64,000 nucleotides of DNA from Methanomassiliicoccales archaeon RumEn M1 (GTDB lineage Archaea; Thermoplasmatota; Thermoplasmata; Methanomassiliicoccales; Methanomassiliicoccaceae): assembly GCA_001421185.1 (NCBI GenBank), contig LJKK01000027.1, forward strand, positions 1 through 64,000. The letters run 5' to 3'. The translations under genes and the position numbers were made by a program. The notes beneath the pieces were generated by a model. It did no database searches and was not told the DNA's origin. It saw only the letters and a list, made by a program, of their open reading frames with translations. Below, one piece after another: positions 1 to 64,000 of the stretch. Numbering within the stretch: the stretch's first letter is position 1; each line of letters starts with the position of its first letter.

Positions 1-164
1 CTGGCCCCGCTGTGGAGCATGCCGTGGTTGGCCCCGGTGGCGCCGGCGGCGAAGTCGCCCGCCTCGACCAGCATGACCTCCGCGCCCCTCATGGCAAGGT
101 CCCGCGCTATGCCGGTGCCAGTGGCCCCGCCGCCTATGATGAGCACTTCCACCCTAGAACGCAT
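1..164 (-). CDS. glpA: Anaerobic glycerol-3-phosphate dehydrogenase subunit A, N-terminal fragment
   Basis: This gene is cut by the window edge, leaving 54 N-terminal residues. They hold the Rossmann dinucleotide motif [15 protein letters not shown] near residues 8-22, an acidic residue ending the second strand (VEAGD), and [14 protein letters not shown], a signature of FAD-dependent GlpA/GlpD enzymes. The family oxidises sn-glycerol-3-phosphate to dihydroxyacetone phosphate and works at the membrane with GlpB and GlpC in anaerobes. The ATG at 164 is chosen because the GxGxxG motif follows it at the usual distance. A DUF1622 gene lies 28 bases upstream on the same strand. The family is clear; the exact substrate cannot be confirmed from this fragment. 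Confidence 0.85.
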
Positions 165-192
165 CGGCCTGCAAGCTCGCTTGTTGCTTATA

Positions 193-588
193 TTATTTCA
201 CGCGTTCGCCTATATGCTTGTGCTCCCTCTCCCATTCCTGCCTCTTCTCCAGCTCCTGCGTCTCCTTGCTGATCAGGAAGGTCAGGACGACCCGGATGAG
301 GACCGTTCCACCCAGTCGGACGATCTCCTCCAGGTTGGGGACCAGCACGCTCAGCACTATGTCGCTGGCGATGAGGAAGTCCAGGCCGAAGATGATGCGG
401 GTGGTCAGCTTCCCGCGGATGACGACGAGGTCCATCCGCTCGTGCTGGTGGTCAGGATGACGCAGGAGGAATAAGTGGGCCAGGCGGATGAAGGCATCCA
501 AGCTTGCCAGAATAATGATGATGAGCCCGAACCCGGCGATTACCCATGCCGTGATCTCGATGATCTCCAGGAGGGCCTCGACAACCAT
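193..588 (-). CDS. DUF1622 family membrane protein
   Basis: A 131-residue membrane protein. Hydrophobic helices are visible at about residues 12-32 ([18 protein letters not shown]) and 66-85, and a third amphipathic segment follows ([17 protein letters not shown]). The C-terminal tail is rich in Lys, Glu and His and should be cytosolic. The arrangement, with a conserved [19 protein letters not shown] stretch, matches the DUF1622 family, whose function is unknown. It sits 28 bases upstream of glpA on the same strand, so the two may be co-transcribed, but nothing in the sequence ties them functionally. Confidence 0.75.
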
Positions 589-643
589 TGGATGTTAGAG
601 CAACGATGGCGATGATTAACTTTTTGCTTGAAGAATAAAGGAG

Positions 644-718
644 TAGCGGGGGGTCGATTTGAACGACCGGTCTCCGGGTTATGAGCCCGACGGGATGTCC
701 TGGCTACCCCACCCCGCT
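644..718 (-). tRNA. Initiator tRNA-Met (CAT)
   Basis: The minus strand folds as a complete cloverleaf. The acceptor stem AGCGGGG pairs with CCCCGCT and is followed by discriminator A. The anticodon stem CGGG/CCCG surrounds the loop CTCATAA, giving anticodon CAT. The T arm is GGTCG-TTCAAAT-CGACC. The A1:U72 end pair and the run of G:C pairs in the anticodon stem are archaeal initiator features that separate it from elongator Met and Ile2 tRNAs. CCA is not encoded and no intron is seen. A TATA element lies about 30 bases upstream at 746-753. Confidence 0.95.
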
Positions 719-745
719 ATGTAAGCACCACTAATGCGCTTTCCC

Positions 746-753
746 TAATAAAG
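746..753 (-). promoter_or_regulatory. TATA box of the initiator tRNA gene
   Basis: On the minus strand this reads CTTTATTA, centred about 31 bases before the first base of the tRNA. That is the spacing expected for archaeal TBP binding when transcription starts at or just before the mature 5' end. Confidence 0.5.
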
Positions 754-927
754 CTATCGTACGCCCATTCCCTGGGGGCGGTCGGCGCCCAAGGTCGGCG
801 ATCGCCATCGGGAGGTCAACGATGCTATGACGGATATTCCTCGTACGCGCGCGGGCCAAGTGGGTCGAGGAAGTGTAGCCAGCATTTATAGAAGGGTCAT
901 TTTTTAAAAAAAGTTTCGGGAAAAATA

Positions 928-983
928 CCTTAAATGATATCCCGATTGGATTCGATTGCGTTCGGCTGATTTTGAACGAACGC
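928..983 (+). promoter_or_regulatory. Candidate promoter and operator of the glycine-betaine transporter operon
   Basis: An AT-rich TATA-like element (CTTAAATGAT) lies at about 930-939. A 7-bp inverted repeat, GCGTTCG (958-964) and CGAACGC (977-983), sits where transcription would begin about 27 bases downstream. A repressor there would block initiation, a reasonable arrangement for an osmolyte transporter. The rest of 719-1050 shows nothing else recognisable. The promoter assignment is inference from spacing. Confidence 0.35.
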
Positions 984-1050
984 TAGGGACGCCGAACAAC
1001 CGTCATGCTGTTCCTGACGGCGCGTCCGAAGACCAAGGGAGAACAGGAAC

Positions 1051-2451
1051 ATGTCATATTACGATACAGTAAAGGACATGCTCTCTCGCCTCGAGAGCGG
1101 CCTGTCCAAACACCTGGACGATCTCTTCCTGCCATTGCATATGTGGGTCCGAGAGGTCCAGATATCATCCTATGCAGGGAAACCTGATGAAATGACGAAC
1201 ATCCTTCCCATCGCATCGGACGATGACGGCCCAGAGGGGCCGACCAGGAAGATCATATCGATCAAGGGCCTCACCAAGGTCTTCGGACCGAAGCCCGATG
1301 CGGCCATCAGGCTGCTGGAGGACGGTGCGAGCAAGGGCGAGGTCCTCGAACGGACCGGCTCAGTGGTCGGCCTGAAGGACATCGACCTCGACGTCTACGA
1401 GGGCGAGATCTTCGTGGTGATGGGGCTTTCCGGCTCGGGGAAGTCGACCCTCATGAGGTGCCTCAACCGGCTGGTCGAGCCCACCAGGGGAAGCATCGTC
1501 ATAAACGGAACGGAGATCCGGGACCTGGACGACAAGGGGCTACGCAACTTCCGGCGGACACAGATGGGCATGGTGTTCCAGAACTTCGGCCTGTTGCCCC
1601 ACCGGACCATCCTTGACAACGTCGCGTACGGACTGGAGGTCCGGGGAACGCCGGCGGAGACCAGGCGTGCCAAGGCCCAGAGCATGATCGAGCTGGTGGG
1701 TCTGAAGGGCTACGAGTCGGTCTACCCTTCCGCATTGAGCGGAGGGATGAAACAGAGGGTGGGCCTGGCCCGGGCTCTGGCGACCGACCCGGTGATCCTC
1801 CTCATGGATGAGGCGTTCAGCGCGCTGGACCCCCTCATACGCAGGAGCATGCAGGACGAGCTCATCGACCTGCACGACAAGCTGAAGAAGACCATCGTGT
1901 TCGTCACTCATGACCTGGATGAAGCGCTGAGGCTGGGGGACCGCATCGCCATCATGAAGGATGGGGAGTTGGTGCAGGTCGGCACGCCCGAAGAGATCCT
2001 GAGCAACCCGTCCAACGAGTACGTGGCCAGCTTCCTGAACGGCATCGACCGTTCCAAGGTGATGACCTGCGAGAGCCTGATGAAGAGGCCCGAGGTCGTC
2101 ATCTCCCTGAAGACGGGGCCGCGAACCGCGCTGAAGGTGCTTGACGACTCCGATCAGGCCGTGGCGTTCGTTGTGGACAAGGACAGGCGCTTCACTGGCC
2201 TCGTCAAGGCGGAGGAGCTGTTGAAGGTCATCGAGACGTCGAAGCCCCTCGCCGCGGCGGTGAACACCTCCATTCGGACCGTGAGGCCGGACACCAAGGT
2301 GGAGGAGCTGATCGCCATCATGGTGGAGACCGACTACCCCATCCCGGTGCTCAATGACGACGGCATGCTGATGGGCGTCATCAACCCTGGCTCGGTCATG
2401 GACAAAGTGCGACCGGACGAAGTGACGATCTCCGAGGAGGTGGCCGCATGA
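1051..2451 (+). CDS. opuAA: Glycine betaine/proline-type ABC transporter ATP-binding protein with CBS pair
   Basis: ATPase of a quaternary-ammonium osmoprotectant importer (OpuA/ProU family), 466 residues. Walker A GLSGSGKST is near 125-133, signature LSGGMKQR near 229-236, Walker B VILLMDEAFSALD near 248-260, and the switch histidine is in VFVTHD. From about residue 335 a tandem CBS pair follows; in this family it senses ionic strength or nucleotides. A good ribosome site (AAGGGAG) precedes the ATG at 1051. That start gives about 70 residues before the usual family beginning, so the ATG at 1192 is a possible alternative. The stop overlaps the next gene's start (ATGA), showing translational coupling. 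Confidence 0.88.
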   Translation: MSYYDTVKDMLSRLESGLSKHLDDLFLPLHMWVREVQISSYAGKPDEMTNILPIASDDDGPEGPTRKIISIKGLTKVFGPKPDAAIRLLEDGASKGEVLERTGSVVGLKDIDLDVYEGEIFVVMGLSGSGKSTLMRCLNRLVEPTRGSIVINGTEIRDLDDKGLRNFRRTQMGMVFQNFGLLPHRTILDNVAYGLEVRGTPAETRRAKAQSMIELVGLKGYESVYPSALSGGMKQRVGLARALATDPVILLMDEAFSALDPLIRRSMQDELIDLHDKLKKTIVFVTHDLDEALRLGDRIAIMKDGELVQVGTPEEILSNPSNEYVASFLNGIDRSKVMTCESLMKRPEVVISLKTGPRTALKVLDDSDQAVAFVVDKDRRFTGLVKAEELLKVIETSKPLAAAVNTSIRTVRPDTKVEELIAIMVETDYPIPVLNDDGMLMGVINPGSVMDKVRPDEVTISEEVAA

Positions 2452-4229
2452 CGCCCCGGATCCCGTTGGGTGAATGGGTGGAGGCGTTGGTCGACTGGAT
2501 CGCCATCAACCTGGGTTTCCTGCTGGATGCCGCCTCGGACCTTCTGGGATGGGTCCTGGACCTGGTAGGCTCGATCCTGGAGGCGCTGCCCGTCCTTCCG
2601 TTCATCCTGCTGGTGTCGGCCCTCACCCTGGTCCTGACGAGAAAGATATTGCTGACCGTAGGGGTGGCCTTGGGGCTGCTCCTGATCGACAATATGGGGC
2701 TCTGGGACCTGTCCATGCTCACTCTCTCGCTGGTGCTGGTGGCGGCGGGCGCCGCCATCCTCATAGGCGTACCCTTGGGCATCATGTCCTCGCGCAATGC
2801 CAGGGTGGAGGCGGTGGTCAAGGTGTTCCTGGACTTCATGCAGACCATGCCGTCCTTCGTGTACCTGATCCCGGTGGTGATCTTCTTCGGCCTGGGGAAC
2901 GTACCGGGCATGATCGCCACCGTCGTGTTCGCCCTTCCCCCGGTGGTGCGCCTGACCAACTTGGGCATCAGGCAGGTGCCGGTGGAGCTGAACGAGGTGG
3001 CCGATTCCTTCGGCAGCTCGAAGCTCCAGAAGCTGATGAACGTACAGCTGCCAGTGGCCCTGCCCAGCATACGGGCCGGCATCAATCAGTGCGTCATGCT
3101 GTCGCTGTCCATGGTCGTCATCGCATCGATGATCGGTGCCAGGGGGCTCGGGTACAACGTCCTGGTCTCCATCCAGCGCATCGACGTCGCCATGGGATTC
3201 GAGGCAGGGCTAGCCATAGTGATCCTGGCGATCATCCTGGACAGGATATCGCAGAACATCGGAGGGGACCGACCTCGATATGAACGGACGGCCAGACCGG
3301 TCGAGCCGGAACATACCAGAGGTATGGATATGGAAATGAACAAGAAGATATTGGCCGCGGTGGTGGCGATCGTAGTTGTGGTCGCCGCTATCGCCGCCAT
3401 CGGCCTCGCCGGCAGCGGTGGGGATGAAGAACTGCAGTTCGGATACGTTACCTGGGATGGTGAGATCGCAAGCACCAATGTCCTCACCCTCGTCCTGGAG
3501 GAAGCAGGGTATGATGTGGAGATGGTGGCCGTTGACGCTGGTCCCCTCTACCAGGGGCTGTCCAGGGGCAGCCTGGACTTCACCACCTCCGCCTGGATGC
3601 CGATCACTCACGCCAGCTATTGGGAGCAATACGGCGACGACCTAGAGGTGGCTAACGTGAACCTGGAAGGCGTCAAGATCGGCATGGCCGTGCCCAAGTA
3701 CGTCTATGACGAAGGTGTGACCACCATTGCCGACCTCAACGATTACGCTGACCAGTTCGACCGCCGCATAGTCGGAATCGAGCCGGGCGCCGGCGTCGTC
3801 ATGGCCACCGAGAGGGCCATCGAGGACTACGCGCTCGAGGGATACGATGTACAGACCAGCAGCAGCGCCGGCATGCTGGCCTCTCTGAAGACAGCATATG
3901 CCAACGAGGAGTGGATAGCGGTGACCCTGTGGTCCCCCCACTGGGCGTTCGAAGAGTGGGACATGGTGTACCTGGACGACCCCGAGGGCAGCTACGGCGC
4001 GGAAGAGCGCGTGGAGACCCTCGTTCGCGCCGGCTTCGCCGAGGACAACCCCGGAGCATATGCCATCGTCAGCGCGTTCAACTGGACCCAGGAAGATTGC
4101 CAGTCCGTGATGCTCGACATATTCTCGGAGGGCATGAACGAGAAGGATGCGGCCCAGAAGTGGATCGACGCCAACCGTGACAAGGTCGACGCCTGGATCG
4201 CGGCCGGCAAGGCTGCCAGCAGTGCCTGA
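2448..4229 (+). CDS. opuABC: Glycine betaine-type ABC transporter, permease fused to substrate-binding protein
   Basis: A 593-residue fusion. Residues 1-275 form the ProW/OpuAB permease with multiple membrane helices and the cytoplasmic coupling segment (EVADSFGSSKLQKLMNVQLP). After a short linker, a further hydrophobic helix (about 297-318) anchors an OpuAC substrate-binding domain that runs to the end. That domain includes SAWMPITHASYWEQY, where family members use Trp residues to hold the quaternary ammonium group. The same fusion is known from Lactococcus OpuABC, giving two binding domains per dimeric importer. The frame is continuous, so the fusion is not an annotation artefact. Glycine betaine is the likeliest ligand; choline, proline or carnitine are not excluded. 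Confidence 0.87.
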   Translation: MTPRIPLGEWVEALVDWIAINLGFLLDAASDLLGWVLDLVGSILEALPVLPFILLVSALTLVLTRKILLTVGVALGLLLIDNMGLWDLSMLTLSLVLVAAGAAILIGVPLGIMSSRNARVEAVVKVFLDFMQTMPSFVYLIPVVIFFGLGNVPGMIATVVFALPPVVRLTNLGIRQVPVELNEVADSFGSSKLQKLMNVQLPVALPSIRAGINQCVMLSLSMVVIASMIGARGLGYNVLVSIQRIDVAMGFEAGLAIVILAIILDRISQNIGGDRPRYERTARPVEPEHTRGMDMEMNKKILAAVVAIVVVVAAIAAIGLAGSGGDEELQFGYVTWDGEIASTNVLTLVLEEAGYDVEMVAVDAGPLYQGLSRGSLDFTTSAWMPITHASYWEQYGDDLEVANVNLEGVKIGMAVPKYVYDEGVTTIADLNDYADQFDRRIVGIEPGAGVVMATERAIEDYALEGYDVQTSSSAGMLASLKTAYANEEWIAVTLWSPHWAFEEWDMVYLDDPEGSYGAEERVETLVRAGFAEDNPGAYAIVSAFNWTQEDCQSVMLDIFSEGMNEKDAAQKWIDANRDKVDAWIAAGKAASSA

Positions 4230-4363
4230 GGTCCCGTTCCCCCAAGGGCCTAGGCCCACCAAACCTCTTTCCATCTTTCCATTATCGACCGCACGGCCGA
4301 CCAACAGGTTTTCAAAGGATAAATCGAATCTCAAGCCCCGTATGCATTCACAGGTGCATTGAC

Positions 4364-5002
4364 GTGCTGGAAGCAACCATCCAGGTAAAGCCCCTGGAGA
4401 GCTGGGCCATCGACATCTCGAAGAAGCTCGGGGTCCCCATACGCATCGTGGAGAGCGCCATGGGCGAGAACGGGACCATCAGCAGCCTGGTGCAGTTCCG
4501 CATGGATGGAACGACCAAGGAGGAGGTGCTGCGGGAGATCGCCCGCCATCCTGACACCAAGGAGCTGGTGATCTCCGAGGAGAGCGAGGATGCCCTCATG
4601 GGCAACATCACCATCAACAGGTGGATGATGGGGAAGGCCCTCCAGAGGACCAACATCTACGTCATATGGGCGAGGACGCTGAAGGAGGGCGTGATGGAAT
4701 GGCGGCTACTGGCCACCGACGAGAAGGACCTTCGGGAGCTGGTCGATGACCTCAAGGCGGCCGGCGCCAAGGTGAGCTTGAGCAAGAAGCGCCATATCAA
4801 CGACTTCAACCTCCTGACCAGGCGGCAGGAGAGCGTCCTGAACAAGGCGCTGGAGATGGGCTATTTCGATTATCCCCGCGGCATCACGGGAAGAGAGCTG
4901 GCCAAGAGGCTGGGCATCAGCCAGTCCACGCTGTACGAGACGCTGCAGAACGCCCAGAGGAAGTTGGTCGAGACCTATCTGCTGAGAAAGAGGATGCACT
5001 GA
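4364..5002 (+). CDS. Bacterio-opsin activator-type HTH-10 transcriptional regulator
   Basis: A 212-residue archaeal regulator starting with GTG. The C-terminal 60 residues are a typical HTH_10 (Bat-type) domain. It begins LLTRRQESVLNKALEMGYFD and ends with the recognition helix region GRELAKRLGISQSTLYETLQ. The N-terminal 140 residues form a mixed alpha/beta sensory region without Cys clusters and cannot be assigned a ligand. Such proteins usually bind promoters of nearby or metabolic genes. The gene is monocistronic, about 130 bases after the betaine transporter, which is a possible target but not a proven one. Confidence 0.8.
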   Translation: MLEATIQVKPLESWAIDISKKLGVPIRIVESAMGENGTISSLVQFRMDGTTKEEVLREIARHPDTKELVISEESEDALMGNITINRWMMGKALQRTNIYVIWARTLKEGVMEWRLLATDEKDLRELVDDLKAAGAKVSLSKKRHINDFNLLTRRQESVLNKALEMGYFDYPRGITGRELAKRLGISQSTLYETLQNAQRKLVETYLLRKRMH

Positions 5003-5045
5003 GATCCACCGCGTTGGTGGAACGATGGAGCTCCGGCAGGTACGA

Positions 5046-5378
5046 TCAGAAGAGCTTTCTCAACCGGAGCACGTCGTTGAGGTCGCCCTTCACCCGCACC
5101 TTTCTCAGGGCGAAGGCCTTCATGGGCTTGATCTTTCCCTCGATGATCCCCTGGATGGTCTCCGGGTCGGACGAGAGGGTCAGATCGGGGTTCTCCAGCC
5201 CACCCTCCTTGAAGTCATGGGCCTTGGAGTCGTGGAGGTGGAAGCTGTACACCTCGCTGCCCAGGTCCACCAGGACCTTCTTGTTCATACCCTCCAGCTC
5301 GGAACGTAGGTCTTCGTCTTTTTCGGCCTTGGCATTGAATTTCTCGATGAGCTCGCGCAGGAGGGTTTCAACAGTCAT
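5046..5378 (-). CDS. SCP-2 sterol-transfer-like protein
   Basis: A 110-residue single-domain protein of the SCP2 fold. Typical features are the central strand-rich segment VYSFHLHDSKAHDFKEGG, then NPDLTLSSDPETIQGIIEGK and the closing KVRVKGDLNDVLRLRKLF. SCP2 domains bind hydrophobic or lipid ligands; archaeal stand-alone versions have no proven role. The ATG at 5378 is preferred over an upstream start because it overlaps the stop of RNase HII by four bases (ATGA), implying coupling to that gene. Confidence 0.8.
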   Translation of the reverse strand: MTVETLLRELIEKFNAKAEKDEDLRSELEGMNKKVLVDLGSEVYSFHLHDSKAHDFKEGGLENPDLTLSSDPETIQGIIEGKIKPMKAFALRKVRVKGDLNDVLRLRKLF

Positions 5379-6026
5379 GGTATCTCCGTCCAATTGTCCA
5401 GCTTCGTTATCTTGCACATGGATTGCATCTTCCGGGCGGTGGCCCAGGAGCGGCGGGTGTGGGGCGGCAGGTCCCCGTGGTCACGGGTCCATCGCTCCAG
5501 GAAGGCCTTGGTGACCGGGTCGGTGGGATAGCCGGACCCGACGTCCTCGCCCAGCTCCTCGGAGATGGAACGGACCGCCCGGTCCCGCACCACCTTGGCC
5601 ACTATGGATGCGGCCGACACCACGGGATAGGCGGCATCGGCGCGATGGCAACTGACCATCTCTGGCCGGCAGCGCAGCAGGGAGCAGATGTCCCGTCCGA
5701 ACCTCTCGGCCACCACGTCGGCGGCGTCCACGAAGACCTTGTGGGGAGCGAGCCGGTCGATGACGGCCGCGAAGTGCTGCACCTCCAGCTCGTTCAGCGA
5801 GCCTTCCCCCCCGGGCATCGATCTCCTCCGGCGTGGCCACCGACGTCTCGACCCTGGCCATGGCCATGATGCGGTCGAAGAGGCTTTCTCTCCGGGCAGG
5901 GGAGAGGAGCTTGGAGTCCCGGACCCCGAGCTCTCGGAGGGGGAGGTCGTCCTCGACCATGACCGCCGCGACGACCAGAGGGCCGATCACGGGGCCTCGA
6001 CCGGCCTCGTCCGCTCCGCAAATCAT
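5375..6026 (-). CDS. rnhB: Ribonuclease HII (frameshifted in this sequence)
   Basis: Removes RNA from RNA-DNA hybrids and misincorporated ribonucleotides. The N-terminal half (MICGADEAGRGPVIGP, with the first catalytic Asp and Glu, then RDSKLLSP) lies in one frame. The C-terminal half (SLNELEVQHF, FVDAADV with a catalytic Asp, AYPVVSAASIVAKVVRD) lies in another. The switch falls at a run of seven C at 5806-5812; six would restore one continuous protein. A TATA box at 6049-6056 lies 26 bases before the ATG at 6026, so the message may be leaderless. The break is probably a sequencing error rather than gene decay. Confidence 0.85.
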
Positions 6027-6048
6027 TAGCCGCTCGATTTTGGTCGAG

Positions 6049-6056
6049 ATATATAT
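6049..6056 (-). promoter_or_regulatory. TATA box of rnhB (leaderless spacing)
   Basis: An alternating ATATATAT element centred 26 bases upstream of the RNase HII ATG at 6026. Archaeal transcription would start at or next to the A of the start codon. This also fixes the choice of 6026 rather than a longer upstream start. Confidence 0.5.
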
Positions 6057-6126
6057 GAGTATCGCGGCGCTGGAGCTGTGGACCAGCAACCTTCATCAGC
6101 CGTCGACGTCATATGTGGACGATATC

Positions 6127-7230
6127 ATGTCCAAGGTCTACTTTGCTGGCCTAAGAGCGGATGGCCCGTCCCAGAACGTCCCGTCAAAGGTCCGTCGCCT
6201 CTTCGAAAAGGCCCGGCTGGGCTCCACCTTCTCGGAAGGGGACCTGGTGGCCGTCAAGACGCACTTCGGCGAGCCGGGCAGCACCAGCTTCCTGAGGCCC
6301 CAGTTCGTGGGCGCGGTGGTGGACATGGTGCGGCAGGGGGGCGGCAGACCGTTCCTCACCGACTCCAACACCCTCTACAAGGGAGGCAGGAGCAATGCGG
6401 TGGACCACCTCAACGCGGCCGTGCGGCACGGGTACACCTATCCGGTCATCGACGCGCCGGCCATCATCGCCGACGGTCTTCTCGGCAAGGACGAGGTGGA
6501 GGTCGAGGTGGGCCTGAAGCACTGCCGTACGGTGAAGTTCGGGACGGCCGCGCACCAGGCCTCCTCCATCCTGGTGGTGTCCCACTTCAAGGGGCACATG
6601 ATGACCGGGTTCGGCGGAGCGCTCAAGAACCTGGGCATGGGCTTTGGCTCCCGGGCCGGCAAGCTGGAGATGCATAAGCTGGCCCATCCCACCGTCGACC
6701 AGGACATCTGCACCGGCTGCGGGTCCTGCGCCGCCTCCTGCCCCCAGTCGGCCATCGAGGTGGACGGGAAGGCGAGCATACACACGGACAAATGCATCGG
6801 ATGCGGCGAATGTTGGGTGGCCTGTCCGAGCGACGCCATAGGGCCCCAGGACCCCCAGAGCCTCATCGACATCCAGGAGAAGATCGTCGAGTACTGCTAT
6901 GGCATCCTGAAGGACAAGAAGGGCAAGATGGGGTACGTGACCTTCGTGGTGGACGTGACGCCCCACTGTGACTGCCCTGGCTGGTCCGACCTGCCCGTGG
7001 TGCCGGACATCGGCATCCTGGCATCGCTGGACCCGGTGGCCATTGACCAGGCCGCGGCCGACCTGGTGAACGGCGCCAGGGGACTGGAGGGGACGGGGCT
7101 GAAACATCACCACGCTCCGGGAGAGGACAAGTTCACGGCCTTGGTGGACGTCGACTGGACCGCGCAGCTGAGATATGCGGAAGAGCTGGGCCTGGGCTCC
7201 AGGAAGTATGAGCTGATCGAGATTGAGTGA
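6127..7230 (+). CDS. DUF362 protein with two [4Fe-4S] ferredoxin clusters
   Basis: A 367-residue protein. The DUF362 region covers about residues 1-190 and 255-350, with hallmarks KTHFGEPGST near the start and SHFKGHMMTGFGGALKNLGM in the middle. Inserted at about 195-245 is a bacterial-type 2[4Fe-4S] ferredoxin with CTGCGSCAASCPQ and CIGCGECWVACPS. Family members are found across anaerobic archaea and bacteria as putative iron-sulfur redox enzymes, and no reaction is established. The ATG at 6127 is chosen because the conserved domain begins a few residues later; longer readings extend into the rnhB promoter. It is divergent from rnhB. Confidence 0.82.
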   Translation: MSKVYFAGLRADGPSQNVPSKVRRLFEKARLGSTFSEGDLVAVKTHFGEPGSTSFLRPQFVGAVVDMVRQGGGRPFLTDSNTLYKGGRSNAVDHLNAAVRHGYTYPVIDAPAIIADGLLGKDEVEVEVGLKHCRTVKFGTAAHQASSILVVSHFKGHMMTGFGGALKNLGMGFGSRAGKLEMHKLAHPTVDQDICTGCGSCAASCPQSAIEVDGKASIHTDKCIGCGECWVACPSDAIGPQDPQSLIDIQEKIVEYCYGILKDKKGKMGYVTFVVDVTPHCDCPGWSDLPVVPDIGILASLDPVAIDQAAADLVNGARGLEGTGLKHHHAPGEDKFTALVDVDWTAQLRYAEELGLGSRKYELIEIE

Positions 7231-7302
7231 ACTATACATACTGCCGGAGTAGCTACAATAAGTTTATTCAGGAGGATGATTTGGCTGGCCGCGATTAAGG
7301 TG

Positions 7303-8190
7303 ATGGACACACAGGCCTCAACTGACGTTCAGAATCGTCGCCTCACCAAGGGTTTCATGTTGACCCGGGTCGGAGTGACGGGCGTAAAGAAACCGGTAAG
7401 GGTGGTCCGGGGCGAGACCGCGAACACGCTCTTCTGCACCATAGATGTCTATGTGGACCTCCCGTCCACCCAGAAGGGCTCTCACTTGTCACGCAACCTC
7501 GAGGCCATCAACGAGGAGGTGGAGAAGAGCCTGCGATCGGGACTCCCCGGCATCGAGGTGTTCGCCGCCGGACTGTGCCGCTCCCTGAGGGAGAAGCATG
7601 AGTATTCCACCTATGCCGAGGTGCGCGTCACCGCCGACTATTTCATGCAGCGCCCCGGCCCCAGCGGGAAGCCCAACCTGGAATCGTTCAAGATCATGGC
7701 CCAGGCGGTCAGTCGCAACGCCGACGTGCTGAAGAAGATGATCGGCGTCGAGGTCATAGGGATGACCGCCTGCCCCTGCGCCATGGAGACCGTGCGGGAG
7801 CAGTACGGCACCAACGTCACCATGGAGGAGAGCCTGCCGATGATATCCCACAACCAGCGCAACATCTCCTCCGTCCTCGTGGAGGTCCCGGAGAGCTGGG
7901 ACGTGGAGGCCAACGACCTCATCGAGATCGTGGAGGCCTCGTTCAGCAGCCCCACCTACGAGGTGCTGAAGAGGAGCGACGAGGCCAAGGTGGTGCTCCA
8001 GGCCCACCTCGAACCGAAGTTCGTGGAGGATGTGGTGCGCACCATATTGGCCAAGGTGCTGGAGCGCTACCCCGACCTGCCGGACGAGACGCTCGTCACC
8101 GCGCGCAGCGAGAGCGAGGAGTCGATCCACAAGCACAACGCCTTCGCCGAGCGGGTCAGCACCCTGGGCGACATTCGCGCGGGCGCGTGA
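7303..8190 (+). CDS. mptA: GTP cyclohydrolase MptA/FolE2 family
   Basis: Fe(II)-dependent GTP cyclohydrolase of the FolE2/MptA family. In archaea it opens the GTP ring to make 7,8-dihydroneopterin 2',3'-cyclic phosphate, the first step toward (tetrahydro)methanopterin-type C1 carriers. The N-terminal LTRVGVTGVKKPVRV and the later MTACPCAMETVREQYG, holding the metal-linked Cys, are diagnostic. Length is 295 residues from the ATG at 7303, which gives the usual DVQ-containing N-terminus. An in-frame ATG at 7276 directly abuts GGAGG, too close to be a normal ribosome site. The gene is 72 bases downstream of the DUF362 gene and may share its transcript. Confidence 0.85.
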   Translation: MDTQASTDVQNRRLTKGFMLTRVGVTGVKKPVRVVRGETANTLFCTIDVYVDLPSTQKGSHLSRNLEAINEEVEKSLRSGLPGIEVFAAGLCRSLREKHEYSTYAEVRVTADYFMQRPGPSGKPNLESFKIMAQAVSRNADVLKKMIGVEVIGMTACPCAMETVREQYGTNVTMEESLPMISHNQRNISSVLVEVPESWDVEANDLIEIVEASFSSPTYEVLKRSDEAKVVLQAHLEPKFVEDVVRTILAKVLERYPDLPDETLVTARSESEESIHKHNAFAERVSTLGDIRAGA

Positions 8191-8199
8191 ACCGGCCGT

Positions 8200-10611
8200 T
8201 CAGAGGTTGACCTGTCCCCGGCCGTCGGCGGTGACGGCGGGCAGCATCACCACGAAATTGGCCCCCTGGGTGTGGTCCCCTGGCACGCGGTCCTCCACCC
8301 ACACCCGCCCGTTGAAGTCCTCCACCAGCTTCTTCACCAGGAACAGCCCCAGGCCGGTGCCGGCCGTCTTCGACCGCCCCCTCTGCTTGCGCTGGAACAA
8401 CCTGGTCTTCACCTCGTCCGGTATGCCGGGGCCGTCGTCCTCGATCGCCACCTTGTAGTACTCCCATCCGTTCTCGAACATCTTGGTCAGCGAGATCGAG
8501 ATCTCCACCGGCCCGGTGGAGTGCTTTATGGCGTTGGTGATGATGTTTTCGAACACGTCCCTCAGCAGCTCGCTGGCAATGACGAACTTCTTGATGGTCG
8601 TCTTGTAGTTGATCTTCACCTCGCGGCCGGGATAGGACTCCGCCTCCGAGCGTACATCCTCCAGCAGCCATCCGAGATCGATCATTCCGTGCTTGGCATC
8701 GTGGCCCTCCACCTGCTGGATCTTTCGGACGTTCTCGATGAGGCGGTTGCTCGTCTCTATGATGTCGATCGGCTTGGTGAAGTACTGCTTGTTCTTCTCC
8801 TCGATGTCCATCTTCTCCAGCGCCAGCTCCAGGTAGCCGCGTATGGCGGCGTTCATGTTGCTGATGTCATGCGACAGCAGGTCGATGTACAGCTCGGCCT
8901 GCTCCTTGGCCTCTATGGCATCATGCTCCAGCTTCCTCTGCCGGGTGATGTCCTGGACCACCTCGACCCCGCCGATGGTCTTTCCGTCAGCATCGCGGAT
9001 GGGGGAGGCCGACGAGATGATGGTCCCCCGGGTGCCGTCAAGCCTCTGGATGTCTATCACCTCGCCCACCACCGATTCGCCGGTCTTCATCGCCCTCGCC
9101 AGCGGCCATTCCTCCGCGCGCACGGTCATTCCGGTGTCGGCCCACCACCCCTTGTAGCCGCCCCGCTCGCCCATGGCCCTGCTGTGGGTGGTCCTCCCGC
9201 CCCATATGACGTCCATGATGTCGTTGCGCTCCTGGACGTTCCCCTTCCAGTCGGCCACGATGACCCCCACCGGAAGGTTGTCCAGGATCGTTCGCAGCCG
9301 CCGGCGCTCCGAATCGGCGCGGTTGGCCAGCTCCTCTATCTGGCGCTTCCCCAGCACCTGGTCGGTCATGTTCTGGAACATGACCAGGACGTCCTGGTCG
9401 CCGAACGGGTCCGGCAGGGGTATCACCGCCGCCTGCCAGAAGGTCGGCTCTCCGCCCACCATCTCGGAGACGTTCAGCTCCTTAACGATCACTGGCTCGC
9501 CGCTCTGCCTGGCCTTGTCCACCAGCTCTTGGATGTGGGCGTGCCCGCCCCTTCGCATGACCGGCGCCTCCGATATCGAGCGTCCCACTATCGCCGAGGC
9601 GTCGGCCTTCATCATGTCCACCGCCGCGTTGTTGGACAGCTTCACCACCAGCTCGGGGCCGGTGAGCACCATGATGCCGAAGGGAGAATTGTCAATGACC
9701 GTCTGCAGCAGGTCGTGCTGCTGGGCCAGCTCCATGGTGAGGCGTTCCCTCGCCTCCTCGGCCCTCTTGCGCTCGGTGATGTCATGGACGATCGCGTACA
9801 GGATGACGCGGCCCCGGATGTTGATGGGGCCGCTGAACACCTCGACCTCCCGAACGGTGCCGTCGGACAGGCGGCTCTTGAGGAAGATGTGCTGCTGGTC
9901 CTTGGAGGCCGCCTTGCCCAGCATCTCGAACACCTCGCTGGACTCCAGCGATACCAGGTCGACTATGTTCAACGTGGTGAGCATTTCCCGCGGATAGCCG
10001 TAGAAGTCCACCGCCGCCTCGTTCACGTCGACTATGCTGCCGTTGACCGGGTCGATCATGATCATGGCCGCGTGGTTGTCGTTGAACAGGCTGTGATACC
10101 GCTGGTTGCTCTCCCGGAGCTCTTCCAGCGCTCTACGTCTGTGTATGGAGTATCGCAGCGACCGCCCCAGGGAGGCGCTGTCCACCTCCCCCTTGACGAG
10201 GTAGTCCTGCGCTCCCCTGCTGACCGCTTCCATGCCCAGGTTCTCGTCGGAATAGCCGGTGAGCACGACGATGGGGATGGGGCCGGCCGCCTTGACCATC
10301 CCGTCCAGGGTGTCCAGCCCGGAGGAGTCGGGCAGCCCCAGGTCGAGGAGGATGACGTCTGGATGATGGGTCATGACCATGTCCACCGCCTTCTGCAGGC
10401 GGTCGGCGTGCAGCATCATCACCCCATGGTAATGCGAGTCCTCCAGGTTCGCTCTCATCAGTCCCACGTCCCCGGGGTTGTCTTCGACCAGAAGGACCTT
10501 GATCCCATTACCGGTCGAACCCGTCCTATCCCTCTCCTCAGTTCTGATCATGACCGTCGGCTCCATGACGCCCGGGATCGGTTCGGCGAGTGCTCTCGCC
10601 CGGACCGACAT
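8200..10611 (-). CDS. Hybrid sensor histidine kinase: receiver, three PAS domains, HisKA/HATPase
   Basis: An 803-residue cytosolic signalling protein without membrane helices. An N-terminal receiver domain (about 36-155) has acidic residues in VLLVEDN, the phospho-acceptor Asp in VILLDLGLPD and the Lys in YLVKGE. Three PAS domains follow (about 165-290, 300-425, 440-565). The dimerisation helix carries the phospho-His in LLSHDISNMNAAIRG. The ATPase domain shows N box ITNAIKHS, G1 DDGPGIP and G2 GTGLGLFLVK. A ribosome site (GGGGGGAGAG) precedes the ATG, and a TATA-like TTAAATC lies about 40 bases upstream near 10650. No partner regulator is adjacent, so output and signal are unknown. Confidence 0.88.
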   Translation of the reverse strand: MSVRARALAEPIPGVMEPTVMIRTEERDRTGSTGNGIKVLLVEDNPGDVGLMRANLEDSHYHGVMMLHADRLQKAVDMVMTHHPDVILLDLGLPDSSGLDTLDGMVKAAGPIPIVVLTGYSDENLGMEAVSRGAQDYLVKGEVDSASLGRSLRYSIHRRRALEELRESNQRYHSLFNDNHAAMIMIDPVNGSIVDVNEAAVDFYGYPREMLTTLNIVDLVSLESSEVFEMLGKAASKDQQHIFLKSRLSDGTVREVEVFSGPINIRGRVILYAIVHDITERKRAEEARERLTMELAQQHDLLQTVIDNSPFGIMVLTGPELVVKLSNNAAVDMMKADASAIVGRSISEAPVMRRGGHAHIQELVDKARQSGEPVIVKELNVSEMVGGEPTFWQAAVIPLPDPFGDQDVLVMFQNMTDQVLGKRQIEELANRADSERRRLRTILDNLPVGVIVADWKGNVQERNDIMDVIWGGRTTHSRAMGERGGYKGWWADTGMTVRAEEWPLARAMKTGESVVGEVIDIQRLDGTRGTIISSASPIRDADGKTIGGVEVVQDITRQRKLEHDAIEAKEQAELYIDLLSHDISNMNAAIRGYLELALEKMDIEEKNKQYFTKPIDIIETSNRLIENVRKIQQVEGHDAKHGMIDLGWLLEDVRSEAESYPGREVKINYKTTIKKFVIASELLRDVFENIITNAIKHSTGPVEISISLTKMFENGWEYYKVAIEDDGPGIPDEVKTRLFQRKQRGRSKTAGTGLGLFLVKKLVEDFNGRVWVEDRVPGDHTQGANFVVMLPAVTADGRGQVNL

Positions 10612-10983
10612 GCGATCTCTCCCCCCATTGCTGTGGAACCTGGCTAGATTTAACCATTGCGCGCCACCAGCAGCAGAATTGGAGTGTCAAACGGCCTATT
10701 CCTCCGATCCCACCAAGAGGGAGTAATTAATATATGCGTATATAATAAATATCATTGCCGATGCATGGGGCGGCCCTCTCCGAACGCGCCCTGGTCCATG
10801 GCCGCATGCGGTCAGAACGAGCGCTTCGCTGCTCGGATGGACGCCGAGGCATCGACCGAGCCTCGAACCGCGCGACACCATGGCCCGTGGACGACGGCGT
10901 GATGGGGACGGCTGGAGAAAGAGCGTCGGTGATGCCTTCCGCCCGGGAAGTGGTATATCCTCCTGCATCACTATCGCCGCAGC
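10612..10983. other. Intergenic region, 372 bases, histidine kinase and phosphatase promoters
   Basis: Divergent spacer. The kinase side holds a TATA-like element near 10644-10655. An AT-rich patch at about 10725-10755 (several TATA-like strings) is followed by some 200 GC-rich bases with no convincing ORF or recognised RNA. The phosphatase side holds GGTATATCC at 10952-10960, about 28 bases before its ATG. A transcript beginning near 10770 is possible but unsupported. Confidence 0.4.
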
Positions 10984-11653
10984 ATGGCGATCAAGGCGAT
11001 AGCGGTGGACATCGACGGCACTCTGACCGATGAGCGCAAGGTCCTCAGCACCCGCGGCGTGGAGGCCCTCCGCCGGGTGCAGGAGCGCGGCACCACCGTC
11101 TGCCTATCTCCGGGAACGTTCTTCCGATCGCCTACGGCCTCAAGACCTACATGGGCCTGGACGGGCCGGTGGTGGCCGAGAACGGGGGGATCGTGTGCCA
11201 CGGGACCGAGGTCGTGGAGCTGTTCGACATCACGTTGCCCCGAAAGGCGCTGGAGCTGCTCAAGGCCAACATGGACGTGCAGGAGCTGTTCACCAGCCGG
11301 TGGCGGCGCACCGAGGTCGCGGTCGAACGGTGGGCCGACATGGAGCGCATCAAGGAACTGCTGGACGGCTGGGAGCTGACCATCGAGCGCACCGGCTTTG
11401 CCATTCATATCATGAACGCCGGGGACGGGAAGGGATTGGGCGTGAAAAGATGGCCGAGCTCCTCGGCATCGACACCGAGGAGATCGCCGCCTTCGGCGAT
11501 TCAGACAACGACGTGAGCATGTTCCGCCAGTGCGGCTTCTCGGTGGCGGTGGGGAACGCCTCCGCCGCCGCCAAGGCGGCGGCCAGCCATGTCAGCCGGA
11601 AGGAGCACGCTGAAGGTGTGATCGAGGGGCTGGAGATGCTGGGCCTGCTGTAA
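10984..11653 (+). CDS. pgp: HAD-family phosphatase, archaeal phosphoglycolate phosphatase type (two frameshifts)
   Basis: Member of the Cof-like/archaeal phosphoglycolate phosphatase group. The nucleophile motif AVDIDGTLTD is at residues 7-16. The middle region reads LPIAYGLKTYMGLDGPVVAE in a second frame. The C-terminal acidic motif FGDSDNDVSMF is in a third frame. The shifts lie near 11104-11108 (one base missing before ATCTCCGGG) and at the four-A run 11445-11448, where five would restore the frame. A TATA element 28 bases before the ATG suggests a leaderless message. Natural substrate could be 2-phosphoglycolate or another sugar phosphate. The breaks are probably sequencing errors. Confidence 0.78.
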
Positions 11654-11655
11654 GC

Positions 11656-12153
11656 CTACTTGCGCTGCAGCAGCTCTAGGGCGCCTTCCTCGTCCAGACC
11701 GATGGCCAGAAGCAGGTACTTGAGGGACTTCTTCATGACCATCTCCTCGCCCTTGTCGTCCATGTACGCTTCCATGACCACCGGGGCGCGGCGGAAGTAC
11801 TCCACCCCGAACTCCGAGTAGTAGTAGGGAGCATTCTCAGGGTCCAGTTCGGCGGCCTTCTTGTAGGCGGCCTCGGCGTCGTTGAACAGCCCCGCCTCGA
11901 CGCAGAACGAACCAATGGAGCTGTGGTACATAGGGTTCTTGGGATCCAGCTCGGCCGCTTTCCGGTAAGCTTCGAGAATGTCCTCGGTCTTCACCTTGGG
12001 AACGAGCACGCCCGCCTCGGCCTTGCCGTACCATCCCTCGGGATTGGTGGGGTCCACCTTGGTGGCCTTCTCGAACCTGGACAGTGCCTTGCTATAGTCT
12101 CCGTCGGCCAGCGCCTGATATGCCTGCTTCAATAGCTTCTCAGCTTCCTCCAT
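11656..12153 (-). CDS. Tetratricopeptide repeat protein
   Basis: A 165-residue soluble protein made of about three TPR units: AYQALADGDYSKALSRFEKA, then LEAYRKAAELDPKNPMYHSS and AEAAYKKAAELDPENAPYYY, each with the usual small/aromatic TPR spacing. TPRs mediate protein-protein contacts; the partner is unknown. The ATG at 12153 is chosen because a ribosome site (GAGGTG) precedes it at five bases; upstream in-frame codons lack this. It ends two bases from the convergent phosphatase gene. Confidence 0.8.
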   Translation of the reverse strand: MEEAEKLLKQAYQALADGDYSKALSRFEKATKVDPTNPEGWYGKAEAGVLVPKVKTEDILEAYRKAAELDPKNPMYHSSIGSFCVEAGLFNDAEAAYKKAAELDPENAPYYYSEFGVEYFRRAPVVMEAYMDDKGEEMVMKKSLKYLLLAIGLDEEGALELLQRK

Positions 12154-12300
12154 CTGAGCACCTCGGGCAATGTAACCCGGTGGATTACAAAAAGCTTTTC
12201 TCACCGGCCCGGTGAACAGACGACCTAGAGGACGATGGAGGTAGGCAAAAAGCACTAAATAGCCAGCTTATAATAAACGGGCGATTTTCAGAGGTGCTCC

Positions 12301-12567
12301 ATGGACGAGGAAACGGTCCGCAAGGTCGCCAGGGTGGCGAGGCTCGACCTCACCGACGAGGAGGTTAGCAAGTACGCTGTCGATCTGGAGGACATCCTCT
12401 CCACGTTCGAGGTCCTCGACGAGGCCCCCGTCACCGAGGACTTCGATCTGACCCCGGTGCCAGTGGACGACCGGCTCAGGGACGACGAGGTGCTCGCCTA
12501 CCCGGACCCGGCCCGGCTGAGGCGGGAGATGCGCACCGCGGACGGATGGGTAAGGGGCCCCGGCTGA
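12301..12567 (+). CDS. gatC: Asp-tRNA(Asn)/Glu-tRNA(Gln) amidotransferase subunit C
   Basis: An 88-residue GatC. It begins MDEETVRKVARVARLDLTDE and ends with the family's proline-rich anchoring tail around LTPVPVDDRLRDDEV. GatC stabilises the GatA-GatB heterodimer. A strong ribosome site (GAGGTG) precedes the ATG. It starts the tightly packed operon gatC-gatA-gatB, with one base between gatC and gatA. Because archaea use GatDE for Gln-tRNA, this complex most likely makes Asn-tRNA, consistent with the neighbouring aspS. Confidence 0.88.
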   Translation: MDEETVRKVARVARLDLTDEEVSKYAVDLEDILSTFEVLDEAPVTEDFDLTPVPVDDRLRDDEVLAYPDPARLRREMRTADGWVRGPG

Positions 12568-12568
12568 G

Positions 12569-13901
12569 ATGAAGGGAGCGGAGCTGGCGGCGGCCGTCCG
12601 GCGGGCGGACGAGGCGCATCATATATTCGCCGAGAGGCTGGAGGACCCCATCGCCTACGAGGGCGACCATGCCTTCCACTTCTCCGCCAAGGACAATCTG
12701 TGCTCCATCGACTTCCAGACGCGGTCGGGAAGCCGCATACTGGAAGGGTATCGCCCCCCCGTTCGACGCCACCGCCATCGACAGGCTTCGAAAGGCGGGC
12801 GGGCTGCTGATCGGGAAGACCAACATGGACGAGTTCGGGTTCGGCTCGTTCAGCGCCAACTCGGCCATCGGCGTACCCCGCAACCCCTTCGATCCAGAGC
12901 GCTGCTGCGGGGGAAGGCTCGGGGGGGAGCGGCGGCGGCCGCCAGTCTGCTGGACGGCCACCTGGCGGTGGGCGTCTCGACCGGCGGCTCCATCTCCTGT
13001 CCGGCCAGCTTCTGCGGCGTGGTCGGCCTGACGCCGACCTACGGCAGGGTCTCGCGATGGGGGCTCATCGACTACGGCACCTCCTTGGACAAGGTCGGCC
13101 TGCTGTGCGCCTCGTCGGCCCCCATACGGCGCTATCTCCCGGTGATCAGCGGGCCGGACCCCCTCGACCCCACCAGCCAGGGGCATCCCCCCGCTCGACA
13201 TGAGCGGCGAGATCGGCTCTGTAGCGGTTCCAGAGGAGGTACTGGCCGACCTGTCCGACGACATGAGGGAGGCCTTCGAGGGAGCGATCGACAGGCTGGA
13301 GGGGATGGGGGTCGAGGTGCAGAGGGTCTCGATGCCCTCCCTCCGGTTCGCCCTGTCCGCCTACTACATCCTGGCCACCGCCGAGGCGTCCACCAACATG
13401 GCCCGCTACTGCGGCATGCGGTACGGGGACATCGTGGAGGACACCGACCTGGGGTTCAACGAGATGTTCTCGAACGTCCGGTCCCGGGACCTGGGCGCGG
13501 AGACCAAGCGGCGGATACTGCTGGGAACCTTCTGCCGCATGGTGGGCCTCCGCGACCGCTACTACATCAAGGCGCTCCAGGTGAGGCGCCTGGTGATCCG
13601 CCAGTACGAGGAGCGGTTCCGAGAGGCGGACGCCGTGCTGACGCCCACGATGCCATTCGTGGCGCCGCGGTTCGACGAGATCGAGGGCATGTCGGCCCTG
13701 GAGGAGTATCTCGCCGACACGCTGACCGTGCCACCCAACCTGGCGGGCCTGCCGCACATCTCGCTGCCGTGCGCCTACATCGAAGGGATGCCGGCCGGCA
13801 TGCAGCTGGTGGCCCCCCACTGGAAGGAGGGGCGCCTGCTCTCCCTGGCCGAGCGCTGGGAGAACGTGTTCCAGTACCGACGACCGGAGGGAAGGACGTG
13901 A
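12569..13901 (+). CDS. gatA: Amidotransferase subunit A, amidase (multiple frameshifts)
   Basis: Catalytic glutaminase/amidase subunit that supplies ammonia to GatB. Conserved blocks occur in order but in alternating frames: FSAKDNLCS with the catalytic Lys, then GGLLIGKTNMDEFGFGS, then VSTGGSISCPASFCGVVGL with the Ser-cisSer-Lys triad region, then the C-terminal half from MSGEIGSVAV to the TGA at 13899-13901. Shifts map to a seven-C run at 12754-12760, to the G-rich stretch 12909-12942 that encodes the GGSSGGS loop, and to a G4 run at 13180-13183. Removing one extra base at the first and last sites restores the frame. The start follows gatC by one base. Confidence 0.85.
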
Positions 13902-15250
13902 AGATAGGTCTGGAGATCCATATCCAGCTGCCCACCAGGACCAAGCTGTTCTGCTCCTGCTCCACCACGGGCGACGAGGTCAACTCGTCGGTGTGCCCCA
14001 TCTGCCTGGGGTTCCCCGGTGCCAGGCCCACGCTGAACCGCCGGGCCCTGGAGATGGGCGTGGCCATCGCCAAGTTCCTGAACTGCACCATCCCCGAGAA
14101 GGTGTGGTTCTCCCGCAAGACGTACTTCTATCCGGACCTGGCCAAGAACTATCAGATCACTCAGTACGAGACACCGATGGGGCGGAACGGCCACTTCATG
14201 CTGGGCGACCGCAAGATAGGCATCTGGGAGGCCCACATCGAGGAGGACCCGGGCCGCATCAAGCGCGCCGGCCGCGCCGGGGAGGAGGTCGCCCTGGTGG
14301 ACTACAACCGCTCGGGCGTCCCCTTGGTGGAGATCGTCACCGCCCCCGACCTCACGTCCCCCGAGGAGGCCAGGGCGTTCCTGTCGGACCTGCTCGTGGA
14401 GCTCCGCCACCTGGTGGGCCTGTCGCCCCAGGACGAGACCACTGTGAGGGCGGACGGCAACATCTCCGTGGGCGAGGAGCGCGTGGAGATCAAGAACATC
14501 AACGGACTGAGGAACATCGAGCGGGCGCTGAAGTTCGAGGCCAAGAGGCAGAGCAAGCTGCTGGCCGCCGGCAAGAGGATCGTGCGGGAGACCAGGCGCT
14601 TCGACGAGGAGCTGGGCACCACGCTGCCGTCCCGGGAGAAGGAGTTCGAGGAGGACTACGGCTACATAGGCGAGCCGGACCTGGGGACCTTCGTCATCGG
14701 GCCCCTGGCCAGCGACCTGGATCTGCCCGAGACCCCCCTGGCCCGAGCCTCCCGCCTGGAGCGGGAGCACGGCCTGGCCGCGGCCTCGGCCCGGCAGATG
14801 GTCCTGACGTCGTGGAAGCTGGCCGACACCTTCGAGGTGCTGGCCTCCCGCTTCGGCAGGGAGACGGCCACCACCTGGTCCCTCGGACCGCTGGCATCGC
14901 ACTGGAAGGAGCTGCAGGAGCGCCTGGGGGACCGGCTGGAGGAGAGCATCGTCCCGATCATCGCGGAGGTCCACGCGGGGACGATCACCGATTCCGAGGC
15001 CAGGATGCGGATCGACGTGCTGGCGGGCCGCGAGGCCGCTCCGGTCGCTTCGACGGCTCCGACCGCCGATGACCTGGGGCAGATCGTCGCCCGGCTGGTG
15101 GACTCGCATCCCGAGGTGGTGAAGGACTACCGCACCAATCCCCGGGCGGCCAACTTCCTCATAGGGCAGGTCATGAAGGAGACGCAGGGGCGCTATGCCT
15201 CCCAGGAGGTCTCCGGCATGATAAGAAAAGAGCTGGAGAAAAGGGTTTGA
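13898..15250 (+). CDS. gatB: Asp/Glu-tRNA amidotransferase subunit B
   Basis: The 450-residue GatB kinase/transamidase. It phosphorylates the side chain of mischarged Asp-tRNA(Asn) and replaces it with an amide. Visible family features are LEIHIQLPTRTKLFC at the start, CPICLGFPGARPTLN with paired Cys, YFYPDLAKNYQITQY and the C-terminal YqeY-like tRNA-binding region (NFLIGQVMKETQG). The GTG start at 13898 overlaps the gatA stop as GTGA, which argues for coupling and against the longer reading through gatA. It ends five bases from the convergent aspS. Confidence 0.93.
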   Translation: MKIGLEIHIQLPTRTKLFCSCSTTGDEVNSSVCPICLGFPGARPTLNRRALEMGVAIAKFLNCTIPEKVWFSRKTYFYPDLAKNYQITQYETPMGRNGHFMLGDRKIGIWEAHIEEDPGRIKRAGRAGEEVALVDYNRSGVPLVEIVTAPDLTSPEEARAFLSDLLVELRHLVGLSPQDETTVRADGNISVGEERVEIKNINGLRNIERALKFEAKRQSKLLAAGKRIVRETRRFDEELGTTLPSREKEFEEDYGYIGEPDLGTFVIGPLASDLDLPETPLARASRLEREHGLAAASARQMVLTSWKLADTFEVLASRFGRETATTWSLGPLASHWKELQERLGDRLEESIVPIIAEVHAGTITDSEARMRIDVLAGREAAPVASTAPTADDLGQIVARLVDSHPEVVKDYRTNPRAANFLIGQVMKETQGRYASQEVSGMIRKELEKRV

Positions 15251-15255
15251 GGGGT

Positions 15256-17076
15256 TTATTCCTCTTCGTCCCCTGCCAGGGACAGGAGCTGAAGCTCGGC
15301 CAGCTTTGACTCCTCCACCGGGGCCGGAGAGCGGTCCATGAGCCCCTGGAACTTCTTGTTCTTGGGGAACGCGATGACCTCGCGTATGGACTCGGTGCCC
15401 AGCATGATCGACACCATGCGGTCCACGCCCAGAGCGATGCCGCCATGGGGCGGGGCGCCGTAGGAGAGCGCCTCCAGGAAGAAGCCGAAGTCGCTCTCGA
15501 TCTTCTCGTCGCTCATGCCCAGCAGGCGGAACACCTGCCTTTGCACCTCGGGATCGTGGCAGCGCATGGAGCCGCTCCCGATCTCGTTGCCGTCCATCAC
15601 CAGGTCGTAGGAGCGGCCGCCCATGCAGGTGTCGTCGCCGCCCTCCCCCAGGCATCCGTCGGGACGGACGAAGGGGTGGTGGAACGTCTCCAGCTGGCCG
15701 GTCAGCGGGTCCCTCTGGAACAGCGGACAGCCCACCAGCCATACGAACTGGTGGTCCTTGCCCTCCAGCAGGCGAAGGTCCTTGGCGAGCTTGCGGCGAA
15801 GCTCCCCGCCCGCCTTCAGGGCGGCGATCTCGGAGCCGGCCAGGAACAGCAGGAGGTCTCCCTCCTTAGCCTCCAGCCGCTCGATCAGCCCGGCCCTCAC
15901 GTCGTCGGGGAAGTACTTGACGATGTTGGAGGTGAGCTCTCCTCCGATCATGCGCATCCAGGTCAGGCCGCCCATGCCCTGCCCCTTGGCCCACTCGATG
16001 AGGCGGTCGACCTCGTTTCGGCCCACCATGGTGTCGTCGGCCGAGGTGGCGTGGGTGTACTCGGCCTTGACGTTCATGCACACCACCCGGCCTCCCTTGG
16101 ACAGCACCCGGTGGAAGATCTCGTAGTTGGAGCGCTCCACGATGTCGGTCACATCGTTCAGCTCCAGGCCGTACCGGATGTCGGGGGCGTCCGTTCCGTA
16201 GCGGTGCATGGCGTCGTAGAACGTCACGCGGGGGAACGGCGTGGGCAGCTCCTTGCCGTAGATCTCCTTCCACACGCTCGACAGCACCTTCTCGATGAGG
16301 CCCTGGATGTCGGTCTCGTCCACGAACGACATCTCCACGTCCAGCTGGGTGAACTCCGGCTGACGGTCGGAGCGCGAGTCCTCGTCGCGGAAGCATCGTG
16401 CCACCTGATAGTAGCGGTCGATGCCGCCCACCATCAGCATCTGCTTGTACAGCTGCGGCGACTGGGGAAGCGCATAGAAGCTTCCGGGAGTGATGCGGGA
16501 CGGGACGATGAAGTCCCTGGCGCCCTCGGGCGTGCTCCTGGTGAGCATGGGGGTCTCCACCTCGACGAAGCCCGCGCCGTCTAGGTACCGCCGAGCGGCG
16601 GCGATGACGCGGTGGCGGAAGCGGAGGTTGTTGGACATCTCGGTCCGGCGAAGGTCGAGGTAGCGGTAGCGCAGCCTGAGGTCCTCCCCGGGGAGCATCG
16701 AACCCTTCTGCTCGGCCACCTCGAACGGTAGCGGGCGAGAGCGGTTCAGCAGCTCGGCGCTCTCGATGAACACCTCCACCTGCCCGGTGGGGTTGCGCGC
16801 GTCCTCTGTTCCCTCCACCCTATTTCGCACGGTACCATGGACCGAGATTACAGACTCCCGGCCGAAGGTCTTGAACAGGCTCTCCAACCCCTCGACGGCC
16901 GCGCGGTCCTCCATGATCTCGGGATCGAACACCACCTGGGTGGTGCCATAGGCGTCCGCGAGGTCGAGGAACAGCACTCCGCCATGGTCGCGGGAGAAGC
17001 GTACCCAGCCTGCCAGAGTGACCTTCTGTCCCAGATGGTCAGGGCGCAGCTCTCCGCATGTGTGCGTTCTCATCAT
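15256..17076 (-). CDS. aspS: Aspartyl-tRNA synthetase, bacterial type, probably non-discriminating
   Basis: A 606-residue class II synthetase. Archaeal AspRS enzymes are about 430 residues. This one has the bacterial layout: an anticodon-binding OB fold (GWVRFSRDHGGVLFLD), motif 2 (QVARCFRDEDSRSDRQPEF), the inserted GAD domain (about 290-430) and motif 3 (GIALGVDRMV). QSPQLYKQ is a bacterial-type active-site signature. The His in RDHGG is where non-discriminating bacterial enzymes carry His and E. coli-type discriminating ones carry Leu. Together with the adjacent gatCAB this suggests charging of both tRNA(Asp) and tRNA(Asn). A GGAGG site precedes the tandem ATGs at 17076 and 17073. Confidence 0.92.
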   Translation of the reverse strand: MMRTHTCGELRPDHLGQKVTLAGWVRFSRDHGGVLFLDLADAYGTTQVVFDPEIMEDRAAVEGLESLFKTFGRESVISVHGTVRNRVEGTEDARNPTGQVEVFIESAELLNRSRPLPFEVAEQKGSMLPGEDLRLRYRYLDLRRTEMSNNLRFRHRVIAAARRYLDGAGFVEVETPMLTRSTPEGARDFIVPSRITPGSFYALPQSPQLYKQMLMVGGIDRYYQVARCFRDEDSRSDRQPEFTQLDVEMSFVDETDIQGLIEKVLSSVWKEIYGKELPTPFPRVTFYDAMHRYGTDAPDIRYGLELNDVTDIVERSNYEIFHRVLSKGGRVVCMNVKAEYTHATSADDTMVGRNEVDRLIEWAKGQGMGGLTWMRMIGGELTSNIVKYFPDDVRAGLIERLEAKEGDLLLFLAGSEIAALKAGGELRRKLAKDLRLLEGKDHQFVWLVGCPLFQRDPLTGQLETFHHPFVRPDGCLGEGGDDTCMGGRSYDLVMDGNEIGSGSMRCHDPEVQRQVFRLLGMSDEKIESDFGFFLEALSYGAPPHGGIALGVDRMVSIMLGTESIREVIAFPKNKKFQGLMDRSPAPVEESKLAELQLLSLAGDEEE

Positions 17077-17175
17077 GTGTCGTTTCCTCCCTGTGCTCAG
17101 GGTTCCGGCGTGCTAACGAGTGTCGCTATGATAAACCATTCGGTCTCGTAGCAGCCTCGGAAAACGGGCACTGGG

Positions 17176-17640
17176 TCAGGCCGGGCCGCTGATGTTCAGC
17201 TCGGGTATGAACTGATACGGGTCCTTTATAAGGTTCAGGACCACGTAGGTGTTGGTCTTCTTGACCCCGTGGATGGTGAGCATGCGCTTGATCAGGTCGG
17301 AGAACTCGTCGCGGTCCTTGCACGCCACCCAGGCGATGGAGTCGCATTCGCCGGTGACGTCGAAGATGCAGATCACGTTGTCCATGGCCTTGATCTTGCC
17401 CTGGACGTCCAGCACGTCCCCCTCGACGTAGATGTGGACCAGGGCCATGAACTCATAGCCCAGCTTGAGATAGTCCACATTGGCGCGGTATCCCAGGATG
17501 ACGCCCTGTTCCTCCAGGTTCTTGATCCTCTGTATGAGAGTGGTGGGGTGGACGCCCAGCCTCTTCGCTATCTGGCGATACGAACCTTGGCTGGATATGC
17601 AAAGCTCCTCGATGATGCGCTTATCAAGATCGTCCAACAT
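17176..17640 (-). CDS. Lrp/AsnC-family transcriptional regulator
   Basis: A 154-residue feast/famine regulator. The N-terminal winged helix begins LDDLDKRIIEELCISSQGSY, with the recognition helix in KRLGVHPTTLIQRIKNLEE. The C-terminal RAM domain (about 65-145) oligomerises and may bind an amino acid. The ATG at 17640 is preferred because GAGGTGAGG lies just upstream; an in-frame GTG at 17649 falls inside that ribosome site. A perfect 18-bp palindrome lies 20 bases further upstream over the expected transcription start, pointing to autoregulation. Ligand and regulon are unknown. Confidence 0.87.
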   Translation of the reverse strand: MLDDLDKRIIEELCISSQGSYRQIAKRLGVHPTTLIQRIKNLEEQGVILGYRANVDYLKLGYEFMALVHIYVEGDVLDVQGKIKAMDNVICIFDVTGECDSIAWVACKDRDEFSDLIKRMLTIHGVKKTNTYVVLNLIKDPYQFIPELNISGPA

Positions 17641-17660
17641 AGACCTCACCTCTATGACCT

Positions 17661-17698
17661 TCTAGACATATGTCTAGATGCCATGCCTGTTAATAAAC
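17661..17698 (-). promoter_or_regulatory. Promoter and palindromic operator of the Lrp-family gene
   Basis: TCTAGACATATGTCTAGA at 17661-17678 is a perfect 18-bp palindrome. A TATA-like TTTATTAA (minus strand, about 17690-17698) lies about 27 bases before the palindrome centre, so the palindrome should cover the transcription start. Lrp-family dimers bind such dyads; binding by the product of this gene is inferred. Confidence 0.55.
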
Positions 17699-17744
17699 CA
17701 TATCGAAGTGGACCTTACGTTGGGCGATGCTTCTGGGCGAGGCC

Positions 17745-17975
17745 CTAGGGCCGCGGCCCCTCCGCCTTCCTCAGTCGTTCGATGAGCTCGTCGCGCAGGG
17801 TGCGGTCGGCGGAGATCTGGCCGCTCGCCTCCGAAGGGATCCTCGAACATCTCCCGTGGGCCGAGCGCATCTCGATGTAATCCTGGATGACCGCGTCGAT
17901 GCGATCGCGGTTCTCCTCGGTGACCTGCACTCCGGCATCATCCAGCATCTTGTTGAACCATTTCCAGCAGGACAT
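17745..17975 (-). CDS. Small conserved-looking hypothetical protein
   Basis: About 76 residues, beginning MSCWKWFNKMLDDAGVQVTE and ending in a basic/acidic helix (TLRDELIERLRKAE). It has a predicted all-helical first half, an isolated GRCS motif near residue 41 and no membrane segment. The composition looks coding. I do not recognise the family. It stands alone between the Lrp gene and the divergent alaX gene; an in-frame ATG at 17981 is an alternative start. Confidence 0.5.
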   Translation of the reverse strand: MSCWKWFNKMLDDAGVQVTEENRDRIDAVIQDYIEMRSAHGRCSRIPSEASGQISADRTLRDELIERLRKAEGPRP

Positions 17976-18106
17976 TGACATTACGTTGTAACGCCCCGTA
18001 CATATGGGTTGCCCGGAGGCGTCGGATGCCCGGCGGGAAGATCGTCATGCGGAGGCCAGGGCATCCCATGGAAAGGTTTTATGGGGCGGATTCCTGTAAC
18101 CGGGCC

Positions 18107-19308
18107 ATGACCGTCCGTCTCTACCATTCCGACCCATATGCCAGCGGGTTCTCCGCCACCGTCGTGTCCACGGAGGGCGAGTGGGTGGCGCTGGACCGCA
18201 CCGCGTTCTATCCCGGCGGAGGGGGGCAGGAAGCGGACCGGGGGACGTTGAACGGACTCGCCGTGACGGAGCTGAAGCAATCCTCGGGCACCGTCCTGCA
18301 CCGGGTCCCCGGCCACTCCTTCGCACCAGGGCAGGAGGTCGAGGGCAAGGTGGACTGGGACCGGCGATACGAGCTCATGAAAGGGCACACCGGCGAGCAC
18401 CTGCTGTTCTCCCGCCTTCATGAGCTGTGCCCGGAGATGGAACTGGTCAAGATCGCCATCGGCCCGGAGAGGAAGAGCGTGATGGTGAAAGGGCCCCTGG
18501 ACTGGGAGATGGTCCTGGAAGCGCAGAGGATGGCCCTCGACGCCATCGAGGGCGACCTGCCGGTGACGGTCAGCAGCGTGCCGAAGGACGATCCCTCCCT
18601 GGCCGATGCAAGGATCAAGATGGAGCGGATCCACGGGGACGAGGTCCGGGTGGTGAGCATCGGCGACATCGACCGGGCGGCCTGCGCGGGCGTCCACATC
18701 TCCAGCGTAGGGGAGCTGGGCATGCTGCTGGTGACCAAGTTCACCTCCGCCCGCCCGGCCGCCGATTTCGAGGTGGAGTTCGAGGTGGGGAGGGCGGCGA
18801 AGCTCACCGCTCTTCAACTGTCGTCCGCCGCGCTGCGCTCCGCCGAGGCCCTGGGGGCGAGGGTTCAGGACCTGGAGCGGGCGCTGGGCAACGCCCTCAG
18901 GGAGAGGGAGATGCAGGCCCAGCAACTGCGCGGGTACGAGGAGAAGGCGCTCAACGAGCTCATACCATCGCGCGTGGGCGGCGTCGACCTATACTCCGGC
19001 CTGTTCGGGGCGATGGACAAGAGGACGCTGCTGGACGCCGCCGCCCGGCTGACCGCCGAGCACGGAGCATGCGTGCTTGGCTCGGCGGGCGAGAGGTTCA
19101 TGCTGGTGATCGCCTGCTCCCCTGACGTGGACGTGGACTGCTCCGCCCTGGTGAACGAGGCGCTTGCGCCCGAGGGCGGAAAGGGAGGAGGCAAGAGGCA
19201 CTTCGCCACCGGCGGGCGCCGTCCACGGAGCGGGCGGAGGACATCATGGTGCGGGCCATCGTGAGGCTCAGGGCCATCCTCGAGAGCGGGTCTAAGGAGA
19301 GCGCGTAG
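18107..19308 (+). CDS. alaX: Alanyl-tRNA editing protein AlaX, long form (frameshifted near its end)
   Basis: Free-standing editing domain that hydrolyses mischarged Ser- or Gly-tRNA(Ala). About 400 residues, so the AlaX-L type with a C-terminal DHHA1-like domain. The zinc-site motifs are HTGEH (about residues 92-96) and CAGVH (about 197-201); RTAFYPGGGGQ is the usual N-terminal signature. The coiled region around 245-290 links to the DHHA1 part (GGGKGGGKRHFATGG). Near 19205-19216 the frame is lost. One missing base would continue the reading through APSTERAEDIMVRAIVRL to the TAG at 19306-19308. The start is the ATG just before the conserved LYHSDPY. Confidence 0.85.
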
Positions 19309-19346
19309 GCGCCCGAGGCATCTCAATAAAAGGGAAGATGGGCTCC

Positions 19347-19365
19347 GACCGCCGGCCCGGCGGTC
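19347..19365. terminator. Hairpin between convergent alaX and transporter genes
   Basis: GACCGCCG (19347-19354) pairs perfectly with CGGCGGTC (19358-19365) around a three-base loop. It lies between two convergent genes, so it could end either transcript. No strong T tract follows. Confidence 0.4.
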
Positions 19366-19383
19366 ATCATCGACCCGTTAGGT

Positions 19384-20421
19384 TCACGCGTACAGTCCGT
19401 CGATGTAGTCCTTCAGGGGGCACGACGCGGAGATCATCTCCCTGGTCACCTTGTCGTCGAACTTCTTGCCCACCGAGACGCCGTACATGATGTCGACCAC
19501 CGTATCGTTGAACGCGACCTTGGGCGTGGAGCCGGCAAACGACGCGGCCTGAGCGGCCTTGGACCACTCGATGCTGGACGCGCAGATCTCGATCGCCTCG
19601 TCCCGGTTCTCGTTCATGAAGTCGGTGGCCTTCTTGATGGCCCCCACGAAGGCCTTCATCTGCTCAGTCTTGTTCTCATACATGGCCTTGGTGGTGACCA
19701 GGACGCAGGTGCTGTACACCCCGATGTCCTCGGAGGAGCCGAACTTGACCGCGTTGGCGGACTCCATGACCGTGGCCGGGTATGGCTGGCTGCCGACCAG
19801 GATATCGATCTCCTTCTCCTTGGAGGCGAAGGTCGAGACCAGGGTGTTGCCCGTCAGGTACTTCAGCTGCAGGTCGGAACCGGCCGTGGTGTTGTATGTC
19901 ACGTTGAAACTGTCGCACCACCGCTTGAACATGGCCTCGGTCGAGGAGCCTTGGATGACGCCTACCGTGTAGCCGGAGCCCTTCAGTTGATCGGCGATCT
20001 CCTGGGGGCTCTTTCCGTCCACGATGATCTTCTCCTCATCGATAAGGGACCTCTGGGCGACCCAGACATGGGCGCCAGTGCTGATGTCGTAGCTGCACAG
20101 CACCACGATCTCATCGCCATACTGGTTCAGCGCATTGATGGCCGGGCCCTCGCCGGTGGCCGCGATGTCGGCCGAGCCGGCAATCATGGCGTTGACCGCG
20201 TCCTGTCCGCTGCCGGGGACCAGATGCTTGATCACATCGAAGTCCAGCTCGTCAAAGTAGCCTTTCTTGTCGGCCACTATCAACGCCTCGTAGCTGGACT
20301 TGTTCAGGTAGACCACGCTGAGCGAATCGTCCTCGCCGCCCAGCACATAGGCCGCTCCCAGCGCCGCGGCGACCACTATCACCGCGGCCCCCACGGCCAG
20401 CAACTTGGTGTTCTTCCTCAT
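19384..20421 (-). CDS. ABC transporter substrate-binding protein, SsuA/TauA/NrtA type
   Basis: A 345-residue exported protein. An N-terminal hydrophobic signal or anchor (about residues 7-28) is followed by a periplasmic-binding-protein type 2 fold typical of nitrate/sulfonate/taurine/thiamine-precursor importers. KSSYEALIVADKKGYFDE and GSADIAATGEGPAINAL are the ligand-cleft regions. It is the third gene of a permease-ATPase-binding protein operon; the ATPase stop is four bases before its ATG. The substrate cannot be decided from sequence. Confidence 0.83.
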   Translation of the reverse strand: MRKNTKLLAVGAAVIVVAAALGAAYVLGGEDDSLSVVYLNKSSYEALIVADKKGYFDELDFDVIKHLVPGSGQDAVNAMIAGSADIAATGEGPAINALNQYGDEIVVLCSYDISTGAHVWVAQRSLIDEEKIIVDGKSPQEIADQLKGSGYTVGVIQGSSTEAMFKRWCDSFNVTYNTTAGSDLQLKYLTGNTLVSTFASKEKEIDILVGSQPYPATVMESANAVKFGSSEDIGVYSTCVLVTTKAMYENKTEQMKAFVGAIKKATDFMNENRDEAIEICASSIEWSKAAQAASFAGSTPKVAFNDTVVDIMYGVSVGKKFDDKVTREMISASCPLKDYIDGLYA

Positions 20422-20425
20422 ATCC

Positions 20426-21217
20426 TCACATCCGTATCTCTATCGGACGGACGTCAGCGCACGCGCAGGCGGGCATGGCGTCCGTTATCTCCTTCCTAAG
20501 CGTGATCATCTCCATCGTCGTGGGGTCCCGGGACATCGTCGCCGGGATGCTCCATTCCCTGATCACCTGACCAGGGGACTGGGAGAACAGGATTATCCTG
20601 GTGGCCAGATGAAGGGCCTCGTCCACGCTGTGCGTCACGAAGATGATGGTCCTCCGCTTGACGCGCCATATGTTCAGTATGTCGCTGTCGAGCTTCTTCC
20701 GGGTCTGCTCGTCCAGGCTGGAGAACGGCTCGTCCATCAACCACAGGTCGGGGTCCATGGCCAGGAGGCGGGCCACGGCCACCCTCTGCTTCATCCCTCC
20801 CGAGAGCAGATTGGGCCGCTGGTCGGCCGAGTCGGCCAGGTTCACCATGGTGAGCGCCTTTCGGGCGATGGCATCCTTCTCCTTCTCCGGCAGGTCCTTG
20901 GAGCCGAGGGCGAAGCGCACGTTGTCGAGCACGCTCATCCAGGGGAACAGGCTATACTCCTGGAACACCACGCCCCGCTCGGGCGAGGGCGACGTGACCT
21001 TCTTCCCCTTGTAGAGGACCTCTCCGGCCGTCGGACGTTCGAAGCCGGCCAAGAGATTGAGCAGGGTCGTCTTCCCGCATCCGCTGGGGCCGATGAGGCA
21101 TACGAACTCGTTGTCCTCGAACTTCAAGGAGATATCGTCCAGCACGATCCTCGCCTGGTCCTTGCGGCGGCTTGTGTAGTATGCCTTGGTGACCCCTCTC
21201 ACCTCGACGAGGGCCAT
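20426..21217 (-). CDS. ABC transporter ATP-binding protein, SsuB/TauB type
   Basis: A 263-residue ATPase. Walker A GPSGCGKTT, Q loop VVFQEYSLFPW, signature LSGGMKQRVAVAR, Walker B LWLMDEPFSSLD and switch His in IIFVTHS are all present. It energises the neighbouring permease. The true start is the ATG at 21217, which shares one base with the permease stop (TGATG). A longer reading in the same frame runs antisense-free through the permease gene and is not a real extension. Confidence 0.9.
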   Translation of the reverse strand: MALVEVRGVTKAYYTSRRKDQARIVLDDISLKFEDNEFVCLIGPSGCGKTTLLNLLAGFERPTAGEVLYKGKKVTSPSPERGVVFQEYSLFPWMSVLDNVRFALGSKDLPEKEKDAIARKALTMVNLADSADQRPNLLSGGMKQRVAVARLLAMDPDLWLMDEPFSSLDEQTRKKLDSDILNIWRVKRRTIIFVTHSVDEALHLATRIILFSQSPGQVIREWSIPATMSRDPTTMEMITLRKEITDAMPACACADVRPIEIRM

Positions 21218-22170
21218 CAGTATCCCTCCTCCATGCCCAGCCGATGGCGGGCGTACTTCTCGATCTCGGCGAACAGTACCTTGTCGAGCAACAGCCCGAT
21301 GATGCAAATGATGACGATGCAGGCGAACGAGCCGACGTAATTGAGGAGGTCCTTGGTCATGGTGATAGCATAGCCTAGCCCGATGCCGGTGCCGACCACC
21401 ATCTCGGCCGCTATCAGCACCCTCCACGCGCTCCCCATGCCCACCCTCAGGGCGTTGATGATGTCCACCGTGACGTACGGCAACAGGACCTTGCGGAACA
21501 GCGTAAGGTCGTCGGCCCCCATCATCCTGGCCGCCCGGACCACCACGGGCGGCACCCGGCGGATGCCTCCGGCCACGCCGATGGTGATGACCACCGATGA
21601 TACGGCGAAGATGATGAACACCGCCGCGTTGCTGCCCAGCCCGAACAGCAGGAGGGCGATGGGCAGCCAGGCGAGTCCGGGTATCATCTGGAACACCGAC
21701 ACGGGAACGATCCCTATGGGGAACAGTGCGGTCGAGTAGCCGAGAACGGCGCCCATGCCCAGACCGACGACCGTGGCGAGGGCGAAGGCCACCATCCACC
21801 GGCCCAGGCTGGCCATGATGTGATCGTAGATGGAATATCCTAGGAGGGTCCTGCCCTCGAACAGGAAGTCCCACAGCATGGAGAAGGTCTCCAGCGGCGC
21901 GGGGAACCGCAGGACGGCGCGGTCCAGGACGTCGTTGTAGGCCCAGGCGAAGAGCTGCCAGACGAGCAGAACGATGAACAGGCCGAGCGCGAAGGTGAGG
22001 GCCGTCCGCATCAGGGCGGCCGGGCGGTCCGACCCTATCGTGATGACGGGGTCCTGACCCTTCCTCGACCCCAGGTGCTTAGCGATCCTCGCATCATCGT
22101 CGCCGTTGAACAGCATCTCACCCACCATCGTACCTATCAGCCGATAATCCAGACCGGTACGGACGGGCAA
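21217..22170 (-). CDS. ABC transporter permease, SsuC/TauC type
   Basis: A 317-residue inner-membrane protein with about six helices. The coupling EAA-like loop is ARMMGADDLTLFRKVLLPYV. The first 55 residues are hydrophilic, so the ATG at 22128 is a possible later start. It is the first gene of the importer operon. The region upstream is AT-rich, with an 8-bp inverted repeat TTATTTAA (22181-22188) and TTAAATAA (22207-22214). Confidence 0.87.
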   Translation of the reverse strand: MPVRTGLDYRLIGTMVGEMLFNGDDDARIAKHLGSRKGQDPVITIGSDRPAALMRTALTFALGLFIVLLVWQLFAWAYNDVLDRAVLRFPAPLETFSMLWDFLFEGRTLLGYSIYDHIMASLGRWMVAFALATVVGLGMGAVLGYSTALFPIGIVPVSVFQMIPGLAWLPIALLLFGLGSNAAVFIIFAVSSVVITIGVAGGIRRVPPVVVRAARMMGADDLTLFRKVLLPYVTVDIINALRVGMGSAWRVLIAAEMVVGTGIGLGYAITMTKDLLNYVGSFACIVIICIIGLLLDKVLFAEIEKYARHRLGMEEGY

Positions 22171-22180
22171 CGGGGTGAGC

Positions 22181-22214
22181 TTATTTAAGATTATTTTAGA
22201 CTATAGTTAAATAA
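22181..22214 (-). promoter_or_regulatory. AT-rich inverted repeat upstream of the SsuABC-type operon
   Basis: TTATTTAA and TTAAATAA are perfect inverted copies 18 bases apart, 11-44 bases before the permease ATG. The repeat may hold the TATA box, an operator, or both. This cannot be resolved by eye. Confidence 0.35.
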
Positions 22215-22283
22215 TCATATGCCAGGTCAAGGCAGGTCGTCCGCCGATCGAACGGCCGGACGCCCGAGCGCCGAAATTACTCT

Positions 22284-22308
22284 ACTATTTTTAACAGAGC
22301 AATGCTCT
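22284..22308 (+). promoter_or_regulatory. glnA promoter with short palindrome
   Basis: A TATA-like CTATTTTTAA (about 22284-22293) is followed directly by the 13-bp palindrome AGAGCAATGCTCT (22296-22308), about 28 bases before the glnA ATG. The position between TATA box and start fits a repressor site. It does not match the GGAA-N6-TTCC type of the methanogen nitrogen regulator NrpR. Confidence 0.4.
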
Positions 22309-22335
22309 TAAGCAACGCCAATCATAGCCTCAGAC

Positions 22336-23681
22336 ATGCCCGTCCAGGAGCATGTTTCTAAGGAAGATATCTTCCGCGCAGTCAAGGAGCAGGAGGTCAA
22401 GTTCATCGAGGTCCAGTTCTCCGATATACTGGGTTCGGTGAAGACGGTTTCGTTCCCCGTCTCCAACTTGGAGAAGGTCCTGGACGAGGGAGTGTTCATC
22501 GACGGCTCCTCCATCCTGGCTACGCCACCATCGAGGAGTCGGACATGCGGGCCCAGCCCATATTCGACTCCTTCCAGATCTATCCCTGGACGTGCAACGG
22601 GCACATCAAGACCGCCAGGCTGCTGTGCCAGATCTTCGACCACTCGGGCAACCGGTTCAAGGGCGACCCGAGACTGGTGCTGGAGCGGATGGTAGAGAAG
22701 GCCCGCGAGAAGGGCTACACCTTCAACGTGGGACCGGAGTTCGAGTTCTACATGTTCAAGCTGGATGCCAACGGCAATCCTACGGCCATACCGTCCGATA
22801 CCGAGGGATACTTCGACCTCATGGCCCTGGACCGGGGCGAGGAGGTCCGCAAGGACATCGTCCTCAACCTGGACGCGATGGGGTTCGATTGCGAGGCCTC
22901 GCACCACGAGGTGGGCCACGGCCAGCACGAGGTGGACATGCGCTATGGCCCCGCCCTCACCATGGCCGACCGCATCATGACCTTCAAGCTGACGGTGAAG
23001 ACGATCGCCATGCGGCACGGACTGTGGGCCAGCTTCATGCCCAAGCCCATACACAACATGGCCGGCTCGGGGATGCACGTGCATCAGTCCCTGGCCTTCT
23101 CCAATGGCAAGAACGCCTTCGACGACCCCGATGGCGACTACGGGCTGTCGAAGACGGCCATGCATTACCTGGGAGGGCTGTTGGCGTATGCCAACGAGAG
23201 CAGCGCCATACTCAACTCCCATGTCAACTCCTACAAGCGGCTGGTGCCTGGCTACGAGGCCCCCTGCTACGTGTCCTGGGCCAACCGCAACCGCTCGGCG
23301 CTGATCCGCGTGCCGGCCGGCCGAGGGGGCAGGGCCAGGATCGAGCTTCGCAACCCCGACCCGGCCGGGAACCCGTACCTGCAGTTCGCCATCATGCTGG
23401 CGGCGGGCCTCGAGGGCATCGAGAAGGGCATCATGCCCCCCGAGCCGGTGGAGAAGGACATCTATCACATGAACGCCGAGGAAAGGGCCGATTTCGGCAT
23501 CAAGTCGCTGCCGGAGAACCTTGGCCATGCCCTGGCCATCATGAGCAGGAGCGAACTGGTGAAGAACACCCTCGGCGAGCACATCTTCGAGCACTACCAG
23601 AACATCAAGGGCCAGGAATGGGACGAGTACCGGACCATGGTCACGGACTGGGAAGTGGGCAAGTACCTCGGCTCGCTCTAA
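22336..23681 (+). CDS. glnA: Glutamine synthetase type I (frameshifted)
   Basis: Makes glutamine from glutamate, ammonia and ATP, and supplies the amide donor used by GatCAB. The N-terminal beta-grasp part (VKFIEVQFSDILGSVKTVSF, FIDGSSI) is in one frame. From MRAQPIFDSFQIYPW onward the catalytic domain is in the next. It shows NVGPEFEFY (metal Glu), HHEVGHGQHEVD (ATP/metal), NPKPIHNMAGSGMHVH-type loop and SWANRNRSALIRVP. One base is missing near 22519-22525, where ATC-x-GGCTACGCC would restore the family motif. The total length of about 447 residues is normal. The tail lacks the adenylylation-site Tyr motif of GSI-beta, so it is GSI-alpha-like. Confidence 0.88.
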
Positions 23682-23683
23682 AC

Positions 23684-23705
23684 CGCCCTCGCGGGCGCCC
23701 TTTCA
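23684..23705 (+). terminator. glnA terminator
   Basis: CGCCC (23684-23688) and GGGCG (23693-23697) form a five-pair GC hairpin three bases after the glnA stop, followed by a T-rich stretch (TTTCATTTATTTT) that also overlaps the left edge of the insertion sequence. Confidence 0.5.
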
Positions 23706-23713
23706 TTTATTTT

Positions 23714-23732
23714 GGCTAAAAGCGCGGCATTC
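23714..23732. repeat. Left subterminal inverted repeat of the IS1111-like element
   Basis: GGCTAAAAGCGCGGCATTC is inversely repeated at 25040-25058 with a single A/G mismatch. The flanking bases do not match, so these 19 bases are the full repeat. Confidence 0.8.
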
Positions 23733-23985
23733 CCCCGATCTCGATGCCATCACTTTATAGCTTGCGCTATGCAAGCTCGTTCGTGAGCGCGTCGCCGAGA
23801 TGTCAGGAACAACCTAATTTATTTTGGCGGCAAGATCCGCAGAATAACATTCCAGGCATGGACGGTCGGACATCTCCGTGATTTTTACCGGCGGCAGCAT
23901 CCGCAAAATGAAACGACGGCATCGTCCTCGGTCCTCGTCCCCATGTCAGCTCGTTCTCATCGAACGCGCAGAGCTGTCGGAGACA
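23733..23985 (-). ncRNA. Candidate bridge (seeker) RNA region of the IS1111-like element
   Basis: Non-coding recombinase-distal end, read on the minus strand like the recombinase. It holds two related GCGG-loop-CCGC hairpins at about 23826-23845 and 23890-23909, each preceded by a T-rich arm. An 8-bp long-range stem GAGATGTC (23797-23804)/GACATCTC (23869-23876) encloses the first of them. A further 7-bp hairpin (AGCTTGC-GCTAT-GCAAGCT) lies near 23761-23779. A 12-base string at the element edge, ATTTATTTTGGC (23705-23716), recurs inside at 23817-23828. IS110/IS1111 elements are known to encode a structured RNA here that pairs with target and donor DNA. The exact RNA ends are unknown. Confidence 0.45.
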
Positions 23986-23987
23986 GC

Positions 23988-25001
23988 TCAGGCGGTGAAC
24001 GGCGTTCCTCGCTTGAGAACCGCGTGGATCATGGCCAGCATCTTCCTGGCGGCCGACATGAGAGCTTTCTTGGCGCCCATCTCCCCCTTCTTCCGTTGGA
24101 AATAGGCGGTGATGGTCGAATCACAGTATCGAATGTGCGAGAGCGTCACGCGCTCCATGATGGAGCGCATCATCGGATCGCCGCTCTTCGTCATCCGACC
24201 GTGATGCTCCTTTCCTCCCGAATCACGAACGCGAGGAGCCATGCCGAAGTACGCGCATAGTTTCTCGGGATCCACGAAGCGTGAGATGTCGACTATCATC
24301 GACATCAGCTGGACGGCCGTCTGCCGTCCTATGCCCGGTATCGACTCGAGCAGCTCGACGTTCCTATCCTCGTTCCCTCGCCGCTCGATCTCCTTGGCGA
24401 CGCTGTCCGATTCCTTGAGCAGAGCGGCGTAGCCGCTCACTCTCTGGAGCAGAGTGTAATCGTTCGAGTACGTCGTCGATATGAACTCCCTCGACCTCTT
24501 GGCCGAGAGGTCATGGAACTGCGATGGCAGTTCCTCGCAGTTCCGGTGCATGTGCGAACGAATGCGTCGAACCTCGTCGCCCAGCTTGTTCGACAATTCT
24601 TCCTTGTAGCGGCACAGGTCCTTGAGCTCCGCCTCCGCCTCGGTCGGAACATACGACATCGCCAGCTCGATCTCCTTGTTCTTCCACAGCCGAAGACAGC
24701 GGCCGATCCATTCGGCGTCGGTGCGATCGGTCTTCTTGTCCGAGTCGGTTATCATCCTGAGACTGCGCGCGTGAACCACGTGCGCCTCGATCCCGAGACG
24801 CTCGAAGAATCGATAGACGACGTACGAATACGTGCTTGATTCCATCATGACCACGTACTCCGAACCGTTCATTCTCGCGTGCAGTTCTCCGAGACCGATG
24901 TCGTTCGTTCGCACTTTGGCGCTCATGACGGCCTTGCCGCCTGCGCTGATCGCGCAGGCCACGGTGTTGCCTTTATGTACGTCCAGACCAATGTATTTCA
25001 T
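23988..25001 (-). CDS. IS110-family recombinase/transposase
   Basis: A 337-residue recombinase. The N-terminal RuvC-like DEDD domain begins YIGLDVHKGNTVACA with the first Asp. The acidic pair follows in VVMMESSTYSY and TDRTDAEWIGR. The C-terminal IS116/IS110/IS902 domain includes IPGIGRQTAVQLMSMI and a Ser-bearing segment (MTKSGDPMMRSIMERV) that carries the nucleophilic serine in this family. The full-length frame is intact, so the element could be active. Codon use is less GC-biased than in neighbours (many CGA and TCG), consistent with acquisition. Confidence 0.92.
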   Translation of the reverse strand: MKYIGLDVHKGNTVACAISAGGKAVMSAKVRTNDIGLGELHARMNGSEYVVMMESSTYSYVVYRFFERLGIEAHVVHARSLRMITDSDKKTDRTDAEWIGRCLRLWKNKEIELAMSYVPTEAEAELKDLCRYKEELSNKLGDEVRRIRSHMHRNCEELPSQFHDLSAKRSREFISTTYSNDYTLLQRVSGYAALLKESDSVAKEIERRGNEDRNVELLESIPGIGRQTAVQLMSMIVDISRFVDPEKLCAYFGMAPRVRDSGGKEHHGRMTKSGDPMMRSIMERVTLSHIRYCDSTITAYFQRKKGEMGAKKALMSAARKMLAMIHAVLKRGTPFTA

Positions 25002-25039
25002 GCGGCATTCGCTCCTTTTTGTTGACCACTTGAGGTAAC

Positions 25040-25058
25040 GAATGCCGCGCCTTTAGCC
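25040..25058. repeat. Right subterminal inverted repeat of the IS1111-like element
   Basis: GAATGCCGCGCCTTTAGCC is the inverse of 23714-23732 except for one base. It lies about 40 bases before the recombinase start codon. Confidence 0.8.
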
Positions 25059-25100
25059 CGATGGTTATTTTTATACCAACCGCTCAACTTATCAACGATA

Positions 25101-26372
25101 ATGAAAGGGTTGCAATGGATGGCGGCCGCCCTTATGGCCGCCCTGCTGTTGCTGGGAACGATGTCGGCCGCGGCGGCCGGGCCCGCCGCGCCGTCGGAAG
25201 CCATGGCCAGGGCTGAGAACGGGGACGTGATCGTCACCTGGGCCCCGCCCCCTGCCAGCAACATCATAGTGCAGACGGGCTGCACCGCCTCCAACCTCTC
25301 CATGACGCCGGTGGCCGAGGCGTTCATGGCCCAGCACCCGTCGTTCGAGATCAGGATGACCGGCGGCACCAACGACCTGGCCTTCACGGAGTGGACCGAG
25401 GGGCGGTCGGACATCGCCCAGGCGTCCCGGGCCATCAATGCCGAGGAGAGGAGCAAGGCCCGGGAGGAGGGGCTGCAGCCCGTGGACATCATGGTGGGCG
25501 CGGAGGCCGTGTCGGTCCTGGTCAATCCCGACCTAGGAGTGGAGGGACTGAGCATGGAGCAGCTCCGAGGCATATACAACGGCAACATCACCACCTGGTC
25601 GGAGGTGGGAGGGCCCGACGTTCCAGTGGAGCGACTGGGGGCCGTTAAGGGCACGAACGCCTACAACCTGATCAACAGCATGGTCCTGAAGGGCGACGGG
25701 TACGCCAACATGTCGCATTACGATGCGGCCGACATGCCGTCCGAGGTGATGAGGCGGGAAGGAGGCATCGGCTTCCTCCTGCACGGACAGCTGCCGCCGG
25801 GGAGCGAGGACATGGTGATCGGCATATCCGCCACCGAGGGCGGTCGGCACTTCAGAGCGGACGAGGGGACGGTGTTCTCGTCCTCCTACCCCCTGTCCAG
25901 GACGTTCCACCTGATCACCGACGGCGAGCCCGACGGCGCCACGGGCTCCTGGATCAGCTACCTGCTCGATCCCGATGGAGGGCAGGCGATCCTGGAGGAG
26001 AACGGGTTCTTTCCCCTGCCCGCCGATGAGAGGGAGGACAGCGTCAGCATGATAGCCGGCACCCTGACCGAAACGCTCGCCTTCCACGTGTACCGCAGCT
26101 ACAACAGCGCCGAGGAGCGGTTCGTCGTCAACGGCACAACGTTCACCGACGAGGCCCCTCCACTGGGGGTCAACATCACCTATCAGGTGTCGACGGTGAT
26201 CGATGGAGAGGAGAGCGAGAGGTCGGAGCCGTTGCAGGTGTTCGTCCCCAAGGGGTCGACTGACGAGGTGGACGACGCGCCGGGGGAGGGCAGCTACCTG
26301 CTCCCCCTGGTGGGCATCGTCGGCCTATCGGCCGTGGCGCTCCTGGCGCTGGCAGCGAGGAGGCGGAGATAG
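25101..26372 (+). CDS. PstS-like phosphate-binding surface protein with C-terminal anchor
   Basis: A 423-residue exported protein. A signal peptide (about 1-27, Ala/Leu-rich) is followed by a PstS-like periplasmic-binding domain. It contains GCTASNLSMTPVAEAF, then MTGGTNDLAFTEWTEGRSDI and LRGIYNGNITTWSEVGG, all typical of phosphate-binding proteins. Past residue 320 comes a beta-rich segment with NGT glycosylation-type sequons. An acidic spacer and a single C-terminal helix (SYLLPLVGIVGLSAVALLAL) ending in RRRR complete the protein. The anchor makes it an outward-facing surface protein. No pstCAB genes are adjacent, so transport, sensing or adhesion are all possible. The insertion sequence ends about 40 bases upstream. 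Confidence 0.75.
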   Translation: MKGLQWMAAALMAALLLLGTMSAAAAGPAAPSEAMARAENGDVIVTWAPPPASNIIVQTGCTASNLSMTPVAEAFMAQHPSFEIRMTGGTNDLAFTEWTEGRSDIAQASRAINAEERSKAREEGLQPVDIMVGAEAVSVLVNPDLGVEGLSMEQLRGIYNGNITTWSEVGGPDVPVERLGAVKGTNAYNLINSMVLKGDGYANMSHYDAADMPSEVMRREGGIGFLLHGQLPPGSEDMVIGISATEGGRHFRADEGTVFSSSYPLSRTFHLITDGEPDGATGSWISYLLDPDGGQAILEENGFFPLPADEREDSVSMIAGTLTETLAFHVYRSYNSAEERFVVNGTTFTDEAPPLGVNITYQVSTVIDGEESERSEPLQVFVPKGSTDEVDDAPGEGSYLLPLVGIVGLSAVALLALAARRRR

Positions 26373-26439
26373 GGACGAGTCCTCAGTAGCATCCCGGAAA
26401 ACCTTTAACTACTCCCCAGCCATCACAAAACCAGTTACC

Positions 26440-26814
26440 ATGATGCCCGGCATGAGAGGGGTGAATCCCCGTCAGATGAAGCAGGCGATGAAACGCCTGG
26501 GAATCACCACCGAGGAGCTCAAGGGAGTGGAGGAGGTCATCATCCGCACCAAGAGCAAGGAGTACGTGATAACCGAAGCAGCGGTCACGCTCATGGACAT
26601 GCAGGGCCAGAAGACCTTCCAGGTGGTCGGAGAGGCCGTCATCAGGGACCGCCAGGCATCCGAGCTGGCCGAGCCTGCGGAGCCGGCAGTGCCTGAAGAG
26701 GACATCCAGCTGGTCATGGACCAGACGGGCTGCGATCGCGAGCGTGCGATCAAGGCGCTCAAGGATGCCGGAGGGCAGCCGGCCGAGGCCATCCTCGGCA
26801 TCATGTCATCGTGA
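26440..26814 (+). CDS. nac: Nascent polypeptide-associated complex protein (archaeal NAC)
   Basis: A 124-residue archaeal NAC-alpha homologue that binds ribosomes and shields emerging chains. The NAC domain starts after RGVNPRQMKQAMKRLGITTEEL and contains VIIRTKSKEYVITEAAVTLM. A C-terminal UBA domain (about 87-124) reads IQLVMDQTGCDRERAIKALK. The tandem ATGs at 26440/26443 are the start. It is followed six bases later by hypC. Confidence 0.92.
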   Translation: MMPGMRGVNPRQMKQAMKRLGITTEELKGVEEVIIRTKSKEYVITEAAVTLMDMQGQKTFQVVGEAVIRDRQASELAEPAEPAVPEEDIQLVMDQTGCDRERAIKALKDAGGQPAEAILGIMSS

Positions 26815-26820
26815 GGTACC

Positions 26821-27051
26821 ATGTGTCTAGCCGTTCCCGGTAAGGTCATCAGCGTGGAGGGCAATCAGGCCGAGGTCGACTTCGGCGGGGTGGTCCGCAA
26901 GGTGAACGTCTCCCTGGTGGAATCGTCGCCCGGAGAATGGGTGGTCGTGCACGCCGGTTTTGCCATCGAGAAGATGGACGAGGAGGAGGCGCAGGAGACC
27001 CTTAAGCTCTGGCAAGAAGTGCTGGAGCACGAGGCCCAGCTAGAGGACTAG
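26821..27051 (+). CDS. hypC: Hydrogenase maturation chaperone HypC/HupF
   Basis: A 76-residue HypC. It starts MCLAVPGKV, where Cys2 after Met removal is the residue that carries the Fe(CN)2CO group between HypD and the hydrogenase large subunit. HAGFAIEKMDEEEAQETLKL is the usual C-terminal helix. Its presence implies [NiFe] hydrogenases elsewhere in the genome; no other hyp gene lies in this window. It is probably co-transcribed with nac. Confidence 0.93.
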   Translation: MCLAVPGKVISVEGNQAEVDFGGVVRKVNVSLVESSPGEWVVVHAGFAIEKMDEEEAQETLKLWQEVLEHEAQLED

Positions 27052-27677
27052 CGCTCTCGCCCTCTCGCGACCAATCTTACGCCCGCCTCGGGCGGCGAGC
27101 TCTTCTTCACATCCACGATGGACGATGCCAGCCCCATCGCCTCGTACTGTCTGGCCGCCCTCTGGGCATCGCCCTCGCCCAGCGCCACATCCACGATGTC
27201 CAGGCGGCGATGGTATTCCTCGGCCTTCTCGATGCCCTCGCTCAATGCCCTGAGCTCGTCCTGCAGCTCAAGGCCCCTGCCAGGCCGAGGGCCGAACTTC
27301 GACGCCAGTTGCGGCTCCCTACCCGCCAGGCGGGCGGCCAGGAGATCGTACTGACCTCTTTTCCTCTCCACCTCCTCCCTCAATCGGCCGATCTCGGCGC
27401 ACTCCAGCTCCAGCATGGAGACCTCGAAGCAGCCGGGATGATAGCCGGCCGGATTGATGGCCACGCCGGCGGTGCGGGAGAGGACGAGGAACGTCCCCAG
27501 CAGCAGGACGACATGGCTGACCGCGGCCAGGCCCATGATCAGGAGGGTGATGTCGCCCGACATGAGGCCATAGGCGGCGGCCGACAGGGCCACCAGCAGC
27601 AGGAGCGGGAACATCGCTCCCAGGAGGTCCTGGGGTCCGATGAGCAGGCCGTGGCAGCGCCGGCAGCGAGGGAGCAC
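27048..27677 (-). CDS. Membrane protein with zinc-knuckle start and coiled-coil tail
   Basis: A 209-residue protein starting with GTG. Residues 4-9 hold CRRC, a possible half zinc site. Two or three hydrophobic helices follow (about 22-40 and 44-70). A coiled coil (RLREEVERKRGQYDLLAARL) and a charged helical tail make up the rest. No family is recognised. An IS5-like element lies about 35 bases upstream of the start codon and may have separated the gene from its promoter. Confidence 0.55.
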   Translation of the reverse strand: MLPRCRRCHGLLIGPQDLLGAMFPLLLLVALSAAAYGLMSGDITLLIMGLAAVSHVVLLLGTFLVLSRTAGVAINPAGYHPGCFEVSMLELECAEIGRLREEVERKRGQYDLLAARLAGREPQLASKFGPRPGRGLELQDELRALSEGIEKAEEYHRRLDIVDVALGEGDAQRAARQYEAMGLASSIVDVKKSSPPEAGVRLVARGRER

Positions 27678-27712
27678 CGATATTCATTGGAGCGCGCGCC
27701 TATTGAAACCAT

Positions 27713-27739
27713 AGCCTCGGAGGCTTTGTAGAATTCATC
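27713..27739. repeat. Left terminal inverted repeat of the IS5-like element
   Basis: AGCCTCGGAGGCT (itself a hairpin) followed by TTGTAGAATTCATC. It aligns imperfectly with the inverse of 28763-28791. Confidence 0.6.
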
Positions 27740-27807
27740 ATGGCTGACGTCAAAAGAGTGATTTAACGTCGGCATGAAATGACCTCGTCAGAGGTCAGCC
27801 GACGCTC

Positions 27808-28767
27808 ATGCACGAGAACGACTGGCCTCTGGGACGGAATGGTCTCATGCCGACGGATGTTGCATTGAGAAACAATGGTATAATGCGTGCGGTCGATCAA
27901 ATAGCGAAGGGGGCAGGCCGACTAGGCCTGCCATTGTACTCGTGCGCTCGCTCGAAGCGCACGTACACGCAGCACCAGCTGCTCGTCCTCGTTGTTCTTC
28001 GTCAGCTCATGGCCAGGTCATATCGCGACCTGGTCGATCTTCTTGAGCTGATGACGCCGCTGCTGCGCCATCTTCGTCTAACGAAGATACCACACTTCAC
28101 CACGCTACACAAGTTCTCGCTGCGTCTCGAGACGCACGTGCTGGACGGACTGCTGCTCACGCTCGCCTCGAGCGTGATCGACGATCGAGTCGACGCCATC
28201 ATCGACTCGACCGGCATGCAGTCTGGAAGCGCTTCGTACTATTACATCAGGACGATGTCGCTGCGCCGCGGTTCGGAAGGAACGGAGCTTAGAGCAGTGC
28301 GGCAGCACATCAAGCTCACGCTCGTCATTGATGAGAGAACGATGATGATACTTTCGATGCTGACGACGCTGGGTCCTGGGCCGGACGTCCAGCATCTGCG
28401 GCCGGCGCTGCAGAAGGCGGTCGAGCACGGCGCCGCGATAGGGACGGTCGTGGCCGACAAGGGCTACGACTCGGAGAAGAATCGTCGATTCATCGTCATT
28501 GAGCTCGGGGCGGAGGCGCACATACCGGTGCGCCGAGTGCAGGCGCACGCGGTGCAGCAGCACGGGCTGCTGCGGCGTCGCCAGCTCAGGGTGTTCGACG
28601 AGGCGCGCTATCGTCGCCGCGCTCTGGTCGAGACGGTCAACTCGATGCTCAAGCGTCTATCGTCGGTCGTTCGCGCTCGCAGCGAGCGTGGCCAGTATAT
28701 CGAACTGGCCTTGCGCGCTGTCGCGCACAACGCCAAGCGAGCGGGCACGCTCGCTCAAGAGGGGTGA
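27808..28767 (+). CDS. IS5-family-like DDE transposase
   Basis: A 319-residue transposase. The DDE triad is visible in IIDSTGMQ (first Asp), VVADKGYDSEKNR (second Asp, with the Y of the YREK-like region downstream) and LVETVNSMLKR (Glu). The helical N-terminal domain (YTQHQLLVLVVLRQLMARSY) is typical of IS5 members. The frame is intact. GTC/CGC-rich codon use differs mildly from the surrounding genes. The stop lies a few bases inside the right inverted repeat. Confidence 0.87.
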   Translation: MHENDWPLGRNGLMPTDVALRNNGIMRAVDQIAKGAGRLGLPLYSCARSKRTYTQHQLLVLVVLRQLMARSYRDLVDLLELMTPLLRHLRLTKIPHFTTLHKFSLRLETHVLDGLLLTLASSVIDDRVDAIIDSTGMQSGSASYYYIRTMSLRRGSEGTELRAVRQHIKLTLVIDERTMMILSMLTTLGPGPDVQHLRPALQKAVEHGAAIGTVVADKGYDSEKNRRFIVIELGAEAHIPVRRVQAHAVQQHGLLRRRQLRVFDEARYRRRALVETVNSMLKRLSSVVRARSERGQYIELALRAVAHNAKRAGTLAQEG

Positions 28768-28791
28768 TTTCTACAGAGCAGCCTCGGAGCT
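28763..28791. repeat. Right terminal inverted repeat of the IS5-like element
   Basis: GGTGATTTCTACA followed by a GC hairpin containing AGCCTCGGA. It is the inverse partner of 27713-27739 with several mismatches. Confidence 0.6.
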
Positions 28792-28808
28792 GCCGCTCCG
28801 CCGAATGA

Positions 28809-28834
28809 GATGGAACGGACGGTCCCGTTCCATC
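28809..28834. terminator. Strong hairpin between the IS element and the DUF1847 gene
   Basis: GATGGAACGG (28809-28818) and CCGTTCCATC (28825-28834) form a perfect ten-pair stem around a six-base loop. It lies 31 bases after the DUF1847 stop codon, so it may end that transcript. Confidence 0.45.
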
Positions 28835-28864
28835 AGGCGCTCCGACCCCGTCGTCCGGCCCTAC

Positions 28865-29518
28865 CTACTTCTTCTTCAATATCTCGGAGAAGAAGTTGGA
28901 GTACAGCGGGCCGACGGTGTTGTTGGCAGTCATGCGGTCCTTGACCATGAGCGTGGTAACGTAAGCATTGGAATGCTTGTTGAACAGCATGTCGTGGCCG
29001 ACGCACAGCCCCACCACGATGTTCATGTCGGTGCCGGCCTCGTTGAGCAGCTCGGCCTGATAGACGGGATTGCACACCGTCTCGCTAGGCGACTTGAGGC
29101 AGTCCTCCTCGGCGATCCCCAGATCGCCCTTGGTCATGCCGAAGCCGCGGCATATGATGGAGCAGACCTCGAACTCCCGGGCCTCCAGCACCTTGACCAG
29201 TCGGATCGCCTCGTCCCTCGCCGCCAGGCAGAACGCCACGCCGATGCGCTTCCAGCCCATCTCGTCGGCGAACGCCATGATCTCCGAGATCCTCGGCCTG
29301 ATGGGGGTGCGGACGCCATCGACGTCCTGGAGCGTTCCCTTCTCCACCTTGGCCGCCACCGTCATCATCTTCTGAAGCTCGGGATCGCTGTAGCGCTTGA
29401 CGATCTCCTCCTTGCCATGCCCCGACACGTTGGTGGGACAGAACTTGAACTTGCCCGGGGCGCCGGCCTTGCAGCCGACATCGCCGCAGTGATCGCATCG
29501 TGGGTGCTCGTATGCCAT
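28865..29518 (-). CDS. DUF1847 metal-binding protein
   Basis: A 217-residue cysteine-rich protein of the DUF1847 family, found mainly in anaerobes. The N-terminus has HPRCDHCGDVGCKAG and KFCP, a likely metal or iron-sulfur site. Later conserved Cys occur in FCLAARDEA, VCSIICRGFG, DCLKS and GLCVGHD. The function is unknown; a role in metal or redox chemistry is inferred. A TATA box at about 29549-29556 lies some 35 bases upstream of the ATG at 29518, which supports that start over the ATG at 29536. Confidence 0.82.
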   Translation of the reverse strand: MAYEHPRCDHCGDVGCKAGAPGKFKFCPTNVSGHGKEEIVKRYSDPELQKMMTVAAKVEKGTLQDVDGVRTPIRPRISEIMAFADEMGWKRIGVAFCLAARDEAIRLVKVLEAREFEVCSIICRGFGMTKGDLGIAEEDCLKSPSETVCNPVYQAELLNEAGTDMNIVVGLCVGHDMLFNKHSNAYVTTLMVKDRMTANNTVGPLYSNFFSEILKKK

Positions 29519-29641
29519 GTTAACGCCGTTTCCCATATCGACCTATGGCATATTAAGGGGTGACATGGAGGATGGCGTCCGATGCGTTCCTGGAAGCGGA
29601 CCGCTCAGTGGGCGATAAAAAAGTGAGGATTGGGAAGGGGT

Positions 29642-30565
29642 TTACAGCTTGGTCAGCCGGAGCAGCTCGTCCCAGCTGGCATCGAGGCTGTTCTGGATGT
29701 CGTCCACGACGTCCTTCCACTCGGGGTCGAGCAGGTGCTTGAACCGGCCCTGGGCCTTCAGCCAGTCGCTCAGGGGCCGCCTCTCCATCTTGCCCTCGGC
29801 GATGCGCTTGGTCTCCCCGGTCAGCGACCACTTGCCGTTCTCGTACTCGTAGAGGGGCCACATGCCGGTCTCGACGGCCAGCTTGGCCATGGTGATGGTG
29901 TCGGCGCTCTCGTACCTCCATCCGCGGGGACAGGGGGTGATGATGTTCAGGAACGAAGGTCCATTGGCCTCGAACCCCTTGGCCGCCTTGGCGATCAGGT
30001 CCTTCCAGTTGTGGGGGGACGCCTGCGCCGCATAGGGCAGCTTGTGGGCGGCGATGATCTTGGTGAGGTCCTTGGGCAGCTCCTTCTTTCCCGGGATGCA
30101 GGTGCCCGACGGGCAGGTGGTGGTGGACGCTCCCCTCTGGGTAGCGCCGGACCGCTGGATGCCGGTGTTCATGTAGGCCTCGTTGTTCAGGCAGACGTAC
30201 ATGAAGCGGTGGCCCCGCTCGATGGCGCCCGAGAGCGCCTGGAGCCCGATATCGTAGGTCGCGCCGTCGCCTCCGAAGGCCACGAATCGGATGTCCTCGC
30301 TGACCCGGCCCTTCCGCTTGAGAGCGACGTAGGCCGACTCCACGCCGGAGACGGTGGCGGCGGTGGTCGCGAAAGCGGTATGGATCCACGGGACCTCCCA
30401 GGCCGACTGCGGGAAGCCGGAGGTGGAGACCTCGAAGCAACCGGTGGCGTTGGCCACCACGACGGGCTTGTCGGTGGCCAGCAGGACCTGCTTGGCCACG
30501 ATGGGTTCGGCGCACCCGGCGCACAGCCGGTGTCCCTCGGTCAGTCTGACCGGCCTTTCTGACAT
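29642..30565 (-). CDS. porB: Pyruvate:ferredoxin oxidoreductase subunit beta
   Basis: Thiamine-diphosphate-binding subunit, 307 residues. LCAGCAEPI gives Cys ligands of the proximal [4Fe-4S] cluster. FVAFGGDGATYDIGLQAL is the ThDP/Mg motif (GDG to N), with CLNNEAYMNTGIQRSG following. It joins acetyl-CoA, CO2 and reduced ferredoxin to pyruvate, or the reverse. It is the last gene of porG-porD-porA-porB. AAAGGAG directly abuts the ATG at 30565, so a start upstream at TTG 30583 is possible. Confidence 0.92.
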   Translation of the reverse strand: MSERPVRLTEGHRLCAGCAEPIVAKQVLLATDKPVVVANATGCFEVSTSGFPQSAWEVPWIHTAFATTAATVSGVESAYVALKRKGRVSEDIRFVAFGGDGATYDIGLQALSGAIERGHRFMYVCLNNEAYMNTGIQRSGATQRGASTTTCPSGTCIPGKKELPKDLTKIIAAHKLPYAAQASPHNWKDLIAKAAKGFEANGPSFLNIITPCPRGWRYESADTITMAKLAVETGMWPLYEYENGKWSLTGETKRIAEGKMERRPLSDWLKAQGRFKHLLDPEWKDVVDDIQNSLDASWDELLRLTKL

Positions 30566-30579
30566 CTCCTTTATTGAGA

Positions 30580-31739
30580 TCAAAGCTTCACCCCCAGGTA
30601 GTTGACGGTCTCGGCAGTACCGTTCTCCAGGTCGAGGAAGACCCTCTTGAGGTCCTCCACGCCCACGTCCCGGCCTCCAAGTCCGTAGATGTAGTTGACG
30701 GCGGGCGAGCGGCTGCCGTTGTCGAACATGGCGGTGCGCACATCGGCGAACAGCGGGCCGGCCGCTCCGAACGACAGGGCGCGGTCCAGGACCGCCACTC
30801 CCTTCCGTCCGTCCAGCACCTTGGCGATGTCCTGGAAGGGGAAGGGGCGGAACAGGCGCACCTTGACCGAGCCGACCTTGTGGCCCTCGGCGCGCAGGTC
30901 GTCGACCACCTGCTTCATCGTCCCGGCGGTGGAGCCGATGGAGATGGCGACGTAGTCGGCGTCCTCGCAGCGGTAGCACTCCAGCAGATCGTACTTTCGG
31001 CCGGAGATCTTGGCGTATTCCTCCGAGACCTGCCTGACCACTTCCAGCGCCTTCTTCATGGCCATCTGCTGGTTGTACTTGTGCTCGTAGTAGTACTCGG
31101 GCATGTCGAACGGCCCGAAGGAGTGGGGGTTCTTGACGTCCAGGAGGGGGTGCAGAGGCTTGAAATCGCCCACGAACTTCTTGACGACCTCGTCATCCAG
31201 CGGCTCCATGGACTCGATCGCATGGGTCACTATGAAGCCGTCCAGACAGTTCATGACGGGTAGCTTGACGCCCGCGTCCTCGGCGATGCGGAAGGACATG
31301 ATGGAGTTGTCGTACGCCTCCTGCACGTTCTCGGCGTAGATCTGGATCCAACCGCTGTCCCTGGCCCCCATCGCGTCGGAGTGGTCGCAGTGGATGTTGA
31401 TCGGACCGGACAGCGCCCTGTTGGCGACGGTCATGACCACCGGAAGGCGCATGGAGGCCGCGATGTACAGCATCTCCCACATGTATGCCAGTCCAGCGGA
31501 CGCAGTGGCGGTGGCTGCCCTGGCGCCGGCAGCGGAGGCGCCGATGCACATGCTCATGGAGGAGTGCTCGGACTCGCTGCAGACGTACTCGGTACCCACC
31601 TCGCCATTGGCACGTACTCGGCGAACGTCTCCACGATGATGGTTTGAGGAGTGATTGGATAGGATGAGACGACATCAGGGTCGATCTGCTTCCACGACAG
31701 CGCGACCGCCTGGTCCCCGTTCATGGCCAGACGCTTCAC
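30580..31739 (-). CDS. porA: Pyruvate:ferredoxin oxidoreductase subunit alpha (frameshifted)
   Basis: Pyrimidine-binding subunit of the PorGDAB complex. The first 40 residues (MNGDQAVALSWKQ, then SSYPITPQTIIVETFAEYV) are in one frame, and the rest from GTEYVCSESEHSSMSM is in another. One G is missing near 31608-31614 (GTGGCCAATGG expected). The ThDP-contact region ASAAGARAATATAS and the C-terminal FRPFPFQDIAKVL region are normal. The GTG start at 31739 overlaps the porD stop as GTGA. With the base restored the length is about 386 residues, as expected for PorA. Confidence 0.9.
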
Positions 31740-31996
31740 TGCTCTCCCTCCTCGACCATGGTGATGGCATCCTTGGGGCACTGGCGGACGCAGATCCCGC
31801 ATCCCTTGCAGTGCGTATACCTTATCCCTTTCATCTCGCCCCCCTCCACGAGGATGGAGTTGTCGGGACAGAACATCCAGCAGAACAGGCAGTTGATGCA
31901 CTTGTCCTTATCGACCTCGGGCCTCCTGGACCTCCAGGAGCCAGTGTGATACTGCCTGGCGGTGCCGGGCTTCATTATGACATCTTCGGCGGTCAT
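31736..31996 (-). CDS. porD: Pyruvate:ferredoxin oxidoreductase subunit delta (2[4Fe-4S])
   Basis: An 86-residue ferredoxin-like subunit that carries electrons between the catalytic subunits and external ferredoxin. The two cluster motifs are CINCLFCWMFCPD and CKGCGICVRQCPK. The sequence before them (YHTGSWRSRRPEVDKDKC) is the usual delta-subunit leader. Its ATG overlaps the porG stop by one base (TGATG) and its stop overlaps the porA start. Confidence 0.95.
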   Translation of the reverse strand: MTAEDVIMKPGTARQYHTGSWRSRRPEVDKDKCINCLFCWMFCPDNSILVEGGEMKGIRYTHCKGCGICVRQCPKDAITMVEEGEQ

Positions 31997-32555
31997 CAGT
32001 CCACCTCATCGTATGCGCGCTGGACGCTCAGCACGTTCTTCTCCACGACCTTCTCGGGCAGCTTGGCCCCGAGCTTGGACCGGAGCTCCTCCATCACGCT
32101 CTCCAGCTTGACGACGTTGGAGATGCGGACCAGGGCGCCGAGCATGGCGGTGTTGGCCATCGGCCGGCCTATCGTCTCGAGGGCGATCTGGGTGGCGTTG
32201 ACGGCGCGCACGTTCAAGTCCGTCCCAAGAGCTCCTTGAGGTGCTTGGTCCCCTCGGCATAGTTGGCCACCAGGGCCCCGTCGGGCTTCATGCCGTCAAG
32301 GACGTTGACGTTGCCGATGAGCGTCGGGTCAAGGACTATCACAAAATCCGGGAAGTACACTTGGCTGTGGACCTTGATGGGCTCGTCGGACACCCGGGCG
32401 AACGCGCGGATGGGAGCCCCCATGCGCTCCGGTCCGAACTCCGGGAAGGCCTTCATGTATTTGCCCTCCCGAAGAGCGGCTCCGGCAAGGATCTCGTTCG
32501 CGGTGACCACTCCCTGCCCACCTCTGCCGTGCCATCTAATCTCCTGAGTTGTCAA
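31996..32555 (-). CDS. porG: Pyruvate:ferredoxin oxidoreductase subunit gamma (frameshifted)
   Basis: About 186 residues after repair. The first part (IRWHGRGGQGVVTANEIL, FPEFGPERMGAPIRAF) is diagnostic of the gamma subunit and ends HLKELLG. The second part (LNVRAVNATQIALETIGRPM) continues in another frame. One base is missing near 32220-32226. The start is an unusual TTG at 32555, two codons before the conserved QEIRWHG; no in-frame ATG is available. TATA elements lie about 40-60 bases upstream. It is the first gene of the operon. Confidence 0.88.
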
Positions 32556-32590
32556 ATCAAACCCTCGCTTTGGCTCCGTGTATTATTGAG

Positions 32591-32614
32591 TATATTTAAC
32601 CCTATCTTATAAAC
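32591..32614 (-). promoter_or_regulatory. por operon promoter elements
   Basis: On the minus strand two TATA-like strings occur, TTTATAAG (about 32607-32614) and TTAAATATA (about 32591-32599). The nearer one would place transcription near 32567, about a dozen bases before the TTG start. The remaining bases of the 325-base divergent spacer (32556-32880), apart from the ppsA element, show nothing recognised. Confidence 0.4.
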
Positions 32615-32807
32615 CTCTTTTTTGGACGCACCATCCTGCGAATTCAGGATATGATTTCTACGGATAGCGGATTTGATACAAGGGATTCGAAGAAAGCGGA
32701 GGGTCCGAGATCACTTGGTCATGGGGATCGCCCCTGTTCGTGCTGGATGGCCGCGGGGACGGCACCTGGCGTTTACTCATTCTATCTGGCATGTTGTATC
32801 TCGCGAA

Positions 32808-32817
32808 GATATATTTA
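32808..32817 (+). promoter_or_regulatory. ppsA promoter TATA element
   Basis: GATATATTTA lies about 68 bases before the ppsA ATG, giving a predicted leader of about 40 bases. Confidence 0.4.
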
Positions 32818-32880
32818 CAACAACTTTATCCAAGAAGTGCTCCATGTTACCCTAACACGGAGACGTTCCGGGGATTGAAA

Positions 32881-35208
32881 ATGAGCAAAATCATGAACAT
32901 CAAGGACCTAGGCGTGAACGATATTCCGATCGCGGGGGGTAAGGCGGCCAACCTCGGCGAGCTGACCGCGGCCGGTTTCGAGGTCCCGCCCGGGTTCGTG
33001 CTGACCACGGAATCCTACGACTACTTCCTGGAGAGCAATGGTCTGGGAGACCTTCTGGCCACGGTCATGGAGAACCTCGACGTGTCATCCGACTCGAAGG
33101 TGCAGGAGGCCTCGGCCAACATCCGCCGCGCTTTCGAGATAGGCAAGATCCCAGAGGACCTGGAGGAGCAGATCATCGCCGAGTATAAGCAACTGGGAAA
33201 GGGAAGCTATCCCCTGGTGGCGGTGCGCTCCTCGGCCACGGCGGAGGACCTGCCCACCGCCTCGTTCGCCGGTCAGCAGGACACCTACCTCAACGTCAGT
33301 AACCCCCAGTCGCTGCTGGAGAGCGTGAAGAAGTGCTGGTCCTCATTGTTCACCCCCAGGGCCATCGCCTACCGCGTGCAGAAGGGCTTCGACCACTCCG
33401 TTGTCAAGCTGGCCGTGGTCGTGCAGAGGATGATCTCGTCCGACCGCTCGGGCATCATGTTCACCATCGATCCCAACTCCGAGCTGCCGCACATCATCAT
33501 CGAGGCCGGTTACGGTCTGGGAGAGGCGCTGGTGGGGGGAAAGGTCACCCCGGACACGTACTGCGTGGACAAGTTCCACCGCAAGATCCTCAACAAGCGG
33601 ATCTCCACCCAGAACTGGATGCTGGTCAGGGGCGAGTCGGGCGAGTGTATACGCATGGACGTGCCCGCCGAGACGGCCAAGGAGCAGAAGATCACCAACG
33701 ACCAGATCTTCGATCTGGCCGAGATCGGCAACCAGATCGAGATGCACTACAACAAGCCGATGGACATCGAATGGTGCATCGAGAAGGGCGAGATCTACGT
33801 GGTGCAGGCCAGGCCCATCACCACCCTGTCCAACGGCGAGAAGAAGGCGCACAGCTGCAAGCCGGACGAGGCCAAGGAGGAGCTTGCCTCCCAGCGCACC
33901 ATCCTGGTGAAGGGGCTGGGGGCCAGTCCCGGCATCGCCGGAGGGACCGTCAAGATCTTCAGCGAGGACATGAGCCTGGACGAGGTCAAGGAAGGCGACG
34001 TCATGGTCACCCAGATGACCACACCGGACATGGTCCCGGCCATGACCCGCGCCGCCGCCATCGTCACCGACGAGGGCGGGATGACCTGCCACGCCGCCAT
34101 CGTGGCCCGCGAGCTCGGCATACCCTGCATAGTGGGCGCCAGCGATGCCACCAAGGTGCTGAAGGACGGCATGAAGGTGACGGTGCACGGCCAGATGGGC
34201 GTGGTGTACGAGGGAGTGGAGGAGAAGAAGGAGGCGTCGGCCCCCGCCCCGGTGGCGGTGGCCTCGGTCCCCGTCACGGCCACCAAGATCATGGTGAACG
34301 TCGGGGTCCCGCAGAAGGCCGAGGAGATCGCCCAGCTTCCCGTGCAGGGCGTAGGGCTGATGCGCATCGAGTTCCTCTTCACCTCCTACATCCAGGAGCA
34401 CCCCTGCGCCCTCATCGAGCAGGGACGCTCCCAGGAGCTGATCGACAACCTCGCCAACGGCATCGCCATGGTGGGCAAGGCGTTCTACCCTCGCCCAGTA
34501 GTGCTCAGGACGTCCGACTTCAAGACCAACGAGTACCACGACATGAAGGGCGGGAGCAAGTACGAGCCGAAGGAGTCCAACCCCATGATCGGGTGGAGGG
34601 GTTGTTCCCGCTACGTTTCCGAATCGTACCGCGAGGCCTTCATGTGCGAGCTGCGCGCGGTCAAGAAGGCCCGGGAGGAGATGGGGCTGAGGAACATATG
34701 GGTCATGCTGCCCTTCGTCCGCACCCTGGAGGAGCTGGACAGGATCGAGGCCATGATGAACGAGGTGGGGCTGTACCGCGGCAACGACTTCAAGCTGTAC
34801 CTCATGGCCGAGGTGCCGGTCATCATCTTCATGGCGGAGGAGTTCGCCGAGCGCTGCGATGGCTTCTCCATCGGTTCGAACGACCTCACCCAGCTCACCA
34901 TGGGGGCCGACCGCGACTCCGACGTGCTGGGCAAGATGGGGTACTTCGATGAGAGGAACGAGGCCATCAAGAGGGCGATCTCCCACCTCATCAGGTCGGC
35001 CCACAAGAAGGGCGTGCCGGTGTCGATCTGCGGCCAGGGTCCTTCAGTGTACCCTGAGTTCGCCGAGTTCCTGGTCCGGGAGGGCATCGACTCCATCTCC
35101 CTGAACCCCGACACCGTGCTGAGCACCATCAGGCACGTGGCCGCGGCCGAGCAGAGGCTTCTGCTGGAAGGGGTCCGCGCCGGCAAGAAGAAGAGGAAGA
35201 AACACTGA
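32881..35208 (+). CDS. ppsA: Phosphoenolpyruvate synthase
   Basis: Converts pyruvate, ATP and water to PEP, AMP and phosphate; 775 residues. The N-terminal ATP-grasp part starts IAGGKAANLGELTAAGFEVP and has VRSSATAEDLPTASFAGQQD. The swivelling phospho-His domain carries GGMTCHAAIVARELG with the His near residue 404. The C-terminal PEP/pyruvate barrel ends with the catalytic Cys in SICGQGPSVYPEF. The ATG at 32881 matches the family N-terminus; longer readings run through the promoter. It is divergent from the por operon, so both pyruvate synthesis and its onward use are encoded side by side. A terminator hairpin follows. Confidence 0.95.
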   Translation: MSKIMNIKDLGVNDIPIAGGKAANLGELTAAGFEVPPGFVLTTESYDYFLESNGLGDLLATVMENLDVSSDSKVQEASANIRRAFEIGKIPEDLEEQIIAEYKQLGKGSYPLVAVRSSATAEDLPTASFAGQQDTYLNVSNPQSLLESVKKCWSSLFTPRAIAYRVQKGFDHSVVKLAVVVQRMISSDRSGIMFTIDPNSELPHIIIEAGYGLGEALVGGKVTPDTYCVDKFHRKILNKRISTQNWMLVRGESGECIRMDVPAETAKEQKITNDQIFDLAEIGNQIEMHYNKPMDIEWCIEKGEIYVVQARPITTLSNGEKKAHSCKPDEAKEELASQRTILVKGLGASPGIAGGTVKIFSEDMSLDEVKEGDVMVTQMTTPDMVPAMTRAAAIVTDEGGMTCHAAIVARELGIPCIVGASDATKVLKDGMKVTVHGQMGVVYEGVEEKKEASAPAPVAVASVPVTATKIMVNVGVPQKAEEIAQLPVQGVGLMRIEFLFTSYIQEHPCALIEQGRSQELIDNLANGIAMVGKAFYPRPVVLRTSDFKTNEYHDMKGGSKYEPKESNPMIGWRGCSRYVSESYREAFMCELRAVKKAREEMGLRNIWVMLPFVRTLEELDRIEAMMNEVGLYRGNDFKLYLMAEVPVIIFMAEEFAERCDGFSIGSNDLTQLTMGADRDSDVLGKMGYFDERNEAIKRAISHLIRSAHKKGVPVSICGQGPSVYPEFAEFLVREGIDSISLNPDTVLSTIRHVAAAEQRLLLEGVRAGKKKRKKH

Positions 35209-35210
35209 GA

Positions 35211-35240
35211 GGGAGGCTTCGCCTCCCCTCTTTATATTTC
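35211..35240 (+). terminator. ppsA terminator hairpin
   Basis: GGGAGGC (35211-35217) pairs with GCCTCCC (35221-35227) around TTC, followed by CTCTTTATATTTC. It lies three bases after the ppsA stop. Confidence 0.7.
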
Positions 35241-35274
35241 TATTATACTAGAGTATATTACATTACGGCGAGCG

Positions 35275-36096
35275 TCACCGCATGTGGCGGCCAGCGTAGC
35301 TCTCATCGTCCTTCAGCAGCCTGGTGGCCACCTTGACCAGGGGGTGGTGCTGCGCCTCGATGATCTTGATGTCGTCCAGCGACCTCACTCCCATCTCCTC
35401 CGCGGTCCGCTCCATCCCCAGCTCTATCTCCCGGTCGGGCTCGAGGACGAACGCCTGGAACTGCCTCACCCCCATGTTGCGGGCGGCCAGCACGCGATGG
35501 TGGCCGTCCACCAGGAGGTAGTGGGTGTTCTTCTGGATGACTATGAGGGGCTCCACCAGACCGCGCTTGATCTCATATTGCCGCCCCCGGAGCTCGTCGG
35601 CGAAGACCTCGTGCTGCGTGGGCCTCAGCTCCTCGATGGGGACTATGCGCCTCTTCACCGTGATGTTGACCCCGTGCTTCTTCTCCAGGAAGGTCTTCAG
35701 CATGTTGATCTTGTTGGGCGTCGCCTTCTCGATGTGCGACCGTATGATGTCGATGTTGCTCAACATGCCCACCACATATCCGTCCTCGTCCAGCACGGGG
35801 GCGTTGCGTAGGCCGTAGCGGAACAGCACGCGGGAGGCGTCATCGATGTCCATGCCCGGCGACAGCGTAATGGTCCCGGTCTTGATGATCTCGGTGATCT
35901 TGGCATCCGGGCGGTCGATCGCCCTGAGGAGCTCCTTGGCGGTGACGAAGCCCAGGATGCGGCGGTCCTCCTCCACTGGCAGGCCATGGAACTCGGTGGA
36001 GATGAGCTTCTCGATGGCCTGCTTCACCGTATAGTCCGACGGGATCGATATGACGTCCCGGACCATGTAGTCGCTCACCCTTAGCTTGCCGTCCAT
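35275..36096 (-). CDS. CBS-pair and ParB-like domain protein
   Basis: A 273-residue protein. Residues 1-125 are a tandem CBS pair (VSDYMVRDVISIPSDYTV, LPVEEDRRILGFVTAKELL, RNAPVLDEDGYVVGMLSN), a domain that usually binds adenine nucleotides. Residues 150-245 are ParB/Srx-like: IVPIEELRPTQHEVFADEL and YLLVDGHHRVLAARNMG, the latter close to the nucleotide-binding motif of ParB/sulfiredoxin folds. The role is unknown; nucleotide-sensing phosphotransfer or DNA-related functions are possible. The ATG at 36096 is chosen at the domain start. Confidence 0.75.
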   Translation of the reverse strand: MDGKLRVSDYMVRDVISIPSDYTVKQAIEKLISTEFHGLPVEEDRRILGFVTAKELLRAIDRPDAKITEIIKTGTITLSPGMDIDDASRVLFRYGLRNAPVLDEDGYVVGMLSNIDIIRSHIEKATPNKINMLKTFLEKKHGVNITVKRRIVPIEELRPTQHEVFADELRGRQYEIKRGLVEPLIVIQKNTHYLLVDGHHRVLAARNMGVRQFQAFVLEPDREIELGMERTAEEMGVRSLDDIKIIEAQHHPLVKVATRLLKDDESYAGRHMR

Positions 36097-36254
36097 GTCT
36101 GCCACCTCACCGCTATTCCGGGACATCATCATAAAGGTGCTGATTCTCCTCCCGATGCATGTTTCGACCGTTCTACACGTCAAGTCCGGTTAGGCCAGTC
36201 ATTGGTTCGTGACGACCTCTCGCGAGGTCCATCGAGGGAACGGTCTGGAAAGCC

Positions 36255-36261
36255 ATATATA
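36255..36261 (+). promoter_or_regulatory. TATA box of tRNA-Asp
   Basis: ATATATA centred 30 bases before the first base of the tRNA, within the usual archaeal window. Confidence 0.6.
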
Positions 36262-36287
36262 GGACCTACATATTTGGGTGGAATTAC

Positions 36288-36363
36288 GCCCTGGTAGTGT
36301 AGCGGCCTATCATGAAGCCCTGTCGAGGCTCCGACTCGGGTTCAAATCCCGACCAGGGCGCCA
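36288..36363 (+). tRNA. tRNA-Asp (GTC), CCA encoded
   Basis: Acceptor stem GCCCTGG pairs with CCAGGGC, followed by discriminator G (36360) and an encoded CCA (36361-36363). The anticodon loop CTGTCGA gives GTC. The T arm is TCGGG-TTCAAAT-CCCGA. The discriminator G and GTC anticodon are the identity elements for aspartate. The anticodon stem has one apparent A-C mismatch at its outer pair. No intron is seen. Confidence 0.93.
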
Positions 36364-36380
36364 TTCTCATCTCACCGCTG

Positions 36381-37469
36381 TCAAGCGTAGCGTATCACCC
36401 TCTCCAGGAGAGGAAGGGATCGCTGCCTCACCTCTTCTATGACATCTAGCACACGGTCCGCCGTCCTGCGATCGGAAAGGGGAGCCTCCATGTCGTGCAG
36501 CCCCCTGGCCCGTTCGCGATCGATCGACGCCTCGGACATGACGCAGTACATGGTGCTCCACGCCCGCCTGGTGGCATCGAGGTCGTACCCTCCGCCGCCC
36601 AGCACCAGGCATCTCCCCTCGCACAGCTCGTGGGCCAGATCATGGGTCAGCTTGGCCACCTCCGCATAGCCGCGGGTGGTGTACCCCATGTCGGCCAGCG
36701 GGTCCTTGTAATGGCCGTCCACCCCGAACTGCTGGATGATGACGTCCGGGCGGTAGGAGCGCAGCGCCGGCACCACCACCGAACGGAAGGCGTGCAGGAA
36801 CAGATTGTCATCGGTGCCGCCCGGCAGCGGCACGTTGATGTTGCTCCCTGTCCCCTCCATCTCCCCGATCTCGTCCGCGTCCCCGCTTCCAGGGAAGAAG
36901 CCCCCGCCATAGCGGTGGAGGGATATCGTCAGCACGTCCTCGTCGTAGAATATCGCCTGGGTGCCGTCCCCGTGATGGGCGTCGATGTCCACCACGGCCA
37001 CCCGGCCGATGCCGAACTCCCTCTGGAACGCCCTCACCGCCACCGCGATGTCGTTGAACACGCAGAAGCCGGCGGCGCGGGCGGGGTGGGCGTGATGGAG
37101 CCCCCCGGCAGGATTGAAGGCATGCTCGTAGTCCCCCCGTGCGATGCCCCGGGCGGCATCCAGGGTGGCGCCGACGGCCATGAGCGCGCCTTCATACAGC
37201 CCGGGCCGGGCCGGGGTGTCGCCCCGATCGAGGAGGCCGCCCCTCTTCGAGAGCTCCCTGACCTTCTTGATGTATCCCTCCAGATGCACGGCCAAGAGGG
37301 AGTCCATGTCCGCCGGGCGGGGGACGACCACGGCGCCGTCGTCCAACGCGCCCAGGGACTGCAGGGTATCGAGGGTCATCCTCTCCCGCACCGGCTGGAA
37401 GGGGTGCTGCGCACCGAACTGATACTTCAGGAAATCGTCATGGTATAGGAAAACGGTGCTTCCGCCCAT
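36381..37469 (-). CDS. Histone deacetylase superfamily (AcuC-like) protein
   Basis: A 362-residue zinc-dependent deacylase fold. Metal and proton-relay residues are visible in GGLHHAHPARAAGF, VAVVDIDAHHGDGTQAIFYD and QQFGVDGHYKDPLADM. The loop SLHRYGGGFFPGSGDADEIG is typical of AcuC and acetylpolyamine amidohydrolase relatives. Likely substrates are acetyl-lysine proteins (for example acetyl-CoA synthetase or chromatin proteins) or acetylated small amines. A ribosome site (AAGGTGAGG) precedes the ATG. It is convergent with tRNA-Asp. Confidence 0.88.
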   Translation of the reverse strand: MGGSTVFLYHDDFLKYQFGAQHPFQPVRERMTLDTLQSLGALDDGAVVVPRPADMDSLLAVHLEGYIKKVRELSKRGGLLDRGDTPARPGLYEGALMAVGATLDAARGIARGDYEHAFNPAGGLHHAHPARAAGFCVFNDIAVAVRAFQREFGIGRVAVVDIDAHHGDGTQAIFYDEDVLTISLHRYGGGFFPGSGDADEIGEMEGTGSNINVPLPGGTDDNLFLHAFRSVVVPALRSYRPDVIIQQFGVDGHYKDPLADMGYTTRGYAEVAKLTHDLAHELCEGRCLVLGGGGYDLDATRRAWSTMYCVMSEASIDRERARGLHDMEAPLSDRRTADRVLDVIEEVRQRSLPLLERVIRYA

Positions 37470-37514
37470 GCCCTCACCTTGGATAACAGGGTCGCCGAGG
37501 GCTAATAAACGTCA

Positions 37515-37844
37515 CTATTCAAGGAAATGAATGCAGATCGGGCCCTCCTTGATGGCCAGCCGTTTGGACATCATGCCCGATTCCACCCAGCAGGCGTTCA
37601 CGAGGGCGACCGGTACCAGGCAGGTGGTGGTGAGACCGGCCTGGGCGGCCATCTCCCATACCTTGGAGTCGGACCAGTCCGAGTAATCGCCCGGGGCGAG
37701 CTCGGAGACCATCTCGCCGTAGGTCTGAACGCTGGGGCAGTCGGTGTCGATGCGTATCGACATGCTCCCGTCCCCCTTGTCGGTGGCCTCTATCACGGTC
37801 CGGTGCGAGCAGATCCTCGCGTCCACCTCCACCTTGGATGTCAT
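37515..37844 (-). CDS. Small conserved protein, DUF6951-like
   Basis: A 109-residue protein. It begins with a strand-rich half (VEVDARICSHRTVIEATDK, SIRIDTDCPSVQTYGEMV) and ends TTCLVPVALVNACWVESGMM. Conserved-looking Cys occur at about 12, 36, 75 and 85. The pattern resembles the DUF6951 family of methanogens, recalled from memory rather than searched. Its ATG overlaps the stop of the ABC ATPase (ATGA), so it is the last gene of the BtuFCD-type operon and may act with that uptake system. Confidence 0.6.
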   Translation of the reverse strand: MTSKVEVDARICSHRTVIEATDKGDGSMSIRIDTDCPSVQTYGEMVSELAPGDYSDWSDSKVWEMAAQAGLTTTCLVPVALVNACWVESGMMSKRLAIKEGPICIHFLE

Positions 37845-38635
37845 TCCTTCCCTTCCTTGATGGCGCCGATGACGGCCACGTTGTGAGTACCGATACGCTC
37901 ATCGTAATAGATAGCGGCATCGATGGAGAACACCTTGGCCATGTTCTCCCTGGTCAGGACCTGGGTCACATCCCCGGCGGAGACTATGCGCCCCTTGCGC
38001 ATGAGTATGATGCGGTCGCAGTACCGCGCCGCCAGGCTCAGGTCGTGGGTGACGATGATCACCAGCATCCGCTCCTCCCTTGCCAGCCGGGATATGAGGT
38101 CGAGGATCTCGATCTGATGATTGACGTCCAGGTGCAGCGTGGGCTCGTCGAGCAGCATGATCTTGGGCCTCTGCGCCAATGCCCGGGCGATGATCACCCT
38201 CTGCCTCTCCCCGCCCGACAGCTGGTCCATGGGCCGGTCCGCCAGGGCCGAGGTGTTGGTCATCCTCATGGCGTTGCTGACGATCTGCAGGTCGCTCTCC
38301 TTCTCCCGCTCGAACCTCTCCAGTTCCGGATTGCGGCCCATCATGACGATGTCTAGGGCGGTGAACGGGAAGTTGGAGTTGGCCGACTGCGGTACCACGC
38401 CGATCTGGCGGGCGATCTCCTTTCTGGTCCTCTGGCGATAGTCGACGCCCTCGATGAGCACCGTGCCCTCCTTGGGCGACAGCACCCGGTTCAGGCATTT
38501 CAGCAAGGTCGTCTTGCCGGAGCCGTTGGGGCCGAGGATGCCGACGATCTGACCTTCGGCCGCCTCGAAGCTCACTCCGCTGACCACGTCCTCCGAGCGA
38601 TAGCAGAACGAGATCCCCTGGACGCTGAGCTTCAC
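37841..38635 (-). CDS. btuD: FecCD/BtuCD-type ABC transporter ATP-binding protein
   Basis: A 264-residue ATPase for cobalamin, heme, siderophore or metal-chelate uptake. Walker A GPNGSGKTT, signature LSGGERQRVIIARAL, Walker B IMLLDEPTLHLD and switch IVTHDLSLAARYCD are the classic form of this subfamily. The GTG start at 38635 overlaps the permease stop (GTGA). The substrate cannot be told from the ATPase. Cobalamin is plausible for an anaerobic archaeon; iron chelates are equally possible. Confidence 0.85.
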   Translation of the reverse strand: MKLSVQGISFCYRSEDVVSGVSFEAAEGQIVGILGPNGSGKTTLLKCLNRVLSPKEGTVLIEGVDYRQRTRKEIARQIGVVPQSANSNFPFTALDIVMMGRNPELERFEREKESDLQIVSNAMRMTNTSALADRPMDQLSGGERQRVIIARALAQRPKIMLLDEPTLHLDVNHQIEILDLISRLAREERMLVIIVTHDLSLAARYCDRIILMRKGRIVSAGDVTQVLTRENMAKVFSIDAAIYYDERIGTHNVAVIGAIKEGKE

Positions 38636-39678
38636 TTCACCCACCCCATCTTCCGGCGCCGGGAGATGATCAGATACACGAAGAACGGCGCGCCCAGCAG
38701 CGCGGTGATTATGCCCACCGGCAGCTCCGCCGGCAGAATGATCGTCCGGGCCAGGGTGTCCATCCACACCATGAAGATGGCGCCGCCGAGCAACGATACG
38801 GGGATCAGGATGCGATGGTCGGGTCCGACCAGGAGGCGTACCACATGCGGGACGACCAGACCCACGAAGCCGATGATGCCGCTCACCGCCACCGCCGCCG
38901 CGGTGACCAGCGAGGCCGCCAGGAGGATGATCAGGCGCACGCCGTTGACGTTCAATCCAAGATGGAGGGCGTGCTCCTCCCCCACCATCATGGTATTGAG
39001 GTCGCGGGACATGAGCCACAGTATCGCCGAGCCCAATACGATCATGGGGAGCGAGATCGCCACGTCCTCCCATCGGGCCTGCCATAGCCCGCCCATCATC
39101 CAGAACACGATGGCCGACAGTTCCTCCCCGGCGAAGTACTTCATCAGCGACACCAGGGCATTGAAGAACGCTCCCACCGCGATGCCGGCCAGCAGCAGCG
39201 TCTCCACCGGCACGAAGCCGCCCTTGGTCCTCGAGATGGAGTAAACGAGGAGGAGCGTGAGGAAGCAGAAGAGGAAGGCCATGGAGGGCACTGCCAGCTG
39301 GCCCGACAGCCATGATATGCCGGTCACGATGGCCAGGGAGGCGCCGAAGGCCGCGCCGGCCGATATCCCCAGAACGTAAGGTGACGCCATGGGGTTGCGG
39401 AACACGCCCTGCATGGCCGCGCCGGCCACCGCCAGGGCGGCACCGACCAGCGCCGCCAGGATGATGCGCGGGAGCCGGGTGTCCATGATGATGGACCTCT
39501 GGAACTTGTTCCCTCCGCCCAGCAGCACGTCGATGATGGTGTCGAAGGGCATGCTGACCGCGCCGATGTTGAGCGTTATGAGCATGGACAGGACGAGCCC
39601 TGCGGCCATCGCAGCGGTGATCGCTCCCCACCGAGCGAGCTTTCTTTTCTGCAGAGAGGCCACATCCACAGCGTCCAT
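38632..39678 (-). CDS. btuC: FecCD/BtuC-family ABC transporter permease
   Basis: A 348-residue membrane protein with about ten helices. FecCD signatures are visible: LPRIILAALVGAALAVAGAAMQ, RNPMASPYVLGISAGAAFGA, VSGIIGFVGLVVPHVVRLLVG and ILPAELPVGIITALLGAPFF. The coupling helix is in the loop after VVPH. It lies 83 bases after the binding-protein gene and overlaps the ATPase gene. Confidence 0.87.
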   Translation of the reverse strand: MDAVDVASLQKRKLARWGAITAAMAAGLVLSMLITLNIGAVSMPFDTIIDVLLGGGNKFQRSIIMDTRLPRIILAALVGAALAVAGAAMQGVFRNPMASPYVLGISAGAAFGASLAIVTGISWLSGQLAVPSMAFLFCFLTLLLVYSISRTKGGFVPVETLLLAGIAVGAFFNALVSLMKYFAGEELSAIVFWMMGGLWQARWEDVAISLPMIVLGSAILWLMSRDLNTMMVGEEHALHLGLNVNGVRLIILLAASLVTAAAVAVSGIIGFVGLVVPHVVRLLVGPDHRILIPVSLLGGAIFMVWMDTLARTIILPAELPVGIITALLGAPFFVYLIISRRRKMGWVK

Positions 39679-39761
39679 GGTGGCCCCGGCATAACCGTCA
39701 AGATTTATTAGCCCATGCCCCCGCTAGATGGAATGAAAAAAGATGGGAAGGGGAAGAGGGT

Positions 39762-40700
39762 TCAGGTCTGCTCACCGAACAGCTCGGGCTGCAACCACAG
39801 GGCCAGGTCCTCGAGCGCTTCCACGATCCGGGGGGAGGTGGTGAGCGTCCCGGCGGCGATGCGGTGGACCCGTTCGTCCTCGACCGCATCGGTGGCCGAG
39901 TAGGTGTCTATGAAGTACTGGTTGTCGCGAAGCGACGAGTCCTCCACCACGATCACCTGAGGGTTGCGGGAGATCACGTCCTCACGGTTGGCCAGCCAGT
40001 AGCCGGTGCCGTTGGCGAAGATGTTCCTGCCCCCGGCCATCTCGATGAGCTCGTTGCTCAGCGTCCCGCCCCCGGTGGTCTGCCCGCTCTTGCTGGCCAG
40101 CTCGAGGTACACGCGGGTCCTCTGCTCGTCGGTCAGATTGGCGGTCTTCTCCACCACGGCGTTCACCCGGGCCTTCATGGAATCGACCAGGGCGGAGGCG
40201 TCGGAGCCCAGCATGTCGCCGATGCGCTCCATGGTGGACAGCGTATCGTTCACTGTCTTGGGGTAGTAGGCAACGACCTTCAGCCCCTTCTTCTCCATGT
40301 CGGCGATCAGCGACTGATACATGTCGAAGTTCCATATGATGACCACGTCCGGCTCCAGGGACAGCAGGGTCTCCATGGATAGGGAGCTCGTCTTGCCCAG
40401 GTCGATCACGTTCTCGGGAACGCCCTCGATGGACGCGCCAGAGTAGTCGACGCCCACCAGACGGTCGGGCTCGTCCAGGGCGACTATGATCTCGGTGAAC
40501 GACGAACCCAGCGAGACGATCCTCTGCGGGGAGTCCGCGAAGTATATGCTCTTCTCACGGTCATCCACCACGGTAAGCTTCAGGTCCCCGGGGTCCTCGG
40601 CCGGTGACTCCTGCAGAAGCATCATCGCGGCCGCCAGGCTCGCGACCAGCACTACGGCCACGACCGCTATTGCCAACAATCCGTTCCTGTTCATGCTCAT
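39762..40700 (-). CDS. btuF: BtuF/FepB-type substrate-binding protein
   Basis: A 312-residue exported binding protein. An N-terminal hydrophobic signal/anchor (about 8-28) lacks a lipobox Cys. The type III binding fold follows: SPQRIVSLGSSFTEIIVAL, EPDRLVGVDYSG, LEPDVVIIWNFDMYQ and GGTLSNELIEMAGGRNIF. It is the first gene of btuF-btuC-btuD. A 7-bp inverted repeat lies 16-43 bases upstream over the predicted transcription start. Confidence 0.83.
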   Translation of the reverse strand: MSMNRNGLLAIAVVAVVLVASLAAAMMLLQESPAEDPGDLKLTVVDDREKSIYFADSPQRIVSLGSSFTEIIVALDEPDRLVGVDYSGASIEGVPENVIDLGKTSSLSMETLLSLEPDVVIIWNFDMYQSLIADMEKKGLKVVAYYPKTVNDTLSTMERIGDMLGSDASALVDSMKARVNAVVEKTANLTDEQRTRVYLELASKSGQTTGGGTLSNELIEMAGGRNIFANGTGYWLANREDVISRNPQVIVVEDSSLRDNQYFIDTYSATDAVEDERVHRIAAGTLTTSPRIVEALEDLALWLQPELFGEQT

Positions 40701-40715
40701 CTCCTCGAACGATTA

Positions 40716-40759
40716 GTGTTACGACTTACTCCATAGGTAACACGCATTTTCCATAAATA
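40716..40759 (-). promoter_or_regulatory. Promoter and inverted-repeat operator of the btuFCD-type operon
   Basis: GTGTTAC (40716-40722) and GTAACAC (40737-40743) are perfect inverted copies 14 bases apart. A TATA-like TATTTATG (minus strand, about 40752-40759) lies about 27 bases before the repeat centre, so a bound regulator would cover the transcription start. The repeat differs from the iron-box-like sites at feo. Confidence 0.45.
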
Positions 40760-40848
40760 GCTTGTTCAGGGAGCCCGCCCTGAGGCGACGTTGCATGCAT
40801 GTCGGAAAATAGTAAGTTTCATGAACTCCGGTTCTTTCAGCATATATC

Positions 40849-41217
40849 ATGCGTGTCCTCCTTCGGGGCAAGATCCACCGCGCGGTGGTGACCCAGGCAG
40901 ACCTTGACTATGTAGGGAGCATCACCATAGACAAAGAGCTGCTGGACGAGGCGGATATCTGGGCCGGCGAAAAGGTCCTCGTCTCCGACATAGACAACGG
41001 AGCGCGTTTCGAGACGTACACCGTTGAAGGGGAGCCAGGCTCCGGCGTCATATGCGTCAACGGCGCGGCCGCCCACCTGGTCAATGTAGGCGACCGCATC
41101 ATCATCATGGCGTTCGAGATCACCGACCGCCCCATCACGCCCAACATCGTCCTGGTGGACGACAAGAACCGCAAGGTCAGGACGCTCCACGCGCCAGGTC
41201 CGTCGGTGAGCGAATGA
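40849..41217 (+). CDS. panD: Aspartate 1-decarboxylase, bacterial PanD type
   Basis: A 122-residue pyruvoyl enzyme that makes beta-alanine for coenzyme A. It starts [19 protein letters not shown] and has the self-cleavage site YVGSITID. Chain cleavage at Gly-Ser would give the pyruvoyl group. VCVNGAAAH-like sequence ([19 protein letters not shown]) is the usual proenzyme core. Most archaea instead use a PLP decarboxylase of the MfnA type, so a bacterial-type PanD suggests transfer. The stop overlaps the RNase HI start (ATGA). Confidence 0.92.
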
Positions 41218-41648
41218 GATTGACCATCTATACCGACGGCGGCTCCCGCGGAAACCCTGGTCCGGCGGCGTTCGCCGTGGTGGTGACCCGCGACGACAAG
41301 GTCGTCAAGGAGTACGCCCGCTACATCGGACGGACGACCAACAACGTGGCCGAGTACCAAGGGGCCATCGCCGCTCTCAAGGAGGCGGCGGACATGGGAG
41401 CAGACGAGGTGGAGGTCGTCAGCGACTCCGAGCTGATGGTCCGTCAGGTGAACGGCCAATATGCATGCCGGGCCGCCAACCTGCAGCCGTACCTGGAAGA
41501 GATCAGGAAGCTCTCCAAGAAGTTTAGCAAGGTCACCTTCTCCAACGTGCGGAGGGGGCATCCCATGGTGAGCAGGGCCGATGCGCTCCTCAATCAGGAA
41601 CAGGACATCATGCACGACCTAATGCCCCGTGGGAAGCCGAACCCCTGA
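41214..41648 (+). CDS. rnhA: Ribonuclease HI
   Basis: A 144-residue type 1 RNase H. The DEDD residues are visible in [15 protein letters not shown] (Asp), [15 protein letters not shown] (Glu), [14 protein letters not shown] (Asp) and [15 protein letters not shown] (final Asp). It lacks the basic protrusion of the E. coli enzyme, as other archaeal versions do. It is translationally coupled to panD by ATGA. The window also encodes RNase HII. Confidence 0.93.
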
Positions 41649-41781
41649 TGCATTTGGCTAGCGATCGACATCCTCTAGACGCCGAGAACGCATCAGGCCG
41701 AAGCATCCATCCTGGCCGAGGCCATTGGTCCTTTTCCATCGAGGGGTACGTGTCGGACGACCTGTTACGTTAGGGCATACC

Positions 41782-41789
41782 TTAATATA
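41782..41789 (+). promoter_or_regulatory. TATA box ahead of the candidate small RNA
   Basis: TTAATATA centred about 28 bases before the structured segment that starts at 41814, in an otherwise gene-free stretch. Confidence 0.4.
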
Positions 41790-41813
41790 GAAGGGCAGAA
41801 TTAGGATGATTAG

Positions 41814-41888
41814 TGCCTGAGGTCGGAGCTCAACTCTCCTCCTAAGTAGTTTTCCTCCGAATCCCCACCATGAAGCCGGCCTCAGGCA
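41814..41888 (+). ncRNA. Candidate structured small RNA with CU-rich loop
   Basis: A 75-base segment whose ends, TGCCTGAGG (41814-41822) and CCTCAGGCA (41880-41888), pair perfectly over nine bases. Inside, TCGGAG (41823-41828) pairs with CTCCGA (41855-41860). The loop between them is pyrimidine-rich and contains CTCTCCTCCT, which could pair with GGAGG ribosome sites. A TATA box lies at the right distance upstream, and ATTTCTTATT follows the 3' end. It is not a tRNA. It could instead be the 3' structure of the convergent hisS transcript. The other bases of 41649-41895 hold nothing recognised. Confidence 0.4.
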
Positions 41889-41895
41889 TTTCTTA

Positions 41896-43142
41896 TTACT
41901 TCTCAAGGAAGGTGAGCAGTTCCTCCCTCTTCACCAGGGTCTGCTCGCCCGTGACCATGTCCCTTACCGTCACCGAGCCCTGGGCCATCTCCTTGTCGCC
42001 CACGATCACCGTGCGGCGGGCGTTGATGCCATTGGCGTACTTCATGCTCTTGGACAGGCTCCTTCCCATCAGATCGATGTCCGTGCTGATCCCGGCCCGC
42101 CGCAGCTGGGCGGCGATGTGGTGCGCCTCCTGCCGGGTGCTGTCGCCGACCGGGAGCACATACACGTCGATGCTGTGGACCGGGGCCTGGTAGCCTTCCT
42201 TTTCCAGCGCCAGCAAGGTCCGGTCAAAGCCGATGCCGAAGCCGGTGGAGAAGGTCTTCTCCCCTCCGAACAGTTCGGTGAGAGAGTACGAACCGCCTCC
42301 GCAGATCTGCTTCTCGGCCCCCAGCACCGGGGCGTCCATCTCGAACACCATGCCCGTGTAATAGTCCAGGCCGCGCACCACTCCCAGGTCGACCTGGATA
42401 TTGTCGATGCCGTAGGCCTGGAGCACCCTGAAGATGCCCAGGAGGTGTTCGCGCGCGTCCCCGCTGATCTTGTCCAGCACCTCGACGGGGCCGACCGTGT
42501 TGGTGATGTCGATCACCTTCCCGATCCGCTCGTCGTCCATGCCGGCATCCCGCATGCGCTGGCTCGCCTCCTCATACTCCTTCTTGTCCAGCTTCTGCAG
42601 GATGAGCGGTGCCGCCTCGGGCCCCACTCCAGCCTCGGCCAGCATGTTCCGCAGCACGCCGATGTGCCCGATGCGGATGGTGTACTGCTTCAACCCTATG
42701 CGCCGCATGATCGAAGCGGCCAGGGCGATGACCTCGGCGTCCGATTCGGGACCGGGATCGCCTATGAGCTCGGCCCCGAACTGGAAGAACTCCCGGAACC
42801 TTCCGGACTGGGGCCGCTCGTAGCGGAAGCATTGGCCGAAGTAGAACATCTTCAGCGGCCGGGCGCTGCTGCTCAGCTCGTTGACGAAGAAGCGCATCGC
42901 CGGGGCCGTCAGCTCAGGGCGGAGGGATATGTCCCGGCCTCCCTTGTCCTGGAAGGCGTAGATCTCCTCGACCACGTTGGGGCCGGACCTCAGAGTGAAC
43001 AGCTCGGTATGCTCGAAGATGGGAGTGGCTATCTCGCGGAATCCGAACAGCGCGGCCTCGCGGCGCATGGTCGCCTCGAGCTGCGCCTCTTCTCCATCTC
43101 ATCCGGCCCGAAATCCCTGGTGCCGCGGGGGCGCTGAATCAT
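41896..43142 (-). CDS. hisS: Histidyl-tRNA synthetase (frameshifted near its start)
   Basis: Class II synthetase of about 415 residues. The start MIQRPRGTRDFGPDEMEKRR is in one frame, and LEATMRREAALFGFREI onward in another. One base is missing near 43080-43086. Motif 2 is in FYFGQCFRYERPQSGRFREF. The histidine-specific HisA loop is VRGLDYYTGMVFE, and motif 3 is FGIGFDRTLLAL. The anticodon-binding domain follows (about 325-415). The ATG at 43142 is chosen because PRGTRDF is the conserved N-terminus of HisRS. Confidence 0.92.
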
Positions 43143-43269
43143 CGTTCGGACAATGAGGACTCTTTATTAAACCGTTTCCAGCCGCTGGCGACTGGCAGGC
43201 AGGAGCGGACGTACGGCGCCCTCGCGGCCCTGCATAGAGATTTATGCCTAGGCATGGATAACAAGGCCG

Positions 43270-43881
43270 ATGGAATCCAACGTCCCGGTGCAGGACCCTC
43301 GGGAGATATGCGTGCCCAGGCCCGAGCAGGTGAAGGTCATCGTGATCGCCGAGAGCCCTTCCCCCCATCTGCTGCCGATCTACCGGGCCAGCCGCACCTT
43401 CGACGATGCCTCGGCCAGACGTATGATCTTCGCCGCCGCCGAGCCGGGGCGGCTGCTGGTGCGCATCGACAACTTCCTCAGGGAGCTGGGGGACAGCCAG
43501 AAGGACGAGAAGATGGACAGGCTGAACGAGCTGTTCCATTCCGGCCATCTCATTTATCTCTCAAGGCAGCCGGCCGGCGAGCGCTCCGAGCTGGGAAGGT
43601 TCACCCCCACCTCGGTCCGCGACGAGGTGGACGAGCTGTTGGAGCAGGGGGTCCACGTGATCGTGGCGTTGGGCGAGCCCGCCCAGTCGTGGGTCAGGAA
43701 CAACTTCTCGACCGAGGGGCTGACGCTGGTACTGCTGCCGGTCCCGTCCAACCATGTATCCGACTGGTTCCCCAGCTTCATGGAGCGGATGCACCATGAG
43801 CGGGGCGCCGATACATTGGGGGTCCTGGACACCATGACCGTGCAGATCGACAAGCTCGTGTGGGCCCTCTCAGACCTGTGA
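43270..43881 (+). CDS. Hypothetical protein, possibly uracil-DNA glycosylase-like fold
   Basis: A 203-residue soluble protein I cannot assign. The order of VKVIVIAESPSPH near residue 21, HVIVALGEPAQSWV near 128 and LVLLPVPSNH near 153 loosely follows the GEAPG, central-strand and HPS motifs of uracil-DNA glycosylases. Key residues do not match well, so this is weak. Its last 12 bases overlap the convergent PLP-enzyme gene. The ATG at 43270 starts shortly after hisS diverges. Confidence 0.6.
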   Translation: MESNVPVQDPREICVPRPEQVKVIVIAESPSPHLLPIYRASRTFDDASARRMIFAAAEPGRLLVRIDNFLRELGDSQKDEKMDRLNELFHSGHLIYLSRQPAGERSELGRFTPTSVRDEVDELLEQGVHVIVALGEPAQSWVRNNFSTEGLTLVLLPVPSNHVSDWFPSFMERMHHERGADTLGVLDTMTVQIDKLVWALSDL

Positions 43882-45051
43882 GGCCCTGAGCGCCTGGTCC
43901 AGGTCCTCTTCCAGGTCCTCGACGTCCTCTATGCCGAGCGACACGCGGAGCATGGAGTCAGTGATGCCCAGCCTGGCCCGCTCCTGGGGCGGCAGAGGCC
44001 GGTGGGAGGTGTTCAACGGCATGCTGATCAGGCTCTCGACCCCGCCCAGGCTGGTGGCCATCTTGATCAGCCGCATGGACCTCATGGCCTTCTCGACCGC
44101 CTGCCGGCCTCCTTTCACCTCGAAGCTCATCAGACCGCCGCAGCCCGAGAGGAGCCGCTTGGCCAGGGCATGCTGCGGGTGGCTCTCCAGCCCGGGATAG
44201 TGGACGCGCTCCACCGCCGGATGGTCCTCCAGGAACCGGGCGATCTCCAGGCCGTTCCGGTTGTGGCGCTCCATCCGCAGCGGCAGGGTCTTCATCCCCC
44301 GCTCCAGAAGGAACGACGCGAACGGGTCGAGCGACCCGCCGAAGGACGATCTCGCCTCGTGGACAGGCGCGAGGTCAAGGCCATTGCCCACCACCGCTCC
44401 GGCCAGCAGGTCGGAGTGCCCCCCGAGGTACTTGGTCCCGCTCTCCATGACGATGTCCACTCCTCCTTCCAGCGGCCTTTGGTTCATCGGCGACGCGAGC
44501 GTGTTGTCTATGACCGTGATGGCCCCTCGTTCGCGCGCCGCCTTGGCCACCTCCGGGTAGTCGACCAGCCTCATGAGGGGATTGCTGGGCGATTCCAACC
44601 ACACCATCTTGGTCCCGGGAACGATGGCGTCGATGAGGGCGTCGGTGTCGGCGGTGGGGCCGAACCTGACATCGATGCCCATCCTCGGCAGGTTGTTGCG
44701 CAGGAAGCCGTACGTACCCCCGTAGATGTCCTCCTGCGAGACGATCACGTCGCCCTTGGCGAGATAGGCCGTCATGATCGAGGATATGGCGGCCATGCCC
44801 GAGGAGAAGAGCAGGCACTGCCTTCCCGAATGGAAATCGGCGATCTTCCTCTCGGCGGCCTCGACGGTGGGGTTGGCCTTCCTGGAGTAGATGTACGTGC
44901 CTTCCGGGGCGTCCCCGTCCCAGGTACGTGGGTCGTCCGTGGGGAAAATGAACGTGGATGACTGATATATCGGAGTGTTCACCGCGCCTGTCGGCCTCTC
45001 GGGGATCTCGCCCGAATGGACCGCCTTGGTCGACATGCCCTTGTATGCCAT
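43870..45051 (-). CDS. Cystathionine gamma-synthase/lyase family PLP enzyme
   Basis: A 393-residue Cys/Met-metabolism enzyme of fold type I. The PLP lysine is in ESGTKYLGGHSDLLAG. The stacking Tyr lies in YIYSRKANPTVEAAERKIA, and the phosphate-binding segment is SSGMAAISSI. YPGLESHPQH near residue 290 and SLGGVESLISMP near 335 are family signatures. Cystathionine gamma-synthase, gamma-lyase, homocysteine synthase and methionine gamma-lyase share this pattern and cannot be told apart here. Confidence 0.88.
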   Translation of the reverse strand: MAYKGMSTKAVHSGEIPERPTGAVNTPIYQSSTFIFPTDDPRTWDGDAPEGTYIYSRKANPTVEAAERKIADFHSGRQCLLFSSGMAAISSIMTAYLAKGDVIVSQEDIYGGTYGFLRNNLPRMGIDVRFGPTADTDALIDAIVPGTKMVWLESPSNPLMRLVDYPEVAKAARERGAITVIDNTLASPMNQRPLEGGVDIVMESGTKYLGGHSDLLAGAVVGNGLDLAPVHEARSSFGGSLDPFASFLLERGMKTLPLRMERHNRNGLEIARFLEDHPAVERVHYPGLESHPQHALAKRLLSGCGGLMSFEVKGGRQAVEKAMRSMRLIKMATSLGGVESLISMPLNTSHRPLPPQERARLGITDSMLRVSLGIEDVEDLEEDLDQALRASQV

Positions 45052-45098
45052 CGCAAGACCTCACACAGGGCATGTACCGCCTAGCCCATATCCTTTGC

Positions 45099-46214
45099 TC
45101 AGTCGGCGCCCCGCTTGACCACGATGGTGACGATGTCCCCGTTGGCCAGGACGTGGTCCACGCCGACCATCTGGCCAGGGAACTTGGCGCTGTCCCCCCA
45201 AACGTTGGCGTAGCGGAAGTTGCGACGGAAGGCGCGATGGATGCGGTCGCACAGGTCGCCGACGGTGGACCCGCCCATGATGACCATGGGCTCGTCCATG
45301 TCGGCCTCCTTGCCCTGGGGCTTGAGGAACACGTGGATGAACTGCAGTTTCTGGTAAACGGCCTCCTTCAGCTCCTCCAGCCCGATCTCCTTGTTGGCCG
45401 AGATGAACACCGGGTCGTAGTCCTTCAGGCGCTCCTTGACCTCCTCCAGGTACTCGGCATCGGCCAGGTCCACCTTGTTCACCACGGTGACCGAGTTCAT
45501 GTACACTCGGTTCCCGGTGAGCACATCGATGAGCTGCTCCTCGTCTATGTCGTCCCGGATGATCACCTCGGCGTTCACGTGGCCGTAGGCGGCCACCATG
45601 TCAGAGGCCATCTCGGGCGTGATCTTGGTGAGCTGGACGGTGGGCTTGATCTCGATGCCGCCCCGGTCGGTCTTGGTGATCACGACGTTGGGGGGCCGCG
45701 TGTTCAGGCGGATGCCGCTGTTGTACAGCTCGTCCATGAGGACCTGCACGTTGGTGTCATACACGTCGATGACGAACAGGATGAGGTCGGCCGTGCGGAC
45801 CACCGCCAGGACCTCCCGCCCTCGTCCCTTGCCCCTGCTGGCATCGCGGATCAGGCCCGGCAGGTCAAGGACCTGGATCTTGGCGAACTTGTAGTACATG
45901 ATGCCCGGGATGACGTCCACGGTGGTGAAGGCGTAGGAGGCCACCTCGCTCTTGGCGTCGGTCAACTTGGTGAGCAAGGTCGACTTGCCCACGCTGGGAA
46001 AGCCCACCAGGGCGATGGTGGCGTTGCCCGATTTCTTGACCGAGTAACCTTGGCCGCCTCCTCCAGACGCCGCCCGCCGCTTATCCTGTTCCATCCGGAG
46101 GCGGGCGATCTTGGCCTTGAGGAGACCTATGTGGCCCTGAGTGGCCTTGTTGTATTGGGTCTTGGCGATCTCGTCCTCGATCGCCTTAATCTGCTCCTCG
46201 ATGGTCAATGCCAA
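45099..46214 (-). CDS. DRG-family Obg-like GTPase with TGS domain
   Basis: A 371-residue translation-associated GTPase, conserved in archaea and eukaryotes. A basic helical start (LTIEEQIKAIEDEIAKTQYN) is followed by G1 GFPSVGKSTLL, G3 DLPGLI and G4 VVNKVDLADAEYLEE; the S5D2L-like insert lies between. The C-terminal TGS domain (about 295-370) ends VDHVLANGDIVTIVVKRG. DRG proteins associate with ribosomes through DFRP partners in eukaryotes; the archaeal role is less clear. Confidence 0.92.
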   Translation of the reverse strand: MALTIEEQIKAIEDEIAKTQYNKATQGHIGLLKAKIARLRMEQDKRRAASGGGGQGYSVKKSGNATIALVGFPSVGKSTLLTKLTDAKSEVASYAFTTVDVIPGIMYYKFAKIQVLDLPGLIRDASRGKGRGREVLAVVRTADLILFVIDVYDTNVQVLMDELYNSGIRLNTRPPNVVITKTDRGGIEIKPTVQLTKITPEMASDMVAAYGHVNAEVIIRDDIDEEQLIDVLTGNRVYMNSVTVVNKVDLADAEYLEEVKERLKDYDPVFISANKEIGLEELKEAVYQKLQFIHVFLKPQGKEADMDEPMVIMGGSTVGDLCDRIHRAFRRNFRYANVWGDSAKFPGQMVGVDHVLANGDIVTIVVKRGAD

Positions 46215-46250
46215 TTGCTCACCTATTTCGCTGGTCGTACGCTTTATTGC

Positions 46251-47190
46251 TTACCGCAGTACAATACGCGTTCCCGCCTTACTCTCCAACGCCTTATCTA
46301 ATAGTTCCGGTGACGTGATGATGGCGGCCTTGCCGGGAGAATCGACGAACGCAATGGCCGCCTCCACCTTGGGGCCCATGGAGCCGGAGTGGAAGTTGCC
46401 CTCCGCGTGATAGCTCCTCAATTCATCCACCGTGACCTCACCGAGCGCCCTCTGCCGCGGCCCGCCAAAATCGACGTAGGCTGCGTCCACGTCCGTCAGT
46501 ATGATCAACAGGTCGCACAGGTCCCTGGCCAGGACCGATGCCGCCCAGTCCTTGTCCACCACGGCCTCCACGCCCAGCAACCGCCCGTCGCGCTCCACCA
46601 CCGGCACGCCGCCCCCGCCGGCGGCGATGACTATCTGGTCCCCGGTGGCCATGAGGGCCCTCACCGCATCCTTTTCCAGAACGGACCGTGGACGGGGGGG
46701 AGGGCACGAGCCTCCTCCATCCTCCGCGGGCGACGTCCTCCCGCATGCGCCACCCCAGGGCCATGTGCCGCTCGGCCTCCGGCCAGTCATAGTACGGACC
46801 TATGGGCTTGGACGGCGAGGCGAACTCAGGGTCGTCCAGGTCGACTATCACCCTGGTGAGCAAACAGGTCACCTTGCGGTCCACGCCCTCTCGACGCAGC
46901 GCTTCGCCCATGGCCTGTTGCAGCATGAGCCCGATCTGCCCCTGGGACTGGGCCCCGCAGACGTCCAGCGGCATGGCCGGCACCTTGCTGTGGGCCAGTT
47001 CGTTCTGCAACAATATGTTCCCGACCTGCGGCCCGTTGCCGTGGACCACTATCAGGTCCCAGCCTCTCCTGGCCATCCGGGCCAGGGGGGTGCAGTACTG
47101 GCGGAGATTGTTCAACTGGTTCTCCGCCGTGGCCTCCTCCCCCGGGCGCAGGATGGCATTGCCGCCTATAGCCACGACAACGTCGGTCAT
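46251..47190 (-). CDS. arcC: Carbamate kinase (frameshifted)
   Basis: Transfers phosphate between carbamoyl phosphate and ADP. The N-terminal part has VVAIGGNAILRPGE and LIVVHGNGPQVGNILLQ. The C-terminal part, in another frame, has IVIAAGGGGVPVV, VDKDWAASVLARDL, LTDVDAAYVDFG and GNFHSGSMGPKVEAAIAF. The frames switch at a run of seven G (plus strand, 46694-46700) where six gives VPSPRPRSVLEKDA, the normal family sequence. The ATG at 47190 starts at the conserved VVVAIGGNA. No ornithine carbamoyltransferase or arginine deiminase gene is adjacent. Confidence 0.88.
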
Positions 47191-47276
47191 CCAGACGGGC
47201 AGAGCAAGGACATAGATAAATTGATTGACCCCGCCAAGGACCATGTTCAAACGATCGAGCTCACGATGGAGACAAC

Positions 47277-47284
47277 TTTTATAG
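47277..47284 (+). promoter_or_regulatory. TATA box, leaderless spacing
   Basis: TTTTATAG centred 27 bases before the ATG at 47307. Transcription would start at the start codon. Confidence 0.5.
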
Positions 47285-47306
47285 CAATCAGCCCGATGGC
47301 GGGCCG

Positions 47307-48302
47307 ATGTCCTCTCAGGATGATCTCAAGGAACGCTTCCTCAAGTTCCGGGAGAAGAAGTACGCCCTGCCCCTGGGGCTGGTCCTGGCCATGGTGGTCG
47401 GCCTGCTCCTGATGCCTCTTCTAGGGGCGCTGTGCTTCGGCTCCCTGCTGATCGCTCTCGCCGGGTTCTATATCCCGTACTACTTCGGTCTGAAGGACCG
47501 ACGAAAGCTGGCCGTGTGGGGTCTGGCGTTCGTGATCGTCCTGGGCGTGTTCTACACGATGTTCGTGGGAGTGAACAACATCAATGCGATGGAGGGGCTC
47601 CAGCTGGAGTCCTCCGACGGGCTGTTGGTGAACGGAACGGTCGAACCGTACCGCGGTGACGCGGGCACCACCCATTGGTTCAACGTGACCGTCACCGGCG
47701 CCACCGCCAGCGATTACAGCGTCAATGTCATCATCAACGATCTATACTCGCTACAGCAGGTGGGCAACTTCACCCTGTCATCCGCCGGGCCGGTGGCAGG
47801 TGGCGAGCGATATACGTTCAACACGGAACTGGCCAACCAGTCTGTGTACTCGTACTACTTCATGACCAACGCCAACGGCACGTGGGTCAGCACCTTCGAG
47901 AGCTATGGCCCGGTGCACCAGTCGGATGCGGACATCTTCCTCCACTACATGCCGCTGTACACCTTCGCCCTCCTGATCCAGGTGGGCCTGCTCTTCTACA
48001 TGCTGCTGGCGTTCAACTGGTACAGCGAACGTTCCAGGGCGCGCATGGAGGAGATCATGAAGCAGAGGCAGCAGTCCCAGGGCGCCGCCGTCGGAACGCC
48101 GGAGGCGGTGGAGAAGTTCGTGTGCTCGGAGTGCGGGGCCGACGTCCCGGCCAATGCCAAGGCGTGCCCGCAGTGCGGGGAGAGCTTCGATGACGAGCCT
48201 CAGACCAGCGGCAAGGACAAGTTCGAGTGCTCGGAGTGCGGGGCCACCGTGGACGAGGGCGCAAGGACCTGCTGGAACTGTGGAAAGGAGTTCGAGGAGT
48301 AG
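47307..48302 (+). CDS. Membrane protein with extracytoplasmic domain and two zinc ribbons
   Basis: A 331-residue protein. Three N-terminal helices (about 21-45, 47-58 and 68-92) are followed by an outward beta-rich domain (about 93-205) with several N-x-T/S sequons. Another helix follows at about 212-236, then a basic helix and two C-terminal zinc ribbons (CSECGADVPANAKACPQCG and CSECGATVDEGARTCWNCG) facing the cytosol. The layout suggests a signalling or assembly role, but I recognise no family. It precedes top6B by 56 bases on the same strand, with a separate TATA box for each. Confidence 0.7.
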   Translation: MSSQDDLKERFLKFREKKYALPLGLVLAMVVGLLLMPLLGALCFGSLLIALAGFYIPYYFGLKDRRKLAVWGLAFVIVLGVFYTMFVGVNNINAMEGLQLESSDGLLVNGTVEPYRGDAGTTHWFNVTVTGATASDYSVNVIINDLYSLQQVGNFTLSSAGPVAGGERYTFNTELANQSVYSYYFMTNANGTWVSTFESYGPVHQSDADIFLHYMPLYTFALLIQVGLLFYMLLAFNWYSERSRARMEEIMKQRQQSQGAAVGTPEAVEKFVCSECGADVPANAKACPQCGESFDDEPQTSGKDKFECSECGATVDEGARTCWNCGKEFEE

Positions 48303-48328
48303 TACTTTCCAGCACCTTGGCCAAATTC

Positions 48329-48335
48329 TTTTAAA
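48329..48335 (+). promoter_or_regulatory. TATA box of top6BA, leaderless spacing
   Basis: TTTTAAA centred 27 bases before the top6B ATG at 48359. Confidence 0.5.
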
Positions 48336-48358
48336 CCCCTTTCCATTGGGGTTACTGG

Positions 48359-50356
48359 ATGCCCTCTAGTTCTACAGCTCAGAAACTGGCCAAGGGCCAG
48401 AAGGAGATCTCGGTCTCCGAGTTCTTCGAGAAGAACCGGCAGATCCTCGGCTTCGATTCACCTGTTAAAAGCCTCATCATGGGGGTCAAGGAGGCGGTGG
48501 ACAACGCCCTTGACGCCTGCGAGGAGGCTCAGATACTTCCCGACATCAGCGTCAAGATCGACAGGGTCGACCAGAAGGAGTACCGGGTCACCGTGGAGGA
48601 CAATGGACCGGGCATCGTATCGACCTCGATGCCCAATGTGTTCGGTCGCCTCCTGTACGGCTCGCGGTTCCATGCGGTCAGGCAGTCCAGGGGTCAGCAG
48701 GGCATCGGGATCTCGGCCACCATCATGTTCGGCCAGATCACCACTGGGAAGCCGGCCACGGCCCGCTCCAAGGTGGAGGGCGCGGAGGCGGCCAAGGAGA
48801 TCGACATCATCATCGACACCAAGAAGAACATGCCCGTCCTGCTCCGGGAGGACTACATCCCCTGGAACGACGTGCCCCACGGGACCCGGGTGACGTTCTA
48901 CATGAACGGCCGGTACGTCAACGGTCGCCAGTCGGTGTACGAGTACCTGCGGCAGACGGCCATCGTGAACCCCCACGCGTGCATCACCTTCATCGATCCC
49001 GAGGGGAAGAAGTACGTCTTCGACAGGGCCACCGATCAGATGCCTCCTCGGACCAAGGAGATCAAGCCCCATCCCGACGGCATCGAGCTGGGCACGCTCA
49101 TGAACATGATCAAGGCCACCAAGGAGCGCAGCCTGGTCAAGTTCCTTCAGAACGATTTCAACCGAGTCTCGGAGCGGGTCGCCAAGGAGATCTGCTCGGC
49201 CTCCGCCCTGCCCGAGACCACCCGGCCGACGCACATGACGCTGGAGTCGTGCAAGCAGCTGCTGGAGGGCATCGGCAAGGTCAAGATCATGGCTCCCCAG
49301 GTCGACTGCCTGTCGCCCATCGGGGACAAGCTCATCCGCAAGGGCCTCAAGCACGTCCTGGAGGAGGTCAAGCCAGAGTTCTACGCCCCGCCGGTGACCA
49401 GGGACCCCAAGGTGCACTCCGGCAACCCTTTCCTGGTTGAGGTCGGCATCGTCTACGGCGGTGGACTGCCCAAGGACCAGCAGGTGCAGATCTACCGCTT
49501 CGCCAACCGTGTGCCGCTGCTGTACCAGCAGGGGGCCTGCGTCATAACGAAGGCGATCGAGAACACCGACTGGCGGCGGTACGGGCTGGAGCAGAGGGGG
49601 GGCTCCGGCATACCGTTCGGACCGGCCATCATCCTCGTGCACGTCGCATCCACCAAGATCCCCTTCACATCCGAGGCCAAGGAGGCCATATCATCCATCC
49701 CGAACATCCAGGAGGAGATCCAGCTGGCCCTCAAGGCCTGCGGACGTAACCTGAAGACCCATCTCAACAAGAAGGAGCGCAAGAGCAAGACCCGCGCCAA
49801 GTTCGAGATCGTCCAGGAGATCATCCCGCTGATGGCCGAGAAGACCGCGAGCATCCTGGACAGGCCAGTGCCGGACCTCCGAGGGACCATCACCAAGATC
49901 ATGAACGTGGTGTGGATCGACGACCAGGTCAAGTTCGAGAAGGGGCGCCACAAGGTCAAGGTCTCCATCTATAACTACACGCCCAAGCAGCAGAAGTTCT
50001 CTGTCCACACCATCGTTCCGAACGGGTGCCTGGACGAGAAGAGCTGCTCCCTGGCGCCCACCGACGTGAGGGACGGGGAGAAGGTCAGCTGGGAGCTGCC
50101 GCGCATCGCCTCCACCGAGATATATCATCTGACATACGAGCTGAGCGGACTGGACGCCGACATGTACCAGGAAGTGGAGCTGTACGTGTCCGGGATCAAT
50201 CCCGTCGACGTCATGGGCGCCGACCCCCTGCCGGGCGACTGGGACGTTGAAGGGCTGAACTTCACCGAGACCGAGGCCGAGGAGCCGGAAGAGGAAGACG
50301 CGGACGAGGAGCCGGACTATGACGAATCAGGGGAGGACCTCAATGACGACCAGTGA
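48359..50356 (+). CDS. top6B: DNA topoisomerase VI subunit B
   Basis: ATPase subunit of the type IIB topoisomerase that relaxes and decatenates archaeal DNA; 665 residues. The GHKL fold shows the N box [14 protein letters not shown], then VEDNGPGIV and [15 protein letters not shown]. The helix-two-turn-helix and transducer domains follow, with the conserved switch Lys region [15 protein letters not shown]. The last 60 residues are very acidic (many Glu and Asp). The stop overlaps the top6A start region by 14 bases, so the two are translated together. Confidence 0.96.
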
Positions 50357-51446
50357 GCGCAACACCGAGGCGGTCAAGAGGCTGTACGCCATCTCGGAAT
50401 CCATATACGAGCAGCTGGACCAGGGGAAGATCCCCAAGATGGTGCTTCCCCTGCGCACCAAGGCCAACATCAGGTTCGATAAGAAGAGCAGTGTGTGGAA
50501 GTACGGCGACCAGAAGGGCGCCCGCTCGGCCAAGAAGGTCCAGGGCGCCATGATGCTGCTGCGCACCTCCTACATGCTGGAGCTCATCAGGGACATGATC
50601 GAGAGCAATCGGTCATCGACGCTCAGGGAATCATACTACATATCGGAGGGCTGGGGCAAGGCCAAGTTCCACTCCCAGGACGAGAGCAACATGCTGGCCG
50701 AGGACCTGGAGATCGTCACCCAGTGCCTGCGCGAGGACTTCAAGCTCCGCCCCGAGGAGGACGGGGCCAGGGTCATCGGCGACCTCAACATCGTGGAGAC
50801 GGACCGCAAGGGCAAGCGGAAGGCGCTCAACTGTCGCGACGACGTGGGCGACTCCGGATACGGCATCCCATACAACGTGGAGAAGGAGAAGGTGGAGCTC
50901 GGCTCCACCTCGGCCCGGTTCGTCATCGCGGTCGAGACGGGCGGTATGTTCGACCGTCTGGTGGAGAACGGGTTCGACGAGGCGGAGGACGCCATCCTGG
51001 TGCACCTCAAGGGGCAGCCGGCCCGTTCGACCAGAAGGTTCATCAAGCGGCTCAACGACGAGATGAACCTGCCGGTGGTGGTGTTCACCGACGGCGACCC
51101 GTGGTCGTTCCGCATATACGCCTCGGTGGCCTACGGCGCCATCAAGACGGCCCACCTGTCCGAGTACCTGGCCACGCCATCGGCGGAGTTCATAGGCATC
51201 ACCGCTTCGGACATCACCGCTTACGACCTACCGACCGACAAGCTCACCGACATGGACGTCCGCGCCCTCAACGCCGAGCTGAAGGACCCCCGGTTCAACA
51301 CCGGCTATTGGCGCGGGGAGATCGAGGAGATGCTGAGGTTGGGCAAGAAGGCCGAACAGCAGGCCCTGGCCAAGTACGGCCTGGACTATGTGACCTCGAC
51401 CTACCTGCCAGAGAAGCTGAACCAGCTGGGCCTGATGAGAAAGTGA
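50343..51446 (+). CDS. top6A: DNA topoisomerase VI subunit A
   Basis: Spo11-like DNA-cleaving subunit, 367 residues. The catalytic Tyr lies in [15 protein letters not shown] (about residues 92-106). The TOPRIM metal residues are Glu in [14 protein letters not shown] and the DxD in [14 protein letters not shown]. The ATG at 50343, inside the end of top6B, matches the family N-terminus; an earlier in-frame start at 50319 is unlikely. Length is normal for archaeal Top6A. Confidence 0.95.
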
Positions 51447-51596
51447 CCTCGCCGTCCGGGGTCCGGTCCGCCGCGTTCGCCCTTGACGCCAGCCGGGCGA
51501 GGCATGGTCCGGATGCCCCGGGACGCATGGAATGACTAGCCGTCGTCCCGGGCGGTTCCAGACGGGCAGCGCAGAAAAGAGGCGGAAAGGAGTTGA

Positions 51597-51706
51597 GGCC
51601 TCGATCGAACCTTTTTCGGCATGGAGGGCCGATGCGTCCGGCATGGGTGCATTATGCCGGAGCATCGTTGGATATATACCCGATCGAGGCCGCTGAAGCG
51701 GTTTTC
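51597..51706. other. Nested inverted repeats between top6A and the feo operon
   Basis: An outer 11-bp pair, GGCCTCGATCG (51597-51607) and CGATCGAGGCC (51681-51691), encloses an inner hairpin: GATGC-g-TCCGGCAT (51631-51644) with ATGCCGGAGCATC (51654-51666). A small CCGC-TGAA-GCGG hairpin followed by TTTT comes next (51691-51705). The region lies between convergent genes (51447-51719 is otherwise gene-free) and could be a two-way terminator, a structured RNA or a small palindromic repeat element. Confidence 0.45.
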
Positions 51707-51719
51707 GCGGTAAGGAGCG

Positions 51720-51977
51720 TCAGTTCCTCTCCAGCACCTTCCGGCCCTTGTCGGTGAGCTCGTAGCCTTCCGCCGAGGCGGCGGGGGCGGAGACGCATCC
51801 GGGGCAGTGGCGCCCGCAGGAGGATTCACACGCCTCCCCGCCCGTCCTCCGGAGGAATCCCTTCTCCTCCAGCAGCGTAAGGCGGAGTCTTAGGTCATCC
51901 ATGCCGATGCCCATCCGTTCGGCCATGTCAGACATGGACGACGAGGCGACCAGCGTTTCCAGCGTCTCCCGGATCAT
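51720..51977 (-). CDS. feoC: FeoC-like winged-helix protein with Cys cluster
   Basis: An 85-residue protein. A winged-helix N-terminal part (LETLVASSSMSDMAERMGIG, then LRLRLTLLEEKGFLRR) is followed by CESSCGRHCPGC, a four-Cys motif that could bind an [Fe-S] cluster or zinc. A final wing strand (GYELTDKGRKVLE) closes it. FeoC proteins beside FeoB have this plan and sense iron or oxygen. Its ATG overlaps the stop of the preceding membrane-protein gene, so it is the last gene of the feo operon. Confidence 0.72.
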   Translation of the reverse strand: MIRETLETLVASSSMSDMAERMGIGMDDLRLRLTLLEEKGFLRRTGGEACESSCGRHCPGCVSAPAASAEGYELTDKGRKVLERN

Positions 51978-52426
51978 GCTGCGGGCTCCTGTGCCGTGGA
52001 ACGGAACGACCGGAGGGCGGAGAGCAGCACCGCCAGGCTGGGGATCATCATGGGGATCGCGGGCGTGAAGTCATCGGCCAGCGACCAGTCGACGAAGTCC
52101 TCGCTCCCGAACAGGTACGCCTCGGTAGCGCTCGCCGCCAGCGTCAGCGATACCACCAGGCCGACGAACAGGGCCAGCATGCAGCCCACCACGAGGAAGG
52201 CTTCCCCGTCCGTTCCGTTGCGGAACCTCATGGCGGCGTTCAGAAGGACCACCCCGGTGAAGAGGAGGACCAGAGCCAGCAGGATGTTCCCGCCGCTCGA
52301 CAGGTATAGCATGATCTCGACCGAAGGGTCGATAACCACGGCGGCCATCTCCAGGAGCCCCATGGCTATGAACGCCAGTCCCATGGCGGCAGAGATCAGT
52401 GCGGACTTGTTGTTGGATTCGGTCAT
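51974..52426 (-). CDS. Four-helix membrane protein of the feo operon
   Basis: A 150-residue integral membrane protein with hydrophobic segments at about 8-31, 38-63, 79-100 and 122-140. The loop between the third and fourth helices is acidic and probably outside (YLFGSEDFVDWSLADDF). No family is recognised. It lies five bases after feoB and overlaps the FeoC-like gene by four bases, so a role in ferrous iron uptake is inferred from position only. Confidence 0.65.
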   Translation of the reverse strand: MTESNNKSALISAAMGLAFIAMGLLEMAAVVIDPSVEIMLYLSSGGNILLALVLLFTGVVLLNAAMRFRNGTDGEAFLVVGCMLALFVGLVVSLTLAASATEAYLFGSEDFVDWSLADDFTPAIPMMIPSLAVLLSALRSFRSTAQEPAA

Positions 52427-52431
52427 TTAGA

Positions 52432-54408
52432 TCACCATATGAGCAGGCCCACCTGGTACACGATGAAGGCCGCTATGTATGCCAGTATCAGACTGTACAC
52501 CACCGAGAAGAGCGTCCATTTCCACGACCCGGTCTCCTTGCGGATGGCGGCCAGCGCGGCCACGCACGGCGTGTAGATGAGCACGAAGACCATCAGGGCG
52601 GCGGCCGAAGGGGCGCTCATGCTGAGAGCGATGGCCTCCTCGAGGCCGGCGCCTTCCACGGCCCCGTACAAGACGCCCAGGGAGCCCACCACTATCTCCT
52701 TGGCGATGAAGCCGAAGACCAGCGCCACGCCGATCCTCCAGTCGAAGCCCAGCGGGGCCAGAAACGGCTCTATCAGATGGCCGATGGCGCCCACGAGGCT
52801 CTCCTCGCTGCCATACTCCACGCCCCACGGCAGGCTGGCCAGCAGCCACACGATGATTGCACCGGCCAGGATGAACGTTCCCGCCTTGCGCAGGTACATG
52901 GAGCCGCGGTCCCACATCTGCAGGATCGTGTTCTTCAGCCTCGGCAGACGATATGGAGGAAGCTCCATGATGAACGGGGAGGTCTCCGACTTAAGTATGG
53001 TGTGCCGGAACAGCAGGGCCGAACCGACGGCCACGACTATGCCGAGCAGGTACAGCAGGAACAGTGCGGTGCCCGCATTGTCGGGGAAGAATATGCCAGC
53101 CAGCAGCACGTACACCGGCAGCCTGGCGGAGCAGGAGATGTACGGCGCCGACAGTATCGTGATCAGGCGGCTCTTCTCGTCCTCTATGGTCCTGGTGGCC
53201 ATGATGGCCGGGACGTTGCAGCCCAGACCCAGCAGCATCGGGATGAAGGACTTGCCGTGGAGGCCCATCTTGGTCATGATCCGGTCCATGATGAAGGCCG
53301 CGCGGGACAGGTATCCGCTGGCCTCCAGAAGGGCGATCAGCAGGAACATCACCAGTATGTTGGGCAGGAAGACAAGTACGGAGCCCACGCCGGCGATTGC
53401 CCCATCGCCCAGCATTGACGCCAGCCAGTCAGGCTGGACGTTCTCGACCACGAAGGCGGCCAGCCATTCGAACCCGAGCCCGATGGCCGAGACGAAGGGC
53501 TGCGCCGCCGTGAAGGTCAGCTCGAACAGCCCCCACATCATCGTGAGGAAAATCGGCAGGCCCAGGTACTTGTGCGTGACCACCCGGTCGATGGCGTCGG
53601 AGAGGGAGCGTTTCTCGCTCCCCCGGACATAGGTCCTGTCGAGAAGGGAGGTGATGGCCACGTATCGGCGGTCCACCAGGTCCATCTCCACCTCGTCCCG
53701 GTCCACCCCTTCCAGGGCGGCGGTCAGTTTCGCCCTCAGGCCGGCGTCGGCCGTGGCCTCTTCCACCTTCTCGATGCCTTCCAGGAGCCGGATGGCGGTC
53801 CACCGGGGCGAGGTCCCGCCCGCGCCGCCCGATCTCAGCATCGCCTCGACCTCGGATATATTGCCCTCGATCTCGGCCCCGAAGTTCACCGCCGGGGACG
53901 GGACGGAGCGGTCCTTGAACGTCGATATTATCGTGTCGAGGAGGTCTTCCAGGCCTTCCCCGCGGGTGGCGGATATGCGCACCGCGGGGACGCCCCATCC
54001 CTTCGAGAAAGCCTTGAGGTCCAGGCGGTCCCCCCGGGCGTCCGCCATGTCGGACATGTTGAGCGCCAGAACGACCTTCTGGCCCATGTCCAGGAGCTGC
54101 GTGGTTAGGTACAGGTTCCTCTCCATGTTGGTGGAGTCCACCACCTGCACCACCACGTCCGGGTGGCCGCTCATGATGTGGGCATTGGCCACCTTCTCGT
54201 CCGGCGAGCGCGCTTCCAGGCTGTAGGTGCCCGGCAGGTCGGTGATCTTGATGGTGCTCCCCTGGTGCCGCCGCTCGCCGGTCTTCTTCTCCACCGTGAC
54301 GCCGGGCCAGTTGCCGACATGCTGCCGGGAGCCGGTCAGGGCGTTGAAGAGACTGGTTTTACCGACGTTAGGGTTCCCTATAAGTGCTATGTTGATCTCT
54401 TGGACCAT
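52432..54408 (-). CDS. feoB: Ferrous iron transporter FeoB
   Basis: Fe(II) importer of 658 residues. The N-terminal G domain shows G1 IGNPNVGKTSLF, G3 ITDLPGTYSLE and G4 LALNMSDMAD. A helical GDI-like spacer is followed by a membrane domain with two Gate motifs (about 320-460 and 515-650, including SRAAFIMDRIM, LLGLGCNVPAI and IYTPCVAALAAI). The Cys in GLGCNVPA and YTPCVA are the proposed iron-path residues. The ATG at 54408 begins at the conserved G domain. It is the third gene after two feoA genes. Confidence 0.95.
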   Translation of the reverse strand: MVQEINIALIGNPNVGKTSLFNALTGSRQHVGNWPGVTVEKKTGERRHQGSTIKITDLPGTYSLEARSPDEKVANAHIMSGHPDVVVQVVDSTNMERNLYLTTQLLDMGQKVVLALNMSDMADARGDRLDLKAFSKGWGVPAVRISATRGEGLEDLLDTIISTFKDRSVPSPAVNFGAEIEGNISEVEAMLRSGGAGGTSPRWTAIRLLEGIEKVEEATADAGLRAKLTAALEGVDRDEVEMDLVDRRYVAITSLLDRTYVRGSEKRSLSDAIDRVVTHKYLGLPIFLTMMWGLFELTFTAAQPFVSAIGLGFEWLAAFVVENVQPDWLASMLGDGAIAGVGSVLVFLPNILVMFLLIALLEASGYLSRAAFIMDRIMTKMGLHGKSFIPMLLGLGCNVPAIMATRTIEDEKSRLITILSAPYISCSARLPVYVLLAGIFFPDNAGTALFLLYLLGIVVAVGSALLFRHTILKSETSPFIMELPPYRLPRLKNTILQMWDRGSMYLRKAGTFILAGAIIVWLLASLPWGVEYGSEESLVGAIGHLIEPFLAPLGFDWRIGVALVFGFIAKEIVVGSLGVLYGAVEGAGLEEAIALSMSAPSAAALMVFVLIYTPCVAALAAIRKETGSWKWTLFSVVYSLILAYIAAFIVYQVGLLIW

Positions 54409-54418
54409 GCTATTCCCT

Positions 54419-54640
54419 CTAGCAGCTGACCATGATCTGGCTGGCGAGTTCCCTGCACAGGGCAAGGCGGACGCCGTTGAGGTCGACGATAACGCCCGCG
54501 GAATTGCAGCTCAGCACCTTGAGCGGGGCCGTGTCCACGAAGCCCATCTCCCTCAGTCGGGGGGCAGTCTTGGTCTTTCTCACAGAGCGCACCTTGCACT
54601 CTCCGCCCTCGGTGACGATGGTAAGGGGCATCATTGCCAA
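54419..54640 (-). CDS. feoA: FeoA domain protein (second copy)
   Basis: A 73-residue SH3-like FeoA protein. Features are RLREMGFVDTAPLKVLSCN and VIVDLNGVRLALCRELAS, the usual small beta-barrel. FeoA binds FeoB and tunes its activity. It lies between the first feoA (two-base gap) and feoB (ten bases). An in-frame ATG at 54634 is an alternative start. Confidence 0.88.
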   Translation of the reverse strand: MAMMPLTIVTEGGECKVRSVRKTKTAPRLREMGFVDTAPLKVLSCNSAGVIVDLNGVRLALCRELASQIMVSC

Positions 54641-54642
54641 TC

Positions 54643-54882
54643 TTAACCCTCCTTGATCTCTACGATGATGGAGGCCGCCTCGGCCTTCCGGAGCGATATG
54701 TTGTACCCGCGGACCTGGAACTCTATGGGGTCGTCCAGGGGCGCCCGGCGTAAGGTCACGATCTCCGTCCCGGGGCAGAGCCCCATCTCCGCCATGCGCC
54801 GGCGCGCCGGTCCGTTGGCCGCGAAACCCTTGATTATCGCGCGGGATCCCGGCTCCAGTCCGTCCAAGGTGATCGTGCTCAT
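54643..54882 (-). CDS. feoA: FeoA domain protein (first copy)
   Basis: A 79-residue FeoA protein. GSRAIIKGFAANGPARRRMAEMGLCPGTEI is the family core in two overlapping segments, ending with YNISLRKAEAASIIVE. It is the first gene of feoA-feoA-feoB-membrane protein-feoC. The ATG at 54882 has GTGAG just upstream; a GTG at 54891 is a possible longer start. Two iron-box-like repeats flank its TATA box. Confidence 0.9.
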   Translation of the reverse strand: MSTITLDGLEPGSRAIIKGFAANGPARRRMAEMGLCPGTEIVTLRRAPLDDPIEFQVRGYNISLRKAEAASIIVEIKEG

Positions 54883-54894
54883 ATCGCTCACTTC

Positions 54895-54945
54895 TTTAGG
54901 ATGACCTAAACAAACAATGGTATATATTCTTTAGGTAGACCAAAA
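54895..54945 (-). promoter_or_regulatory. feo promoter with two DtxR/IdeR-like operators
   Basis: TTTAGGATGACCTAAA (54895-54910) is a perfect 6-4-6 inverted repeat resembling iron boxes of DtxR/IdeR/MDR1 regulators (TTAGG...CCTAA half-sites). A second, slightly degenerate copy, TTTAGGTAGACCAAAA, lies at 54930-54945. The TATA element AATATATACC (minus strand, 54919-54928) sits between them, and the expected start near 54897 falls inside the first copy. Iron-dependent repression is inferred. Confidence 0.65.
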
Positions 54946-55037
54946 ACAGACCTTACGAAGCATTGCCCCGGCCGGCGCGGGCGTCGGCCCACATGGGAGC
55001 GGGCCCGCCCTGGCGAGAACGGCCGGGGCCGGACAGT

Positions 55038-56582
55038 TCAGCAGGATGCTTCCTTGATCCGGCCCAGCACGAAGTCGCGGTCGAGGGTGGAGAAGAAGAA
55101 CCCCAGGCGGGGTCCCTGCTTCTGGTCGCAGAATATCCGATACAGCACCTGGAAGCCGCCGCGAGGGCCGACGGGGCATTCCTTGGCGCAGGCATAGATG
55201 GCGTCGTGCAGGCTCTCCCCCTCCCATTCCGCGGCGCACATCGAATCGTACAGCTTGGACAGGAACTCTTTCTCCTGCTCCGAGATCTCGCATCCGGGCA
55301 TCGACTGGCATACCTCGAACTTGACCTGATCGGGAGCGAAGCCGTCCAGCCAGTATCTCACGCAGTCCACTCTCTGCTTGAGGATCGCCATGTCCTCGGG
55401 GTCCGCCGAGTCATCGAGCATGCCCATGCGGGTGAGGGTGGCGACGACGCCGTCGAAGCCGTCGGCGATCTGGACCAGCGACACCAGATGGCGATAGGGG
55501 ATCTGCAGCGGCTGCCTGGGCCGGGGGCCCTCGGGCTGCGACAGCTCGTAGGCCCGGAGGAGGTCCGCATCCCTCTCCTCGGCCTCCCCGGAATAGAACA
55601 TCCTCTCCGTGCGATCGTATTCGTCCACCATGTCCAGGATGCCAATCCCGGAGTCGTAGTCGATGTGCCTCTCCGGGTTCACCCTTAGTATGATGTAGTT
55701 CATGACCTGCGCCGGCGTGATGTTGAGCGCGTCCACGCCCGTGACCGTCGAGCCGGTGGACTTATGCATCTGGCCCTTGCCCTTCAGCTGCACGAACTCA
55801 TAAGGTATAGGACGCGGGGGCTCGATGCCGAAGATCTCCTTGGCCAGTCGTACGCCCGTATCGTACGACCCGCCGGCGGCCGCGTGGTCCTTGCCGAACG
55901 GCTCGCAGGTGACGCCGAACACTTTCCACTTGGCCGCCCATTCCACCCTCCAAGGCATCTTCCCGTCGGCCTTGCGGATGTCCGCCTTCCCGGAATGGCC
56001 GCATGCGCACTGGTAGCTGACGAACGGCTTCTCGTAGCCGGTCACCTTGGCATGGGACAGACGGCCGCAGCTCTCGCACCTGGGCGAGTAGGGGAAGAAG
56101 TCCTTGGGCAGGTCCCTACCGCTCACCTCCTTCAATATCTCGGCCACCCGGTCCCGGTTGACGATGGCCGTGTCGATGACGTCGGCGAACTTGCCCTGCT
56201 CGTACTGCTCATGGGTCCACAGCACCTGGCAGTGGATGCCCAGCTCCTGGATGGAATCGAGGAACGGCTGGATGTAGTGTTGGGCATAGTTCTCATGCTC
56301 CCCGCAGGGGCACGGAATGTAGGACAGGGGCTTTCCCACCTCGGCCTCGAAGCTCTCCGGCAGGAAGGGGTAGCGCTTGCGCAGGGGATCGAAGGAGTCG
56401 ACCAGGTAGATCATCCTCACGCTCCCTCCGGCCTTGACCACGGACTTGCGCACCGCCTCCGCGGTGATGGCCTCCCTCAGCGTCCCCACGTGAAGGGTGC
56501 CCGAAGGAGTGATGCCGGTGGATATGAGATTGGATTCCGTCCTGGAGACAAGGTCCCGAGCGATGACGTCTGCCCAGTGCAT
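55038..56582 (-). CDS. lysK: Lysyl-tRNA synthetase, class I
   Basis: A 514-residue class I LysRS, the archaeal form. The HIGH-like signature is in SGTLHVGTLREAITAEA and the KMSKS-like one in KGQMHKSTGSTVTG. A zinc-type insert has CPCGEHENY with later CESCGRLSHAKV and CACGHSGKADIR. The C-terminal helical anticodon domain ends DFVLGRIKEASC. The ATG at 56582 begins just before the Rossmann fold. It is divergent from the next gene. Confidence 0.95.
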   Translation of the reverse strand: MHWADVIARDLVSRTESNLISTGITPSGTLHVGTLREAITAEAVRKSVVKAGGSVRMIYLVDSFDPLRKRYPFLPESFEAEVGKPLSYIPCPCGEHENYAQHYIQPFLDSIQELGIHCQVLWTHEQYEQGKFADVIDTAIVNRDRVAEILKEVSGRDLPKDFFPYSPRCESCGRLSHAKVTGYEKPFVSYQCACGHSGKADIRKADGKMPWRVEWAAKWKVFGVTCEPFGKDHAAAGGSYDTGVRLAKEIFGIEPPRPIPYEFVQLKGKGQMHKSTGSTVTGVDALNITPAQVMNYIILRVNPERHIDYDSGIGILDMVDEYDRTERMFYSGEAEERDADLLRAYELSQPEGPRPRQPLQIPYRHLVSLVQIADGFDGVVATLTRMGMLDDSADPEDMAILKQRVDCVRYWLDGFAPDQVKFEVCQSMPGCEISEQEKEFLSKLYDSMCAAEWEGESLHDAIYACAKECPVGPRGGFQVLYRIFCDQKQGPRLGFFFSTLDRDFVLGRIKEASC

Positions 56583-56738
56583 GCTAACCTCTAAGCGCTA
56601 ACGGCCGCAATCATATAAATCTTACCTGCTGGACTGGGATCCGCCCGCCCGCTGGATGCGCGTTCCTGCGCCTGATGTCGAGAGATCACGATGGACCAAT
56701 GCATAACAGAATAAACAACGAGTTGGCTAGTTGGGCCC

Positions 56739-57086
56739 ATGGCCGTATCATCAAGCATGAGGAACGCCGTCAATCAGCGGATCGATGCCCTCAAGGCGAC
56801 CGAGGGGACGGTGGTCAAGGAGGAATGGTCGGAGGACCGAGCGGTCCTCTCGGCCATCAGGGGCGATCGCATGGTGGAATGCGACTTCATCGAATCGGAG
56901 CGCTCCTGCCGCCACCCCCGACGGATGGACGAATATTACGAGGTCCTCGGGCAAGGGATCAGACTGGGGATCATCGTGCCCGACAGCTTCGTGGGAACGG
57001 AGCGCCTTCGCATGCGCCGGATAAAGGGCGAGGGGCGCCTGCTCATCATGGGTTACAGCGACGGACAGGACGGCTCGTTGGCCTGA
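56739..57086 (+). CDS. Conserved-looking hypothetical protein
   Basis: A 115-residue soluble protein. The order AVNQRIDALKATEGTVVKEE, RMVECDFIESERSCRHPRR, EYYEVLGQGIRLGIIVPDSF suggests a small alpha/beta fold with a possible C-x(n)-H pair and a GIIVPD strand. It faintly resembles nuclease-like predicted proteins, but I cannot support a function. An in-frame ATG at 56757 is an alternative start. It stands between lysK and the Sec61-beta gene. Confidence 0.55.
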   Translation: MAVSSSMRNAVNQRIDALKATEGTVVKEEWSEDRAVLSAIRGDRMVECDFIESERSCRHPRRMDEYYEVLGQGIRLGIIVPDSFVGTERLRMRRIKGEGRLLIMGYSDGQDGSLA

Positions 57087-57144
57087 CTCAGGACAGAGGC
57101 AGATAGGTTTAATACGAACATGAGGAATTCACGGTTCGAACTCC

Positions 57145-57315
57145 ATGCCCCCTAAGAGCAAGAAGAACCAGGGTTTCCAGTCCGCCGCAGGACTGATCCG
57201 CTACTTCGACTCAGAGTCAGAGAAGGGGCCGGTGCTCAAGCCCACCTACATAGTCGCGGCCATCGTGATGACCATTGCCGTGGTCCTGATCGCTGGTGCG
57301 ATCTGGCCCACCTGA
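57145..57315 (+). CDS. secG: Preprotein translocase subunit Sec61-beta
   Basis: A 56-residue small membrane protein of the SecYE-beta translocon. It begins MPPKSKKNQGFQSAAGLIRY, a charged cytosolic tail with the GLIRYF(D/E) motif typical of archaeal Sec61-beta. A single helix (TYIVAAIVMTIAVVLIAGAI) leads to a short end. A TATA-like GTTTAATAC near 57107-57115 precedes it. Confidence 0.88.
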   Translation: MPPKSKKNQGFQSAAGLIRYFDSESEKGPVLKPTYIVAAIVMTIAVVLIAGAIWPT

Positions 57316-57412
57316 GCTTGCCGAACGGCCCTTCCTTGTCGCATGCGCTGGCAGCGTAGCGTAGGGCAGAAAGTAATAAGACCGAGTTGTTCCTGCCCTT
57401 TTCCGGAGTACA

Positions 57413-57943
57413 ATGACTCTATTCAAAGAATTACCTACTGGCAAAGACCCACCCCGCAACGTCTACGTCATCGTGGAGACGCCCAAGGGCAGCAAGAACA
57501 AGTACGAGGTCTCCAAGGAGTACGACGCGATCGTGCTGGACAGGGTGCTCCATTCCAGCGTGGTCTTTCCCCTTGAATATGGAATGATACCGCAGACGTT
57601 CTACGAGGACGGCGACGCCATCGATGCCATGGTGGTCATCTCCGAGCCCACGTACAGCGGCTGCGTCATCGAGGCGAGGCCTCTGGGCGTGCTGCGCATG
57701 AGGGATGAGAAGGGGGCCGACGACAAGGTATTGTGCGCTGCCATACGGGACCCGCGCAACCGTGAGTACCATGACCTTACCGACCTGCCCACCCACTATC
57801 TCGAGGAGATCGCGGAGTTCTTCCGCACCTACAAGCGCCTCGAGGAGAACAAGAAGACCGAGGTGCTGGGCTGGGAAGGCCGGGAATCGGGCATGCAGTG
57901 CATCCTCGACGGCATGGACCTGTACAAGAAGACGTTCGGATGA
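57413..57943 (+). CDS. ppa: Inorganic pyrophosphatase, family I
   Basis: Soluble Mg-dependent pyrophosphatase, 176 residues. VYVIVETPKGSKNKYEV is the N-terminal signature. The metal-binding motif is EDGDAIDAMVV (D-G-D-x-x-D), and VLCAAIRDPRN and HYLEEIAEFFRTYKRLE are the usual later blocks. It pulls forward reactions that release pyrophosphate, including aminoacylation and PpsA-linked metabolism. It ends just before a convergent region with a long GC hairpin. Confidence 0.95.
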   Translation: MTLFKELPTGKDPPRNVYVIVETPKGSKNKYEVSKEYDAIVLDRVLHSSVVFPLEYGMIPQTFYEDGDAIDAMVVISEPTYSGCVIEARPLGVLRMRDEKGADDKVLCAAIRDPRNREYHDLTDLPTHYLEEIAEFFRTYKRLEENKKTEVLGWEGRESGMQCILDGMDLYKKTFG

Positions 57944-57985
57944 GCTGGGGGTCCTCAGCGAATCCTTGAACTTACTTCCAAACGG

Positions 57986-58014
57986 TTTTTGCCCCGGGCG
58001 GCCTCGCCCGGGGC
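57986..58014. terminator. GC hairpin and T tract between ppa and the disordered-protein operon
   Basis: TTTTT (57986-57990) is followed by a perfect ten-pair stem, GCCCCGGGCG (57991-58000) and CGCCCGGGGC (58005-58014). It lies between two convergent genes and could end either. Confidence 0.55.
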
Positions 58015-58027
58015 GATAGGCCATTGC

Positions 58028-59071
58028 TCAGCGCCTTGGCTCGTCTCTTCTCCGTACTTCCCGGTACTCGGTCTCCCGGTACTCGCCCTCAGGCCTGACC
58101 TCGCGACCCTCCTCGCGCCGGATGATCTCGCTCTCGGACACCCGCTCCTCGGACCATTCCCGCGATCCCATCCGTTCTTCCTCGCGCTCCATCTCGCGGG
58201 GGCCTCTCATCTCTCTTTCGCGCTCGGGCACCCGCTCCCTGGTCTCTCCGACACCGCGCCGCAGACCTGCCAGGATGCCAGAGCCGACCGCCACCACCTT
58301 TCTGATGCCTCTACCGATCGATTCGCCGGCCTGTGCGGCCATATCCTCGGCGCTGGCGCCGCCGGTGGCCTCTCTGGTCCTCTCGGATATGCGACGCCCG
58401 TACTCCCTCGTCTTGCCCATGGCCTGCTCGCCGACCCCTTTGGTCCGGCTGACCACGCGCTCGCCCGTCTGGCCGGCCGTCGCCGCCATGCCGCCGCCTC
58501 TCTCCCTCATCCTCTCTCCGGGCGTAGGCTCCGCCTCTATCGGGGGCCTCCCGGCGGGAATGCGCTCGCCCCTTCCCGGAGAGGCCTGTCCTCCGGCCTG
58601 GCTCTCACGGCCTCCGTAATAGTAGGTTCCGCCTCCGGCCCTGCCCAGGTCGCCCTGGCGGCTCCATTCCTCGGCCCCGCGGGCGCGTTCCCGGTCCATC
58701 TCGGCCATCTGTTCGGCCGGCGTGCGTCCGGGTACGTCCGTGGGCCGGCGTTCCGACTGGATCTCCCGGGCGATGCGGTCCTCCATCGTCGGTCCCTCGG
58801 GACCGCGGTACTCCTTGCCCCAGGAGGCCATGGTCGCCCGCTGCGTCTCTCCCAGTCCAGGGTGCGGGACCCCCTCGCCGCTCATCCGTCGGCGCCTCTC
58901 TTCCTCCTCGGGGGTCAGGCCCGAGAACCCGGTGGTCTCCCGTCCAGCCCTGCTCCGTTGGGCCTCCTCCATGGCCAGCTGCGCTCTCATGCTCTCGCCG
59001 CCCTCTCTCATGCGGCGGATCCTCTCCTCGTCCTCGAGCCTTCTTCTCGCTTCCCTCTGTGGATCGTCCAT
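58028..59071 (-). CDS. Arg/Glu-rich, largely disordered protein
   Basis: A 347-residue protein with no Cys. It is dominated by Arg, Glu and Gly and by repeated RRR, EEERRRR and REYREVRR-like strings. Most of it should be disordered or single charged helices. A Gly/Ala region at about 200-275 includes VVSRTKGVGEQAMGKTREY and one short hydrophobic stretch (IRKVVAVGSGILAGL). I recognise no family. It starts four bases after a small coiled-coil gene on the same strand, which supports both as real. The opposite strand has an equally long open frame, but that frame lacks a plausible start and context. Confidence 0.6.
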   Translation of the reverse strand: MDDPQREARRRLEDEERIRRMREGGESMRAQLAMEEAQRSRAGRETTGFSGLTPEEEERRRRMSGEGVPHPGLGETQRATMASWGKEYRGPEGPTMEDRIAREIQSERRPTDVPGRTPAEQMAEMDRERARGAEEWSRQGDLGRAGGGTYYYGGRESQAGGQASPGRGERIPAGRPPIEAEPTPGERMRERGGGMAATAGQTGERVVSRTKGVGEQAMGKTREYGRRISERTREATGGASAEDMAAQAGESIGRGIRKVVAVGSGILAGLRRGVGETRERVPEREREMRGPREMEREEERMGSREWSEERVSESEIIRREEGREVRPEGEYRETEYREVRRRDEPRR

Positions 59072-59075
59072 GATC

Positions 59076-59234
59076 TTACCTCGTGAACTTCTTCTTGATT
59101 TTCTCGCCGATGTCGGCGACATCCCTCTTCATCTCGGCCGATTCCTTCCGCTCCTCGGCCTCGGCCTTAGCCGCCTCCGATCTTTCGATCTCGGCTTCGG
59201 CCTCCTTTTTCATCAATCTCGTCTTGCTAGCCAT
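59076..59234 (-). CDS. Small charged coiled-coil protein
   Basis: A 52-residue, Lys/Glu/Ala-rich protein, MASKTRLMKKEAEAEIERSE continuing as one long helix and ending IGEKIKKKFTR. A ribosome site (GGTAGGTG) lies about nine bases before the ATG. Its TAA is four bases before the next ATG, so it is coupled to the disordered-protein gene. The heptad-like Ala/Glu/Lys pattern suggests a coiled coil that may partner with that protein. The family is unknown. Confidence 0.6.
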   Translation of the reverse strand: MASKTRLMKKEAEAEIERSEAAKAEAEERKESAEMKRDVADIGEKIKKKFTR

Positions 59235-59373
59235 GCCTGGTACACCTACCAGACGTTTTGGACGCTGATGATATATGCATTTTACTGTTACCGATTGAGA
59301 TAATTAGTGGGCAACGAGCATGGTCTGGGAAGCTCGGACTGACCCATGCCCCGGGGCCTCGAGGACAGCGACG

Positions 59374-60183
59374 TCAGAACATGTCCAGAGTGCCCTTTCC
59401 CCTGGCCAGGCGCTCGAAGGTGAGCATCATGGCGTAGCCTATCAGGATGGCCACCACGGCCACCAGCAGCTCCGAGGACAGGAGGCCAATTATCGCTGGA
59501 TCGGCCAGGGACGCCCCCTCCACCGCCAGACGGGCCGCGTCGGTGCCATAGGTCATGGGGATGGCATAGGATATGGGCTGCAGGAACTCGGGTAGGTCGG
59601 ACACGGGGAAGTTGACCCCGCAGAACAGCAGGCCCATGAACAGGAAGATGTTGGCCAGGACCATCGTCGTCCTCAGGTAGAAGCCCATGGAGGAGAGCAT
59701 GAGGCCGAAGCCCACCGTGGCGAAGCACGTGACCGTGATGACCACGGCGAGCGTGAGCAGGTTCACGTTGGAGAAGTCCAGGCCGAACACCACGATGGCA
59801 TAGAAGAACGCCACCGCCACCGTGGCCATGCTGTTGACCACCTGGAACATGGCCTTGCCGACGAACATGGCGAAGCGATTGGCCGGGGTCACCAGAACGG
59901 CTGGGAGCGTTCCGGACTCCTTTTCCTCGCCGGTGACGTTGGTCACCGCGAACACCGCCACGTAGGCGATGCTCTGCATGGCGTTCCCCACGATGACATA
60001 GTCGAGCGACCGGGCAGGATTGACATACTGGGCGATGTACCAGAACATGGCGATCTGGAACAGCGACATGGTGAACATCTGCATCAGCCACAGCGACGGG
60101 CTCAGCCAGGAGAACAGGGCCTTCTTGGCGATGACCGCCGAGCTCCAGAACACCCTTCCGAACTGTGCGAGGTTGGCGTTCAT
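59374..60183 (-). CDS. ABC-2 type transporter permease (second)
   Basis: A 269-residue membrane protein with six helices, of the ABC-2/DrrB exporter class. GEEKESGTLPAVLVTPANRFAMF is the conserved cytoplasmic loop after the second helix, with GLMLSSMGFYLRTTMV before the fourth. The ATG at 60183 lies one base after the stop of the first permease. With that permease and the ATPase upstream it forms an ATPase-permease-permease export operon. Cargo could be a drug, lipid or peptide. Confidence 0.85.
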   Translation of the reverse strand: MNANLAQFGRVFWSSAVIAKKALFSWLSPSLWLMQMFTMSLFQIAMFWYIAQYVNPARSLDYVIVGNAMQSIAYVAVFAVTNVTGEEKESGTLPAVLVTPANRFAMFVGKAMFQVVNSMATVAVAFFYAIVVFGLDFSNVNLLTLAVVITVTCFATVGFGLMLSSMGFYLRTTMVLANIFLFMGLLFCGVNFPVSDLPEFLQPISYAIPMTYGTDAARLAVEGASLADPAIIGLLSSELLVAVVAILIGYAMMLTFERLARGKGTLDMF

Positions 60184-60184
60184 C

Positions 60185-61003
60185 TCACACCCTCCCCAGC
60201 TCGCCGGTGAGGCGGGCCTGCCGCTCCACCACACGGAACAGCACGATGGCCAATGCCAGATACACCATTGACAGCAGCACCACCATGGCCAGGTCGGGCA
60301 GGATGAAGCTGGCCTGAGGGGCGGAGCCCAGCACGGTCACCCAGACCGAGGACTCGGGCGCAAAGCCGGCCGCCTCCCTGATGGCATCGATCCCCCATGA
60401 GGGGGCCAGCGAGAGCGAGAACGGGAACGCCCATGCAGGAAGCAGGGCGATGGGGAACAGGCAGCCGCTGGCGACATAGATGGGGAACTCCAGCCCGTTG
60501 GTCAGCACGCCGGCCTGGCGGGTGAGCACGAAGGCCGAGCTGAACAGCAGGCCCAGGGTGGCCAGCGAGAACATGGTGAGCAGGAAGGACGCCATGAACA
60601 TGAGGGGATCGGCGATGTCCATGGGGACGCCGAACGCGACCACCGAGATGACGAGCACCAGCAGGCCGTTGACCACTCCGATGAGGGCATTCCATATCGT
60701 CCGCCCGGCGATGATCCAGATGAGCGATGACGGAACGACCAGAACGGCCTCGATGGTGCCCCACCACCTCTCCGATTGTATGGAATATCCGGAGGCGTAG
60801 AGCGTGTTCCCCCACATGCCCATCATGCCGCCTCCCAGCACCGCGTACAGGATGACGGAGCCGGTGACCTCCTGATACATGAGCAGGACCACCATGGTGA
60901 TGACGAACGGGGCGATGATATTCGGGATGAGCCAGCTCGGCGCCGAAAGGAAATGGAAGGCCTGCTGGCGGAACGAGCCGACAAGGGCGCGGAGCCTAGG
61001 CAT
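60185..61003 (-). CDS. ABC-2 type transporter permease (first)
   Basis: A 272-residue membrane protein with six helices. The ABC-2 loop is SIQSERWWGTIEAVLVVPSS, and VASGCLFPIALLPAW is the typical region before the last helices. It overlaps the end of the ATPase gene by eight bases. It resembles the second permease only in topology, so the exporter is probably a heterodimer. Confidence 0.86.
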   Translation of the reverse strand: MPRLRALVGSFRQQAFHFLSAPSWLIPNIIAPFVITMVVLLMYQEVTGSVILYAVLGGGMMGMWGNTLYASGYSIQSERWWGTIEAVLVVPSSLIWIIAGRTIWNALIGVVNGLLVLVISVVAFGVPMDIADPLMFMASFLLTMFSLATLGLLFSSAFVLTRQAGVLTNGLEFPIYVASGCLFPIALLPAWAFPFSLSLAPSWGIDAIREAAGFAPESSVWVTVLGSAPQASFILPDLAMVVLLSMVYLALAIVLFRVVERQARLTGELGRV

Positions 61004-61979
61004 GTCCTTCCACCAACCAGAGATAGGCGTCCTCCAGCGTCGGCTCCTTCACGTGCACGTCCAGCACTCGGCATTCTAGGGAACGGGTGACCGGCGTGAG
61101 CATCTCTCCGGCATCGCACACCTGCACCCGCATGACCTGCTTGGAGCCGTTGGTCGTCGATGACACGGCCCGGACGCCGTCCAGTCCCCTGACCCTATCC
61201 ATCTCCAGGTCGGTGATGCCGAAGCCTTCCACCTCGATGACCGAGGTGTCCTTGACCAGGGACTTCAGGCCGGTCGGGGTGTCCAGGGCCAGCAGCTTGC
61301 CGCCGTTGATGACCGCTATGCGCCCGCACAGCTCGTCGGCCTCGAGCATGTAATGGGTGGTGAGAAGTATGGTCTTCCCCATGCCTATGAGCTCCTGGGT
61401 CATCCGGCGGATGTCCCGGGACGCCTGAGGGTCGAGGCCGATGGTGGGCTCGTCCAGGAAGATCACCTCAGGGTCGTGGACGATGCCCTTGGCGATATGC
61501 AGCTTCTGTTTCATGCCGCGAGAGTAGTTCTCCACCTTCACATCGGCCTTCTCGGACAGTCCCACCATGTCCAGGACCTCCTGTATGCGGCGTTCGCGGT
61601 CGTGCAGGGGAACGCCGTACAGGTCGGCGAAGTACCTCAGGTTCTGTCGACCGGAGACGCGGTAGTAGAGGCCACGCTCGCCGCCCAACACCAGGCCGAT
61701 GCGCTTTCGCACCTCCATGGCATCATGCTGGACATCGTAGCCCAGGATGGTCGCCTTTCCCGAGGTCGGGATGAGGAGCGTGGTCAGCATCTTTATGGTC
61801 GTGGTCTTTCCGGCCCCGTTCGGGCCGAGGATCCCGAACAGCTCGCCGCGACCGACCGAGAAAGAGATGTGGTCGACCGCGAGGGTCTCCTTATACCTCT
61901 TGCGAATGATGCCGCTGGAGCTGCGGTAGATCCGCACCAGGTCCCTGGCCTCGATCACTGGGTCCTCGACCTCAACCAT
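60996..61979 (-). CDS. ABC-2 type transporter ATP-binding protein, DrrA-like
   Basis: A 327-residue ATPase. Walker A GPNGAGKTT, signature YSRGMKQKLHIAKGI, Walker B VIFLDEPTIGLDPQ, switch His in LLTTHYMLEADEL and a C-terminal DrrA-type extension (about 240-327) are present. The ATG at 61979 is preferred over 61994 because a TATA element (62004-62010) lies about 27 bases upstream, giving a leaderless message. It starts the export operon. Confidence 0.9.
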   Translation of the reverse strand: MVEVEDPVIEARDLVRIYRSSSGIIRKRYKETLAVDHISFSVGRGELFGILGPNGAGKTTTIKMLTTLLIPTSGKATILGYDVQHDAMEVRKRIGLVLGGERGLYYRVSGRQNLRYFADLYGVPLHDRERRIQEVLDMVGLSEKADVKVENYSRGMKQKLHIAKGIVHDPEVIFLDEPTIGLDPQASRDIRRMTQELIGMGKTILLTTHYMLEADELCGRIAVINGGKLLALDTPTGLKSLVKDTSVIEVEGFGITDLEMDRVRGLDGVRAVSSTTNGSKQVMRVQVCDAGEMLTPVTRSLECRVLDVHVKEPTLEDAYLWLVEGHA

Positions 61980-62102
61980 GAGGGGGGCGAACATTCAGGG
62001 CGATTTAATAATTACCGGCTTCCGATAGTTGGCACGCTGAGGGTGAGAGTAAGGCGTTTGGCGGCATCGTCGACGATGCCGCCTCGGAACGCTGAACCCC
62101 GC

Positions 62103-62729
62103 TCAGGCGTTGGCGTTCCTGATGTCCTCGATGTTCGTGTCGACCAGCTCGTAGGTAAGGACGCCCTCGTCATCGGTGGTCACCATGCGGTACATGATCG
62201 GAGATTCCTCCCCGATGTAGTAGTCGATCACGGCGCCATCCTCGGTCGCGCGGTAGTGCAGCACGTTCCTCGGACCGAACTCCGTTTCTATGACCTCCTC
62301 CCCGATCAGCTCGCCGAAGTCCTCTGGCTCGTCATCGTCCGAGATGCTGCCCACGGTATCGTTGGCATCGGCCGTCCAGGTGAAGTTGAACGTCATACCG
62401 TTTATGGTCTGCTCCATCCTCACGTCGTAGGAGTCGTCCGTGACATTGAGGAACGTCATCCTCATGGTGCCTTCTATGACACCTTCGCTATGACTGATCG
62501 AGAACTCGATGAAGTCTCCGTCGCTGATGTCATAGGGCAGCTGGTCGTCGCCTCCCAAGCCGCCGTTGTTGTCACCACCGTTCGTATCGCCGTTCCCGCC
62601 GGGGGCGTCGAACAGCCCCAGCATGAATGCCGCGACCGCGGCCACCACCAGCACCGCCACGATGGCGATGACCGCCACCAGCAGCGTCCGGCCGGACCTG
62701 GGCCTTGCAGGCCTAATATTTCCATCCAT
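62103..62729 (-). CDS. Membrane-anchored extracytoplasmic protein of unknown function
   Basis: A 208-residue protein. A basic N-terminus (MDGNIRPARPRSGRT) and one long hydrophobic helix (about 15-42) anchor it. A Gly/Asn/Asp linker (GGNGDTNGGDNNGGLGG) follows, then a very acidic beta-rich domain (about 65-208) with several N-x-T sequons. The composition fits a surface-exposed domain. No family is recognised. Confidence 0.65.
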   Translation of the reverse strand: MDGNIRPARPRSGRTLLVAVIAIVAVLVVAAVAAFMLGLFDAPGGNGDTNGGDNNGGLGGDDQLPYDISDGDFIEFSISHSEGVIEGTMRMTFLNVTDDSYDVRMEQTINGMTFNFTWTADANDTVGSISDDDEPEDFGELIGEEVIETEFGPRNVLHYRATEDGAVIDYYIGEESPIMYRMVTTDDEGVLTYELVDTNIEDIRNANA

Positions 62730-62762
62730 TAATTCACCTTGCTACTATTTGTGAGTTGGATA

Positions 62763-62789
62763 GGATATAACATTATCTAATGAGATAAT
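62763..62789. promoter_or_regulatory. Divergent promoter region with inverted repeat
   Basis: GGATATAAC (62763-62771) reads as a TATA element for the minus-strand gene. ATTATCT (62772-62778) and AGATAAT (62783-62789) form a 7-bp inverted repeat next to it. The spacer 62730-62876 shows nothing further. Confidence 0.35.
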
Positions 62790-62876
62790 TACAGTATGGC
62801 CAATAATTCTTGGAAGGTCTGACTTCATACCGTGAAATGAAATACGTCTATTCGAATCGCCTCGCAGGCTCATACG

Positions 62877-64000
62877 ATGATCGATAAGGTGGCTCTGGCG
62901 TCGATATCGGTAGTGGCGGCCGTGGCGTGTTTCTTCTTAGGCGTGTACGTCATTGGACGCAACCGGCACCTGGCCAGCTCACGCGTGTTCTTCGCCGTGA
63001 CGATGGCGGCGGCGCTGTCGGCCCTGTTCGACTTCCTGATCATCACCGCGTCGGATGCCGCCCAGGCAGGCCACTTCGCCAGGGGGATAGTATTCAACAC
63101 CGTCCTCCTGGCAGGGGGCATGATCCATCTGGCATTCCTGATCCCGTTCGAGAGGAGGGACTCGTTGGTGATCCGTCACCGATGGACCTATGCCGCCCTC
63201 ATCGTGGCGCTGGGCGGGTCGATGGCGGCCGGCGGCATAGAGGCGTCGGAGGACCAGTATGGATGGTGGGTCCTTCTGAACGAGGTCTCCCTGCTCTGGT
63301 ATGCCACCATGGTCCTGATGTTCTTCGTCAGCACCGTCATCCTGGTCCTGGCCTATCGCCGGGAGCGCAGCGAGGAGGAGAGGCGCCGCCTTCTGCCATT
63401 GATTGCCGGCATGGCGGTCCCGGTCCTATCCTCCCTGCAGGTGGCCAAGACGGTGATGGTCGACGCGATCGAACCTCCCCTGCTGTCGGTGATCATCCTG
63501 TCGACCTGCCTGTTCGTCGGCTACGGGGTGTTCCGCCAAAAGCTGTTCGTGCTGGAGCCGGTCAAGGAGAGGGTCCAGGGGAGCCCGGACACGCCCAGGA
63601 TGGGCGCGGGCGGCGTCGTGCTGGTGGAGACCAAGACCGACGACCTGGCCTATCGCATGTTCGTCAACGAGATAGCTTCCGGAGGACAGGGCCTGCTGAT
63701 ATCGCGTAGGCATCCCGTTCAGCTCAGGGAGCAGTATGGCCTGTCCAACACTCCCATGTTGTGGCTGACCACCAAGCCCGGGGCGGGGCATATCGACCCG
63801 GGCAGCCTGTCCCTCCTGTTGCACAGCGTGGTGGGCTTCCTGGAGAAGAGCTCCGAGGCGATCGTCCTGCTGGACGGTCTGGAATACCTTGAGACGTACA
63901 ACAAGGACGAAGCGATCATGCAGTTCATCTACGGCCTGAGGGACGCGGTCACCGTCACCGGTTCCAAGCTCATCGTATCGGTGGACCCAATGGCGCTCCG
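62877..64000 (+). CDS. Membrane DUF835 protein, C-terminally truncated by the window
   Basis: At least 374 residues. About seven N-terminal helices (residues 5-25, 36-56, 65-85, 98-118, 133-155, 165-185 and 195-215) form a membrane sensor-like module. A cytosolic DUF835 domain follows from about 245: RMFVNEIASGGQGLLISRR, then LSNTPMLWLTTKPGAGHIDP and AIVLLDGLEYLETYN. DUF835 is an archaeal domain of unknown function often joined to signalling modules. The reading frame is open to the window end. The ATG at 62877 immediately precedes the first helix. Confidence 0.78.
   Translation, partial: MIDKVALASISVVAAVACFFLGVYVIGRNRHLASSRVFFAVTMAAALSALFDFLIITASDAAQAGHFARGIVFNTVLLAGGMIHLAFLIPFERRDSLVIRHRWTYAALIVALGGSMAAGGIEASEDQYGWWVLLNEVSLLWYATMVLMFFVSTVILVLAYRRERSEEERRRLLPLIAGMAVPVLSSLQVAKTVMVDAIEPPLLSVIILSTCLFVGYGVFRQKLFVLEPVKERVQGSPDTPRMGAGGVVLVETKTDDLAYRMFVNEIASGGQGLLISRRHPVQLREQYGLSNTPMLWLTTKPGAGHIDPGSLSLLLHSVVGFLEKSSEAIVLLDGLEYLETYNKDEAIMQFIYGLRDAVTVTGSKLIVSVDPMAL

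What the first reader, a model, noticed from the sequence alone, without database searches (positions are those of the whole stretch)
23705..25065. Archaeal IS1111-like element with a candidate bridge/seeker RNA in its 3' end
Seen: an intact IS110-type recombinase, 19-bp subterminal inverted repeats, about 250 non-coding bases after the recombinase stop and only about 40 before its start. Known: IS1111-group elements carry subterminal repeats and encode a target-choosing RNA in the 3' non-coding end. Seen and notable: a 12-base string spanning the left element edge (23705-23716) recurs exactly inside the non-coding region (23817-23828), as a guide matching the DNA junction should. Inference: this is a programmable RNA-guided recombination system in an archaeon.
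Basis: partly seen in the sequence, partly recalled or inferred. Interest (0 to 1): 0.7.

Follow-up and report, generated by a model that had tools for sequence, protein, structure and literature searches.

The report
Archaeal jumping element with bridge RNA
This is a small archaeal jumping gene of a known type (IS1111) that carries, beside its recombinase gene, the plan for a guide RNA with two loops: comparison of about 20 relatives shows that one loop matches the DNA next to each insertion and the other matches the element's own ends, so the known bridge/seeker-RNA mechanism very probably operates in methanogen-related archaea too.

Summary
The window holds an intact IS1111-type element, about 1.36 kb, with 19-bp subterminal inverted repeats and a 3' non-coding region. 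That region encodes a structured RNA on the minus strand (23938-23794). Eighteen relatives support its fold: 95% of cells are paired, and 11 of 18 pairs have changes on both sides. Matches are confined to this archaeal order in the genomes searched.

The RNA has two guide-bearing hairpins. A scan of every RNA window in both senses picked the arms of the first hairpin as best match to the left and right flanking DNA (family-wise p = 0.002 and 0.005). It picked the 3' arm of the second as best match to the element's right end (p = 0.003). So the first loop reads the target. The arm order is the one published for IS1111, the reverse of IS110.

A sister copy in the same genome differs in both ends and in both donor-guide arms, as compensatory change would. 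No RNA or recombination was measured. This is a new, well-supported archaeal member of a known kind.

The parts
23709..25067 (-). IS1111-type element, right end at 23709, left end at 25067; edges ambiguous within the flanking T runs (23706-23708 and 25068-25072), which hold the exchanged core (AA on the minus strand)
   Evidence: Conserved ends over about 17 relatives and the empty sites in congeners
23991..25001 (-). IS110/IS1111-family DEDD recombinase, 337 aa, intact; stop codon 23988-23990
   Evidence: Pfam and NCBIfam matches; D7, E54, D92, D95 invariant in 15 aligned relatives
25040..25058 (-). left subterminal inverted repeat (GGCTAAAGGCGCGGCATTC on the minus strand)
   Evidence: pair I2, 18 of 19 complementary
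23714..23732 (-). right subterminal inverted repeat
   Evidence: pair I2
23794..23938 (-). predicted bridge/seeker RNA core (covariance model R1 match, 138.5 bits); true RNA ends unknown
   Evidence: The window copy is one of the 18 sequences the model was built from, so its score is by construction; the independent support is the covariation and the held-out copies.
23906..23913 (-). right target guide, 5' arm of hairpin 1 (UUUCAUUU); pairs with AAATGAAA of the right flank (complement of 23701-23708)
   Evidence: RT covariation: permutation p = 1e-4, family-wise p = 0.005
23891..23904 (-). stem-loop GCGG-AUGCUG-CCGC that caps the target-binding loop
   Evidence: helix 4: 100% of cells paired, 2 pairs with changes on both sides
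23881..23890 (-). left target guide, 3' arm of hairpin 1 (CGGUAAAAAU); UAAAAAU is identical to the left flank plus edge (complement of 25067-25073)
   Evidence: LT covariation: permutation p = 5e-5 to 1.5e-4, family-wise p = 0.002
23876..23919 (-). target-binding loop with closing stem CCGU (23919-23916) / ACGG (23879-23876)
   Evidence: helix 3: 94% of cells paired, 3 of 4 pairs with changes on both sides
23841..23849 (-). right donor guide, 5' arm of hairpin 2 (UGUUAUUCU); revcomp AAUAAC equals core plus left end; the sister copy has AAUGAC in both places
   Evidence: little variation, so weakly tested
23827..23840 (-). stem-loop GCGG-AUCUUG-CCGC that caps the donor-binding loop
   Evidence: helix 5: 98.6% of cells paired, 3 of 4 pairs with changes on both sides
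   Evidence: RE covariation: permutation p = 5e-5, family-wise p = 0.003
23699..23708 (.). right flank of the target (3' of the glnA-like gene) with the core T run
   Evidence: Same-genus loci L053 and L054 carry CGTCCTTTCATTTTATATA and CGTCCTTCCTTTTTTATAC without an insertion
25068..25078 (.). left flank of the target (TTTTTATACC...) with the core T run
   Evidence: Same empty-site comparison

Best explanation
This is an autonomous IS1111-type insertion sequence of a Methanomassiliicoccales archaeon. It encodes a DEDD (RuvC-like) recombinase and, downstream on the same strand, a two-loop bridge/seeker RNA. Inferred cycle: the recombinase-RNA complex excises the element as a circle, joining right end to left end as GCCAAAAT-AA(A)-TAACC. 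[quoted passage not shown] The recombinase then exchanges strands at the shared A/T core without duplicating target DNA. Shown here: gene, ends, conserved two-hairpin fold, guide-flank and guide-end covariation, and empty sites in congeners. Inferred from published relatives: transcription, circle formation, pairing in the complex and catalysis.
For: (1) Recombinase identity and invariant DEDD residues; closest solved chains are ISCro4 and IS621. (2) Conserved RNA structure: 95.1% of cells paired against 85.5% in shuffles, 11 pairs changed on both sides, 0 of 500 shuffles reach the covariation score, and slid structures fall to 28-45%. (3) Unbiased scan of about 295 RNA windows in both senses: the top hit for the left flank is the 3' arm of hairpin 1 (identity), for the right flank the 5' arm of hairpin 1 (revcomp), and for the element's right end the 3' arm of hairpin 2 (identity); family-wise p = 0.002, 0.005, 0.003. 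(4) Fixed-register permutation tests give p of about 1e-4 (5e-5 to 2.5e-4), and about 0.003 (left) and 0.002-0.005 (right) within one closely related clade whose elements differ mainly in these arms, e.g. TCAGAAAT/TCAGAAAT, CTCAAAT/CTCAAAT, CTGAAAT/CTGAAAT. (5) Copies found only afterwards by the RNA model agree: 4 of 6 match 7-8 of 9 right-flank bases. (6) The sister copy in the same genome differs at both ends and in both donor arms in a compensating way. (7) Congeners have the uninterrupted site at the predicted length: 29 nt predicted, 29 and 30 nt found.
Against: No RNA expression, circle or transposition data. Single-sequence folding of the window copy is not exceptionally stable (z = 0.32). 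Guide matches are imperfect in several elements (L016, L043, L046, L075, L079). Right donor guide and left end hardly vary, so their link rests on one change. Relatedness inflates the right-end test. The RT match needs 1-2 nt of slack between elements. The guide arms were assigned by eye before the permutation test; the later scan over all windows covers that choice of position but used the same flanks. A third congener (L052) has a shorter intergenic stretch that does not help place the boundary.
Confidence: 0.9

Rival explanations
1. The 12-mer marks the target guide, and the element ends by the published IS1111 rule (7 bp and 3 bp outside the repeats, 23711-25065). Hairpin 2 would then read the target.
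For: Hairpin 2 matches the sequence across the right edge, and the 7/3 rule is established for studied IS1111 elements (PMC11187229).
Against: Under the 7/3 rule the rebuilt target is about 36 nt where same-genus empty sites have 29 and 30. The bases in question (ATGACC; AAGT or AAGG) are the same in elements with quite different neighbours, so they travel with the element. The variable flanks are tracked by hairpin 1.
Confidence: 0.08
2. The 3' region is an ordinary structured end of the transposase mRNA or a binding site for the protein; the matches to flanks come from A-rich composition.
For: All targets and guides are A/T-rich in GC-rich genomes, so chance matches are easy.
Against: The permutation tests keep composition, re-pairing guides with other A-rich flanks, and still give p of about 1e-4 and family-wise p of about 0.005 or below.
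Confidence: 0.02
3. The element is a decayed fossil: RNA and gene are intact by sequence but no longer mobile.
For: Only two copies in this genome, 89% identical, so no recent burst.
Against: Intact ORF, intact catalytic residues, matching guides and ends; relatives sit at different sites in many species.
Confidence: 0.15

Closest known systems
IS1111 group of the IS110 family with seekRNA (ISEc11, ISPa11, ISKpn4; PMC11187229)
   Same: DEDD recombinase of about 340 aa, long subterminal inverted repeats, long NCR downstream of the gene, and top-strand match 5' of the bottom-strand match in the RNA
   Different: Archaeal host; two symmetric GCGG-capped hairpins read target and donor; the ends appear to extend beyond the 7/3 rule to an AA core; STIR 19 bp
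IS621 bridge RNA (IS110 group; PMC11208160, PMC11208158)
   Same: Two loops, one for target and one for donor, each pairing with bottom strand on the left and top strand on the right and sharing a core
   Different: RNA lies at the 3' end instead of the 5' end; arm order within each loop reversed; core AA(A) instead of CT; the donor loop has no clear closing stem here
ISCro4 recombinase (PDB 9t56) and IS621 recombinase (PDB 8wt6)
   Same: C-terminal region with the Transposase_20 domain (residues 214-337 match at 1e-9 to 7e-9)
   Different: Distant in sequence; only this region is picked up by phmmer

Membership tests
IS110/IS1111 family | DEDD_Tnp_IS110 plus Transposase_20 domains and DEDD catalytic residues | tested here: met
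IS1111 group | Subterminal inverted repeats | tested here: met
   19 bp, 95% complementary; published range is 7 to 17 bp (PMC11208160)
IS1111 group | Longer non-coding region downstream of the recombinase gene | tested here: met
   about 280 nt downstream, about 67 nt upstream
IS1111 group | RNA arm order: top-strand match 5' of bottom-strand match | tested here: met
   5' arms match as reverse complement, 3' arms by identity
IS1111 group | Terminal extensions of 7 bp and 3 bp beyond the repeats, no target duplication | tested here: inconclusive
   Empty sites and conserved ends favour longer extensions with exchange in an AA core; no circle was sequenced
Bridge RNA | Conserved structured ncRNA with a target-binding loop that tracks the flanks | tested here: met
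Bridge RNA | Donor-binding loop that tracks the element ends | tested here: met
   Right end p = 0.003 family-wise; left end only one informative change
Bridge RNA | RNA expressed and bound by the recombinase; recombination depends on it | not testable with these tools
   needs experiment
Rfam family | Match to a curated RNA family | tested here: not met
   No match up to E = 1 in 23600-25200

The most novel reading that the evidence does not exclude
Natural re-coding of the donor side: two sister elements in one archaeal genome have changed both element ends and both donor-guide arms together (AAAAT-AA-ATAACC with its guides here, TAAGT-AA-ATGACC with its guides in the sister). They would then be two mutually orthogonal bridge-RNA systems in one cell.
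Probability: 0.4. Interest if true: 0.55.

Novelty: new member of a known kind. Interest (0 to 1): 0.42.

Why it matters
It extends the bridge/seeker-RNA mechanism, by covariation over about 20 natural elements rather than by resemblance, to an IS1111 subfamily of Methanomassiliicoccales. It gives precise, testable assignments for all four guide arms. The subfamily may serve as a natural series in which closely related recombinases differ mainly in their target arms, and in one case in their donor arms.

Tried and rejected
Rfam search: nothing. Viral contigs: no relative. The 7/3 boundary was tried first; it would require every target to carry the same TG/GT next to the element, and was dropped after the empty-site comparison. 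Empty sites for relatives L015, L040 and L012: flanks too variable to fix the boundary. Idea that the elements are aimed at transcription terminators 3' of genes: 11 of 25 insertions have a convergent ORF (70 aa or more) ending 10-55 nt away, and two more sit at tRNA 3' ends. Intergenic AAA sites in the window do so in 31% of cases anyway, so P(13 or more of 25) is only 0.02; not claimed. Single-sequence RNA folding was uninformative. L017 and L019 were left out of the left-flank test because no left end could be recognised. L023 and L047 (37-39% identical recombinases) gave no match to the RNA model at E up to 1.

Full report
Observation. The window carries an intact ORF of 337 aa on the minus strand (23988-25001) with DEDD_Tnp_IS110 and Transposase_20 domains and a strong match to NCBIfam NF033542, 'IS110 family RNA-guided transposase'. 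Inverted repeats of 19 bp lie at 23714-23732 and 25040-25058. The 12-base repeat 23705-23716 / 23817-23828 is exact. All catalytic residues (D7, E54, D92, D95) are invariant among 15 aligned relatives. The closest solved chains are ISCro4 and IS621.

Relatives. A second copy, 89% identical, lies in the same genome (C28:6932-8294). Recombinase searches found relatives at E of 1e-60 or better in 20 of 147 genomes of the order. In the class-wide sample of 400 they occurred in 14 genomes, all of the same order. Loci with names are from Methanomassiliicoccaceae, Methanomethylophilaceae and Thermoplasmata MAGs, so the host is archaeal. About 20 distinct elements could be oriented and read at one or both ends.

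Structure. Eighteen 3' regions were aligned and folded together. The consensus has three nested stems closing hairpin 1 and a second, similar GCGG/CCGC hairpin 2. Counting gave 95.1% of cells paired, 11 of 18 pairs with changes on both sides, a covariation score reached by 0 of 500 shuffles, and slid structures at 28-45% paired. The model built from them found further copies with no or only partial recombinase hits, e.g. L069, L074, L075, L077, L079, L087. The fold of the window copy alone is not exceptional, so the evidence is comparative.

Guides. In fixed registers chosen by eye, the 3' arm of hairpin 1 matches the left flank (p 5e-5 to 1.5e-4), the reverse complement of its 5' arm matches the right flank (p about 1e-4), and the 3' arm of hairpin 2 matches the element's right end (p 5e-5). 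Within one close clade of seven elements the two target tests give p of about 0.003 (left) and 0.002-0.005 (right). To remove the choice of position, all RNA windows were then scanned in both senses. The same three arms came out on top, with family-wise p = 0.002, 0.005 and 0.003. Of six copies found afterwards by the RNA model, four match 7-8 of 9 right-flank bases, one 6 and one 5.

Which loop reads what. The bases next to the repeats (ATGACC on the left, AAGT, AAGG or AAAT on the right) stay with the element whatever the neighbours. In two same-genus genomes the site downstream of the glnA-like gene is uninterrupted and 29 or 30 nt long between shared anchors. Rebuilding the window's target with the exchange in the A/T run gives 29; the 7/3 rule gives about 36. 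The arm order is that published for IS1111 (PMC11187229) and the reverse of that in IS621 (PMC11208160).

Sister copy. Compared with C28, the window copy has A for G in the left end and AAAAT for TAAGT in the right end; both hairpin 2 arms carry the matching changes. This is what natural re-coding of the donor would look like. It is one lineage pair and not proof.

Limits. No expression, circle or transposition data exist here. Element relatedness weakens the right-end test. The right donor guide is nearly invariant and hardly tested. Some guide matches are poor. The apparent preference for gene 3' ends is not clearly beyond what A-rich targets would give.

Verdict. A new archaeal member of the IS1111 bridge/seeker-RNA kind, with all four guide arms assigned: three by covariation and one by a single compensating change.

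Noticed in passing
25001-25048 (minus strand): A hairpin directly upstream of the recombinase start codon (GCGGCATTCG ... CGAATGCCGC-ATG) with the AAGGAG ribosome-binding sequence in it; relatives keep it, with changes on both sides at 3 of 11 pairs. It may control recombinase translation; its arm repeats the inner half of the inverted repeat.
   Followed up: partly
23681-23708: The right flank lies about 28 nt past the stop codon of a glnA-like gene, in a T-rich stretch; two relatives (L018, L069) sit 11-13 nt from tRNA 3' ends. Enrichment over intergenic AAA sites is weak.
   Followed up: yes
25066-25101: The left flank TTTTTATACC lies about 25-33 nt upstream of the ATG of a substrate-binding-protein-like gene (25101-26372) and could be its TATA box; the insertion keeps it but replaces what was upstream.
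   Followed up: no
L077 (G005:C28): A copy in another species of the genus with the stretch between hairpin 2 and the right end missing and only a broken recombinase remnant; its target guide still matches the flank.
   Followed up: partly
window:23991-25001: The recombinase also matches NCBIfam NF052498, TIGR-Tas RNA-guided endonuclease, below its cut-off (35.8 bits against 100; residues 191-265), in line with a possible link between the two protein families.
   Followed up: no
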